Shown here: in pieces, positions 1 through 64,000 of the stretch | Layout: the number at the start of each line of letters is the position of its first letter | Numbering within the stretch: position 1 is the first letter of the stretch | DNA from: Siphonodentalium dalli | Lineage: Eukaryota; Mollusca; Scaphopoda; Gadilida; Siphonodentaliidae | Length of the DNA stretch: 64,000 nucleotides | Assembly: GCA_032622095.1 (NCBI GenBank) | Contig: CP136063.1 | Span: 11,947,814-12,011,813, forward strand | Reading direction: 5' to 3' | Position numbers and translations under genes: made by a program | Notes under the pieces: generated by a model | What the model was told of the DNA's origin: nothing | What the model saw: only the letters and a program-made list of their open reading frames with translations | Databases searched by the model: none

Positions 1-676
1 ATTTCCTCATGCTGTAAGAACGCAGATCGTCAACAGAATCCTGGAGACTGACAATCTGCTTTTGTTGACTCTTCACAATCTCCTCCAGTTTGCTAACTCG
101 CTTATCGAGGTCACCAGTAGCTTCCTTCACGGCTGTTTTTACTTCAACCCGCATGACTTCCTCAAAAGTAGATTTCAGTGCTTCCTTCACGCGGGGATTC
201 TGGAATGCTTCGATTATTCCCACCACTAAATCTCCTGCCATAGATGTACGTGTGTACGATTGAGAGTCAGGACGCTGATTGTAACCAGGCGGTAACACCG
301 AGTAGGGTGGCATTTGGGAGTACTGTGCCTGTTCACCATAGATCCACGGTGGTTGTAAATGCCTCTGGGACATGACCTGCTGTATCATGGGCGAGCCTGA
401 GTTCATTGTGTGTGGATCTGGGATTTTCATGGTACTGTTAGCATACGGATTTCCAAACGCAGAGTCGGAATAATTTGAGATAGAGTCATCGCGTTGTTTT
501 TTGGAATCCAATGATTCAAGAATACTGTCATCCGAAGCACGATCGCGTTTCGTCGGTGTTGACAGTTGACCCCTGATACCTGGCTGGCGTACACCACTCG
601 CAGTGTTAACTGTTCGGTCGCTGCTGTTTACATCAACGGTGTGGCTTTTGTCCTCTGATTTCCCGTTACCTAACAT
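1..676 (-). CDS. Partial ORF, LINE ORF1-like coiled-coil protein (runs off left edge)
   Basis: Reading leftwards from an ATG at 676-674 the frame stays open for about 225 codons to the window edge, with an in-frame TGA upstream at 752-754. The first ~150 residues are polar, low-complexity and rich in Ser, Pro, Gln and Asp. From about residue 165 the protein becomes a charged heptad-like helix (DKRVSKLEEIVKSQQKQ, then VDDLRSYSMRK), where the window ends. A disordered N-terminus, a coiled coil and then a D-L-x-x-Y-S-x-R-x sequence is the usual layout of ORF1 proteins of non-LTR retrotransposons, where the RNA-binding RRM follows. The family call is inference because the diagnostic part lies outside the window. 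A host single-exon gene is the alternative. Confidence 0.5.
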   Translation of the reverse strand, partial: MLGNGKSEDKSHTVDVNSSDRTVNTASGVRQPGIRGQLSTPTKRDRASDDSILESLDSKKQRDDSISNYSDSAFGNPYANSTMKIPDPHTMNSGSPMIQQVMSQRHLQPPWIYGEQAQYSQMPPYSVLPPGYNQRPDSQSYTRTSMAGDLVVGIIEAFQNPRVKEALKSTFEEVMRVEVKTAVKEATGDLDKRVSKLEEIVKSQQKQIVSLQDSVDDLRSYSMRK

Positions 677-1039
677 CGTTATACAGGCGATAATCAAGCG
701 TGACGAATCCGTGTGAGTGTAACCTTTCCTCGATGGTTTAAATGATACAGGTCAAAGGTCAAAATGAAAATATTCTCGAAATTTCTCCAAACCACAGACA
801 AGTTTCACAAATTATATTAAGTTCACAAATTGGCCACCGTCACTTTGTGGCATACTATGGCTTTAGGTCGCCAGCCAGTCAAGGCAAGTGTCGAGTTCAC
901 AGCGCAGTCATCTCGGGCGAAAGATTGGGCGACGCGACAGACTGCTTTATCGGTAACGCCCCCCGGGGATAATTACTAATCCGCTCAGCGAGTACACATT
1001 CAGAGCACTCCGCTGGCAAACGCGATTATTGCTTTATAG
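677..1039. other. Non-coding stretch upstream of the LINE-like ORF
   Basis: I see no gene here. A 76-codon open frame exists on the + strand, but it has no recognisable motif and I do not support it. It would be the 5' untranslated or promoter side of the minus-strand ORF. Confidence 0.4.
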
Positions 1040-1740
1040 GCCAGGTATAAATTGTTTGCATGGGTGAACCTGACCGGCAATATGGGGAGATGATGTGGTA
1101 TATATATACTATGGTTTTAGCCCCGTGTATTTCTTCGCTGATTTTAAATCCTTGCGGAGATAAAATGTTGCATCTGTCCTGTATATATACTATGGTATTA
1201 GCCCCGTATATTGTCTGTTCGTTCACAAATGGTTTATATAGCATACGGGGTTAAAACCATAGTATATATATATGCCACATCATTTCCACAAGAATCTATA
1301 TTATTTCGCTGATTTGAAATCCTTGCGCGGGGGATAACATGTTGCATCTGTCCTGTATATATACTATGGTATTAGCCCCGTATATTTTATGTAAGTTCAA
1401 AAATGGTTTAATATCATATATACGGGGTTAATACCATAGTATATATAAAGAAGAAGCGCAACATTTAATCCCCACAAGGATTTAAAATCAGCGAAGTAAT
1501 ATAGATTCTTGGGGAGAAGATCTGGCATATATATACTATGGTATTAACCCTGTATGCTATATAAACCATTTGTGAACGAACAGACAATATACGGGGCTAA
1601 TACCATAGTATATATATACAGGACAGATGCAACATTTTATCTCCGCAAGGATTTAAAATCAGCGAAGAAATACACGGGGCTAAAACCATAGTATATATAT
1701 ATACACCACATCATCTCCCCAAGGCTCTATAAACCTTCCA
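1040..1740. repeat. Foldback repeat with recurring TATATACTATGGTWTTAGCCCCGTA motif
   Basis: A roughly 20-bp motif (core ACTATGGTATTAGCCCCGTAT, preceded by a TA run) occurs at least six times in alternating orientation. The block at about 1084-1260 is repeated as its reverse complement at about 1545-1715, and a second inverted pair sits around 1355-1450. Between motifs lies a repeated spacer (GCTGATTTTAAATCCTTGCG). The open frames here on both strands are by-products of the repeat. It looks like a foldback or MITE-type element; no transposase is present. Confidence 0.7.
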
Positions 1741-1849
1741 GAAAAGGGTTTTCTTTTGGGGAGTGAAATTGCTTAGCAAAACGGGGCTCGGAATGTTTTG
1801 GGGGTAACACATAAAGGATAGACACATGTTGACGGGGGTAATCCATAAT

Positions 1850-3489
1850 GCAATAACCCCAATGAAATAAACCCGTTCGATATATATCCGAAATAACGTG
1901 CATTATGACTTGCCCGTTATTTCGTTAATATTCACAATTAGGAGGTCATATTCGCGGAATAACGGTCATCTTATTGCACATGAGCATCATGCATTTCACG
2001 GAATAACGGTCATATTATTACACATGCGGTTCATTGAAATAACCCCGTTCGATATATATATATATATACGAAATAACGTGCATTATGACTTGCCCGTTAT
2101 TTCGTTATATATAATCGAGTGGGGAGTGTTCAATCTATAACATGCAACCCCCCCCCCGACATCACCGGGTGATGATTATTGACGAAATATAACGGGCATC
2201 TTTGATCAGTGGTCGGTTAAAGAACCTTCATCGACAAATATAGCCGTTATTTCGTTATATATAATCCAGTGGGGAGTGATCAATCTTTAACCCCCCCCCC
2301 CCCGACATCTCCGGGTGATGATTATTGACGAAAATCTTTGATCAGTGATCGGTTAAAGAACCTTCATCGACTAATATGCCCGTTATTTCGTTATATATAA
2401 TCCAGTGCATGTGGAGTGTTCAATATATAACAGGCACCCCCCCCATCACCGGGGGTTGATTATTGACGAAATAACGGGCAACTTTGATCAGTGATCGGCT
2501 AAAGAAACTTCACCAACTAATATACCCGTTATTTCGTTATATATAATCGAGTGGGGAGTTTTGAATATATAAAATGCACCCCCCCCCGACATCACCAGGG
2601 GATGATTATTGACTTATTGACGAAATAACGGGCATCTTTGGTCAGTGGTAGTTTGAAGAACATCCATTAACTAAAATATCCGTTATTTCGTTATATTTAC
2701 TCCAGTTGGGAGTGATCAATCTTTAACATGCACCCCCCCCCCCCGACATCTCCGGGTGATGATTATTTACGAAATAACGGACATCTTTGATCAGTTAAAG
2801 AACCTTCATCGACTAATATACCCGTTATTTCGTTATATATAATCCAGTGCATGTGGAGTGTTCAATCTATAACAGGCACCCCACCCCCATCACCGGGTGA
2901 TGATTATTGACGAAATAACGGGCATCTTTGATCAGTGGTAGTTTGAAGAACACCCATTAACTAAAATATCCGTTATTTCGTTATATTTACTCCAGTGGGG
3001 AGTAATCAATCTTTAACCCCCCCCCCCCCCCCGACATCTCCGGGTGATGATTATTGACGAAATAACGGACATCTTTGATCAGTGATCGGTTAAAGAACCT
3101 TCATCGACTAATATGCCCGTTATTTCGTTATATATAATCCAGTGCATGTGGAGTGTTCAATCTATAACAGGCACCCCCCCCCCCCCCATCACCGGGGGAT
3201 GATTATTGACGAAATAACGGGCAACTTTGATCAGTGATCGGCTAAAGAAACTTCACCAACTAATATACCCGTTATTTCGTTATATATAATCGAGTGGGGA
3301 GTTTTAAATCTATAACATGCACCCCCCCCCCGACATCACCAGGGGATGATTATTGACTTATTGACGAAATAACGGGCATCTTTGGTCAGTGGTAGTTTGA
3401 AGAACATCCATTAACTAAAATATCCGTTATTTCGTTATATTTACTCCAGTGGGGAGTGATCAATATTTAACATGCACCCCCCCCGACAT
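1850..3489. repeat. Satellite array, left block (~148-bp monomers, about 10 copies)
   Basis: Monomers begin with CCGTTATTTCGTTATAT and recur at intervals of about 142-157 bp (2095, 2249, 2381, 2527, 2680, 2821, 2967, 3117, 3268, 3423). Each holds a C homopolymer of about 7-15 bases, then CACCGGG/CTCCGGG, then GATGATTATTGACGAAATAACGG. ACGAAATAACGG is the reverse complement of CCGTTATTTCGT, so every monomer can form a stem. At least three variants (CCAGTGCATGTGG, CGAGTGGGGAG, ATTTACTCCAGTGGGG) alternate. The array is cut at 3495 by the Polinton. Confidence 0.92.
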
Positions 3490-3495
3490 CTCCGG
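3490..3495. repeat. Polinton target site duplication, left copy (CTCCGG)
   Basis: CTCCGG directly precedes the element end AGAAGAATAGATGCC and is repeated at 19581-19586 after the other end. A 6-bp duplication is the known Polinton/Maverick signature. The hexamer belongs to the satellite monomer (ACATCTCCGGGTGATG). Confidence 0.95.
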
Positions 3496-4554
3496 AGAAG
3501 AATAGATGCCTCGTTCGCCTCACATCTAAAAATAGAATTTGTGGGGTCTAAAATTGGTTGTACTAAAATATTCCCAAATTATCAAAAACCCCTAAAAAAA
3601 TTTCAAAACTTCCAAAATTTATTTTTTCCAAAAAATTTCAAAACTTCCAAAAAAGTTCAAAACCCCAAAATTTCAAAAGAAAAAATTTCAAAACCCTCAA
3701 AATTATTTCTCTAAAAAAAAAAGTTTAAATAAAAAATTTATAACGAGTTTTCGGTTTCTGATAATCTCGATATTAAAAAATGTCGAATGTTAAATTATTT
3801 GCGTGTAATATCTTTCGTTATTTTTTTTGTTCAAATATTTTTCATGAAATTATTAATCGATGTTTAGAAATAGCTTTATTGGACATTGTGACCATCGATA
3901 TGAATGCATACATTCCAGTGTTTATCGGACGCAGTTCATATAATTGTCATACCTGAAAATAGACACCATTACTTTTACATAAATAATAAAGAGCGTTTAT
4001 TCTTTACACTCTCTATCCCATATGACAGGTGTGTATTATCGTGAATTATTGGAAGTATTGAGATGTACTATGTTGAATCACTAACGGTCGAAAATTGTAA
4101 TGTGAAATTACAACCCTCCAGAATGAATTGTCATATTCGCTGTAGACGCAATCACACACGCGACATTGGTGGTAACAATGTGTCTTTCACACTTTGCTTT
4201 ACCAAATGAATTATATTATTTCCCCGTTCACAGTTATATGCTATTCAGAAAACATATCGATTTAATGTCTGAACAAACGGGTTAGTATCAATTAAAGTTG
4301 ATAAACTGTGTCATTCACACGATAATTAGTTATCCAAAACATGCATACGACCAGGTCACTCAATTATAGACATTGCTTCGGTGTCATTGTTATAACAACA
4401 TTACGTAATAACCACTTATCACTCCAGTCACACTTACGATCATATACCGAAACTACAGGTAGCACCGATGATGTAACATTATATCACTGCTATTGTACCA
4501 ATGATAGGTTCAGACATGTTCGATGTTTAGAAAATACATAATGTGCAGGTGTTC
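3496..4554 (+). repeat. Polinton left terminal inverted repeat
   Basis: About 1,059 bp matching the reverse complement of 18509-19580 with few differences. It includes an A/C-rich tract (about 3565-3720) of repeated TTCAAAA/CCAAAA, a copy of AATAAAGAGCGTT (3985-3997), and ends at ATGTGCAGGTGTTC. Small open frames inside are mirrored in the other TIR and are not supported as genes. Confidence 0.93.
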
Positions 4555-4817
4555 ACTTGACAAGAGATTTTGTACACTCAATCACAGACCAACGTGATAA
4601 TACCAGCCCACACCCAACCCCCAACATCCACCAAACACCTTCACATCACTTACCAAAACCAATGATGTTATAAGAACTGTAGGTTATTTATATAATATTA
4701 TAGCTTGCAGTGTCATCCTGGTAATTCATTTACAACAGCCATAACAAATGTTTACTTATGATGTATATAAGAACTGTATAGCTACTAATAAATAGGACAC
4801 AGTGAACACAAAAAAAA
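4555..4817 (+). promoter_or_regulatory. Leader and promoter region of the rightward gene block
   Basis: AT-rich leader between TIR and ATPase. TATATAAG at 4764-4771 lies about 50 bp before the ATG at 4818, and a similar TTATATAATATTATAG stretch lies near 4689-4705. GAACTGTA follows both TATA-like stretches or their surroundings (about 4673 and 4771). The A-rich run directly before the ATG is an ordinary eukaryotic or viral start context. Promoter function is inferred from position and motif. Confidence 0.5.
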
Positions 4818-5483
4818 ATGGGTCCAATTAACCATAGCTCCATACCATTTGAACCTTGTTCTAGTATTTGCATCACCGGACCAACTGGTTCTGGCAAGAC
4901 GAGATGGGTCTACAGATTCCTGCAAAATCTTAATGGAATGTATTCTAGAGATCCCCCTAAGAAAATAATGTACTGTTACGGTATTTATCAAAATTTCTAT
5001 GATGAAATTGAATCATCAATCGAAAATTTGGTCATGCATCAAGGATTACCTACCCAAACAGAAATCGAAGAATTTGCTGACGGTAAACATAATATGTTAA
5101 TATTAGACGACTTGATGCATCGCATTATTGACCAAAAAGAGATTGAAACACTATTTACGCAGCAAACTCATCATCGCTGTCTTTCGGTGCTGTTTATTTC
5201 ACAAAATTTATACGCACAAGGCAAGGCTGCGAGAACTATAGCCTTAAACACAGGATATCTAATTTTATTCAAAAATTTGAGGGATGGATCACAAATTTCC
5301 ACATTGGGTAGACAATTGTATCCCGGTAAATCTAAAGTACTCATTGAGGCATACAAGGATTGTATGAAGAAACCATTTGCGTATCTTATAATAGATATGT
5401 CCCCTCACACTGAGGATAAATACAGGCTACGAACAGACGTGTTTCCCAACCAAGACCCTATAATTTACGTACCTACTACGTAA
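4818..5483 (+). CDS. ATP: A32/FtsK-HerA-type genome packaging ATPase
   Basis: A 221-residue protein with a P-loop GPTGSGKT (residues 21-28), a Walker B strand MLILDD (93-98) and a polar sensor strand SVLFISQN (about 130-137). This is the layout of the packaging ATPases of Polintons, adintoviruses and nucleocytoplasmic large DNA viruses, which pump the genome into the capsid using ATP. The length is normal for the family and the frame is intact. It is the first gene of the rightward block, 41 bp before the next ORF. The ATG at 4818 is the first in frame and follows a TATA-like box. Confidence 0.93.
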   Translation: MGPINHSSIPFEPCSSICITGPTGSGKTRWVYRFLQNLNGMYSRDPPKKIMYCYGIYQNFYDEIESSIENLVMHQGLPTQTEIEEFADGKHNMLILDDLMHRIIDQKEIETLFTQQTHHRCLSVLFISQNLYAQGKAARTIALNTGYLILFKNLRDGSQISTLGRQLYPGKSKVLIEAYKDCMKKPFAYLIIDMSPHTEDKYRLRTDVFPNQDPIIYVPTT

Positions 5484-5524
5484 TAAGAAGGGGACAGTAT
5501 CGGAGCTGAGTCGCGACGATAAAA

Positions 5525-5848
5525 ATGAGTCGATTATTACGTAATGAGTTGAATTTTGTCAGACTATTGACATCAACCCAATCAAGATCTCAACGAAACG
5601 CATTATTGACATCGATAACTAATAATCAGTTGAAAGTTCTGGTTGAAATTACGATCAATTTACTACATGAAATTTTAACAGTTACAGTTCAACAAAAAGC
5701 TAAATTACGGCGATATAAATCATTTTATATATTCTTGGGTGATAAATCTGTGAGCTTGTTGAGGAAAAGAAAAAGTGTGAATAATCACTCAACCGCCATT
5801 GCTTTGATGTTGAACATCGTTGAACCTAAATTGAAACAGTTTTTGTGA
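5525..5848 (+). CDS. Small basic Polinton protein, core-protein-like
   Basis: 107 residues. The pattern, a helical N-terminus (SQRNALLTSITNNQLKVLVE) then a Lys/Arg-rich segment (KAKLRRYKSFYIFLGDKSV, then LLRKRK), matches a small protein that recurs beside the ATPase in invertebrate Polintons and adintovirus-like elements. Those are often compared with adenoviral core proteins. The usual glycine-rich hydrophobic tail is not seen. The stop TGA (5846-5848) overlaps the ATG of the next gene by one base. A DNA-condensing virion role is plausible but unproven. Confidence 0.65.
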   Translation: MSRLLRNELNFVRLLTSTQSRSQRNALLTSITNNQLKVLVEITINLLHEILTVTVQQKAKLRRYKSFYIFLGDKSVSLLRKRKSVNNHSTAIALMLNIVEPKLKQFL

Positions 5849-6216
5849 TGGAGTCTGTGAAGAAAACTGTTTTGATCCCGTATGAAAGATATATGAGGTA
5901 CACTGAAAAAAGTGAACACAAAAAAGTTTCATCGGAGTCTAACATTGAGCACAGCGACATCTCGGCAAACAATAGTAGCCATTCCGATGAAATGGATAAA
6001 GAAATGGACCCGATGAATAATCAGATTGTTAATACAGTTCAAACGACTGAACCTCAGGATGCAATCCAAAAATCAGAAGTTAACACATCGAAAAAGACAC
6101 ATACTAAGCAAAGAAAAAAGAAAATAAGAGGGGTTAAGCGTGAAATATCTAGACCTCCGGGTATAATCGCCGGTAAGCTGACCAAGATAAAGAAGAAACG
6201 TTGGCTATCACTGTGA
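5848..6216 (+). CDS. Lys-rich Polinton protein of unknown function
   Basis: 122 residues from the ATG at 5848, which shares its A with the preceding TGA; a GTG start three bases earlier is unlikely. The N-terminus (VLIPYERYMRY) resembles the short conserved start of a family often found at this place in Polintons. A polar Ser/Glu/Asn-rich middle follows, then a strongly basic tail (KQRKKKIRGVKREISR, ending KIKKKRWLSL) that suggests nucleic-acid contact. It ends 5 bp before the likely integrase ATG at 6222. Function not known. Confidence 0.6.
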   Translation: MESVKKTVLIPYERYMRYTEKSEHKKVSSESNIEHSDISANNSSHSDEMDKEMDPMNNQIVNTVQTTEPQDAIQKSEVNTSKKTHTKQRKKKIRGVKREISRPPGIIAGKLTKIKKKRWLSL

Positions 6217-6221
6217 ACAAT

Positions 6222-7331
6222 ATGGCCGAGTGGAAAGATTATTTGAGTTCAATTTATTTTAATCCGGGTCACCCCGCATCGTACTCAGGAGCTACAAAGT
6301 TGCATCAGACTGTAAAATCTGAAAATAAGCACAACATTTCCAAGCGCGAGATTGTGGCGTGGCTACAAAATCATGAAAGTTATTCCCTGACAAAAAGTGT
6401 TAGACGAAAATTCCCGAGGTCTCGTGTTATTGTAAACGCTTCTGACAGTCAATGGGATGGAGACCTCATGGATATGAATGATGTTTCCAAAGACAACGAC
6501 AATTACACCTACGTGTTAGTAATGATTGACATTTTTTCTAGGAAGTTATAGTGTGAAGCTATAAAGAGGAAAACTGCAATTAATGTGATCAATGCTATGA
6601 AACATATATTTGAAGGTGGAAGAACCCCTCGCATCCTCCGAACGGATCGCGGTTCGGAGTTCACAAACAAACGGGTCAAAAGTTACCTTAAGGGTCTTCA
6701 TATATCTCAAATTTTTACGCAAAACGAAATGAAAGCCAATTATTCTGAACGGGTCATAAAAACTATAAAGCAGAAGATTTCACGTTATATGATAAAGCAT
6801 AATAATGCTAGATATATCGACATTCTACAAGATATTGTGAAAAGTTATAACCATACAATACATCGTTCGTTAGGCACCACCCCTGACTCCATAACTGTTG
6901 AGAATGAAGATGAGTCTCGTCTCGATCAGTGGTTAATAAGACAGAAGGGAGGTGTTAAAAGTAAATTGAAGAAAAAGTTCAAATACAATGTAAATGATAT
7001 CGTTAGAATATCACACACCAAAGCAGTTTTTGACCGAGAATATTCTCAGAAATGGACTGGAGAGTTGTTCAAAGTGACTAAGAGGTTTTACAGGCAGAAC
7101 ATACCCTTGTATACATTGACAGATTTCTTGGATGAAAACATTGAGGGCGCTTTCTACGAGTCAGAACTTCAAGGGGTGCGCGTTGATGACGAAACAGTTT
7201 ACAGAATAGATAAAATTGTCAAAAAGAGGAAACGAAAGGGTCAAACTGAAGTCCTGGTGCACTGGCATTCATGGCCTGACAAATTTAATTCATGGATTTT
7301 AGAGTCTGATGTCGACAGATATCAAAATTAA
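6222..7331 (+). pseudogene. INT: Retroviral-type (DDE) integrase with C-terminal chromodomain, one in-frame stop
   Basis: From the ATG at 6222 the frame runs to a TAG at 6549-6551 (codon 110) and continues without frame change to 7331. The N-terminal part contains the first catalytic aspartate (residue 81, in WDGDLMDM) and the strand VLVMIDIFSR. After the stop come the second aspartate (RTDRGSEF) and the glutamate (YSERVIKTIK). The C-terminal ~50 residues form a chromodomain-like module (ETVYRIDKIVKKRK, VLVHWHSWPDKFNSWILE), known in Polinton integrases and thought to read histone marks. The enzyme inserts the element and makes the 6-bp duplication. The stop separates catalytic residues, so this copy should be inactive unless the stop is read through. 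An alternative TTG start at 6201 overlaps the upstream gene and is less likely. Confidence 0.92.
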
Positions 7332-7426
7332 TAAGAGCAAGCTATCCGAGGGGAAACCATTACAATCATGAATAATAGAACAGATACCTTGACGAATATG
7401 TTTAAACAGAACGCGGTCGTCTACAT

Positions 7427-7807
7427 ATGAATCTCCTTAAATGGATAGGAATTACTATTATGGTAATAACTCTGTCACTACCGGTTATATTAGTTCCAAA
7501 GAAGATACCACGTCAGACGGTGGACTATGAATTACGTCATACGAATGAGTCACGCCCCCATGATTACGAACAACACCCCTGTGGGTTCGTGAAAAAGTGG
7601 ACAATACGATCAAACATTACCGTTACATTATGTAATAATCAAGGGCGCATTTATACACGCATTAGGCGAGTTGTGAATAACACTCCCGCGATTATAAGTA
7701 TTCCGTATAACCAGTGGTCTGCCTTCAAGTATATATTCAGTGATGTTGATAAAACTATAAGAGAAGAGATGAACATTGATTCTCTTTTGAAACAAAATAG
7801 AAACTAG
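7427..7807 (+). CDS. PC4-like domain protein with hydrophobic N-terminus
   Basis: 126 residues. Residues about 4-24 (LKWIGITIMVITLSLPVIL) look like a signal anchor. Residues about 57-115 resemble the C-terminal domain of transcriptional coactivator PC4/p15: strands around NITVTLCNNQGRIYTRIRR followed by a helix YNQWSAFKYIFSDVDKTIRE. The W-S-x-x-K-x-x-x-S-D-x-D pattern is the PC4 helix. PC4 binds single-stranded DNA and melted promoters. A membrane-anchored version would be odd, so either the hydrophobic segment has another purpose or the PC4 likeness only reflects the fold. It sits 95 bp after the integrase and 4 bp before the next gene. Confidence 0.5.
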   Translation: MNLLKWIGITIMVITLSLPVILVPKKIPRQTVDYELRHTNESRPHDYEQHPCGFVKKWTIRSNITVTLCNNQGRIYTRIRRVVNNTPAIISIPYNQWSAFKYIFSDVDKTIREEMNIDSLLKQNRN

Positions 7808-7811
7808 TCAT

Positions 7812-8249
7812 ATGGATAATTATTATCTGTACCTGACTAGCGACGATTCCATAGATAAATATCCAGATAATCGTCCTCTCGACTTCACAATAGAGTTACC
7901 TGGTGTATTAATATTGGAAGGAGCGTGGTTATGTTGTTTGAAAGACATAAACATAACTGACCATATAGACACGGATTTATTATATATTTGTTCGGACATA
8001 TGTGGAGAATCAATAGCCTGCGACACATCATCCCCCATCCTCCGGGTTATAAAGAGAGAGACACGTGATACGGGTCATTGGCGGAGTTTTGAGGACTCAT
8101 TCTACATAAACGTAAGACAGGGTAAACTTCAGCGTCTCAGGATTTTTATAAGAGGCGATAAACTTTCTAAAATAAATGCAGAAAAAAGAGTGACCTGTAC
8201 ACTACATCTGAAGAAACATGTCGATCACGTATATTCCAACCGATATTGA
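7812..8249 (+). CDS. Conserved Polinton protein, possible minor virion component
   Basis: 145 residues. The start (MDNYYLYLTSDDSIDKYPDN, then FTIELPGVLILEGAWLCCL) follows a pattern common in invertebrate Polintons: M-D-x-F/Y-Y-L-x-L, a Pro-x-Asn-x-P turn, then strands around L-x-G-x-W. It looks mostly beta, as expected for a virion protein. It lies just before the capsid gene, consistent with a structural role, but I cannot assign it to the penton. Its last 32 bases overlap the next gene. Confidence 0.6.
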   Translation: MDNYYLYLTSDDSIDKYPDNRPLDFTIELPGVLILEGAWLCCLKDINITDHIDTDLLYICSDICGESIACDTSSPILRVIKRETRDTGHWRSFEDSFYINVRQGKLQRLRIFIRGDKLSKINAEKRVTCTLHLKKHVDHVYSNRY

Positions 8250-8478
8250 AAAGTGGAGAAAACATTTCAGGGACATGATTAATGGGAAGTTAACGCCAGA
8301 TAATGAGGGTCGCTACTTTATTGACAAAACTCAAAATAGCGATAGTGAAGAAGAAGACGTTCTAAAACCGCATATTACCGTAGTGACACCCATAGCGCAA
8401 GCGATTGAAATGGCCAAAGCCGAAGTTGCAGAAAATAAGTTGACACAAGCACGTAAGGCGTCCAAAAAAAAACAATAA
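8218..8478 (+). CDS. Small conserved Polinton protein
   Basis: 86 residues, starting inside the previous gene in another frame (ATG 8218). The pattern YIPTDIEKWRKHF...GRYFIDK...VVTPIAQAIEMAKAE, ending in a Lys-rich tail, is one I recognise from the same position in other invertebrate Polintons. There is an acidic stretch (DSEEED) in the middle and a predicted helix at the end. No function is known. The overlap suggests compact virus-like packing. Confidence 0.6.
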   Translation: MSITYIPTDIEKWRKHFRDMINGKLTPDNEGRYFIDKTQNSDSEEEDVLKPHITVVTPIAQAIEMAKAEVAENKLTQARKASKKKQ

Positions 8479-8544
8479 GAGGGTGTTACCTAACGATTTG
8501 GCTCATAACCCTAAGAAAGTGAAAACCACCTTTTTCGATAAACC

Positions 8545-9807
8545 ATGAATGAATACAGAGAGTACCATACCTCTAAATTGGCATTATTTGAATCGCCCGC
8601 GGTTGACAGCGGAATACAAGCGACAGAATGGATAAACTACAGACCCGTGAATCAGCTGACAGACACTGCAGCTTTAGAGTTCAATATTCCCGCCATGGCC
8701 ACAACCTACATGGACCTCAAACGGACATTGCTACTTCTCAAACTCAAAATAACCAAGCAAGATGGTTCGGCTCTAACCGTTAATGACGATGTGGGTCTGA
8801 TAAATGCACCCCTACATTCAATATTTTCGCAGGTCGATTTGAATATACAGCAAGTTCCCGTGAGTCAAGTCGGGCCGAATTATCCATACAAAGCATATTT
8901 CGATGTACTCTTAGAAACTGAACGTAAGGAACAGCTACATGGACAAGCGTTCGAAAAGGACACGGCAGGTGGTATGGACCTGGCAGATTCGAAAAGCGGG
9001 AACTCTGGCCTGTATTACAGGTCCAAAACAACCCGTACTAGTCAAATAATGGATATTATGGGATCAATTCAGCTTGACTTCTTCCAACAGGACAAATAAC
9101 TACTAAATGGTCTCCCGCTCACGTTAAAATTCTGGCAGACGAGAGATGTTTTTAGACTGATGTATGCGGGAACCACTGAGACATACAAGTTGAAAATACA
9201 GGAAGCTAATTTGAGACTAGCCACTGTGAAAGTTAACCCCGGAGTATTACTCAGTCATACTGAGTCACTCAAGAAAAAGAACGCGTGTTATCCTTTTTCA
9301 AAATCTATCATAAAGACGTATACAGTGTCAAAAGGTGCATTCAGTTTGGGAGAAGATAATCTATTTCAAGGAAACGTACCCAGTAGCTGTATTATTGGCT
9401 TAGTATCATCAAAGGCTGAAAGCGGTTCACGCGATAAGAACCCGTTCAACTTTGCGACTTTTGGATGCAACTTCGTCGGATTTTACGTCAACGGGCAGTC
9501 TATGCCCGCCCAAGCACTCCAACCGAACTTTACCAGTAAGGAATATGTAGAAGCTTACAATACGATAATAAAAGATGCGAAACGAAAAGCCGTTCATATT
9601 ACTTATGAGGATTATGCGAAAGGTTATTGCATATATCGGATAAACCCGCAAGGAATTAATCACGACAGGGTCATACCGCACAAAGGTCACACACGCCTCG
9701 AGATTAAATTCTCATCGGCTTTGAAAGACAATTGTACTTTAATTGTTTACGCAAAATTTCCTGCCTTTCTCAAAGTTGACGAGAGTCGTAAAGTTTGCAT
9801 TGAATAA
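8545..9807 (+). pseudogene. Capsid protein of the F54H12.2-like family (probable double jelly-roll MCP), one in-frame stop
   Basis: The frame opens at 8545, meets TAA at 9097-9099 (codon 185), and continues in the same frame to the stop at 9805-9807, about 420 codons. The sequence (SKLALFESPAVDSGIQ, LINAPLHSIFSQVDLNIQQ, YPYKAYFDVLLETE, and in the second part RDVFRLMYAG) matches the protein often annotated as F54H12.2-like, which is encoded by Polintons. It is likely their major capsid protein; length and beta-rich character suit a double jelly roll. That structural call is inference. The internal stop falls at the junction of the two halves. The last base of the stop overlaps the protease ATG. 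Confidence 0.85.
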
Positions 9808-10253
9808 TGAATACACGCGGACTCATGAGGGCGATAAATAGTTTCACAAACCATAATGAGATAGATGTTTGTCCCATAGACAAATTACCTCTTTATATCC
9901 AATATCCCCGGATGTATATAGTTAACACAGACGAGAGTAGCCAACCTGGATGCCACTGGATATTGATGACATTCCAGGAACATAACGCATCAGAGTTCTT
10001 CGACCCTATGGGATTAAAACCCGAGTGTTACAACGGACGATTTAAACACGTGTTGTTATTGAATGGACCTCGTTACGAGTGCAATGCTTACAGATTACAG
10101 GGTTCTAATATATGTGGTCCCTATTGCATATACTTTGCATTCTATAAACTGTGCGGATACAGTCTAGAAAATATAATGAGACGTTTCAGTGCCAATAATT
10201 ATATGTATAATGATTTAATTATTAAGGATTTTATGTTGAAATATATTCTGTAA
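9807..10253 (+). CDS. PRO: Adenovirus-type (adenain/Ulp1-like) cysteine protease
   Basis: 148 residues. The catalytic set is visible in adenain order: His50 (GCHWILM), Asp66 (EFFDPMG), Gln98 and Cys103 (LQGSNICGPYC). These proteases cut virion precursor proteins during maturation. The ATG overlaps the capsid gene stop (TAATG). It is the last rightward gene; AACGCTCTT follows immediately and a poly(A) signal AATAAA lies at 10310-10315. Confidence 0.93.
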   Translation: MNTRGLMRAINSFTNHNEIDVCPIDKLPLYIQYPRMYIVNTDESSQPGCHWILMTFQEHNASEFFDPMGLKPECYNGRFKHVLLLNGPRYECNAYRLQGSNICGPYCIYFAFYKLCGYSLENIMRRFSANNYMYNDLIIKDFMLKYIL

Positions 10254-10369
10254 ACGCTCTTCATTAGCGACAACGAGAGAAACACTCTTTAAATTATATT
10301 ATGTATATAAATAAAATATTGTAAATACAATCATTTATCGTTCTTATATTATCATATGTATGACTGGGA

Positions 10370-10403
<34 letters not shown>

Positions 10404-10600
10404 GACTGGGTTGAGAGGGTGGGGGTGGGGGTGGGGGGGGGGGTCTGTGGAGAGAGTCCGGTGAGGTGGTATTAGGTCTGTTGCCAAAACAAACAAAAAA
10501 ATCTATTGTTTTTGTTTGTTTTGTCAAAAGCCAAAAAAACAAAGGTATGTGAGGCCCTCCCCCCGAATGAAAAAAATAGATAATCGATACATATATATAT
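10254..10600. other. Convergent intergenic region with AT microsatellite and G-rich tract
   Basis: It separates the 3' ends of the two gene blocks. It holds AACGCTCTT (10253-10261), a + strand AATAAA (10310-10315), a (TA)n run near 10373-10397, a G-rich run near 10417-10443, and an inverted pair CAAAACAAACAAAAAAA / TTTTTGTTTGTTTTG around 10487-10525 able to form a hairpin. A 116-codon minus frame here is low complexity and is not supported. It probably serves as a bidirectional 3' end region. Confidence 0.6.
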
Positions 10601-11125
10601 TTATTCTGAAAGTAATTCAAGTTCACATATGGTAGGATATACAATATTTAACATCTGCTTTTCAGTTTTAATGCCCGTAATCACAATTTTTCCATTATGA
10701 AAGCATGTAAAATGTATTTTCTCACGTCTGAACATTGCCGCAGGGAACAGCTCTAATTCGTAAGAACATTCCATAAGTTTCACTAAAACGTTTAAGTCAA
10801 GTTTTCCATTTAACTGACAAAATGCAGACATTGTCAAAATTTTTATGGAATTTAATCTCACTCGCCAACCACATTTTTGAATATGTCGAGCGTACCGACG
10901 CAATCGAACTCGTGTCTGTTTGACACTATCAGAACGCCCGTTAACAACGATTTTACCCGTGTTAAACACGAGGCAACATCCACCGAATTTAGAATGTTTC
11001 CATACAACTCCGCTAAACTTTTTGGAATTGTATTCAATGTTCGAACAGCCGAGTGTCAAATCCCTTAGATTAATAGAACAGTTCAAATCTGAAGAAGATA
11101 CGACATTAGTTATTCGTAGCATCAT
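10601..11125 (-). CDS. TATA-binding protein (TBP) homologue
   Basis: 174 residues, the size of a TBP core. Two repeats are clear: residues about 3-88 (ITNVVSSSDLNCSINL, SNIEYNSKKFSGVVWK, VFNTGKIVVNG, RYARHIQKCGW) and about 91-174 (YELELFPAAMFRR, CFHNGKIVITG, IYP-like VYPTI). The four phenylalanines that kink DNA in TBP have counterparts at Phe37, Phe54, Phe127 and Phe142. Asn7 matches the minor-groove Asn of repeat 1; its repeat-2 partner appears to be Thr98. There is no long N-terminal tail. The protein would bind TATA-like promoters and recruit polymerase II factors. It begins 11 bp after the PC4-like gene on the same strand, and its stop overlaps an AATAAA signal (GAATAAATA). Fold and family are secure from sequence; the viral role is inferred. 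Confidence 0.88.
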   Translation of the reverse strand: MMLRITNVVSSSDLNCSINLRDLTLGCSNIEYNSKKFSGVVWKHSKFGGCCLVFNTGKIVVNGRSDSVKQTRVRLRRYARHIQKCGWRVRLNSIKILTMSAFCQLNGKLDLNVLVKLMECSYELELFPAAMFRREKIHFTCFHNGKIVITGIKTEKQMLNIVYPTICELELLSE

Positions 11126-11136
11126 AGGAGTAATGT

Positions 11137-11748
11137 TTAGATCAATGTCTGCATCCGGTTAATCAAACATGTTCTATCGCCGTTGGGGCAGCATTCCATA
11201 CATCTTAAAGATCCTTCCTGGTTTTGGTGATCGTCGGTCAAATAGCACTGCACAGTCTGATCAATTTCAGGAATATTAGCACACAGGACGAATATAGCTC
11301 CAACTAGTTCTTCAAATTGGTCGAATGTCAGAGATATTCCGTATTTGGTTGCACACAAATCATCTGAATGTTCAGGCAGCCAATACCTGCGAATGTCAAC
11401 ACGCGGGATGCCGCTCTTTATCGTAATGAAGAAATTCCCTCCGATATGACGTCTCATGAATACATCGTCTTCACCGGTACGATAACTGACCACTTCTTGA
11501 TGTATATCTGCTAAGTAAGATTTCAACTCTTTGAATCTCCTTAGATTTAATGTTATTCCAGATTTTGTCGGAAATTTTTGGCCCGCAGAACTTTCACCGC
11601 ACTCTCGTATGTGTATATACAGATTTCCCAGGAATCGGCCGTCAAATAGGAAAATGTCATTTCCTAACGGGGCTAAGCATTGTGGATGGAACGCCCTCTC
11701 GTTGGTTTCAGTCCGTTGGTTTCCTTCAACATCGGGTTGATCAGTCAT
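11137..11748 (-). CDS. Double PC4/p15-like transcription coactivator domain protein
   Basis: 203 residues. Domain 1 (about 30-83): NDIFLFDGRFLGNLYIHIRE, then SGITLNLRRFKELKSYLADI. Domain 2 (about 96-166): GGNFFITIKSGIPRVDIRRYW, then KYGISLTFDQFEELV and IPEID. Each has the four-strand-plus-helix plan of PC4, including V-D-I-R-x-Y-W and K-x-G-I-S-L. The C-terminus is Cys-rich (RCMECCPNGDRTC) and might bind a metal. PC4 binds single-stranded and melted promoter DNA and helps polymerase II initiation; in cells it acts as a dimer, which a tandem double domain could mimic in one chain. It is transcribed with the TBP gene just downstream, which suggests a joint role. Confidence 0.8.
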   Translation of the reverse strand: MTDQPDVEGNQRTETNERAFHPQCLAPLGNDIFLFDGRFLGNLYIHIRECGESSAGQKFPTKSGITLNLRRFKELKSYLADIHQEVVSYRTGEDDVFMRRHIGGNFFITIKSGIPRVDIRRYWLPEHSDDLCATKYGISLTFDQFEELVGAIFVLCANIPEIDQTVQCYLTDDHQNQEGSLRCMECCPNGDRTCLINRMQTLI

Positions 11749-12078
11749 TGTTTTTTATTTTGAACCTGGAAAATAAGAAAACAAAACATTACTTATCAGT
11801 TACACATCGAGAATACAAAAGTCCGAAAGGAGTCCTCTCATGCGTTTGGTGGATGTTGGGTGTGGAGGGAGGCCCGCCCCCGCCCGCCCCGCCCGCCCTG
11901 GGGAGGGGAGGCCCGCCCGCCCGCCCTGGGGGTCCGCCCGCCCGCTCGCCCTGGGGGTCCCCGTCCCGCCCGCCCTGGGGGAGGGGGAGGCCCGCCCCGC
12001 CCGCCCCCGCCCTGGGGAGGCCCGCCCCCTCGCATACTCAATAAGAATAAGAAAATTGAGTCATTGAGTCAGTTCATT
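11749..12078. promoter_or_regulatory. Divergent intergenic region with very GC-rich array
   Basis: Between the minus-strand PC4-like gene and the + F-box-like gene lies a tract at about 11866-12031 built of GCCCGCCCGCCCTGGGG-like units, extremely GC-rich inside a strongly AT-rich element. Long open frames on both strands here are low-complexity Pro/Arg/Gly artefacts. Its place suggests a shared promoter or a G-quadruplex/CpG-type control region; this is inference. Confidence 0.5.
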
Positions 12079-12639
12079 ATGGAGAGAATACTACCCGCAG
12101 AAATACTGGAGAAAATATACAATCAGCTAATTGAAATGTCAACTATAAATCCAGAAATAAAAAAACAACTACTACACAATTGGTTTATAAGAGAAATTAA
12201 AATAATACTGAAGAATATAGATGAAGGATATTTTCCTGTACAACGATTGAAATCTTTGATTGCTAGGTCTGAATTTCAAACTGATTTCTTACAGGATATA
12301 TTGAATCAAATGTATTCAAATCGCTGGGTATTTAGAGGCGTTCCTAAAAACAAAATACATGACATTCGTGAACTTATTGGAGATAACTTTGTGAGATTTG
12401 CAGAATACCGAGACTGGGTTTTCAATCAGAGAAGTTTTGAAGAAGTGACAATAATTCACGGATATATCATTCTCCGTGAACCGTGTACACTGTTCACGAT
12501 TGAACAAATACTTAACAGCGGCGTGATTTTGGATTACATTTCTACAAGTAAATCGAAATATATTTCAGAATTAGAGAATGAATTAATCTGGTCATTCGGA
12601 ATAATCTGGAATTATGGTGACTCTTCGTTGAGAAAATAA
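12079..12639 (+). CDS. F-box-like hypothetical protein
   Basis: 186 residues from the ATG at 12079. The open frame extends further upstream only through the GC-rich array, so I prefer this start. The N-terminus ILPAEILEKIYNQL fits the start of an F-box (L-P-x-E-I-L-x-x-I-x-x-x-L), the motif that docks Skp1 in ubiquitin ligases. The rest is rich in Ile, Asn, Glu and Lys, mostly helical, with no motif I recognise. AATAAA signals lie at 12635-12640 and 12642-12647. It is on the opposite strand to its neighbours, so it may be an acquired accessory gene. A host-interaction role is possible; the F-box call is weak to moderate. Confidence 0.5.
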   Translation: MERILPAEILEKIYNQLIEMSTINPEIKKQLLHNWFIREIKIILKNIDEGYFPVQRLKSLIARSEFQTDFLQDILNQMYSNRWVFRGVPKNKIHDIRELIGDNFVRFAEYRDWVFNQRSFEEVTIIHGYIILREPCTLFTIEQILNSGVILDYISTSKSKYISELENELIWSFGIIWNYGDSSLRK

Positions 12640-13032
12640 AAAATAAAAACATAGTTGTTTTTGGTTTAAGTATAAACCAAAATGAGATTGTACTGGAGGT
12701 AAACATGTAATGATAGAAAAAAAAAAACTAATTCATAACTAACCTGTATAGAATATTTCACACGCACAGTATAGGACTAACGAATTTCTAATTGTGAACT
12801 GGATCGGGTAGCATTTTATAGATCGAAAAAATGGACACCTTGGATAAATTGACCAATGACTGCCATACGTTTATAGTAATACGTGTTCATGCACGCTCGA
12901 TGTTATCTAACATCGAACGTGTTTGAACAAGTCTTAGTATAATCCGATAACTACCATCGATCGAATGTTTACACTCTCATTACAACCTTGATCAAATATA
13001 GACGATTAAATTATATATATTACGTACCTCGT
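12640..13032. other. Convergent spacer between F-box-like gene and polymerase 3' end
   Basis: AT-rich, no gene. It contains a short hairpin GATGTTATCTAACATC (12898-12913) followed by AACATCGAACGTGTTTGAAC, which closely resembles AACATCGAACTTGTCTGAAC near the inner edge of the right TIR (about 18547-18566). Confidence 0.5.
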
Positions 13033-16000
13033 TCAATATCCATATGGCAGTGTATCCATGTTATCCAATCTGTTATCTGCGTTTGGTATAAACAACTCGG
13101 TACTGTTTGTCCTCAGATCTGTTATATATTTTCTTTTTCCTTTCGATCTGCATATTTTCCTTGGATTGGTTGTGGTGATGGGCACTGTGCTTCCAGATTC
13201 TAACAGCTCTTTAATCGTCTGGAAATTGATGAACTGTGAATTTTCAAAGTTCAAAGAGAACCCCCGAACTTTACACGTCTCTTTAGCTTTATTTGTTCGA
13301 TAAGCGTAATTCTTGGGGCCTCCAGAAACAAATTCTTCGATGTATTCATCAGGATCTAGCCCGCTGGTCAGTTGTCCCAAATAGTCGCCCAGTGGGGGAT
13401 TAATTTGATCCTCAGTGCTGCTAAATACACAACTATCCGTGTCGTAATATAATACTCTTCTGTCCAAGGAATGAATAACTTCATATAGCATTAATCGAGC
13501 GTGACACGTCGTGAATGTGGCCAAATATATGTTATTCGCAGCTCCACAAGGCACACAGTCTTTTCGATAGGTCCACTCCATTTGAAGAATGTCATCAGTT
13601 ATGACATGAAAATTTTCCATTTGTTTCATTGGATTTGAAATGAGTTGGAATAGATTGTCTTGTTCCGATTCATGGAAATACTCGGTCTGTTTGAAATTCT
13701 GGTTTTGGCCTAGCTTCCCCCAAAATGAGTTGAGCATGAGCTTACTGATTTGCCTCAGTCCTGGATTCTTTTCGATGCTTTCTCTGTCCAGTAATATACC
13801 TTCGTTGTCTTTATACGCTGTGATGTATTTATCCATGTCTTCGTTAGATTTTATCCAATCCGGAGGACCGCTAGCCTGCTGCTTGAACTTTAAGAATGTG
13901 TTTATATATTCCGTGAATAATCCATTTTGTTGGCTATAGTCTGACGTTTCGGTCCAATGGTATATTTCATATATTTTGAGAATCTTGTATCCCACTTTGA
14001 CAGCTGTCTCCAGTTCAGGAATACACCAAACACCGGTAATAGCTCTCTGTTGGCACGTACACGTGCAAGGTCGTTGATTTTCATTATCAGCACAAGTCCT
14101 GCACAGTGGAAACTTCAGTTTACCTTCGGATCGATACGGTAATACGGGGTGATAGAGTCCATTAGGTGGTAAAATCTTGACTTGCGCTATTCCGAAGTAA
14201 TCCTTAAGCTCGGTAATGTCATCGCCCAAAATGATTTTCGGGTGTCCAATCGGGTAGCGAGAGTATTTGAGCACACTTGGATACAGCGACGTGAAGTCAA
14301 AATAATGTATTTTCTCACCAACGGCAGTTTTGTAGTGTAATTTAGTTGCATTCGTTCTGCCGCCGAAGAAACTGTCTCTAGGCTCTAGCCGTTCAACAAT
14401 GTCTAAACTAGCAATGAAGTCACGAAGCTCCGGATTAGTCTTTCGGACAGCGACGAACTTGTGTTCCCAAATGCACACATATTTCATGCCTCGACTTTCT
14501 ATAAACTTCTTCTTTTTCTGTGTGAGTCCGTATAATTCATTAGGTGTCTGGTTGGTTATCGGATTCTTGACTACGTCTCTATCGTGACTCAGACAAAGTT
14601 CACATCCATGGAATTGACATCCGTGAAATTCGAATGCCGTGTTTAATTCTTCGCAATAGCCATCCAATCTGTACTTTGCATCATCGAGTTTCTTTTCACG
14701 GCCGTTCAAAGCGTGAGTTATGTGGATTTTATCTTTGAACATCATCCATTCCAGCCATTGAATCGAACTTTTGCTGTATTGATCTTTATATGATGTCTTG
14801 GGGATTCGAGCTATCTGGGATTTGAGAAATTCTTTCTCACGAATTTGTACGCCGCGTTCATCTTCAAGTTTTGTTTGTTGAACCCATTCACCTTTGTATA
14901 AAATAGACAAAGTTCCATCTTTACATTTAGCAGGAAGCCACGTTTTCCCTTCGGTACTTAGACGCACTCTCCATTCCTCGTCGACGAATTTCGTTCTGAA
15001 TATACCCATACATACCGATGCGATTGTAACGTATTGGAATGGATCAACAGCACCAACCAGTTTGAACTTCATATCGCCAGAAAACTCGTCAATTACGGGT
15101 TGTATATTTCCAGTCGCATTCATGATGTGGGTTCTGAATTTTATGCAAGCTTGTCTCAAAATATTGACATCACTACGACAATAATCCGATAATTCTTTCT
15201 TGAAGATGAAAACTGCATTTGTTTGAGCAGCGTGCCATTTCGTGAAGTCTTTTCGTTCAGCCACACTCATATAATCAGCGCCGTAATATTTGGCATCCGG
15301 ATAGGGTCCTTCATAATTCTGGTTGGCTGATTTATTGAAAAAGTGCGGGAACCATCCTTTTTTCTCGCCATCCAGACCGAAAGTTTTCGGTAACAGTGCC
15401 AACTTCATTGGTAGAAAGCTGAGACTGTCCAGTACTTTGATATGAAGATCTTTTTCCACGTATAGTTACATCAATTTGGATCCATTATATATAACTTTGG
15501 GTCTCAATGATTGATCAATGAGATATTCCATGAGAAAATATCCATCGTAACCCTTGAAGTTGTGAGCCAGTGCTATGAATCCCTTGTGTTGTTCCGAGAA
15601 TAACCATTTTCCAAACTTTTCACCGGTATCAGGACCGCTAAATATAACCTCTCGGAGTCCGCATGTATCCGAACATAAATTTTGGTCACTCTTCTTCTTC
15701 TTCTTCTTCGCATCACTGTCGATACACGCATCACATAGATGTCCGCAATTTCTACAGTTCGGTTTCACTTCCAACGATTCATGCATGCATTCGTAGCAAG
15801 CTGTTTGGGCGACGAGGAAGTTCGGTGTATGCTGGACTTTTCCGCACCATGTTTTTAAACAGTTCTGAAAAGTAATAATTGAACGTTTTAACCTCTAGCT
15901 TTATCGATAATAAAAAAAACAAAATAAAACGTCTACACTTTGTTCAGATAATTATTTTTAAAAAAAATGTTTTGGTATAGGTTCAACGTTAATAAAGAGC

Positions 16001-18265
16001 GTTGAAGTATTACTATTGTTCGTTGGTTGATCCTAAAAATTACTCGTTCCAATCTACGTGTCAATATTAAAAATGTATATCATGATCCGACCATCGACAT
16101 ATAGCCTGTATAATTGTCGATTCAAGCATGCAGCTATCAAGTTCAATAAAGTTAAAACAATTATATATTATGTTAGTTTACTATATAACAATTACAAATC
16201 TCTTTTCACAAAAAAATATGTTACACATTTTCAATGTGTCAAGAATTAAAAAAGTTAATTACTCGATTTAACATCTGTGACTCAGTTGAATTTTAATATT
16301 GAGACCCCTTAACTTTGGTCGAATTCAAGTATGTTATTGTTATATGGTAACCGCACACGCGAGGTAACAGCTAAAGAGCGTTCAGCGATAATCTAATATA
16401 ATTTTTAAAAATGCAAGAGCGTCTCTACTTATGCGTGCCTTTAATAAAGAGCGTTACGTTATCATGATTTCGACTGTAGTGTGCTACATATATATATATA
16501 TTACAATTAGGTTAAGACTCACCTGACACTTAGCACATTTCTTGCATATATGATCCTCTTTACAGTCCTGGCAATCCTTTGTATGTAAAGGTGCATATCC
16601 TTCAGAACATTCCAATATATCATGTTGAATGGTTTCGAAGTCGAAGAAACAGAATTTAGCTCTTTCATCATCAGTAACGGGAGGTATGGCCCTTACATAA
16701 CATTCGTGTGCTCCCATTGTGTATTTGTCACACGATCTACAAAATGTTTCTCCGCACACGTGTTGATTCGGACGTCTTTTCCGTCTCTCCATGACTTTTG
16801 TACAGTCCAAGCATTTCCACCATTTTTCGCAAGGAGCTGTCGTTTCTTTCGAAGCTTGATTAATAGGTTTTGCTTTATGACGCACGAAACATTGATGAGA
16901 CATACACGTCATATTACAATCTGAACAATGTTCTTTGTTTTCACTTTGTTCACATTTATCACTTTTACACACGAAACAGGTGTGTTCACAATAATGCTTT
17001 CCTTTGTTTGAATAATGTTTTAAACAATGCACACAGAAATATTGTGCGCTAAAGAATCCCGTTATGGATTGTATAGCGTGGAAATTTTCATTAGCAGTGA
17101 GATATAAATATATCACGGGTCTTTCTATACCGTCTGTAGGCGCGCTGGTAATGCATTTATTACCCAGTCTAGCACTGACGACTAGTATTGTCAAATTCAG
17201 AGTTTCCTCGAATGCTTTCAGATCTGCTAAACTGGATGGTCTGTCTGTTGATACACCTGCGATGACACTAATTGCTTTGGCTAATTTTCCTTGTTCGGTA
17301 CGTTTTTTGGTCCTCATTTGGTTGTAATAACTGATCGGTACTTTTCTGTATTCCATGATGAGTTGTAAATTATTTCTGGTTCCTCTATTCTGTGTTATTT
17401 CCAGCCATTCATCAGGACTGCGAATATTTAATTTACACCAACATGTGGCGATAGCCCGAGCCATACACATATTGTCGGTATTTTCAATCGTAACGATCGA
17501 TGTTTTATTTCTTAGATTGTCACTTTCATCATGTAAAGCCGTTATCCTCCTCCGTGCTCCGCCTTTAGGTAACTCGATGGTGCCTATATCTATGCGGAAA
17601 CTTTGATTAACAGTCAGTGTTTGGTTGCTGTTCAAAACGAGTTCGATTCTGTCAATCACAGTGTTAGCATTTAACGTTTGCAACGTTTGTAACGGAACTA
17701 CTATAGGGTTGTCCAAACTCTCATGGTGAATGATAACTCTGCCAAGATCATTGTCAGCCAAATTTCCACGAGCTCTTTGAATAGTGTCCTCGAACATTGA
17801 ATGTAGATTCCTGTATATGTCGATTAACTTTTTCTCTTTGTAAATTTCATCTAATTTGATCTCATATGTTCTCTGTGTTGCCAAATTGTTTCCGAAGGTT
17901 CGTTCACTCCTTTTGCGAATGCTATATCCGGTTATTTGAATATCAGAACTGTCGGCTGTTTGATTGTCTGATTTTACGGCTTCATCTTGATGAGGTGTCT
18001 GTTCGTCTTCTCGGTTTTGTAATCCTGATGGTCCAGCTGTACCGGGTTGTGAGTTGTTAACATCATTTTTAGGCGCATCATGTTCTCCGTATCCGATTTG
18101 GTTCGGCCATGGGTCATCTCCTGAACAAAGCGTAGATGCTTCAATAATATCTTCATCTAGTTGATAAGCTACGATAGCCTTGTCGTATTCTTCGATGTCT
18201 TGCAGAATACATTCTATTTCATAAATTTCCTCCACTGTCAGAGGTGTCATTATTTCTTCAGCCAT
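13033..18265 (-). pseudogene. POLB: Protein-primed family B DNA polymerase, two exons, one in-frame stop
   Basis: Exon 1 runs 18265-16523 (581 codons), exon 2 runs 15864-13033. Exon 1 has a polar N-terminus, then a Cys/His-rich region (FVCKSDKCEQ, CSDCNMTCMSHQC) and exonuclease motif I (FDFET, residues 541-545). Exon 2 has Exo II (AHNFKGYD), Exo III (YCRSDVNIL), polymerase motif A (DFTSLYPS), motif B (KLMLNSFWGKLG), motif C (YYDTDS) and KNYAYR. All catalytic residues are present. A TAA at 15466-15468 (codon 133 of exon 2) lies between Exo II and Exo III; the frame resumes unchanged. The enzyme would copy the element from a protein primer at the TIR ends, with proofreading. The ATG at 18265 is about 70 bp below a TATA-like box. 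A GTG-started ORF from 15459 is only the tail of this gene. Confidence 0.93.
15865..16522 (-). other. Spliceosomal intron in the polymerase gene
   Basis: 658 bp. On the minus strand the donor reads CAG|GTGAGT (first intron base 16522) and the acceptor TTACTTTTCAG|AAC (last intron base 15865). Both cuts fall between codons (phase 0), and joining them keeps the Cys-rich zinc-binding pattern, with several Cys-x2-Cys pairs on both sides. Without splicing, exon 1 runs into a stop after 12 intron codons. The intron is AT-rich and contains three copies of the AAAGAGCGTT motif. Confidence 0.85.
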
Positions 18266-18508
18266 TTTTCGAGAAGTCCTGAGTAGTGATTACAGCGGCG
18301 TATATTCACTATATGGAATACAGCTTAGTAATCTATATTTTTATACCATAAAATCCCGAACATATGCAAGCACGGATGACGTAACATTATATAAGATTAT
18401 ATATATGAACGTAATGTATGAATAGGCCGATAATTGGTTTTGTACGGACGAGGCAACATTAGTTGTTTAACTGGTTATTATTACGTAACCCTGTGTTCCC
18501 CCCGCTGA
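18266..18508 (-). other. Leftward-block promoter region between polymerase gene and right TIR
   Basis: AT-rich, with no gene. It holds the TATA-like box at 18333-18345 and a second TA-rich stretch near 18390-18408. It borders the TIR at the sequence CCCCCCGCTGAGAACACC. Confidence 0.5.
18333..18345 (-). promoter_or_regulatory. TATA-like box upstream of polymerase gene
   Basis: On the minus strand TATAAAAATATAG lies 68-80 bp before the polymerase ATG, a normal distance for a TATA box and short leader. It is the best TATA match in the leftward promoter region, and a candidate target of the element's own TBP. Confidence 0.5.
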
Positions 18509-19580
18509 GAACACCTGCACATTTAACAATTGTTATTATCTATTTCTAAACATCGAACTTGTCTGAACCTGTCATTGGTACAATAGCAGTGATATAATGT
18601 TACATCATCGGTGCTACCTGTAGTTTCGGTATATGATCGTAAGTGTGACTGGAGTGATAAGTGGTTATTACGTAATGTTGTTATAACAATGTCATCAAAG
18701 CAATGTCTATAATTGAGTGACCTGGATGTATGCATGTTTTGGATAACTAATTATCGTGTGAATGACACAGTTTATCAACCTTAATTGATACTAACCCGTT
18801 TGTTCAGACATTAAATCGATATGTTTTCTGAATAGCATATAACTGTGAACGGGGAAATAATATAATTCATTTGGTAAAGCAAAGTGTGAAAGACACATTG
18901 TTACCACCAATGTCGCGTGTGTGATTGCGTGTACAGCGAATATGACAATTCATTCTGGAGGGTTGTAATTTCACATTACAATTTTCGACCGTTAGTGATT
19001 CAACATAGTACATCTCAATACTTCCAATAATTCACGATAATACACACCTGTCATATGGGATAGAGAGTGTAAAGAATAAACGCTCTTTATTATTTATGTA
19101 AAAGTAATGGTGTCTATTTTCAGGTATGACAATTATATGAACTGCGTCCGATTAACACTGGAATGTATGCATTCATATCGATGGTCACAATGTCCAATAA
19201 AGCTATTTCTAAACATCGATTAATAATTTCATGAAAAATATTTGAACAAAAAAAATAACGAAAGATATTACACGCAAATAATTTAACATTCGACATTTTT
19301 TAATATCGAGATTATCAGAAACCGAAAACTCGTTATAAATTTTTTATTTAAACTTTTTTTTTTAGAGAAATAATTTTGAGGGTTTTGAAATTTTTTCTTT
19401 TGAAATTTTGGGGTTTTGAACTTTTTTGGAAGTTTTGAAATTTTTTGGAAAAAATAAATTTTGGAAGTTTTGAAATTTTTTTTTGGGTTTTTGATATTTT
19501 GGGAATATTTTAGTACAACCAATTTTAGACCCCACAAATTCTATTTTTAGATGTGAGGCGAACGAGGCATCTATTCTTCT
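18509..19580 (-). repeat. Polinton right terminal inverted repeat
   Basis: About 1,072 bp, inverted match to 3496-4554. It ends GGCATCTATTCTTCT at 19580. It differs from the left copy by a few substitutions and a small insertion near 18523-18545 (AACAATTGTTATTATC). It carries the mirrored AACGCTCTTTATT at 19079-19091. Confidence 0.93.
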
Positions 19581-19586
19581 CTCCGG
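19581..19586. repeat. Polinton target site duplication, right copy (CTCCGG)
   Basis: Direct repeat of 3490-3495 immediately outside the right TIR, continuing as GTGATGATTATTGACG, which is the rest of the interrupted satellite monomer. Confidence 0.95.
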
Positions 19587-22500
19587 GTGATGATTATTGA
19601 CGAAATAACGGACATCTTTGGTCAGTGATCGGTTAAAGAACCTTCATCGACTAATATACCCGTTATTTCGTTATATATAATCCAGTGCATGTGGAGTGTT
19701 CAATCTATAACAGGCACCCCCCCCATCACCGGGGGATGATTATTGACGAAATAACGGGCAACTTTGATCAGTGATCGGTTAAAGAAACTTCACCAACTAA
19801 TATACCCGTTATTTCGTTATATATAATCGAGTGGGGAGTTTTAAATCTATAACATGCACCCCCCCCCCCCCCCCCGACATCTCCGGGTGATGATTATTGA
19901 CGAAAATCTTTGATCAGTGATCGGTTAAAGAACCTTCATCGACTAATATGCCCGTTATTTCGTTATATATAATCCAGTGCATGTGGAGTGTTCAATATAT
20001 AACAGGCACCCCCCCCCAATCACCGGGGGTTGATTATTGACGAAATAACGGGCAACTTTGATCAGTGATCGGCTAAAGAAACTTCACCAACTAATATACC
20101 CGTTATTTCGTTATATATAATCGAGTGGGGAGTTTTAAATCTATAACATGCACCCCCCCCCCCCGACATCACCAGGGGATGATTATTGACTTATTGACGA
20201 AATAACGGGCATCTTTGGTCAGTGGTAGTTTGAAGAACATCCATTAACTAAAATATCCGTTATTTCGTTATATTTACTCCAGTGGGGAATGATCAATATT
20301 TAACATGCACCCCCCCCCCCCGACATCTCCGGGTGATGATTATTTACGAAATAACGGACATCTTTGATCAGTTAAAGAACCTTCATCGACTAATATACCC
20401 GTTATTTCGTTATATATAATCCAGTGCATGTGGAGTGTTCAATCTATAACAGGCACCCCACCCCATCACCGGGTGATGATTATTGACGAAATAACGGGCA
20501 TCTTTGATCAGTGGTAGTTTGAAGAACACCCATTAACTAAAATATCCGTTATTTCGTTATATTTACTCCAGTGGGGAGTAATCAATCTTTAACCCCCCCC
20601 CCCCCCGACATCTCCGGGTGATGATTATTGACGACATAACGGACATCTTTGATCAGTGATCGGTTAAAGAACCTTCATCGACTAATATGCCCGTTATTTC
20701 GTTATATATAATCCAGTGCATGTGGAGTGTTCAATCTATAACAGCCACCCCCCCCCCCGTCACCGGGGGATGATTATTGACGAAATAACGGGCAACTTTG
20801 ATCAGTGATCGGCTAAAGAAACTTCACCAACTAATATACCCGTTATTTCGTTATATATAATCGAGTGGGGAGTTTTAAATCTATAACATGCACCCCCCCC
20901 CCCGACATCACCAGGGGATGATTATTGACTTATTGACGAAATAACGGGCATCTTTGGTCAGTGGTAGTTTGAAGAACATCCATTAACTAAAATATCCGTT
21001 ATTTCGTTATATTTACTCCAGTGGGGAATGATCAATATTTAACATGCACCCCCCCCCCCCCGACATCTCCGGGTGATGATTATTGACGAAATAACGGACA
21101 TCTTTGGTCAGTGATCGGTTAAAGAACCTTCATCGACTAATATACCCGTTATTTCGTTATATATAATCCAGTGCATGTGGAGTGTTCAATCTATAACAGG
21201 CACCCCCCCCCCCCCCCATCACCGGGGGATGATTATTGACGAAATAACGGGCAACTTTGATCAGTGATCGGTTAAAGAAACTTCACCAACTAATATACCC
21301 GTTATTTCGTTATATATAATCGAGTGGGGAGTTTTAAATCTATAACATGCACCCCCCCCCCCCCCCCCCCGACATCACCAGGGGATGATTATTGACGAAA
21401 TAACGGGCATCTTTGGTCAGTGGTAGTTTGAAGAACATCCATTAACTAAAATATCCGTTATTTCGTTATATTTACTCCAGTGGGGAGTGATCAATCTTTA
21501 ACATGCACCCCCCCCGACATCTCCGGGTGATGATTATTGACGAAATAACGGACATCTTTGATCAGTGATCGGTTAAAGAACCTTCATCGACTAATATACC
21601 CGTTATTTCGTTATATATAATCCAGTGCATGTGGAGTGTTCAATCTATAACAGGCACCCCCCCCCGACATCTCCGGGTGATGATTATTTACGAAATAACG
21701 GACATCTTTGATCAGTTAAAGAACCTTCATCGACTAATATACCCGTTATTTCGTTATATATAATCCAGTGCATGTGGAGTGTTCAATCTATAACAGGCAC
21801 CCCACCCCCATCACCGGGTGATGATTATTGACGAAATAACGGGCATCTTTGATCAGTGGTAGTTTGAAGAACACCCATTAACTAAAATATCCGTTATTTC
21901 GTTATATTTACTCCAGTGGGGAGTAATCAATCTTTAACCCCCGACATCTCCGGGTGATGATTATTGACGAAATAACGGACATCTTTGATCAGTGATCGGT
22001 TAAAGAACCTTCATCGACTAATATGCCCGTTATTTCGTTATATATAATCCAGTGCATGTGGAGTGTTCAATCTATAACAGGCACCCCCCCCCATCACCGG
22101 GGGATGCTTATTGGCGAAATAACGGGCAACTTTGATCAGTGATCGGCTAAAGAAACTTCACCAACTAATATACCCGTTATTTCGTTATATATAATCGAGT
22201 GGGGAGTTTTAAATCTATAACATGCACCCCCCCCCCCCCGACATCACCAGGGGATGATTATTGACGAAATAACGGGCATCTTTGGTCAGTGGTAGTTTGA
22301 AGAACATCCATTAACTAAAATATCCGTTATTTCGTTATATTTACTCCAGTGGGGAGTGATCAATCTTTAACATGCACCCCCCCCCCCGACATCTCCGGGT
22401 GATGATTATTGACGAAATAACGGACATCTTTGATCAGTGATCGGTTAAAGAACCTTCATCGACTAATATACCCGTTATTTCGTTATATATAATCCAGTGC

Positions 22501-23235
22501 ATGTGGAGTGTTCAATCTATAACAGGCACCCCCCCCCCCCCAATCACCGGGGGATGATTATTGACGAAATAACGGGCATCTTTGATCAGTGATCGGTTAA
22601 AGAAACTTCACCAACTAATATACCCGTTATTTCGTTATATATAATCGAGTGGGGAGTTTTAAATCTATAACATGCACCCCCCCCCCCCATCACCGGGGGA
22701 TGATTATTGACGAAATAACGGGCATCTTTGATCAGTGATCGGTTAAAGAAACTTCACCAACTAATATACCCGTTATTTCGTTATATATAATCGAGTGGGG
22801 AGTTTTAAATCTATAACATGCACCCCCCCCCCCCCGACATCACCAGGGGATGATTATTGACGAAATAACGGACATCTTTGATCAGTGATCGGTTAAAGAA
22901 CCTTTATCGACTAACATACCAGTTATTTCGTTATATATAATCCAGTGCATGTGGAGTGTTCAATCTATAACAGGCCCCCCCCCCCCAATCACCGGGGATG
23001 ATTATTGACGAAATAACGGGCATCTTTGATCAGTGATCGGTTAAATAAACTTCACCAACTAATATACCCGTTATTTCGTTATATATAATCGAGTGGGAAG
23101 TTTTATATCTATAACATGCACCCCCCCCCCCGACATCACCAGGGGATGATTATTGACGAAATAACGGGCATCTTTGGTCAGTGGTAGTTTGAAGAACATC
23201 CATTAACTTAAATATCCGTTATTTCGTTATATTTA
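19587..23235. repeat. Satellite array, right block (about 25 monomers)
   Basis: Same ~148-bp monomer as the left block, with starts at 19661, 19807, 19953, 20101, 20258, 20400 and so on to about 23217. The three variant types tend to follow one another (GTGCATGTGGAG, CGAGTGGGGAG, TTTACTCCAGTGG), a rough higher-order repeat of about 445-460 bp with skipped members. C runs vary from 3 to about 19 bases. The array stops abruptly at TATTTACGAAAAGAAATT. Confidence 0.93.
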
Positions 23236-23413
23236 CGAAAAGAAATTACACAAAAGTTGTGAGTTTTGGTCTGAGTTGGTTCAGTGGGAGTGGCTGTCAG
23301 TTGGAAATTCAAACGTGGACACTCCACCCCCACATAACCAAAGGAGCCCCTAGCTCTAGCCACGTTCCCGATGATACGTCATATCGGGAGCACACGTTAT
23401 TCCAATAATAATA

Positions 23414-23674
23414 ATGCTTACCTATTTTGGTGACTTCCATGCAGGCTATATAGTATATACAAGTATATGTCTCTGGTCTGTGTGGTTCCCACGCATCAAC
23501 AGTCTGCTATATTTAGTTGTATTGCTGTGTTGGCGGTTTTACACATCAGTGTATAAAAAGCAAATGTATTTTTTTTATAAATCAGAAGAGAAATCTGAAG
23601 CTAAAATCCCAGTACGTTTGCTTCTGTTGCTGGCGTATCTATTATTGAAAGCATGCGGTCGACTAAAAAATTAG
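23414..23674 (+). CDS. Small hydrophobic ORF, unrecognised
   Basis: 86 codons from an ATG at 23414, with two hydrophobic stretches (about residues 11-42 and 67-80, the latter VRLLLLLAYLLLK) separated by a Lys/Glu-rich linker. I recognise no family. It may be a chance frame just outside the satellite; two membrane segments and a clear start make it worth listing. Confidence 0.25.
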   Translation: MLTYFGDFHAGYIVYTSICLWSVWFPRINSLLYLVVLLCWRFYTSVYKKQMYFFYKSEEKSEAKIPVRLLLLLAYLLLKACGRLKN

Positions 23675-23946
23675 GGATAGTCCAAATTTAACCTGAGGTG
23701 GCGTGTCGAATGACACTCATTCTATGTCGCATAAAATCAGACGATCAAACGGGTAACCCGCAAAATAAAGTTTAAATTCACAAGATCATGTCATATTATT
23801 TCATAAACATTGAAATTATTGATTTTTTTTTTTAATTTTATTTTTAATAGTTTGTTTGCATAAAAAAATATGGTGAAGTAAAACAAAATCCCCTTTGTAA
23901 TATTGGAACAGTCTGGTCAGTTTTTTTTCCAGTTGACTGCTGATTC

Positions 23947-24183
23947 GTGATTGGGCCATGCAATAAATGCCGGCATAATAAAGCTGACGACAGAATTATA
24001 ATTGCTCGAGATATCGATCAACCAAATTCTCCTGTTCTGTTAACCACAAACAATAACAATGTTGATGGTGGGCGCGCTTGTTGGAGGTGTTTATTCGCCA
24101 TCGTGGTAAGAAACATCCGGCGACCTAAAGCCATAGTATGCCCACTTTGTAGAGCTGGACTTATTTATATACACGATACATGA
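23947..24183 (+). CDS. Small Cys-pair (zinc-binding-like) ORF
   Basis: 78 codons. Cys pairs C5-x2-C8, C45-x2-C48 and C65-x2-C68 (CPLCRAG) with His10 give a RING- or zinc-ribbon-like spacing, though a full RING would need one more pair. The frame start is a GTG. A pyrimidine-rich TTTTTTTTCCAG ends at about 23932, so this may be an internal exon instead of a complete gene. The family is not recognised. Confidence 0.3.
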   Translation: MIGPCNKCRHNKADDRIIIARDIDQPNSPVLLTTNNNNVDGGRACWRCLFAIVVRNIRRPKAIVCPLCRAGLIYIHDT

Positions 24184-25969
24184 ACAATCATTTAATGAGC
24201 AAAACTGAAACAGTTGCCAACAGGGCTTAGGTGACTAACATAAAACGTGTTCAAGCGAAGATAGGCGTCTTCATTTCGAAAAAGTAAATATTTGGCTATA
24301 TAAGTATGCACATTTACTTGCCATGTAGGGAATACATTTCCGATAACAATATCCTCCAACGTCAGTAAAAGAATCACATCACAACATCCCGATATTTAAT
24401 ATAATTTCCAAATAGCCGGAGCCGATATAATTTAGCTGCCACCCATATAGAGTTACCGTTACCGTTACCGTTGATATACTTTCAATATAACCAACCAGCT
24501 AAACCTGCATTCTATGACAATATATAATACATACATATCAAAATATAATCAAATAATATATATTATTATAATTATGAGGTACAATTTCAATAAAGTGGGA
24601 ATTTTAATAGAGAACATATGCATGGTATGTGCATGGAGACAGAACTTAGGTCGTTCGGTGATGAGGTTTGAATGTGTCTTCTTCTTGCACATATGAACAG
24701 GGGCATGCATTAAATATAAGTAATGGGTAGGAAGTAGCTTTCGCATATAAACTAGGTGCATGTAAAACGAAATGATAGTGATGGGCGCTACACTGCAAGA
24801 CCCTAAATAGAATGCATGCAGGAAAGTACCCATCATGCAAGAGGTCACCGTCGTATCGATGTATTGTTTACACAAGCTGTATAGTATCAGAATAATACAA
24901 AATTCATAATCGGGGTTTAATCGTGTTAAACTGTTCACATTGTAATGTGCGATAGTCGCAGGGGAGGGGTCCACCAACGACATTCTAGTAAATGTCTTAA
25001 ATATACATCTGGGCGAATTTGAGTGCAGAATTTAGAAGTTACCCATGCGTGTCTATCTGATTATATTCATGCTGTAATGTTCGATATTAATAGGGGTGCA
25101 ACGACATTCAAGCAATTTGTTGTAAGATACATATGGGCGAATTCGATTGCAAGAATTTAATGTTGCTCGTCCGTGCATTGCGATCTGATAGGGTGAACTA
25201 GTTATAGGTGATGATAATTTGACCACGAAGCCCCGTCGTTTAGAGTACAAATTTGGTCAGTTGTGTTGATATCTGGGGTATGTTTAATACGTTCGCTGAA
25301 AGAAAATATGGGTGACGTAGTGACCTTGATACTGCATGAGGCCGACGAGTTTGTCCTGGTTATGGCATACTTTGCACGATTTTCTGTCGACTGAGTTGAC
25401 AGCTGGAATACATTGGTTTTACCTGTGTCATGTGGGGCTGTATGCGGGAACTTGCCTTTGAAAATGCATTTTATGTCGACGGTATACTCGTTTGAAGTGG
25501 GGTGGGTTTCGTTGATAATCTAGGAATTTCTAGTGGTGATTTAGTATTCTGTACATGGACACTAGTGCCAACTTATTCTGAAGAATGATCGTTTCCATGT
25601 ATTTGAAGGATTTAAACAAGTGATCATGAACTAATCGGGTTTGCAGTACTGGTGAGTATTTAATAACAATATTGGGTGGGGGTGGTAACTGCAATATGAA
25701 TTTACATGTAAGTACATGCAGCAAGATTTATAGTGAGGCACACCATTTAAATGGTAGACATTTAACTGGTTTTGTAGATTAAACTATTTACAGAACAACT
25801 ATTGCTATTATTTTTGTGTAAAATTAAAATTTTAATCTTAATTTTTTTTTTTAATTAAAATTTCAATATATGTAACTTTAATGGTTAACTAAATCCAATA
25901 TAATAGACTTAAAATATGTGGGATAAGGCTTTGTTCAGACTAACAGAAAGGTACCACAATTCTTATAGT
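24184..25969. other. Non-coding stretch, nothing recognised
   Basis: AT-rich. There is a short TACCGT triplication near 24455-24473 and two related segments (about 24945-25060 and 25065-25160, sharing GCGAATT and GTAATGTKCGATA) that hint at an old duplication. No gene is supported. Confidence 0.4.
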
Positions 25970-26875
25970 TATTTGTAGATGAAATCTTACATAATAATGA
26001 ACTACTGATACGATTTACGAATAGCTTATAGTAGTCACATAATGAATTACTACTGATGAGAATTACGAATAGCTGATAGTAGTCTCATAATGAACTACTA
26101 CTGATACGAATTACGAATATCTTATAATAGTCACATACTGAACAACTACTGATACGAATTACGAATAGCTTATAGTAGTCTCAAAATTAACTACTACTGA
26201 TACGAATTACGAATAGCTTATAGTAGTATCACAATTAACTACTACTGATAGCAATTACGAATAGCTTATAATAGTCACATAATGAACTACTACTGATACG
26301 GTTTACGAATAGCTTATAGTAGTCACATAATGAATTACTACTGATAAGAATTACGAATAGCTGATAGTAGTCTCATAATGAACTACTACTGATACGAATT
26401 ACGAATAGCTTATAATAGTCACATAATGAACTACCACGGATACGAATTACGAATAGCTGATCGTTGTCTCATACTGAATTACTACTGATCAGAATTACGA
26501 ATAGCTGATAGTAGTCTCATAATGAACTACTACTGATACGATTTACGAATTGCTTATAATAGTCGCATAATGAACTACTACTGATACGAATTACGAATAG
26601 CTTATAATAGTCACACAACGAACAACTACTGATACGAATTACGAATAGCTTATAATAGTCACATAATGAACTAATATACTGATACGATTTACGAATAGCT
26701 TATAATAGTCACATAATGCATTACTACTGATACGAATTACGAATAGCTTATAATAGTCGCATAATGAATTACTACTGATAAGAATTACGGATAGCTTATA
26801 GGAGTCACATAATGAACTACTACTGATGCGAATTACGAATAGCTTATAGTAGTCGCGCTATGAACTACTACTATT
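25970..26875. repeat. Minisatellite, ~48-bp units, left block (about 18-19 copies)
   Basis: The unit is close to GAACTACTACTGATACGAAT, TACGAATAGCTTATAATAGT, CACATAAT. Copies diverge by a few bases. Each unit contains TAGTAGT and ACTACTACT as inverted arms, so units can form small hairpins. Confidence 0.9.
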
Positions 26876-27355
26876 AAAGATTGGTTATCTCTTCATATAA
26901 TACTTTTAAATAAGAAAATATGAATTGAAGTTCCTGTCCGGAAACGCAACTATCAATTAATATTGAGTTTATTTCAGATATTTTATTGTAAAATGAGATG
27001 ATTAAATGGGACACTTTATTGTTCTATTTTTAGAACAGACCAATCAGGCGATACGATATAGCGTTAGATAGACAGATAGGGATCACTAAAATATTCTCAT
27101 AGCTATGTTCCGAACGTACAAATGTCCCAGATTGATCGTTTGTATTGTTTTATTCCATAGTTTATACCCGATATTGACTCTAATTAACGTTTATTTGTGA
27201 CAAAATTCCACAATACAATTTCTGGTCTCTGTCAACAGTAACCACTATTGCTCGTTAGCTAAACAGCCACACGTTTTAGACCAGAACATATTCGGACACG
27301 AGTCATCGATTCATATCTAATATTATATACACTGGTAACTTGATATCACATGTTT
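26876..27355 (+). mobile_element. Interspersed repeat inserted in the minisatellite
   Basis: About 480 bp starting ATTAAAGATTGGTTATCTCTTCATATAA. Parts (AAATGGGACACTTTATTGTTCTATTTTTAGAAC, written here only by position 27005-27037, and the segment 27230-27300) match the inverse of 62690-63220. It separates the two minisatellite blocks, so it probably inserted into a single array. No coding capacity. Confidence 0.65.
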
Positions 27356-27359
27356 GCAA

Positions 27360-28030
27360 AGATATATACCACCTATAAGAATTACATATAGCTTGTAATA
27401 ATCGAACAATGAATTACTACTAATAAGAATTTTTGATAGCGTATAATAGTCGCATACTGAACTACTACTGATAATAATTACAGATAGTTTATAGTAGTCG
27501 CATACTAAACTACTACTGATAAGAATTACGGATAGATTAGTGTAGTCGCATAATGAACTACTAATGGTAATAATCAAGTATAACTTGTAATAGTCGTATA
27601 ATGACCTACCACTGGTAATGTATACGATTATAGTAGTCACACAATGAACTACTACTGATCATAATTACATATAGTTTATAGTACTCGCATACTAAACTAC
27701 TACTGATAAGAATTACGGATATAGTATAGTAGTCGCACAATGAACTACTAATGGTAGTAATTAAGAATAGCTTGTAATAGTCGCATAATGCACTACTACT
27801 GGTATAGTTAAGGATAGATTATAGTAGTCACCCAGTGAACTACTACTGATAAGAATTGCGAATAGCTGATAGTAGTCACATAATGAAGTACTGCTGTTAA
27901 CAATTACGAATAGCTGATAGTAGTCGTTAACGAATTACTACTAATAATAAATATGAATAGCTTATAGTAGTTGCATAATGGTATACTATACTGATTAGAA
28001 TTAAGAATGTCTTAAAGTAGTCCTACACAT
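27360..28030. repeat. Minisatellite, ~48-bp units, right block (about 13 copies)
   Basis: Same family as 25970-26875 but more diverged (GAATTACAGATAGTTTATAG, TCGCATACTGAACTACTACT). The 105-codon minus frame across it is repeat-derived and not a gene. Confidence 0.85.
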
Positions 28031-29342
28031 AATGTTCGCAAAATTGACTAGTACGGGTCCGTTTGTGAGTAAATAGTTTGGTTCAGACTTCGTGCCACTC
28101 GCATTAAGGTGACATGTTTATGTTTGCTGTAACTTTTGTTTGTACTCAATTGTGTTATCAGTTCACAGCCAGTGATAGTCTCGACGATTACACGCACATG
28201 TTGGTGTTCATACGTTTAGTATGGCACGGGTTAGCAACTTGCAAATGATGGATATCTTATTGTCTTCGTCTCTTTTCCTTATCTGGTGATTTCATTTATA
28301 CATTATACATTTTAACTTTTGGGTTTTATTAATTGAGATATTTTGGTGCCTACGTTCGAACTTCTCTTCCCAATTTTGTAAAACCGTTCCGAGCTCACTG
28401 CTCTCCGCTGAACGAGGAATCTAGTATCTGCACAAAATTGGGTCACTGTTCCATTATTTTGTTCCCCGTGTTTTCATATGCTTTGCAGATTCACTCTTCT
28501 TTCTCTTGTCATCGATACATTTGGTACCAACTAATGTCCAACTTCACTTTGTGATAAAAAATATAAGACTAATTGGTTTCAGGCCATTTTTATTTCAGCT
28601 AATCCTAATTTGACATATCAAAAAGATTTCGAGTTGTCAGCCAGCATTTCATTTTGCCTTTTCACAGTAATCCCGGGATGCTAGGTGTGATTTTCGCTAA
28701 ACCTACATTATGTGTTACCGGGTGAGACACCCATTTGCCACTTGTTGGTTACCTATAAAACAATTGTGTTGTTATCAGGCCATAACCCGTTATAGTCTCA
28801 ACGATTACACCCAGAGATTGCGTGCACATTCTTCGCTTATTTAAACAGTAATCGCAAATACGCATATGTCAACACGGCAACTGATATAGCAATGACACAA
28901 ATTCTAGTAACGTAGTGCCATATTCGTAATTCTTATTAGTTTTTGTTCAAATGAGAAAAGGTGTCAACTGAGTTCAATTATCACACAATTTGAAGAACGC
29001 AACCCCCACAAGCTTCCGATATACACTCTTAAATAAAGCAATTGATTTAGGTACTCCATAGCACCTATAGCTTCGATAGTACCTAACAGTTTGATAATAT
29101 ATGCCTTTAGAACCTGTTTAACGCTGTATAACCTGTAGATGATAGGTTCCACAGAGAACCTAATCGTTAGTTCCAAGCTGATTGGATGTGACCGTTACGT
29201 GTGTCGACATCGAGTGTCGCGTGCAAGTGATCAAATTAAAGTGAAAAAATGGCCGCTCATCGACTCGCTGCCATATATCTATCGTTTAAAAGTACCTTAT
29301 AACAACGGAAAAAACACGACACAACACCCGCTTGCATCGCGA
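28031..29342. other. Non-coding stretch with a palindrome-repeat fragment
   Basis: No gene supported. At 29021-29150 a fragment begins ATACACTCTTAAATAAAG and carries GGTACTCCATAGCACC and similar short palindromes, related in type to the arrays at 44.1 and 47.8 kb. Confidence 0.45.
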
Positions 29343-31988
29343 ATGCGGCCTCGACTTAACGGTACTTTTGAAGTTTTGGTGTGGCCTAAAATGAACAATT
29401 GTGCCGGTTGCTAAGTTACAACGAAGGCGTGAAAAATTGAATTTATTTTGGCCAAGTTTGGCGAAATTGGATCAAATAGGTTACTTCTTGCACTGTAGAT
29501 ATTCTGGATTAATGTCAACACTGTTTGATTTGGGTCTGAATGTGAATCGGAGAAGCTATTAAACTACAAAAACCTGTCGATGTTGATATTTTCGAGTTGT
29601 TAATTCGACTGTCACTGTTCATAACATTCCAACAGCTGTCCAAGCCAATGCTGTTGGTGTTGCACTTGCTACTGACACGGGAATAATTCCCCAAAGCTCT
29701 GATGTCAGCCACTAGTGATTAGTGCATGACAATATCAACAACAACAACGTAGACACTGAGAAAGTTTAGTCAGAATTGGTCTGCCGATATTGTCTTCTTC
29801 GGAATTAATTAACTGACGTGTGGACACATAATGACAGATCAGTCACTCGTCTCATGATACATCGTATTTCGTCGAAACATAATTGTGGCCATGTCTACCA
29901 GTTTCGGAGTCTGCTTTGTTTTTAATGTTTCTACGGAGTCTGCGATGAACTGATATGTATACTGATTTATAGTGCTCTGATGTATGCATGGACTGGTTGT
30001 AAGGTTGTAGGCCGTTAATGACCGCAGTTGTACCGCCATTCAACCACAACCAAGTGGTATCACCACGATTGATATTTTTCTTATACGGAATAATCGCCCA
30101 GTTATGGAGTCTGCTATTCTTTTGATCGAAACGACGGTGACGCTGTGGTATTATTGTATGGAATGATGGATAATCTCGGAGACATGATCCAATTCTGGGA
30201 TGTTAATGACACCGGTTATACCATACTGCCGTCCAACCACGGCCAAGTGGTTGACATGTGGCAACCGCAGGTAATCTTACTACGGTATTAGTAATACTAT
30301 TTTGCAACCACTGTATTAATTTTTCAAATGGCCACCTTATACCAAGTACAGCTTGTTGAGAGCGCCATGCACCGTGTTAACTATACACAAAACAATATTT
30401 CCATTAATAATTTGTTTACGGTTTAATCAACATTCGAAGTTGGTCACTGACCGACATTCGCAACTGCATCATCAATGCAGCGTCAAGCCATGCCAGAAAT
30501 ATAAACTCTTGCGGTGGTTATAATGCTGACTTTAAAAACGTACGATAGTTGGCCATGGTAAGACTGATCATGATTAATATCATCAACGCGGTCGAGTAAC
30601 GCGGTAAAATCGGTGGTCAAGGTCATTAAGGGGGGGTCAATTAGAGCATAGCTGTATGCATACACATGCGGCCTCGACTTAACGGTACTTTTGAAGTTTT
30701 GGTGTGGCCTAAAATGAACAATTTTGCCGGTTGCTAAGTTACAACGAAGGCGTGAAAAATTGAATTTATTTTGGCCAAGTTTGGCGAAATTGGATCAAAT
30801 AGGTTACTTCTTGCACTGTAGATATTCTGGATTAATGTCAACACTGTTTGATTTGGGTCTGAATGTGAATCGGAGAAGCTATTAAACTACAAAAACCTGT
30901 CGATGTTGATATTTTCGAGTTGTTAATTCGACTGTCACTGTTCATAACATTCCAACAGCTGTCCAAGCCAATGCTGTTGGTGTTGCACTTGCTACTGACA
31001 CGGGAATAATTCCCCAAAGCTCTGATGTCAGCCACTAGTGATTAGTGCATGACAATATCAACAACAACAACGTAGACACTGAGAAAGTTTAGTCAGAATT
31101 GGTCTGCCGATATTGTCTTCTTCGGAATTAATTAACTGACGTGTGGACACATAATGACAGATCAGTCACTCGTCTCATGATACATCGTATTTCGTCGAAA
31201 CATAATTGTGGCCATGTCTACCAGTTTCGGAGTCTGCTTTGTTTTTAATGTTTCTACGGAGTCTGCGATGAACTGATATGTATACTGATTTATAGTGCTC
31301 TGATGTATGCATGGACTGGTTGTAAGGTTGTAGGCCGTTAATGACCGCAGTTGTACCGCCATTCAACCACAACCAAGTGGTATCACCACGATTGATATTT
31401 TTCTTATACGGAATAATCGCCCAGTTATGGAGTCTGCTATTCTTTTGATCGAAACGACGGTGACGCTGTGGTATTATTGTATGGAATGATGGATAATCTC
31501 GGAGACATGATCCAATTCTGGGATGTTAATGACACCGGTTATACCATACTGCCGTCCAACCACGGCCAAGTGGTTGACATGTGGCAACCGCAGGTAATCT
31601 TACTACGGTATTAGTAATACTATTTTGCAACCACTGTATTAATTTTTCAAATGGCCACCTTATACCAAGTACAGCTTGTTGAGAGCGCCATGCACCGTGT
31701 TAACTATACACAAAACAATATTTCCATTAATAATTTGTTTACGGTTTAATCAACATTCGAAGTTGGTCACTGACCGACATTCGCAACTGCATCATCAATG
31801 CAGCGTCAAGCCATGCCAGAAATATAAACTCTTGCGGTGGTTATAATGCTGACTTTAAAAACGTACGATAGTTGGCCATGGTAAGACTGATCATGATTAA
31901 TATCATCAACGCGGTCGAGTAACGCGGTAAAATCGGTGGTCAAGGTCATTAAGGGGGGGTCAATTAGAGCATAGCTGTATGCATACAC
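29343..31988. repeat. Recent tandem duplication of a 1,323-bp unit
   Basis: 29343-30665 and 30666-31988 are almost identical; one visible difference is CAATTGTGCC at 29397-29406 against CAATTTTGCC. The copies meet at a shared ATG (AATGCGG / ACATGCGG / ACATGTAC), which could be microhomology. Open frames repeat at exactly 1,323-bp offsets and show no protein family. The unit belongs to an older repeat: a diverged third copy lies at about 36030-36985. Confidence 0.9.
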
Positions 31989-32880
31989 ATGTACATGTAT
32001 ACCATTGCAATGCCCAGATGCATCATCTTCTTATCAGAACATGCGTGGTTATCATTCTGAACGATTCGGCCATTTCCGCTTTGCTAGGAAATAACCTATT
32101 CCATAACTGGAAACTATATTCGCGAAATTCTACATTATATGGACAATGACTCGTTGACGCATATATGCGAATGGAGAATAATTTATTCACTATGGCTGTA
32201 CCAAACTTGATCATATATTAAATACATTAAACTCTCTTTGTGTTGTCTTAGCATTTGTTCATATACCGATACAGAACATCGGAAGTGTACGATAAGCAAA
32301 ACACTCATCACAGTGGCGATTTTTTTGGGAGAAAGATAATAATTCCGTGACCCATTCAACAACAAAATATTGTGGCGAGGACTAGTGAGCGCTATAAAGG
32401 TATTTTGCAAATAACGTGGTGTCAGTTTTAATTAACGAAGTTAATGATCTCCCCATTGTTGAGTATTTTGCTTATCGCACGCTATTTACATACTGTACAA
32501 CAGGTTCTGGAAAAGAATTAGGCTTTGTTCACATAATGCAGCCCAGGAACTACAACAATTACATACTATTTACGCGATATTTATTATGGGAATAAAGAAA
32601 GGTCTGAGTGAACCACAGCTTAACTATAATAGCCTGATCGGGCTAAAATAGACCGGTCGGTCTTCCCGGCACAGTGCTCACTGTTGTAATAGAGGGAACT
32701 CAAAATTTCTTGACAATTTGAATCTGTTAATTTGTTTGAATATCTGTAAACATGTATGTTTATTTTGAATATTCTCAGTGAATAATTATTTGGTGAAATC
32801 AGAATTAATTTTGTTTAAGTATTGGTTGCAAGATAACAATAAAACAGTTTAGAGTGACTTCCCTTATCCCAGATACATGC
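31989..32880. repeat. Continuation of the older repeat family (holds the empty site)
   Basis: 31989-32480 matches 36690-36985 joined to 42355-42560 (for example TTCGGCCATTTCCGCTTTGC, and GGAAGTGTACGATAAGCAAAA). The sequence GTGTTGTCTTAGCATTTGTT at 32241-32260 is the uninterrupted version of the site where the 36989-42354 transposon sits. No coding sequence. Confidence 0.75.
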
Positions 32881-34480
32881 TGGCTGTGAAATAATGATCA
32901 GTCTATTTTAACCTAAATCGCAAAGTATATTCACCAAGTATTTAATTGAGATTTATCGTAAAGATGTTTGAGATTTCTCGCAAAGTTGTTTTGTGATTTA
33001 TCGCAAAGTTGTTTTAATTTTGAATATTCCCAGTAAATAATTATATGGTGTCCTGCAAAAGAGATCAGAATTAATATTGTTTTAAGTATTGGTTTGCTAC
33101 CCGTGCCCCACATGTTTGCTACCCGTGTCCCACATGCATGTTGAATTTGAAAGACTATTTTAGTCCGACCATGCTATTATACATATAGATCGATGTGTGG
33201 TTCATCCAGACATGTCTAAGATGTCTGATGTATTATGTTTATACGGTTCAAGCCCATTAGTGCCAACGCATAACAATATATCTGCAATAACTCACAAACC
33301 TTTGTGATAAATCTCAAACATGTTTGCGATAAATTGTAAACTATAATCACCAAGTAGTTTTAGTGTTATCGTAAAGATGCTTGAGATTTATTACAAGGTT
33401 TGTGATTTATCGCAAAGATTTGATCCCCTCATCACACATGCATGCTGACTGTGAATTACCGATCGGTCTATTTTAGCCCGACCGGACAATTATAGATTGA
33501 TAGCTTGTTCACTCAGACCTGTTTAAGATGTCTGATTTATAATGTTTACACACGAATTAAGAAATTTGGACGATTATTTCAGACACATTTTACTCCACGG
33601 GCAGGCAACAGGTCAGGGAAATGTATGATTTATAATGTTTACAGAAGCCCATTAGCGCCAAAAAACCTTTGCGACAAATCTCAAACATAATCAGGTTACA
33701 CTGGTGTAAATGTTTTCCATATGCATCAGTGCTAACGTTTTAGCGTATAATGTTAGAAATATAAATTTTGGGTCAAAAATTTTCTTTAAATCTGAAAAAT
33801 TTACATTAGTGGAAACTTTTTACGCAAAAAAATCATATCCATCTAGCAGGTAATTCGCCTTTAAATCTTGTATTTTCGTAACTAGTCTAGTGTCAGAATC
33901 GCATAAAAAATACTGTCATATTTTAGACCACACCAACAAATTCAAACTTCACTACAAAGGGTTAATTTCTGTGCCGATGGCTATTTTACCTATGGGAAAT
34001 CATAGGGAAGAGGTGTGATGATTGTTTTATGCAAAAAGCACACAAGGCTATTGACCAATCAGGGCCCAGTGTCTATTTTATTCTGTCCTAAATATTCCTC
34101 CCGCATCTGCTAGACGTCACTCCGAACCCTATTTACACCAGTGTAACCATCACACATTACGTAGTCTGAAAGTTATCGTAAAGATGTTTGAGATTTATCG
34201 TAAAGGTTATCGCAAAGGTGTTTGTGATTTTTCACAAAGTTGTTTTGTGATTTATCGCAAAGGTTTGCTCCCTTTATCCCACATGCATGCTGGCTGTGAC
34301 CGTGCCCGACCGTGCTATTATAGATCGATTGGTGGTTTACCCAGACATGTTGAAGATGTCTGATGTATATTTATATGTATACGGTTCATACCCATTAGTG
34401 CCAATGCATAAAAATATATCTGCAATAAATCACAAACCTTTGCGATTAATCGCCGACACGGGTTCCAGAACACCCGCCTC
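32881..34480. repeat. ~300-bp repeats rich in TTTATCGCAAAG, left block
   Basis: Recurring modules: GATTTATCGCAAAGGTTTG and its inverse, CGGTCTATTTTAGCCCGACC, ATTATAGATCGATTGGTGGTT and CAGACCTGTTTAAGATGTCTG. They recur irregularly at a few hundred bp. A unique segment (about 33690-34150) interrupts the block. Small frames here are not supported. Confidence 0.75.
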
Positions 34481-34589
34481 AGTTAACGTAATTAATTCGA
34501 CAGCAATGTAACTCAAATCGGAAACGCTTCGCGCTCAGCGGCTTCTAATGGTAGTGTTGTTACGCCAGCTTTTGAGTAACTGACCACAT

Positions 34590-35000
34590 TTGAAGTAGCG
34601 GCTATCGCCCATATAGTGTGACTTGTGGCTGAAGGAATTTAGTAAGTCCGGTTCCCTGACAAAATGATTCACACCGATAATCGCACATACGAATGTGACG
34701 TTTGTCAAATAGGTTTCAGTCATACAACACACAAGATAATCCACACAGTCGAGTGCCCATACGCGTGTGACGTGTATCAGGGGGCATTTAGTGAGTCCGG
34801 TTCCCTGCTTAAGCATAAGAGCACACATATAGGTGATCAATAATACTAGTATGTAAGATTGTTCCCAGTAAGTCCGGCAAACTGACAATCCACACTGGTG
34901 AACGACCTTACGGGTGCGACGTTTGTCAGTAGAAGTTCGGTGTGACCGTAATTCTGAATACATAAGAGAATCCACGCTGGTGGCCGGATGTGTCTGAAGA
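34590..35000 (+). pseudogene. Degenerate C2H2 zinc-finger gene fragment
   Basis: Translating + in shifting frames gives finger pieces: CDLWLKEFSKSGSLTK (about 34620), CDVCQIGFSHTTHKIIHT (34694-34747), YACDVYQGAFSESGSLLKHK (about 34759-34818) and HTGERPYGCDVCQ (about 34893-34931). The linker TGERPY and the C-x2-C...H-x3-H spacing are typical, but stops, a lost Cys and frame shifts interrupt it. It is a dead copy of a multi-finger DNA-binding protein gene. Confidence 0.75.
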
Positions 35001-36029
35001 TGTTCTGTCAATCCAGTAACATGGAAACACGTATATTTCCTCGAAATTGGGTGACGTGACAGACGTATCAGTTCCAACGAAAAATAGTTGTCTATGTCCT
35101 AAGTCCCACACACTTAGAAATAACAAGCTGTATAGGTACTAAGGTAGTGCCAATATGTCTGTTAGTACCAGACCAACAGGTATCGAGAAGAATTTGGTTC
35201 TATATATTGATATAATACCACCTCATGCTGGTAATAGCCACTCTCGGAACCTAAAAGTTACCCAAGTGATGGCATCACGTGATAATTCATTTGGTACTAG
35301 CCGATCTCGGAACCCAAGTGTTACCCATGTGATAGCATCACGTGATAATTAATTTGGTACTAGCCGATCTCGATAAAATGGCGATGTCCAGCCACTTCAA
35401 GTTGAGGCGATTGAGTTTTTTTACAGTATATAAACATGGACGAAGAGACAAACAAACATCAGACTTAGACATTTTATGTTGGAATCATTGTCGGACTCGG
35501 CTTACATGCTGTAGCGTATGCCAGTTTAGGTACGTTGTTCGCTCGCTGGGTGAATTTAAGATTACGGAAGTAACATCTCTGAAATTCATCAAATAATTTT
35601 TTTGTGTGAAATTGGACCTAACTGGCTTCTCAATAACCTGGAATATTGTCAGCACTGTGTGGATTATGTTTGTACTTGGACGGGATAAGATGATATATAA
35701 CCTCCGAAAAAATAACGGGCGCTAACATTATTGATATTCTCCTCTGCAAGAGTCTGAAGAAAGCAGCAATTTTCGGTGAACTGCGACAGACCAAATTCAA
35801 AAGTCATTGAGTGCAGTAGGGTTACATTTTACATGCACAACAGTATTGTGAATTACAAAAGACAGATACATCCAATTCTGTAGAAATTAGTCGGAGTTAT
35901 GACGTCACAGATCAGTCATGACTCATGAGTCAGTAACAAGTTTGATGGATACAACGTACAAGTACCCGTGCAAAGGACGATGGATCATATTCTTCAATTT
36001 TCATCGAAACGTGATTTGAGAACCATGTC
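35001..36029. repeat. Non-coding stretch with a 63-bp tandem repeat
   Basis: At about 35228-35370 a 63-bp unit (GGTACTAGCCGATCTCGGAA, then CACGTGATAATT) occurs two and a quarter times. The remainder shows no gene. Confidence 0.55.
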
Positions 36030-36985
36030 GCCACGACATGTCGCCCAGTTACGGAGTCTGCTATTCTTTTGATCGAAACGCCTGTGATGCTGTGATATTG
36101 TTCTGATATATTTATGGAATGGTGGATAATCTCAGAGATACGGATCCAATTCTGGGACACACGTTATAACTGAACCAATCGCAAGCTTTTAGTAACGTAC
36201 TACAGCTATGCTCTAATTAATCATCCCCCTTTAACAAGGTTATAGGGCGTTAATGACACCGGTTATACCATAACGCCGTTCAACCATGGTCAAGTGGTTG
36301 ATATGTGGCAACCGCAGATAATCTTTATACAGTCTTATTAATACTATTTTGCGACCACTGTATTCCGCACTAATTTGTCACATGGCCACCTTATAAACAC
36401 CCAGTCCAGCTTTTCATCAGCGCCATGCACCATATTAACTATACACAAAACAATATTTCAATTAATAATTTGTTTACTGTTTAATTAACATTCAAAGTTG
36501 GTCACTGACCGACATTCGCATCGACCAAGCCATGCCAGAAATGTACACTATGTGGTGGTTATAATGCTGACTTTAAAACGGTTCAAATGTCGGCCACGGT
36601 AGGATTCATCAATGTTAATAGTATCAACAACGTGGTAATATCGGTGGCCAATGTCATTAAGGGTGGGGGCAATTAGAGCTTAGCTGTGTACATACATGAA
36701 CATGTAGACCATTCCAATGTCCAGATGCTTAATGTTCTTATCAAGACATGTCTGGCTACTAGTATCATTCTGAGCGATTCGGCCATTTCCGCTTTGCTAG
36801 GAAATAACTTCATCCATAACTGGAAACCATATTAGCGAAATTCTACATTATATGGCTCTGGTGATCAGGCAATGACATTGACTTGTTGACGCATAGATGC
36901 GAATAGAGAATAATTTATTAACTATGGCTTCACCAAACTTTATCATATATTAAATACATTAAACTCTCTTTGTGTTACATGTATC
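36030..36985. repeat. Diverged third copy of the 1.3-kb repeat, split by a transposon
   Basis: It begins near GCCCAGTTACGGAGTCTGCT (compare 30095 and 31418) and follows the same order as the tandem copies, with indels. It continues after the transposon from 42355. Confidence 0.75.
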
Positions 36986-36988
36986 TTA

Positions 36989-39900
36989 TAGTCCAGACGC
37001 CAGGAATTTTATTTTAGATTCTGTTCAACCGGCCACCAAGAAAATGTCCGCCTATTTCGTGTTGTGGGGAACTACATTGCGGTTCATGTAAGGGTGGATG
37101 TAATTTCTGAAAGTGTTGCAAATTCATGGTTTTGATTGAATAAAGCTTAAAATAACCATAAACTGATATTTCAAACTACAGATGACAGTTTATGTCATAT
37201 TGGCATTATTTCCTTTTAAAATGTTAGTAATAGAGATATTATTTCACATCGCCACACAAGATTTTGGAAAATAAATACCATTTTCGAAAAAAATTTATTT
37301 AAGTGCGTTTTTGGGCAAATATTTGCTTTCGTTTCAATTTATTTCTGAAACTGATAGCACACAGCTTGTAATTTCCCTACTTAATTCCGAATGTTAAAAC
37401 GTAATAATTTTCTACGACAAACTGGGAAGTCAAATTGCCAGAACAGAACTCTGGATAATGCCTTGAATGACTATTTTTTGTAAAAAATAAAACCCTCCCC
37501 CCAAAAAATAGAAAATTGTCATTTTTGGCAGTTTTGATCATAAGACGCTTGTTATGTAATATCACAATGGAAATACACCCGTACCCGATCTTACCGTTGT
37601 CACAATGTCAACGGAGGGTCAAATTAGTACCGAGTTGTAGCTTTAAGCTAAACCTAGTGATTGCATATAAATATTCAAGACGGCCTCCATCATTCAATAA
37701 GTGAAATCAGACCATACAGATGTGATCATATTATATTTAGTTGCAGGACATAAAGCTCAAGTTTGAACATCTTCTGAATGTCTACAAGTTCATACAGCAA
37801 CTGAAAAAGTTAACTGCCATAGTTTTGTAAGGTGATATAATCCTGAGTTGTAAGAATTTACATTCACAACAAGCACTGAAATGGCAATATAATCATTTTG
37901 TTTTTTGGGAAAAATTAAATATTTCGCCAAGTAAAATAACATGTGCAAATAGTAATTGGTACGAAATAAAACTAGTTGGGTATGCTATAAACTGTTCTCA
38001 TCGCTCACTTCTCTGTCACTCGTACATTTATTGTCACACAGTTATTGATCGCAGCGACATGCATCGGTGCATTGAACATCCTCTTTCCTACAACGGCAAC
38101 GTCATGTACTGCAATCGGACTTGCACTTGCATATAGTGAGTTCGAGAACGGCAGTCGGAACTGGAGCGAGTGACATCATTTCCGGAACAAGGTGCCCATT
38201 AGAATTATTAAGTATACAGCCATTTGGGTCGTGGTAATGGCAGCAACAACATTGGGAAAAGAGCATGAGTCCATATATACGTTCGATAGTTAACGCGTTT
38301 TGGGTGCGAATTGAATGAGTCCATGGTCGGTGGCAGTTTGTCGCTTCTCACGTTCTTCGTAGCGCAAGTCATCCAGGGATGTCAAATCACGGTTGGAATA
38401 AACCAAAGAAACAAGAGACACAAATGTTTCCCTCATATGATTCGGAATGCGAGTCGGGTCCTTCCCCATCTGCGTAAACGCCGGGATCAGTTCTGGGTGA
38501 TCTTTCAATGTTCTGAACCATTTCAATTTCCTAATAGAACTGAATGCGTTTGTCGAATCGCGTCCGCTCAATTCATGAACTGCTGGAATAATCAGTGACA
38601 TGTCCTTGCCCACAACTTTTGCACAATCATGCACTGTGATATATCGACGTCGTTTGCCATTACCAGTTAGGAAGAATAACTCGTATACCCAGTAGTACAC
38701 AAAACAGTGGGCACATCACCAGAGCGTCTGAGTCACCACTCCAAACAATGAATATTTCAACTTGCAGTTCACTTGCTGCATGCCCCATGTTTTTTCGCGG
38801 TCGGACTCAAGATACCCAGACCAACCGCAACCATCCTTTGATAAAAAACATTACTTTCTTTGAATCTGGAAATCCACCCGCAAGAAACACTTGCTGGCCA
38901 TGCGGCAATAACAATGGTATCTTTAGGGACCAATTATTTGATAACAAGTTGACCATTTTTATTTTGTGAAGTTCTGTTCGAGTCATGCATTCCACTCATT
39001 TCCAAAGTTTGCAACGCAACTGAGAATTTTTAATGGGGCGTGAGATAGAAACGGTTTAGAGCTGCAGACTGGCAATACAAATTCCGATATTTTCCACAGT
39101 CCATATTTATGGATTGTTTTATGGCCATAACATGCCAAACTTCAGAGAAAGGCTGGCATGTGTCTTTCGGAAAAACGACAAATGCTATATGCAGTTTCTT
39201 CTCGAACATTAGTCTCGACTCCGCTACATTGACTATGGCCCCACCGGGCGTATTTTACATGTTTACACATGAAATTCAGAGGAATCATTTCTGCTGGTGT
39301 TCCAATTTCATGCAACACATTATCATGGTCAATTAGATGCGGCGGTTCAATGTGTTCTTCGTTGCAACTAAGCCAGTCTAAAACGACTTCCACCTCAACT
39401 GTCCAAATGCTTTGTTCATCAGCTTATGCAAACGAACTCCACGGTTATATGACTTTCCGCATACAATCCGGTTTACAGTGGCTCCACCATGCACCCAGCT
39501 TCTATAACAGTGTCACCGAAGCCACTTCATAGCTCTGTACATCCCTACCATCGTCGTTATCAAATTCATCAGGGTTCCTCCATTCAATCATATGAGCCTT
39601 GCAGTATGTTGCTTCGTCGTATGCTACATACGACCAATTCTGTCCTAGAGTCCTGAACAACTTCTGAAATCGTTTCGTCGGTGTATCTACTGTTTCAAAA
39701 TCAGTCGCTGAACCAGGAACCATCGGAAAACATCCAATGTTAGTCTTCGTCACGTTGATTCGATTAGTGATACTAGCATGATATACACTCCAGCCAGGAA
39801 CATATTCCGATTTACCTCTCTCAAAATGTACATCGAATAACTTAGTCGGTATTGTGTAAGAGAACATAGCTTTTGTCTCATGTATGTATGTTCTTTGGAA

Positions 39901-42354
39901 CACACGTTGAACCAACGGATGCGCATTTTCCAGTTAGATGCACTGGGCCCGGTTGCTTCCCTCCGAGATTAGGACACACACGAATAGTATTATCAAATGA
40001 AATATGGGTTTCTGGTTGGCGTTCATCCTTCTTTGGAATCACACCGAAGCAACCCTACTGAGATCATCTGCCTGATATAACACCATATTCACCACGTCGT
40101 GGTTATATCCACCTACAGATGCTGTCACTGCCCCATATGTCATATTGGTTGGCACTGTCAATCCGTCTCTCTCAATTTGTTAAAAACATGTGTAATACTG
40201 GACGATAACTGCAGTTCCTTGAGCATAGCCCTGGTGTTTGATGCGACATTGATGGCATTCTGTATATTAAGGGATTTACTGATCGCGAGTTCAGGTTTAG
40301 TCCGTGATTTATCAATAAAACACACTTTGTCAGAGTAATTCAGTTCAATCTTTTCCTTCAGTTTCTGTTTAGTGTAGACCTTGCTACACTTCGGTTTGCC
40401 TATTTGTCGTAATATGTCCAGGAACTTTGATAGTAGATGACCCATATCATATGTGACACCTTTTTCAAAGTCCGGGAGAATACACCCATCAAATGTTCCA
40501 GTGCAACACCGTGTGGGGTAATCGTGTTACTGGAGGTGGTGGTCTCCAGCAGATATTTACTATGACACAACCTGTGATGTCTTGCCTCAAGTGCTATCAA
40601 CTTCGAAAAGTCAAACCAACACGCCGTTGCATTATGTCATCCTCCTTTTCTTCGCACATCGTTCGGTAGTTTCGCAAGATGTAAATGTACTGACCCGAAC
40701 TAATGTCTTCACTCCCAAGTGAGACAACTTTTAGCATATAAGACATCTAGTTTTAAAGTCGAAATATTTTCTTGTAACTTGTGGATTTGTCTGATCAACA
40801 GTCATGGATGTGGGGTGTTTGACTAATCAGAGATCCGAAGAACTTGTGAAACTGTAGATTGGAGAAAAAACTCTTATGCAAACTTATGTTGAGATCTTTA
40901 AGGTCAATTCCATATTCTTCATATGATGATAGACGAACATCCAGAGCAACTGAAAACGATTCCAAACAAGAATCGGAAGCTTTCCGAAGATTCTCGTCTT
41001 TTAATTTCTGACATACTTAGAAATTCAACGAAAGTTTACACTTTTTGGCAACGGGTATTAATTTGAGAGGACTCGTCTCCATTTCAATTGAATCACTGTA
41101 ATATCCAGTTAAATGCAGCAAATTATTAAGGTTTGATACCAGGAATTTTCCGGAAAATTACAAAGCGGGCAGTATCAGTTAGAAAACATTAATGAATCGA
41201 ACGCTGATTTTAGCCCTAAAAATGCACTTCATTGAGTATTTTTCGAAATCAGTATAACTATTAGAGCTTGTGTTGTAGCTACGACATATAGAATCTTTAT
41301 TTTAACATAATGATGATTAGTAATGCCATAAAGCCATAACTTGTCATAGCTAGTTCGAGTTTTCGGTTTATGGTTATTTTAAGCGGATAACGATGAATGA
41401 TGGCGAAAAATAACTTTTTCACACAACAAAATAATATTGCCAGTTAAGTGCTTGTTGTACATGTAAATTCCTATAACACAGGATTATATTACTTTACGAA
41501 ACTATGAAAGTTAACTTTTTTCAGAGTTGTATGAACTTCTAGACATACCAAAGTTGTTCAAACTTGGGTTTCAAGTCCTACAACTAAATATAAATTGATC
41601 ACATCCGTATGGTCCGATTTCGCTTATTGGATGTAGAAGCCGTCTTTAATATTTATATGCAATCCAAGGGTTTGGTTTAAAGCTACAGCCCGGTTCTAAC
41701 TTGACCCTCCGGTGACATTGTGAACACGGTGAGATCGGGTACGGGTGTATTTCCATTGTAATATTACAGAACAAGCATCTTTTTAACGAAACTGCAAAAA
41801 ATGACAATTTTCTAATTTTGGGGGGAGGGTTATATTTTTTACAAACAATAATCATTAGAGGCACTATCTGAAGTTTGTATCTGGCAATTTGACTTCCCAG
41901 TTTATTGTAGAAATTTATTACGCTTTGACACAAGGAATTCATTAGGGAGATTACAAGCTGTGTACCATCAGTTTCAGAAATAAATTGAAACGAAAGCAAA
42001 TATTTTCCCAAAAAAAAACCTTAAATATTTTTTTTTCGAAAATAGTATATATTTTCCAAAATCTTGTGTGGCGATGTGGAATACTATATCTATTACTAAG
42101 AGTTTGAAGGAAAATAATGCCAAAATGACATAAACTGTCATCTGTAGTTTGAGTTTTCAGTTTATGGTAATTTTAGGCTTAATTAAATTAAAAACCATGA
42201 ATAGAAAAAATTTGCAACACTTTCAGAAATTACATCCACCCTTGCATGGACCGCACTGTAGTCCCCCACAACAAGCAACACGTGGACATTTTCTTGTTGA
42301 CCGCTTGAACTAACTCCTAAAATAGAGCCCTTTTCAGACTTGGCGTCTGGACTA
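36989..42354 (-). mobile_element. 5.4-kb DNA transposon with ~0.92-kb TIRs and TTA target duplication
   Basis: Ends TAGTCCAGACGCCA / TGGCGTCTGGACTA, flanked by TTA at 36986-36988 and 42355-42357. The left TIR (about 36989-37905) and right TIR (about 41425-42354) share long diverged stretches (for example GGGTGGATGTAATTTCTGAA inverted at both ends). The paralogous repeat at 32.25 kb has the uninterrupted site with one TTA. The interior carries one decayed minus-strand gene. A 3-bp TWA-type duplication is known for PIF/Harbinger-like elements, but I see no DDE transposase, so the superfamily is left open. Confidence 0.8.
38290..40620 (-). pseudogene. Decayed large protein with PIN/FEN-like nuclease motif, transposon-borne
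   Basis: Pieces appear in order on the minus strand: ARHHRLCHSKYLL (about 40.57 kb), a Lys-rich segment (40.4-40.16 kb), PGSATDFETVDTP...YDEATYCKAHMIEW (39915-39502), further fragments at 39393-39142 and 38995-38807, SGDSDALVMC (38740-38711), and RRRYITVHDCAKVV...IIPAVHELSGRDSTNAF (38700-38290). I recognise this as a large uncharacterised protein family repeated in many invertebrate genomes. Its C-terminal S-x-D-x-D and L-T/S-G-x-D-S/T-T motifs resemble acidic residues of PIN/FEN1-like nucleases. Frame shifts and stops separate the pieces, so it is dead. Nuclease function is inference. Confidence 0.65.
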
Positions 42355-42357
42355 TTA

Positions 42358-43600
42358 GTATTTGTTCATTTACTGATACAGCACATTGGAAGTGTACGAT
42401 AAGCAAAACACTGAACACCGTCGCAATTTTTTTGGGAGAGTGATAATAATTATGGTAACCCATTCAACATATCCTTGTAGCGAGGACTAATGAGCGCTAT
42501 AGCGGTATTTTGCAAACAACAGTTTTAATTAACCAAAGTTAATGGTCTCCCCATTTTTGAGTATTTTGCTTATCGCACACTGTTTACAAAGGTTTGGGAG
42601 TTATCGCAAAGATTTGCTTCCCTGGCTGTGAATGAACGATCGGTCTATTTTAGCACGACCGGGCAATTATAGATTGATAGGTTGTTCACTCAGACCTGTT
42701 TAAGATGTTTGATTTATAATGTTCACAGAAGCCCATTATCAGCAAAAAGACTTTGCGACAATTCTCAGACATCTTTGCAATAAATCGCAAAATATAATCG
42801 CCCAGTACGTAGTCTGAGAGTTATCGTAAAGATGTTTGAGATTTATCGTAAAGGTTTGTGTGTTATCGCAAAGGTGTTTGTGATTTTTCGCAAAGTTTTG
42901 CTGCTCTCGCCATTCATGCATCTGGCTGTGAATGACTGATCGGTCTATTTTAGCCCAACCGTTCAATTATAAATTGATAGGTTGTTCACTGAGACCTGTT
43001 TAAGATGGCTGATTTATAATGTTTACACACAAATTCAGAAATTTTTAGCACCAAAAAAGTTTTACCACAAATCTCAAACATGTTTGCGATAAATCGCAAA
43101 ATATAATCACCCAGTACGCAGTCTGAGAGTCATCGTAAAGATGTTTGAGATTTATCGTAAAGGTTTGCGAGTTATCGCAAAGGTGTTTGTAATATTTCGC
43201 AAGTTGTTTTGTGATTTATCGCGAAGGTTTGCCTGCCTTATCCCACATGCATGCTGGCTGTCAAAGAACGGTCGGTCTATTTTATCCCAACCATGCTATT
43301 ATAGATCGATTGGTGGTTTACCCAGACCTGTTGAAGATGTCGGATTATATTTATATTTATACGGTTCAAGTTCATTAATGCCAATGCATGAAAATATATC
43401 TGCGATTAATCACAAACCATTGCGATTAATCGCAAACCTTTTGTAACCAATCGAAAACCTTTACACTAAATCGCATATATTTATTGCAAAGTAGTTTGCG
43501 ATTCGCAAAGGTTTGCGATTTATCGCAAGGTAGTTCTTTATTTATCGGGCTATTCTAGATCGATTGGTGTTTCATCCAGACCTGTTTCAAGATGTTTGAT
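42358..43600. repeat. Older repeat continuation and ~300-bp TCGCAAA repeats, right block
   Basis: 42358-42590 continues the repeat interrupted at 36985. From about 42585 the TTATCGCAAAGATTTG / CGGTCTATTTTAGCACGACC modules recur at about 42640, 42940 and 43270 (period ~300-330 bp), matching the block at 32.9-34.5 kb. The 101-codon frame inside is repeat-derived. Confidence 0.75.
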
Positions 43601-44147
43601 TTAAAATGTTTACTTTAATATTATTGCACACAAATTAAGAAATTATTTTTGGACATTCAGAACAATTTTACTCCACATGCAGGGAACAGGGAATCCTGAA
43701 ATCTAGATATTAAACGTTTAATTAAGTACAAAATCACGATCAAGGTTCTATACTAATAAAAGTAATTTATGTATAATTCGGATTATTTCATTATCACTAT
43801 GAAATGGAGTCCATGTGGTTTTGTACTTTATTCAATGTTTAAACGCCATAGCTTCATTTGGAATCTAACATGCCACATTGTTACATTTGCCGTCGGCCAT
43901 GTTTCTTAATTTCGAGTTCTTGGTATCTGGGCAGGTTCTCCGCTTAGTACCTATATGTTTGGTTATCTGGAGTACCACATTGTTAGGTACTATGCATAGT
44001 ACCTAAATACTTCAGAGTACCTGTCTTTATATTCGGTACTTCATATAATAGAATGGGTGTGTCAAGAAAGCGTGTATTTCTTGGCACCTCATATCGTGTG
44101 CGTCATGACTTCGGTGACATAAAGGCAGAGTGGTTATTATATGCACA
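43601..44147. other. Non-coding stretch
   Basis: No gene seen. Near 43983-44040 lie short palindromes GGTACTATGCATAGTACC and CAGAGTACC that precede the main GTACC array. Confidence 0.4.
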
Positions 44148-44404
44148 GAACCTAAATATTTAGTAGGTAATCCAGAGTACCAAACATTTTGGTACTCTAG
44201 AGTACCTAAACTTTTGGTACTCCAGAGTACCACTTTTGGTACTCCAGAGTACCTTATATTTTGGTACTCCAGAATACCTAATCTTTTGGTACTCCAGAGT
44301 ACCACTTTTGGTACTCCAGAGTACCAAACAGATGGTACTCCCCCTGGGACAAAGCTTAATACCTACGTAGGTACTCTGAAGTACCTATTTTTTTAAGAGT
44401 GTAT
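44148..44404 (+). repeat. GGTACTCCAGAGTACC palindrome array, left arm
   Basis: About seven copies of the palindromic unit GGTACTCYAGAGTACC spaced by AAACTTTT or CTTTT, between CCTAAATATTTAGTAGG outside and CCCCCTGGGACAAAGCTTAA, TACGTAGGTAC, then AAGAGTGTAT inside. The same sequence occurs inverted at 47834-48066. Frames on both strands (WYSRVPKLLVLQ repeats) are artefacts of the array. Confidence 0.88.
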
Positions 44405-47400
44405 GTCAAACTTTCAAGTGCCAAAAGGTTCAGTCTCCTTTTAAAATTTATTCAACGAAATATACGAATACAAATAATTGTATAGTCGATTATCAGGCAG
44501 AACAATCAAAAATTAAATGCATAATACAATTAGGAACGAATTGAACGCGACGGTGGTTGGTGAAGTAAAAGCATTAGTTAACTTTACCCCCAACCTCCGC
44601 CTGGATCTTATCGTTCTTGAATAGATATATATTAACTACTAACTTCGCTGACAAATCATATTACTACGGTTTACTGACGCCAGTGTCATTGCTTCAAATT
44701 CCACATCGTATGTCATAATAATTAACATAATTGACTAAAGTGCTCAGAAGTGTTTTCAGCAAAGTGAATTATACTCATTATAAAGAGTTATGTACATAAA
44801 CATATTTTCCACAAAAGTGCTGACATTCGGAAACGGGAATTGTCCGGTAAAAGTTTTGTTTATATATTTCATTAAATTAAATTATTAAAACTATTTGACC
44901 CGAAATCCAACTATAGTTTTCCTGCCGGACATTTCGATTTTTTTTTGGTGGGGGCACACATAATCTGGAATGGCGCTCATAGGCAGACACTCTGTGGCAC
45001 TCGCAGGTTCGATGTAACTATGAGGCCGTAATCGACTGTCACTCTGCTGTACCCGCGGGCTGGAAGTCACTCTGGACCCTCCTTGTTTGTAACTGGGGAA
45101 TCCCGAGGACTGGCTATCGGGGCATACGACTCATATTAACCTGGGTTTCACTGAAATTAGTGTTCTACGCAAATAACTATCAACGGTTTCTGGTGTATTA
45201 TGTATTAACCTGGATTTATCCAACATATTCGATATTATCATTTTATGCAAATCACCGTGAACGATGTTTGATGTGTAACACGCCCTGTAATCGACTTCCG
45301 ACAGTCCAGAGGATAAACTCAGTTCGGAGGAGAAAAAGTGTCCACATTGAAATAAGCCCCCTGATTATAATCGTTATTTTTGTCATAAAAATTTCCTGTC
45401 CCGCAAGGGACACTTACACTGCCGATCAGGCATGGATTCGAAGACACATGTACTTCTAATTATTATTTATGTTTTATTTTATTTTAACCTTTATTATGAT
45501 ATGACGTCGGCGTGTTTTGTTAAATTTCCAGTTTAACGAGCACCTAAGGCAATCTTTTCGAGCAAATTAGCTCAACTGGTTGATATTTCTCTAGTATAAC
45601 ATTTACTAAATACGTGGGGAAAGAATTCACAGATCTGCAACCGTGTATAATTAAATTAGGGCGGGTATTATCGACAAGCTGCGAAAATTTATGACAAAGA
45701 TAGTACGGAGCAATATTTTTCCAAGCTAACAAGCAGTTCGGAGTAGAGATAACGTTTGTTTGGATTTGAATTTCCAATGTATCCTATCAAAGTACAAGAT
45801 CGCCTGTTTATAAAGAGTTGCAAGTTGCCAAATGTCACCCACAAAAAGGTCTGATATTAATATGAAAATATAACGTGGTCCATCGCGTGTGTATAAAGAG
45901 ATCCCATATGTAAAATATCACCAAAACTGTCACGTTCATTTTGCAATGCATTCGTAAAACGACTATTTAGCTATGTCACTGTTGTATAACTGCATGACGT
46001 GGATTACAAAGTACTACACACACTACGTGGATTACAAAGCACACCCACACCAAAACGTTTGCCTATAGTTTCAATAGTTGGAAATAATTATTGTTTCATG
46101 CCTAGCACAATATTACCTGGAAAGTTGTGTTGAATTTGGCATGATAGTTTGATATTACAGCCAGTATATTTATGGCGCAATTTGTTGTTTTTAGGCCAAA
46201 ATTCGACATACTTTCTCCGAATGTCGGTCATCAGTTGGGAAATATAGGGCTGATATCAGCCTGTATCTCACACATAAACCGACATATGTTGTTCTATGCA
46301 AATAACTGTCAACTATTTGTATGTACTCAATATCCTCGATTTCACCAATAACCCGACACCATTGTGTTATGATAATCACTATCAACCATTTAGGATGCAC
46401 GTATTGCCATTGATTCTGCCAGTAAACCGACGTTATTCTTCCAGCCTTGATTTCCCAAATAAATGCGACATTATTGTTATGTGTAAATCACAATCAACCA
46501 TTTTTGATGTTCACCTGGATTTCGCCAACACATATGTCATCGTTTTGTGCAGATCACAATCAACCATTTAGGATGATCGTATTATCACGGATTCCCATAT
46601 TAGATCACCAACTGTCATGTCATGACTGGATGTTATAAACCACACCAGGGATACTCATGTGGCGACATGCTGGACAACAATCCGCCACTCAAACGTGGGC
46701 GTTCATAATTTAGGTGAACGATGATCTATAAAGTAATCTCACCTCGCTGCTTTCATCCAGCCATACCCAACGACCCTCAACTGTACTATAGTGCAAACCT
46801 ATATAATATCTAAGATCCGAGTACATGTTTTCTGAAATAAATGTGAAAAAATAAATTCAGGGTATAACTTAAACACGTGAAAATTAATTTCCACAATAGT
46901 TATAACGGGGGGGAGGGGGTCAAATAATTAAAGTAAGACACAGCGTAATACAAATTATATACATGCAGTTGAAATTTGTTTGTATTAGATATCGGCAGCA
47001 ACGATTATGGCTGGTAAATTCCCTGGCCGCATTCCATACTGTGTAACGTCATTCGTAGGCGGAATACAGATGCTCACCCAGGTCTATTTCTAAGATGAAA
47101 TGTGATCTTAGGCAATGCCCATGCACAGGTTACTATGCCTGATCGCTAAGCAGACTTTGAAGTTTCTACACATGAACACAGGTTAAAGTGAATCGAACTG
47201 AGTAGTCAGTATTTTCACCTCAATGTGAATATGGTTATGTTTGGTCTGAGATGCCGAGAATATATTCGTGTTTCCATACCTTCACGTACAACAACATCAA
47301 CAAAATACATATGCTATTCAATAAATTTGAATAGTAGTTTGGAATTGGCCTTTTCCCATAACATCTATTGTCAGAAACTGCAGACACCATAAGATATATA

Positions 47401-47833
47401 GATATATATCCTCTCGCCGCATTCAGCCGTTGGCAGGCAACACGATTATCGTGTATCCCATTGTGCATGAACGCAACAAAGACGGCGATATCCCTAATGT
47501 GACCTCACTATCGGTTAACATATCTTTGATTTATCGTGGAAAGCGACAGCCACCAAAATATACATGTGCAACACTCCCATCACCACTCCATATATACACA
47601 AACACCACACAAATGACCATGAACCTCATCCATGACCATACAGCCACATCTGGTATATACGTACACCCGCACATGACCATACAACCCTATGTCACCACGC
47701 AGGTACATCAGGTATACTCACACACTCCACCGATGACTATTTAGTCACTACCTGTATAACTATTTACCACATTAGTGACAATACCATCATCACGAATTCA
47801 CACCCTGTAAACCTATCCACATCACATATGGCC
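44405..47833. other. Spacer between inverted GTACC arrays
   Basis: No gene supported. Two blocks of a loose 65-113-bp repeat (ATGCAAATCACNNTCAACCATTT) lie at about 45130-45270 and 46290-46640. A G run is at about 46908-46919. Several 60-105-codon frames show no family. Confidence 0.45.
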
Positions 47834-48066
47834 ATACGCTCTTTAAAAAATAGGTACTTCAGAGTACCTACGTAGGTACTAAGCTTTGTCCCAGGGGGAG
47901 TACCAACTGTTTGGTACTCTGGAGTACCAAAAGTGGAACTCTGGAGTACCAAAAGTTTAGGTACTCTGGAGTACCAAAAGTGGTACGCTGGAGTACCAAT
48001 AGTTTAGGTACTCTAGAGTACCAAAATGTTTGGTACTCTGGATTACCTACTAAATATTTAGGTTCT
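47834..48066 (-). repeat. GGTACTCCAGAGTACC palindrome array, right arm
   Basis: Inverse of 44148-44404: begins ATACGCTCTTTAAAAAATAGG, has TTTGTCCCAGGGGGAGTACC, then palindrome units, and ends CCTACTAAATATTTAGG. Unit changes (CGCTGGAGTACC, a GGAACTCTGG) show independent drift. Confidence 0.88.
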
Positions 48067-51000
48067 ATCCGGGCATTGTGCATATAATACCCATACCGAA
48101 ATTTCATCATCGATATACACATAAATAATCAAATAAGTTTACAGCGCATGCAGATGTCCACTGTATCTACCAAATACCGGTACGATTAAGCAAATTCAGA
48201 TTACACGACACATGTTTTATTTATCTATACATCCAACATTTGCTCGTGCAAGTTGGTTCATGCTGAACCTAAATATTCACAATGTTCATACTGGACTTAT
48301 TTTATTCAAAAAATAAGCCCATAGTGGAGACATTATTCTGTTTTATGGTACGAAACAAAGTGAAGACACGATAAAAGAGCGTACATCTGGTAAGTCGATT
48401 TATCATGGTAAATGATGCGGAAAGTAGAATAAGTTGAAATGAGTCCATATTGAACTTATATTTCTTTAAACGTTTGGGTCCATATATGACTTATTTCACA
48501 TCTAAATAATGCCAATATGAGCTTATTTCAGTCCCATGAAATATTTTCACTGTGTGGTTATTTCCACACAAACAGGCTGGTTGTTCAGCTTTGAACGTTC
48601 ATGCGCACTATAACATAAGAACTCCGTATGTCAGTCTAAACTAACGACAGTTTAGTTTGGTGCGAATAGTGAGTCTATGGAATACCGTTTACTCCAAAGT
48701 TTACATGTTTACGCCGGAGACTCTATCCCATTGATTCCGAATTGTAAGTGTGTTTGATGGGTCAGTGTATGTTAATTCACTTACCATAGTCCCTCTCCTA
48801 TAATCATTAATCAATCAACTATGGTATCGTGACCGTTCTCGCCTGGTGGTTACTTAACATGGTGTCTTGGTCTCAGCGTGGCATTGGGTGCATAATTCGA
48901 TCTTAACTCCATTTCCTGAATATTTGGTTTATACTCATGTAAATGGCAAATGACATGCACTATCATAAGACCCTGTTATACTTTTATGAAATGTTGTTAC
49001 TTTAAAAAAACAAGAGCCTCGTATACTCGACCATGATGTCGGCTGCTTATCCGATAAACAAGACGAAATAGAACGAATAATTCCATCTTACAATTGTTAA
49101 AAATGCTACCACACTAGCAAACATCACGCTTCTGCGTAATGTTCGTTTGCGATTCGCATGCATCTATTGTTAGATTCGATGTGTCAAATATATCGCATTA
49201 AATATACACTGCATTTATGTAGTATAATTTGTTACTATATATAAATATCGACATTGCATGGAACTGCTGTCAATTACTTTCATTGTTAGATATTATCGAG
49301 AGGAATTTGAAGCCTTTCAATACAACCCCAAACTGGTTTGCTGCCTCATGTTATAAAAGAAAATTCTCACTTTTGACAAATTAATTTGCGGCTCAAGGCG
49401 ATAGTTTCCACGCAATATTGAGACAGCGTCGTACCCGAAGACTGCGCATCAAATCATGGGACGAATTCGGTCTGGAATAGTTATCGTACAGATCTTACTA
49501 CAACCTTCTTCTCAAGATACATATACAACAGTTGGATGTTCAAATGAGCGAACCATGTCCGCTTAAATTGTGTATTGATTGGCATATTGGAGTTATATGT
49601 ATTGGGACAGTTAGGCATTACATTCACCCACCAACACATGTAATAGCACAAAATACACGGGCAACATCTAGCAATTTAAATGTTTCAGCCACCGGCATAG
49701 ATAATACAGACAGCTTATGTTTCTATCACGAAGGAATGTTCGCGTATAATAATCAAAATGACTGATCTGTTTGCACGTTTTGCACATTGTTTTAAAATAA
49801 TGTTTGTGCTATCAAAGGTCAATTTTGTTGCAACTTCATACCACGTTCTTCAAAATAAACCTTGGTATGGTCTGAAAGCTCAAATCAGAAGATTACTGGC
49901 AAGAACTTATATAGGATATATATGTGAAAAATAGTCACGTATACAGTTATGGTAGCCAGTTTGACTGCCATATTGAGCAGTGAGTATCAAATCCCTTCCA
50001 ACCGTAGCATATTGCCATTTGGCCACTAACATGTAAACGTCTCTACACATTTCACAATATATCATTTAAAAATTCAGATACTCTCTTGGTGCCTATCCTG
50101 AAATTAACACCAACCATGATGGACGCCATCTTGCATGGTGTCTGTGATCGAACCTTTGTGCAAGATAACATTTTCAAATTGTATATGTACTAATATGATT
50201 ACGTCAGTACGTATGGACAACCCAAAACACGTCCATCTATAAACTGAAAAATGTATGTTTCATGGGAGTGCCCATATATACATTATGAGAATGTAGTAGA
50301 GTTGTGACAAACACATCCTTGTTAATTTTGGTGCCCCCTACCTGATCTGACGGTGCTTCGGCGATTTTGCACAAAATAATTATATTCTTCATAGCAGTAT
50401 ATGCCTATCTATATACCACTTTGGACCATACGTATAGTCCTCACGCCAAGGAGATGCCTGTCTATATACAAAAATATTTTCATAAAACAATATCCCCCTA
50501 TCAATAATAGACTATCGAACCATACAAAATACTAGATCCGGTCATGAATCTCTACAATGGCTATGACCGTACATATTACTAGAGTTCATATTACACAAAT
50601 GGCTTTAAATATTCTGACAGCGAACTTTACAACATGAACAAACAAGCAGGGAAGATATTTCTCTTAATTGTTAATACTTGTTCCTCAGTAATCAACTTCA
50701 CAGTAGGGGTGGTAAAGCTCGAGATTGCGCATGGTTGTGTGTGACTTGTGAGCTGATACTCTCATGTGCCTAATCATTGTGACGGCCAAAAATAGTGATA
50801 GAGGGGATTTGAGGCTGAAATTAATAATAGTGATAGCAATTTAACTCTATATACTGTGTATGTATCTATGCCAAATAATTTAATGATCGTTGAAAATTTT
50901 ATCCAAAATTAATAATCATGCAGCACATGCTGACAATATTTTTAGGCATCTGAGAGTATATTAACATTTAATTAATTGCCCGGGATAAATTACACGAGTG

Positions 51001-51490
51001 TAAGGGACGGAAAGCAAAATCAATCACAAAGTCACTTAAATCATGCACTTTTAAGTTTGGACCTTCGCGTAATCACTACACTGAAATACATTATTAACTT
51101 ATTAAGGAACAGGTATTTTATAATGTATTACCTGTACTGTTTTTTTTCATTGTTACGAACTTCCCTTTCGCAACAGAAAAAAGTTCCCATGGTTCGTACT
51201 GGTGGAATATATAATCTTGACGGGCATTTGTACTAGCTAGAATAGAGATTCATGGCATGATCTAAGCTAAGCTACCAGATTAACAAATTATATGACCATC
51301 TGGGATTGCCTCATGAGTCATGTAGAAAGTCATGACAGTTCCACCAGCTTGGCATCGGAATTATTATGTAAAGCATAACCGATGATTCCAATGTGTCAAG
51401 TTGACAATAGAATGTACTCAAGGCTATATCTAATATTGTTTCCACAAATAGCCATTATAGTTGCTAGCCCTGCGCTGACCGAGCTCCCGC
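48067..51490. other. Long non-coding stretch
   Basis: No gene supported. GGACTTATTT/AGCTTATTTCA-like words recur at 48290-48540. Short frames (60-86 codons) lack any motif. It is probably intergenic or intronic. Confidence 0.4.
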
Positions 51491-51969
51491 TTAAAGGTAC
51501 TCAATCCGATCATACGCTCCTAAATTACTAATTCTTTGGCTTCGCAGGGCTTCGAGGGTAAAAACTATTTGATTCTAATCAAGGAACCCACCCATCAAAG
51601 ATCAGAGTGATCAAATATCGATTTTTTAAGTTTGTTATTACTCGAGATATGTAATAATATGTGGCCCAGAAACACGTGATCAAACGGAAGGTCTCGTACA
51701 AAATTGCGGATGAAGATGGATAACTCTAAAATCATGTGGTAATATGGCAAAATGTTGTGATACTTAAGTCTTAAGTGATAATACGGCCTTATTTTGTTGA
51801 TAAATAACAATTTTTGGGAAATTTGATACCATAGTTGACAGTGGTTAGCATTAATTATTTCGTCGCAATAAATATAGTCTGAGAAATAAAGCGTATTTTG
51901 AAGAAATGTTGTTGTTGTTGTTGTCTCTTGTTGATATGGGATCGTCTGATCGGATTGGGTACCTTTAAC
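51491..51969. mobile_element. MITE with TTAAAGGTAC...GTACCTTTAA ends
   Basis: The left end TTAAAGGTACTCAATCCGAT and the right end ATCGGATTGGGTACCTTTAA are inverted matches over about 25 bp (with CATACG / CGTCTG next). CGC stands on both outer sides and may be a target duplication. There is no coding sequence; a GTT microsatellite (51908-51924) lies inside. Confidence 0.65.
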
Positions 51970-53735
51970 GCTTAAAGTTTAAACTGAGAACACAGTGTAA
52001 GAATCATGATATATTTAATAGGTGAGAATGGTAAAACAAATCACCGTTAATGGCATTATTAACAGTTAATCACGTTTAACTTGATCTGTCCATCACAGGA
52101 AACATAATTCATACCGTAGATGGAAAGTTGGAAACTGTTCAAACATATCATCTCACTACACTCAGTCACTCTGCACTCTGCTGTCTCTGCAGTGTGCCGA
52201 GAGCGAATGGGAGATGTTCTTCTTTTGCTTCACTGACCAAGTTTATGGACTCACTTAGTCAACAGCGCACTAGGCTTCACATGTTTGTCACTTGTGTGTG
52301 TAGTCTTTAGATGGCCATAATTGTATTCCCGAGTCGCAGTGATTGAGGCTGAGCCTGAAGTCGGTGATAACTAAATCACTAAATGAGTAAATCAGTGAGT
52401 CAGCTTTTAAATGTCCATGTTCTGATTTCCTTGACCTGACATGCAGTGACAGCTATTAAATTTGGTGAAGTAAAAGGCACAATTTGCCACTTGCAACACC
52501 AGGCAGTCCATGTAAAAAAGACTTAACATATAACAGAACAAGCCAAATCACCGTGAGTGGGGACAACAGACCAGTGACCAGTGACCTTCATTTTCATAAT
52601 TTTTCAGTCACAGATTCATTTTCATATTTTTTCAGTCAGACTCATCATAGATCAGTTTCTTTTCCGACTGACTGAGTTTCATTTTCACTGTTCAACTTCA
52701 GAAGTCTGGAGTGGAGGCTTCACACACAATGTATGCCCAATCGAGTGGCTTATACCCATACAATTGAGTACGAGAACCACAACTGAAGTTCGAATGGCAA
52801 GCGCCAATAACTAACTCCACTGGTCTGGTCGACGCCATTTTATGACAAAAATTACGTCATCATTTGCAACGTTGACCTAACCGAAACGGTACGAAATCTG
52901 ACGAGGTTTGCAGAATGCTATGCATCTAGGTCAACTAAATCCACATTAATCATTTAATTTTGAATAAGGTTGATTTGCTTTTCAAATTTAATAGTGTTGT
53001 TGTGGGGAGGCTGATCGAAGAAGAAAAATAAATTCGTTTTGTTAATTTGTCAATTCATTCTACAGGCTGGTTCGAGGTTATTCCTCAATGGCGGTTGATG
53101 GAGTATAGAAATTAGTGACGTTACAACTATACTTGCGTCGCTTACGAACCGTAAAACTTCCGTTGGGTTGTGATAAATGGTACAACGAACAACTGCTCGT
53201 GGTAAATTAAATAATGGCGGGCTATACTCAGTGTATTGTATCGGCTCCGGCATTAAGTGTGCGATAGAATTAAACGAGCTTTTGTTCGATTTTATGTCAT
53301 ATTCAGTCGGAAATCAGAACTTAAACGTGTCTGCCTAGAGCTTTTGTTAGTCACTTGTCGTCTGATAGAAAAGTGAACCGACTGATTAGGCGACGTCTTT
53401 AGTAAAGATATATTTACAGTTTCTCTGGTAAGCTCTGAGAGTCAGGCAGATTAAATTTTTTTGGATTATCGGAATATTTCAAGAAACGTCCAATATATTG
53501 GCATTGGTTAGTCAGACTTATTATCTATGTTCATCTGAAAATCGGCTGTTTAATAAGAAGAATGGGACATTTTATGTCACAACTGTCACTGATTATACAT
53601 TCCCATTCATAACAAAATATTTGTATAGATCGTTAGTGAATGTCAGTTTTCATTTTCAAGTTTTTCGATTTTTTGTTTCAAAGATCAACAAAGGGTTTTT
53701 GTGTTAATGTTATTCAATCCAGAATCACACAAACC
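51970..53735. other. Non-coding stretch
   Basis: No gene supported. A CAGTGACCAGTGACC and TTTTTCAGTCA-rich segment occurs at 52570-52680. The rest is unremarkable. Confidence 0.4.
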
Positions 53736-53880
53736 ATACACTGTTAGAAATCGCCGTCGCATTGACGGTGTCTCACCGTCATAATCGACGGCCCCACCGT
53801 CATAATCGACGGCCCCACTCCGTTCTATCAATTTGACGGCCCCACACCGTTATTTTATGTGACCATGGAAATTGTCTGAA
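53736..53880. repeat. Palindrome repeat GTCATAATCGACGGCCCCACC with ATACACTGTT end
   Basis: It starts ATACACTGTTAGAAATCGCC and holds four TGACGGTG / CGACGGCCCCACACCG units. It is one of several repeats in this window that begin ATACACT[GC]TT. Confidence 0.6.
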
Positions 53881-54094
53881 TTAAATATTTTCGTGAATCG
53901 AAGTTATGACGGGAAAGTTCAATAGTATATTTATACAACAATGACTCCATACAATATGACTGAATCCGACTCTGCTGATATTTAATGTGTAGTATTAATT
54001 GTTTGTATTCAATAAAATGATCCAGCATTCATTCGGTCCGTCTAATCATAAGTACGTAATTACGTTATTCTCAAGTCGGGTGTCTTTTAGCGGG

Positions 54095-54215
54095 AACATG
54101 TCTCTATTCCGAAGTTTCGCTATTCCGAAGGTTCACTATTCCGAAGGTTCACTATTCCGAAGGTTCACTACTCCGAAGTTTCGCTATTCCGAAGGTTCGC
54201 TATTCCGAAGTTTTT
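54095..54215 (+). repeat. CTATTCCGAAGGTTCR array, left arm
   Basis: About eight units of 15 bp (CTATTCCGAAGGTTCA or ...AGTTTCG). The inverse array is at 55330-55482. The 82-codon frame over it (repeating IPKVHYSEGSLFRRF-like words) is an artefact. Confidence 0.85.
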
Positions 54216-54604
54216 TTTTAAAGGTTATTTCTATATTCAAGTATTGAGAGGGTTCTTTATCACGAAGACTCTTTTTTATGAAGGAAATAACTTAAAACAT
54301 TGAAACAATAAATGTTATTTTTTATTATTCGCGGGGTTCCTTGAGATTTAATGTCATTACGTATGACGTTATTTTCCAATACATATTCACGTCAGGCAGC
54401 CCACACAATTGCTCTTTCCATGCGATTTAATGTCATCGCGTTTGACGTTATATCTCGATAATCTTACAGGCAACAATACGCCAGCTAAAGGCGGGATTAA
54501 AACAGCGGGACTATAACTCTTAATGAATGCTGCGAAGCAGAATGTCGTTGAATAGACGAGTATGAGTTGAACCTAACTGAAATTGTGAATTTGTATTGAA
54601 TTGT

Positions 54605-55035
54605 AAGGCCCACTTAATTTTCGAGTCATCGGCTATTTTTCATAGTGCCTTGATATCAGGTTTTAAACACAATCTGTGCCATAAAATATGATTAAAACAA
54701 TATATATAGTTCATCACCATTCCAAACGTCTGTATCAGAAGATGCCCCTAGAGAAATAGAAAACATCTTAAATCATAAAAAGATTCCCCCGTTATGTGTC
54801 ATGGCTCTCAGAATGCAACAGAATTCAACCTAATGTATTTTCAATTGCAGATGAACCTTAAGCACAAAAACAAGTCGTTAACCATGCGTTAACTCAACAA
54901 AAACAACATGTTCACAGTTTATTACACCGGGTAAGCTGATAATACAGTGTTAGAGCGCTTCATATTTCAAATGGTATATATAGTGGCATATATTTTATAT
55001 ATGTGATCTGGGGGTTCGAAAATTAAGTGGGCCTT
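54605..55035. mobile_element. MITE with 20-bp TIR AAGGCCCACTTAATTTTCGA
   Basis: AAGGCCCACTTAATTTTCGA at 54605-54624 and its exact inverse at 55016-55035, 431 bp apart, inside the spacer of the CTATTCCGAAGG element. No coding sequence. Confidence 0.75.
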
Positions 55036-55329
55036 GAATGTTGATGTATTTTTTTCAAATACATATTGCCAGTTCGGAAAAACTATATATCTTATATGTA
55101 GTTTATTTCAGTCATCGTGTTTTTAACTTTCCATAATGGACGATAAACTGATACTCTTTTCATGCTGTTAATAACCGATATCTAGGACAATTTGGGAATT
55201 AGAAGTGGATGTATAAATGTACTATATATGAATACTAGCGTAATCGTTCGTATTTTTCATTCCTCGTGTGGTTTTTGTGGTGGGGTGCAAATTTTGATTC
55301 ATTTCTGGTTAAATACGCCCATAATAGGT

Positions 55330-55482
55330 AAACCTTCGGAATAGGGAACCTTCGGAATAATGAACCTTCGGAATAGGGAACCTTCGGAATAATGAACCTT
55401 CGGAATAGCGAACCTTCGGAATAATGAACCTTCGGAATAGAGAACCTTCGGAATAATGAACCTTCGGAATAGAGAACCCTAC
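55330..55482 (-). repeat. GAACCTTCGGAATAG array, right arm
   Basis: About ten units of 15 bp (AACCTTCGGAATAATG / AACCTTCGGAATAGGG alternating), the inverse of 54095-54215. Its outer edge GGAATAGAGAAC mirrors GTCTCTATTCC at the left arm. Confidence 0.85.
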
Positions 55483-57221
55483 CCTCTTTTAGCAATATAT
55501 TCTAATTACATTAAGGACAATCGGTTACGTGACTGTGACAATTCACTTTATTATTAATTTGTCAATTTTGTGCGCGGCGTGAACTATATTATTTACCCTT
55601 CTTCTAGAAGAGGTGCCTCGAAAAGTCGACGGGGGAATTTCATAACAGGACAAGTCGGATGTCTTTTAACAATCGCCAATTGCTTGACCACGTTGATTAT
55701 TTCATCGCTCGCGCTGAACAAACTACTGTTATTCTGGGGAAATGCGACCTGTATATATGGGCATACTACCGGAACAGCACCTATGACCTTTCATGTGTAT
55801 TCATGCGCACAACACATTTTGAATCGGTAAAAGTATGTTTTGTAGGTCACGTGACACCAACATGTGGTGTTATTTTAGCAGCAAAACAGTTTTCTGTCGT
55901 ATATATATACTACCGGAACACAGCCTATTTTACGGTTAAAAGTATGGGAAATAGGATGCGTTCTGGAAGTATATATTTCGGTGGAAAACATGATGTTCTG
56001 CTAAAATGTTGGTACCACGTGACCTAAACAACACGTTTACCGATTCGATTGATGCTGTCCACATGAATACAAATGAGAATTCATAATATTGAAATAAATT
56101 ACCATATATCACATGCCATTGTGTTTATATTGGCTGTATTCATATACATCGTCATCTCGATTACATGTGTAGTAACTAGTAAGCATGATGAAGATTGTAA
56201 TAAAATTTTGATGCCGCGATGTTCTTTCTGGGTCAAGTTTGTTTTGTCACGTGATACGCCATGCATGATGGGTACCTAATATAATTATTTAGCCGATTCG
56301 AACAACCCTTCGCGGTTGAATAAATAATAAAACAGATTATGATGGAAATCTCACATGTCTAAAAATTATACTTATCAACAACGAATAGAATATCCACATA
56401 AATATTAATTCATATCCGCAGCTTAATGATGCATACATGGAAAATGCAAGATATGTTTTTGTCACGTGACGTGGGTCATCTCTGAGTAAAAATGTTTTCA
56501 TTAAATATCTGCAGTGAATATAAATGCATATAACATATATACCAAGTTACTACTTTTATAAAGACACTGCTATCTTCCACATGGACTGTGCTATGAAATT
56601 TCATAAATGAACGTATCTTAATAGTCGAATTAATTAAAATCCCATCACACAGTTATTCCAAAACACTGAAAAAGTCACATCTCAAACAATACATGTCATA
56701 CGCATGTGAACATCACTCAGTAGCGGGGTCATATGTCATGTCAAAGGTCGCTCAAGTGTTGTCATAGTATCAGAAAACCAAGGTGCGAGAATCAAATTTG
56801 CCCCGCCTTACTTATATATATATCAGTACAACTTTTCTAAACCACATGATGTTATTCCCACACAAATGCAATTAATCGCAATTTATAAATATGTAGGATG
56901 CGGGCCGCATCACCTATTTATTGATATCTCTATATATTATCTTTATGTATATTAAGCCACGCATTAATTCATAATGCACGAAGTGTGAAACAGTGGGGAG
57001 GGGGGGTGACAGAATAGGAATTCTCGCACATCACCTAATTATTTGATATGTTTGTCTTTACGTATAACCCCCTAAAATATCTAAACCCCTGTTACGATAT
57101 CTCACCCCAAAAAAACCCTTTACTCGGCAGGATTTAAGTTTGTCTTTTATTTATTATTTATATATATATACTACCGGATCAGAACCTATTTCTTGGTTAA
57201 AAGTATCGCAAATAGGTGCTG
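55483..57221. repeat. Mixed stretch with scattered TACTACCGGAACAGCACC motifs
   Basis: Single motif copies at about 55769 (CATACTACCGGAACAGCACC), 55905 and 57168, some followed by the inverse. Between them I see no gene. The 122-codon frame at 55659-56027 overlaps the motifs and has no family. A short G run is at 56997-57007. Confidence 0.5.
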
Positions 57222-57802
57222 TTACATCATTTAGATTGATTTAAGATATACATACAGCATATACATTGACAATATTTATATCCCGTCGCTCTATATATAC
57301 TACCGGAACAGCACCTTTTTTTGGTTAAAAGTATGGGAAATAGGTGCTGTTCCGGTAGTATATATAGAGCGAAGGGATAGATATACTGTCTATATATCCT
57401 ACAAATGACTTTTAATTCAATATAAATTATGTTAATATTAGCAATAAAGTCACTATTTCGACGTCCTTCGCTATATATATACTACCGGAATAGCACCTAT
57501 TTGCCATACTTTTAACCATAAAATAGGTGCTGTTCTGGTAGTATATATAGCGAAGGACGTCGATATAGTGAGTTTATTGCTATTATTTACATCATTTATA
57601 TTGAATTAAAAGCCATTTGTAGCATATATATTGACAGTATCTCTATCCTTTCGCTATATATATACTACCGGAACAGCACCTATTTCCCATACTTTTAACC
57701 AGAAAATAGGTGCTGTTCCGGTAGTATATATAGAGCGACGGGATATAAATATTGTCAATGTATATGCTGTATGTATATCTTAAATCAATCTAAATGATGT
57801 AA
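57222..57802. repeat. 581-bp nested palindrome made of three ~80-90-bp hairpins
   Basis: The outer arms TTACATCATTTAGATTGATT (57222 on) and its inverse (to 57802) enclose a near-symmetrical sequence centred near 57512. Inside are three long hairpins (about 57286-57373, 57464-57556, 57652-57738) with arms CTATATATACTACCGGAACA, GCACCTATTT and a loop around CCATACTTTTAACCA. Confidence 0.9.
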
Positions 57803-57803
57803 A

Positions 57804-58520
57804 AACCCTGCGTGTGCTATCAATGAATGCCTTGTTATAAAGGCGTGCCTTTTTAGAAAAGCTGTAATGCTATGTTCGAGTTATATATAATGCTCGGCTA
57901 TTCACACAATTTTAGCTTTTCTGAAGATTACCTTTTATGGAATTCCGTGCATTCCTAAAAACATTTTCTGTTTATAATCCAGAATTTAGAAAAGCTAAAC
58001 TGAATTTAAAAAGTGGATAGTTAAAAGAGTGTTATTTTACACACATTGGCTTTTCTAAAATTCCCTGTTTAACCCTGCGTGTGCTATCAATGAATGCCTT
58101 GTTATAATGCTCGGCTATTCAAACAATTTTAGCTTTTCTGAGGATTACCTTTTAAGGAATTCCGTCCATTCCTAAAAACATATTCTGTTTATAATCCGGA
58201 ATTTAGAAAAGCTAAACTGAATTTAAAAAGTGGATAGTTAAAAGAGTGTTATTTTACACACATTGGCTAACATTTTCTAACATCCCCTGTTTAACCCTGC
58301 GTGTGCTATCAATGAATGCCTTGTTATAAAGGCGTGCCTTTTTAGAAAAGCTGTAATGTATAATGATGCAGTTATATATAATGCTCGGCTATTCACACAA
58401 TTTTAGCTTTTCTGAATATTACCTTTTATGGAATTCCGTGCATTCCTAAAAACATATTCTGTTTATAATCCGGAATTTAGAAAAGCTAAACTGAATTTAA
58501 AAAGTGGATAGTTAAAAGAA
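57804..58520. repeat. Tandem triplication, units of 267 and 222 bp plus a partial
   Basis: Units start AACCCTGCGTGTGCTATCAA at 57804, 58071 and 58293. The second lacks the AAGGCGTGCCTTTTTAGAAA segment. Each contains TTTAGAAAAGCTAAA and AATTTTAGCTTTTCT inverted words. No coding sequence. Confidence 0.88.
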
Positions 58521-60644
58521 CCCCTGTTTCAAATGTATTCTTCCAATTCATTCCATTCAAGCTCACGTACAATCGCCATAAACACATGCATGTATAACAA
58601 GTGTTGGTGTGATTAATTCACAGTTCATGTGTACAATTGGCCTTTATGATTAGTTAACGATATTCATCAGTGCATCGTTTGCACGTAGGCATACCACGAA
58701 GTTTTCACCAACATAAATTAAGTCTATTGACAACAAAGCAATTAACATGTTATAACATCGTTCACGTGTTGTAGTTTTACGCACTGCTCGATGTTATACT
58801 CATAACAAGCTTTGACCTATTGGTATTTAATGGTGTGAAGAGCACTAGATACTAGTTTCCACTTCATTATTGTTAATGTTATGATAATATATGCTAATAT
58901 ATACTAGTATTGCCATATTGGAACTATATATTCACGCGTCTAGGGTGCAACTGGTCGTGACACGAATAGGTGCTATTCCGGTACATAGCCTATATATGTG
59001 TACTGGTGTGAAGATTGTCTGACTTCGGTTACTTTGTGAACTAGGCAAGTTCTAAAGGTGTGAAAATCGGCTTAATCATTGATATTTTCGCTAAAATGTG
59101 ACAACTAAGTTGACTTCGAATTGCCTCTTCGAGGTCAGCTGTCGCCTGACCTCTTCATTCGCCTAGTGTTAAAGTAGAAATTGACGGTGCTGTAGTGACT
59201 ATCAAAACACTGAAACATTTACTGACACAGGATATATACAGGTGCAATTAACAAGAACTTCGATGCCAACCACTGGTGACAACAACAACAACAACATACT
59301 ATTTACATTAGCGGATTAGCAGCTGTTACTATTAGAAATAGAATGTTGACATTTGAACTGCAGTTCAGTTGACAGTGTTCTGATTGTTTCAAAGCACACA
59401 CATGTGCATTTATAACGACCCGCTCGGCGCGCGTACGCGCCCGAGCTCTGGTCGTGTATATGTAACAGGCGGGCGTGCGTACTTGTGACGTCACACATAA
59501 ATTACAGTATACCGTAAAGGAGAAATTTGTATTCACACAACATTTTCGTGAAAAAATCACGTGACTTCCGGCAGTGGTTTCACAAAATCGCGGATTCAGA
59601 TATGAAACGAATGTTCTACTTCACAATTTCTGATATGTGGCAATGGACAACTGATGTATTTATGTATTTATAAACAGTAAGTTGTTATTAATATGTCATA
59701 CATAGGTTCATATTAGATCAGTTTCATTTGTTAACAAAATGAAGGCAGTTACGGCGTAATGACGTCAACGCGTCATTTGTCTCTGCAGGCCAGAATCCAG
59801 ACATGGCTCAACGTGTCATGTCGTCTTCGCGGACAACTGACGTCACCTCACTATAGATAAGCCATATATTGATTGATGTATTGATTGTGCGTTTAATCCG
59901 TGCTCATGCAAACGTAATCTGAGTTAATTATAATATCACATCAAGTTTTACATGTAAATGCAGCGAAGTGTTGATTTTTTTTAAAGTCAGCAGCCAATAC
60001 GATGTTTACGTTTACTACTTCCCACTTCATACCAATGGTGTTCATTTATAAAGGTTTAACTATATCATAATGATTATGTAAAGCACCCGTATTCAAAAAA
60101 ATTTAATTCTTACTATTATGACGGGGTCGTTCTATATGTCTTGCATATTATCATATTAGGAGAGTATATACTGTACCCACCAGAGTAATTCACAGGAGTT
60201 TCAATGTCGACAACATCACCGTAAACAACGAACTTACGCCTCGCAGTGACCGATGGTCACATATCTACAATTACAACAACTTTACAATTACACGGACAAA
60301 TTCATCCCGTGTTTATCAATTTTCATTGAAACGTGTGGACATGAGACATTGTCATCATTTGCCATGTTATCGTCAAGTTATTACGAGTTTGCGACAATTT
60401 ACCGGGAGTACACTATTGGTTGGATATTCTTATCAAACTATGGCTGACTCACTGATATCGATACTAAGTCTGTGTCGTGATACCAGGATACAGTTTGATG
60501 CATCAAGCTTTAAAATTTCATGGAAAATGTGCGACTACAGGAGAACGTTGTCGCCAAGTCATCGCGCACAGTTATGATGGGATCTACTCATTCTGCTGGT
60601 GTCTTGGAGGTTCTAATCCCAACTAGCTGTTATTGATATATGTA
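58521..60644. other. Non-coding stretch
   Basis: No gene supported. A solitary AATAGGTGCTATTCCGGTAC motif (about 58964-58983) belongs to the hairpin family at 57.2 kb. A short CGCGCGTACGCGC stretch lies near 59427-59441. Frames at 59303-59560 and 60253-60577 have no motif. Confidence 0.4.
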
Positions 60645-61117
60645 CAGTACCAGTCGAAAGAAGTGGTATATTAAGCACACTATATTCACGCCCAATATCG
60701 CAATAATATTGCAAGTGAAAACGCTTATAAAATGTCGCTTGTGATATTATTGCAATATGTTGCGCTTAATATATCAATACATACTGCTCGCAAAATTGTG
60801 GCATTTAAATCAAATTATTGCTTCTTCTATATTGTTTATTGTATAAATAGAGACAATGTTTAGATATGTATATAATTATAGTTGTCCATGCTATATGTAC
60901 AATATATGCACAGCATTTATCTAATATAAATATAACACTATCGGGTCTGTATGAAATGTAGCGCGCTTAGTATCGAAATATTTTGCATTCTATATTGCAA
61001 TAATAAACGCGACAGATTTTTGGTAGTGTGCTATAATCACGCCATTTTCTAAATTGAGCATGCTCAATATTGCAATAAAGTTGAGCCTAAAAATACCACT
61101 TCCTCTGAATGGTACTG
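60645..61117. mobile_element. Mariner-like MITE (CAGTACCAGTC ends, TA duplication)
   Basis: CAGTACCAGTCGAAAGAAGTGGTAT at the left and the inverse-like ATACCACTTCCTCTGAATGGTACTG at the right, each next to TA (60643-60644, 61118-61119). About 473 bp, with no transposase. The interior has repeated ATATTGCAATAA words. Confidence 0.7.
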
Positions 61118-61182
61118 TATTGTCATGATGTGCGGATTCACCTGTTGAAACAAAAACTGTGACTGAACAATTTCACGCCATA

Positions 61183-61303
61183 CAGTAATGCCCAAAGTAA
61201 TTGACCACTTAACCACAGCTTGTTGCCATATTTCCGACTAAATCTTCAAAAAATACCCATAATTCTGCTGTGGTTAAGTGGTCAGTTACTTTGGGCAATA
61301 CTG
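61183..61303. mobile_element. Short mariner-like MITE (CAGTAATGCCCAAAGTAA ends)
   Basis: 121 bp, flanked by TA. The left arm CCCAAAGTAATTGACCACTT, AACCACAG pairs with CTGTGGTTAAGTGGTCAGTT, ACTTTGGGCAATACTG. Nearly the whole element is a foldback. Typical of Tc1/mariner-derived MITEs. Confidence 0.8.
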
Positions 61304-61879
61304 TATATGTTACCGGTACCAAAAAGTATGGCATTAAGATAATTTACTTTTATATGTACATAAATGTGAGTTTTAATTGAAACATGTAGCAATGTTCTTT
61401 TTTATGGCTTCAAATGGCATGCCGATTCATGGTTTAGAATGGTCAAAATTAGTATTACTCATAACTGAATAGTGATGAGTTGGCTTATCAGCTATTACTG
61501 GTATCGTGTTTTATTCACAGCCATATTTATACAGCAGTTAGCTATAGTGAAAGGCGAACACATTACATTTTCCGGATTAAATTATGGAGGCAGATTACAA
61601 GCTTGATGCTCTTCAAACTTCAAAGTTTCATAAGTATTGTATATCACTTTATGCATTGAGGATTTACAATTCATCACAACTATGATGAATTTTTCAGTTC
61701 CGAATAATACTAGTTTCGACCATTCAAAACATATGAATCGTAATGCCTACCAGGAATCATATTGTCACCATGGAAACCTGGCTAATTCTACGGTACATTA
61801 GCAAATACAGAGCAAACATTGGTGTTGACCCATGAAAAATACCATTGGTCTGACCTTTATTAGTTAATGTCTTGATATT

Positions 61880-62164
61880 AATTAAAGGGTGCTGAACCGT
61901 AAACAAATATAACGGTCTGACAGTTACTGGTTACGGTCTCCCAGTTACTTTAACGGTTTTATATCGCACAACATGCTACGGCCTGACCGTATGTTTAACG
62001 GTCAAGCGTTGGCAGCGATGCTGCGCGGTCTCAGAACGTTAAAGCGACGGTATTATACCGTGGACTATTTCTATGGTCTGACCGTAAGTTTAACGGTCAA
62101 AAGTTGGCAGCGATGCTGCGCGGTCTCAGACCGTTGAAACGACGGGATTTATTTTAACAGTGTA
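61880..62164. repeat. AACGGTCTGACCGT palindrome repeat ending AACAGTGTAT
   Basis: Multiple ACGGTCTGACCGT / TAACGGTCAA words and two copies of GTTGGCAGCGATGCTGCGCG, ending TTTTAACAGTGTAT, the inverse of ATACACTGTT seen at 53736. Non-coding. Confidence 0.65.
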
Positions 62165-62264
62165 TGTGCCATATGATGTTTATAACACAGGGCATGATTT
62201 TCTCGAGGGGTCGAAAGAGTAGGGCATCTCCAAACTAGAAAATCTCGCACTACCACCGGCACCC

Positions 62265-62430
62265 ACGAAGACGATGATCATCATGTTGATGACGACTATG
62301 ATTCTTCTCATGATGCTGGTTATTTCAATAGCGATGATGATGGTGATGACGATCATGATAGTGACGCTGGCAATGTCGACGACGGTGATGAGTATATTGA
62401 TGATCAAATAAATGGTGACAATCATGGTGA
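62265..62430. repeat. GAT/ATG-rich simple repeat
   Basis: An imperfect GATGATGATGGTGATGACGA tract lying in the intron downstream of the lectin exon (minus strand). Frames crossing it are artefacts. Confidence 0.8.
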
Positions 62431-62454
62431 TAACGATATTGAGTATACATGTAC

Positions 62455-62626
62455 CTACGTTTTATGAAATCCCAGATGTCATCACTGTCTATTATAACAA
62501 GGTCGCTATTGCTTCCATACTGTTGGCAAAAGTTCCGGGCATTAGTCCAATCAGTACCAAGCTGGCCATGAAACTGGTAGCATGCTTCACCGTGGAGAAT
62601 CCACCCAGCGTCACAGGCACCATGCA
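62455..62626 (-). CDS. C-type lectin domain exon (partial gene)
   Basis: On the minus strand an exon opens after CCATTCTGTCTTAG (acceptor, first base 62626) and encodes CDAGWILHGEACYQFHG, then WTNARNFCQQYGSNSDLVII and DSDDIWDFI. This is the start of a C-type lectin-like domain: first Cys pair, W-x-x-A-R-x-x-C and L-V-x-I-x-S. The donor is GTAGGT at 62458 or GTACAT at 62454; the choice is unclear. The rest of the domain would lie on exons to the left of the GAT-rich intron, and I could not find them. It may be a host immune or secreted lectin gene, or a fragment of one. Confidence 0.7.
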
Positions 62627-62689
62627 CTAAGACAGAATGGAAGGTAAATCATTACCTTAAACACCATTTAACATACACAAATCAAACGC

Positions 62690-63220
62690 ATATGAGTATT
62701 AAAGATGGTTTGTCTCTTTATACACATGCCCTTTATATATTAGATATGAATCGGAGACCCCTTTCCAGAAATTCTTCTATCGAATAATATTAATTATATT
62801 TCGAATATTTTCTGGTCTAAAAACGTGTGTTGTTTAGCTAACAAAAGTTGTGGCTACTGTTAACAGAGACCATAAATTATATTTTGTAAGTTTGTCACAA
62901 ATAGACTCATTATCGCTTATAACTATGGAATAAAACAATACAAACGAAAATCTGGGACATTTTACGTTCGGAGCGTATACGCGGGAACACACTACTGATC
63001 GATATCGCTATATGGTATCGCCTCAATGGTGGTGTTCTAAAAATAGAACAATAAAGTGTCCCATTTAACCATCTGATTTTATAATAAGATATTCGAAATA
63101 AAATTAATATCAATTGATAGAAACGTTTCTGGAAATGGGTATTCAATTAATATTTATTAATTTATACCCAAGAAACAATATCTTGTTATATGAAGAGATA
63201 ATACATTTCTAAAGAGATAA
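62690..63220 (-). repeat. Interspersed repeat, inverse copy of the 26.9-kb element
   Basis: Shares GAACAATAAAGTGTCCCATT and flanking segments with 26876-27355 in inverse orientation. Ends resemble AAAGATGGTTTGTCTCTTTA. A further fragment TAAAGATGGACTATCTCTTT is at 63416. No coding sequence. Confidence 0.6.
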
Positions 63221-64000
63221 TATATATGTGTGTATATATCACCGGACACAAGTATTTACAACTTCCTGGTATCGTAAGTGTATAATTAATCATCCATATA
63301 TGTGCATTATTTGATGCAATTAGTAATGCAACTGTTTAATATTAGCTAGCCAATGTATTATTCATCATCATCCATAAATGTGCATTATTTGATTCAATTG
63401 GTAATATAATTGTTTAAAGATGGACTATCTCTTTAAATAACAAATTTGAAATAGTTTCGGTGGTATACAATAATAATAGCGAATTGACGACCCCTGTCCG
63501 GAAAGGCTTGTATTAATTATACTTCCATGGTGTAACCAAGGAAGTATATTGTTTTTCTACTGGGGTCGTTTTCCGTTTATTTGGAAATACTCAGAAACTA
63601 AATGCAGTATATATAGGAACGCGAAATCTCTAGCGAATGTAGGCATCGGAGGTCTACTAAATATAATGGTATCCGGAATTCGGCGCAATGTTTTTTGACG
63701 GAGTTATGGCCCTTTTACGATTATTTTTCATTATTATTTGTTATTATACTCGACACTTTTGCAACGCCCTAATATCTGAAAGTATGGGGAGTATCGAACT
63801 GAAAGTTTGTACATATGTTGGGATCAATGAGTTCTAACCTATCGGCATACAGCGAATATTGTCCGCGTTTACCCAGCTGAGTTATCTCCCTTTATATGAA
63901 AAAATGTCACTTTACTATCTCGGAAATTATAAGGAGCAGAGCATCGAAAATTGGACCGTATGCACACCTCGATATGCCCTACTGCCCACGGGCATCAAAA
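63221..64000. other. Non-coding right end
   Basis: No gene seen. It contains a hairpin ATACTTCC...GGAAGTAT (63519-63547) that may start another interspersed repeat running out of the window, and duplicated TGTGCATTATTTGAT words at 63301-63395. Confidence 0.4.

Follow-up and report, generated by a model that had tools for sequence, protein, structure and literature searches.

A 64,000-nt stretch of the Siphonodentalium dalli genome (the window, i.e. the whole stretch of DNA that was analysed) contains an open reading frame that appeared to encode a TATA-binding protein (TBP) and to lie inside a Polinton, a virus-like transposon. This locus raises the question of whether such an element carries its own TBP and, if so, whether it could recruit or redirect host RNA polymerase II (Pol II) in its own way. 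Mirusviruses and giant viruses already provide examples of a TBP gene borne by a DNA virus (PMC10132985 and PMC11464507), and such genes occur sporadically in elements of an alga that the authors assigned to mirusviruses (PMC10675990). Megavirus encodes much of its own transcription machinery (PMC11464507). In contrast, Polintons/Mavericks and adintoviruses have no TBP or PC4 gene reported in the literature searched. No published report of a Polinton TBP was found, although earlier core Polinton papers could still mention one, and the available portions of PMC11071296, PMC8905726, PMC10294476, PMC12220804, PMC7786948 and PMC11071308 do not mention it. The original prediction likewise noted TBP genes in some giant DNA viruses and knew of no described Polinton TBP.

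A TBP gene inside a Polinton

The original prediction, made from the sequence, assigned both TBP repeats and all four DNA-kinking phenylalanines to the 174-aa minus-strand protein. In agreement, a Pfam profile search matched two stretches of the protein to the TBP repeat (PF00352, E=1.4e-30), alignment placed Phe at 4/4 kinking positions, and the AlphaFold model (pLDDT 93.6) formed a two-repeat saddle resembling human TBP (TM 0.91). The best viral TBP model was less similar (TM 0.80, 21% identity; structure comparison only). The prediction also placed the gene in a Polinton bounded by terminal inverted repeats (TIRs) and a target-site duplication; both were found, with 1,038-nt TIRs and CTCCGG on either side. 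It is therefore near certain that the 174-aa ORF encodes a true TBP belonging to the Polinton (Table 1).

Table 1. Features of the Polinton in the window, numbered from the first nucleotide of the window
Feature	Position	Strand	Basis or remark
Target-site duplication CTCCGG, left	3490..3495	.	Direct reading of sequence
Polinton, lineage 1, 16,085 bp	3496..19580	.	TIRs, 6-bp duplication, AG start, gene set
Left TIR, 1,038 nt	3496..4533	+	99% complementary to 18543-19580
TATATAAGAA box	4764..4773	+	54 nt upstream of ATPase ATG
Packaging-type ATPase, frame open	4818..5483	+	Weak P-loop and Pox_A32 matches, all below Pfam cut-offs
WATAAGARS box	5482..5490	+	43 nt upstream of ORF 5525; overlaps upstream stop codon
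rve integrase with C-terminal chromodomain; frame interrupted here by an in-frame stop	6177..7331	+	Pieces searched separately
WATAAGARS box	7330..7338	+	97 nt upstream of ORF 7427; overlaps upstream stop codon
WATAAGARS box	8474..8482	+	71 nt upstream of capsid ATG; overlaps upstream stop codon
Major capsid protein gene; this copy interrupted by in-frame stop	8545..9807	+	Likeness to lineage-2 capsid
Adenovirus-type cysteine protease	9807..10253	+	Pfam Peptidase_C5 1.6e-4, 21.9 bits vs cut-off 21.3
TBP gene, 174 aa	10601..11125	-	Pfam 1.4e-30; AF2 model and PDB comparison
PC4-like coactivator gene, 203 aa	11137..11748	-	Pfam PC4 ~5e-14, two stretches
Protein-primed type DNA polymerase B (PolB) region, in pieces here	13033..18265	-	DNA_pol_B_2 4.5e-46 on 13036-15465
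TATAAA	18340..18345	-	80 nt upstream of first ATG of PolB region
Right TIR	18543..19580	-	Pairs with left TIR
Target-site duplication CTCCGG, right	19581..19586	.	Direct reading of sequence

The element has the marks of a Polinton/Maverick: long TIRs, an AG start, a 6-bp duplication, PolB and an rve integrase. With Polintons/Mavericks and adintoviruses it further shares an integrase chromodomain and a capsid protein of predicted double jelly-roll type; the candidate adenovirus-type protease scores just above its Pfam cut-off, and every match of the candidate packaging ATPase is below cut-off. The window integrase pieces gave Pfam matches to rve (0.0069 and 6.5e-6) and Chromo (4.9e-8). The capsid protein had no Pfam match but is 36-38% identical to that of another Polinton lineage of this genome (lineage 2, below), which was modelled as a double jelly roll. 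Adintoviridae are defined by a PolB with an OTU-like domain, an integrase with a chromodomain and a BLAST-recognisable hexon (PMC11071296, available part). The window element has the integrase chromodomain, and its PolB N-terminal pieces had no Pfam match; the stretches concerned (15469-15894 and 16487-18289) were assigned to PolB by position. The PC4-like gene shares the strand of TBP, whose start codon follows shortly after its end. The giant viruses named above carry genes for much of their own transcription apparatus; by comparison, none of the ORFs of the window Polinton was seen to encode an RNA polymerase. Stop-codon reassignment was considered for the interrupted genes and rejected, since the internal stops are of more than one kind and the capsid stop is absent in 19/19 other copies.

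Three other sequence features were observed. A 24-nt sequence with TGATGTAA or TGACGTAA, which we take to be CRE/ATF-like, is found in both TIRs and upstream of PolB (4461-4484, 18369-18392 and 18592-18615). GC-rich minisatellite-like repeats lie between the PC4 gene and a plus-strand ORF (11867-12042), and are also present in another insertion (L018). To the left of the Polinton, nested inverted repeats of 55-91 nt (1099-1701) resemble a palindromic small element.

Copies, lineages and ancestry

The genome (2.23 Gb, 9 contigs) was searched for further copies. Of 453 first-look TBP candidates, 150 were scored; all 150 were full length and 95-100% identical, and 148 had no stop, giving at least 150 copies. 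The PC4 gene was similarly preserved (97-100% identity, 145/150 without a stop, with 150 of 649 candidates scored). MCP-PRO-TBP-PC4-PolB kept one order and orientation in 20/20 sampled insertions (8 kb each), a sample in which the L015 stretch begins within MCP and split genes occur for PRO in L021 and L024 and for MCP in L027. A few copies have stops, one of them in the L017 TBP. The TBP-PC4 cassette was also seen in tandem, twice in L015 (1395-5408) and three times, ∼2.77 kb apart, on C2 (G000:C2:85770832-85777514).

In one sampled copy of the window Polinton (L018/L030), a second Polinton from a different lineage is nested at the equivalent of window position 8036, and the nested element has its own TBP, 39% identical. 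A search with this nested TBP (150 of 431 candidates scored) gave identity clusters of ∼90-100, 60-64, 51-57 and 40-45%, with some fragments between, and the window family then fell at 40-41%. We read one insertion each from the second and third bands and two from the fourth (L043, L044, L045 and L046). In 4/4, the TBP gene immediately precedes that of the integrase, and in 3/3 readable cases among lineages 2-5 it overlaps the integrase start. All four lineage 2-5 proteins tested matched Pfam TBP in two stretches each (5e-15 to 2e-18), and the lineage-2 integrase matched rve (1.9e-11). The Polinton context of TBP was thus established for five lineages of this genome. The original prediction had proposed looking for the gene at the same position in other Polintons; its position is the same within the window family and not in the other lineages, where TBP is upstream of the integrase. 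None of the outcomes named as refuting the original prediction appeared: the protein has a TBP-profile match, the fold is the two-repeat saddle, and the gene goes well beyond a single captured insertion.

The lineage-2 TBP is part of an inverted repeat 2.5 kb or more in length, with 2/2 copy pairs tested 99.6 and 99.9% identical (L033/L034 and L039/L040); judged by position, the integrase frame is also inside. Because TBP sits in this repeat, a complete lineage-2 insertion would hold two TBP copies. No clear AG start was seen at the left end of the lineage-2 insert. Lineage-5 Polintons have an IAP-like gene (L045:3960-4625, minus strand; L046:516-1181, plus strand) with BIR (8.6e-16) and RING (2.6e-12) matches, which likely encodes an anti-apoptosis protein.

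A search with P0001 returned 14 relatives, and a database profile search gave 459 proteins at E<=1e-5, 120 of them among the matches listed; relatives among these listed matches are 163-218 aa long. Some relatives (P0006, P0014, P0061, P0088 and P0118) are on database contigs of 7-20 kb. Also among the matches listed are two Mercenaria mercenaria proteins annotated as host genes, one of them named TBP-like 1, and three relatives in metagenome-assembled genomes (MAGs) of Thiodiazotropha or Sedimenticola, the latter probably contamination from an animal host (P0021, P0043, P0064, P0077 and P0099 for Mercenaria and MAG relatives together). Pattern-based scans, which do not prove absence, found no relatives in IMG/VR or in bacterial or archaeal genomes.

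A tree of 47 rows was built from 34 family members (the window protein, four lineages and 29 database representatives), six TBPL1, four TBP and an outgroup of three archaeal TBPs. The family formed one clade (100/100) on a long stem (1.65), separate from TBPL1 (100/100) and TBP (97/90). A tree with metazoan TBP and TBPL1 was among the checks that the original prediction had proposed, and among these cellular and archaeal sequences the family stands apart. An origin from TBPL1 gained no support, as the two clades are separate at 100/100 each. TBPL1 (TRF2) resembles the family proteins in length and in an N-terminal ITNVVC motif, but has Trp at F116 and His at F190 (yeast numbering) and keeps N159, the opposite of the family's pattern.

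The sequences also record selection on the protein. For six pairs among lineages 2-5, pS was 0.74-0.85 and pN only 0.22-0.39; with pN low against near-saturated pS, the TBP protein has therefore long been kept, and the comparison indicates that the Polinton TBP family is under long-term constraint. Within the window family, dN/dS was 0.58 for TBP (15 distinct sequences) compared with 0.24 (PC4) and 0.19 (second capsid piece), values that are noisy within a burst, so that the between-lineage comparison is the main argument for selection. Constraint on TBP is weak in this family because the copies are so recent. Among 27 window-family copies, singleton variants comprised 12 nonsynonymous, 9 synonymous and 1 stop, and shared variants 5 nonsynonymous and 1 synonymous.

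The DNA-reading surface and upstream boxes

Residues were counted over 122 family rows at the positions with DNA-reading roles in yeast TBP (yeast numbering), where the polar base contacts are N69, T124, N159 and T215. The kinking phenylalanines are largely kept (F99 in 117, F116 in 122, F190 in 120 and F207 in 107), as are N69 (120/122) and T215 (116/122). In contrast to cellular TBP, N159 is replaced in every row (Thr in 119, Ser in 3), which upholds the predicted change of the repeat-2 minor-groove Asn to Thr98 of the window protein. T124 is likewise replaced (Asn 94, Gln 23, Ser 4, Phe 1), V161 has become Ser (117) or Thr (5), and the L205 position is Cys, Ser or Thr in 115/122. The window TBP itself keeps N69 and T215 and has T124 and N159 replaced. 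It is a variant and still a member of the TBP family, because its fold and profile matches are those of a TBP.

The resemblance to cellular TBP, the TFIID core subunit, thus lies in the saddle, the four kinking Phe of the window protein and the YExELFP stirrup, and the differences lie in the replaced contacts, an identity of 30-34%, a separate clade and a transposon location. The TFIIB-facing stirrup is mostly retained (Y185 in 115, E186 in 107, E188 in 116 and L189 in 101 of 122 rows). Lineages 2-5 (n=4) are more remodelled: F99 is absent, L114 is replaced by Trp and F116 by Tyr, the F207 position has His or Tyr, and E186 is present in 1/4, while N69, T159, S161, F190, E188 and T215 are kept in all, leaving F190 as the sole kinking Phe. 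Because F99, F116, F207 and E186 are changed there, DNA bending and TFIIB contact may differ in these lineages.

Upstream of the genes of lineages 2-5, two box classes were noticed by eye, TTATAAGG and, before TBP genes, TATAAAA; in the 19,544 nt that include these same upstream sequences, TTATAAGG occurs 12 times in gene sense and 0 times antisense (shuffle mean 0.55). A hold-out of 7,102 nt retrieved later (L047 and L048 only, which adjoin L043 and L044 within the insertions already read) gave 4 sense and 0 antisense matches (mean 0.17; 0/300 shuffles reached 4). A third fetched stretch (L049) had no element genes and no TTATAAGG, and is outside this count. Some TTATAAGG matches fall within conserved ATPase and mCP codons.

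The boxes are also ordered by gene and position. In lineages 2-5, TATAAA stands at -36 to -44 before TBP genes (4/4) and TATAAGG at -35/-36 before ATPase genes (3/3). TATAAGG also stands at -38 in 1/3 MCP, at -41 in 1/2 membrane-protein genes and at -36 in the IAP-like gene. Neither box was found within 110 nt of 10/24 gene starts (including 2/3 MCP, 3/4 mCP and 2/3 INT), two starts have TATAAGG only at -7, and two have TATAAA off position. TATAA[AG] begins at -46..-33 in 10/24 gene starts, compared with 0-1 in equal-width intervals farther upstream, in a scan that left out the stretch nearest the ATG, where two TATAAGG (-7) and one TATAAA (-15) occur. A 6-mer scan without a preset motif ranked ATAAGG at -42..-29 first (7/24 genes).

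The window lineage differs, with no TATAAGG against 2.15 expected. Here, WATAAGARS occurs 7 times in sense and 0 times antisense in 4534-10253 (shuffle mean 0.45) and once in the 44.4-kb right flank. The WATAAGAR boxes range in distance from -43 to -97, several of them run into the stop codon of the frame upstream, and the TBP, PC4 and PRO genes of this lineage have no box upstream. Taken from sequence, the box pattern indirectly favours a redirection of transcription, most clearly outside the window's lineage.

Possible roles of the element TBP

We consider it evenly balanced whether the element TBP, working with host TFIIB and Pol II, recognises a variant TATA box and thereby switches on later Polinton genes. 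In such a mechanism, host TBP would read canonical TATAAA to give early products, TBP itself in lineages 2-5 and PolB in the window lineage. The element TBP would then bind the variant box, which is TATAAGG in lineages 2-5 and similar to WATAAGAR in the window lineage, bend it as TBP does and recruit host TFIIB and Pol II, turning on the ATPase genes together with a subset of the capsid, membrane and IAP-like genes. In the window lineage, the adjoining PC4-like protein would probably help, as a coactivator or single-strand binder. The wider proposal, that animal Polintons have their own early/late switch in which host TBP acts at TATAAA and a remodelled element TBP at a private box (TATAAGG, or ATAAGAG in the window lineage) with host TFIIB and Pol II, is put forward tentatively, its likelihood falling just short of even.

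A simpler role is that the element TBP has an ordinary or slightly shifted TATA preference and raises TBP supply, or acts when host TBP runs short, no promoter class being private to the element. The kept fold and kinking Phe would suit this, as would canonical TATAAA before the TBP genes of lineages 2-5, but we find it unlikely given that polar and hydrophobic base-contact positions are replaced family-wide and that lineages 2-5 have a second, position-fixed box class. Somewhat less likely again is interference with the host, where the element TBP sits on the TATA boxes of the host or sequesters TFIIB, TFIIA or TAFs, damping host or antiviral transcription, and host TBP reads the variant boxes. 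Host manipulation by these Polintons is plausible because one lineage has an IAP-like gene, and most database members keep the stirrup residues; however, the changed base contacts would weaken competition for ordinary TATA boxes, and the box classes are sorted by gene.

It is improbable that TBP guides the integrase to open promoter DNA or aids chromatinisation of the virion genome. The placement of TBP in four lineages, directly upstream of the integrase and overlapping its start wherever readable, would suit such a role, but the window-lineage TBP adjoins PC4, away from the integrase, and the integrases already have a chromodomain. Finally, the idea that a host TBP or TBPL1 was recently retrocopied and travels along as a passenger, or was captured once as the original prediction had allowed, has next to no chance of being correct: the gene is intronless and one Mercenaria relative is annotated TBP-like 1, but this origin is rejected given at least 150 full-length copies, the five lineages, the constraint among lineages 2-5, the deep separate clade, and the host TBP exon, which over 62 residues matches human TBP at 90% identity compared with 32-34% for the listed element copies.

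These proteins are a new TBP clade within a known class of element, with a putative private promoter code open to testing. We know of no account of the timing of Polinton gene expression in the animal nucleus, and a self-encoded TBP, kept across lineages with near-saturated synonymous sites, makes this timing approachable through a small protein, a pair of short boxes and a straightforward binding assay. The annotation of a family member as host TBP-like 1, in at least one Mercenaria gene, can mislead studies of TBP paralogues. TBPs of altered specificity are known mainly as engineered yeast mutants; if preference has changed here, the Polinton protein would be a natural one, and small virus-like transposons would join giant viruses and mirusviruses as bearers of TBP genes. 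If the early/late switch is true, these Polintons would be virus-like transposons whose promoter code is their own and is dictated by a general transcription factor that they encode themselves.
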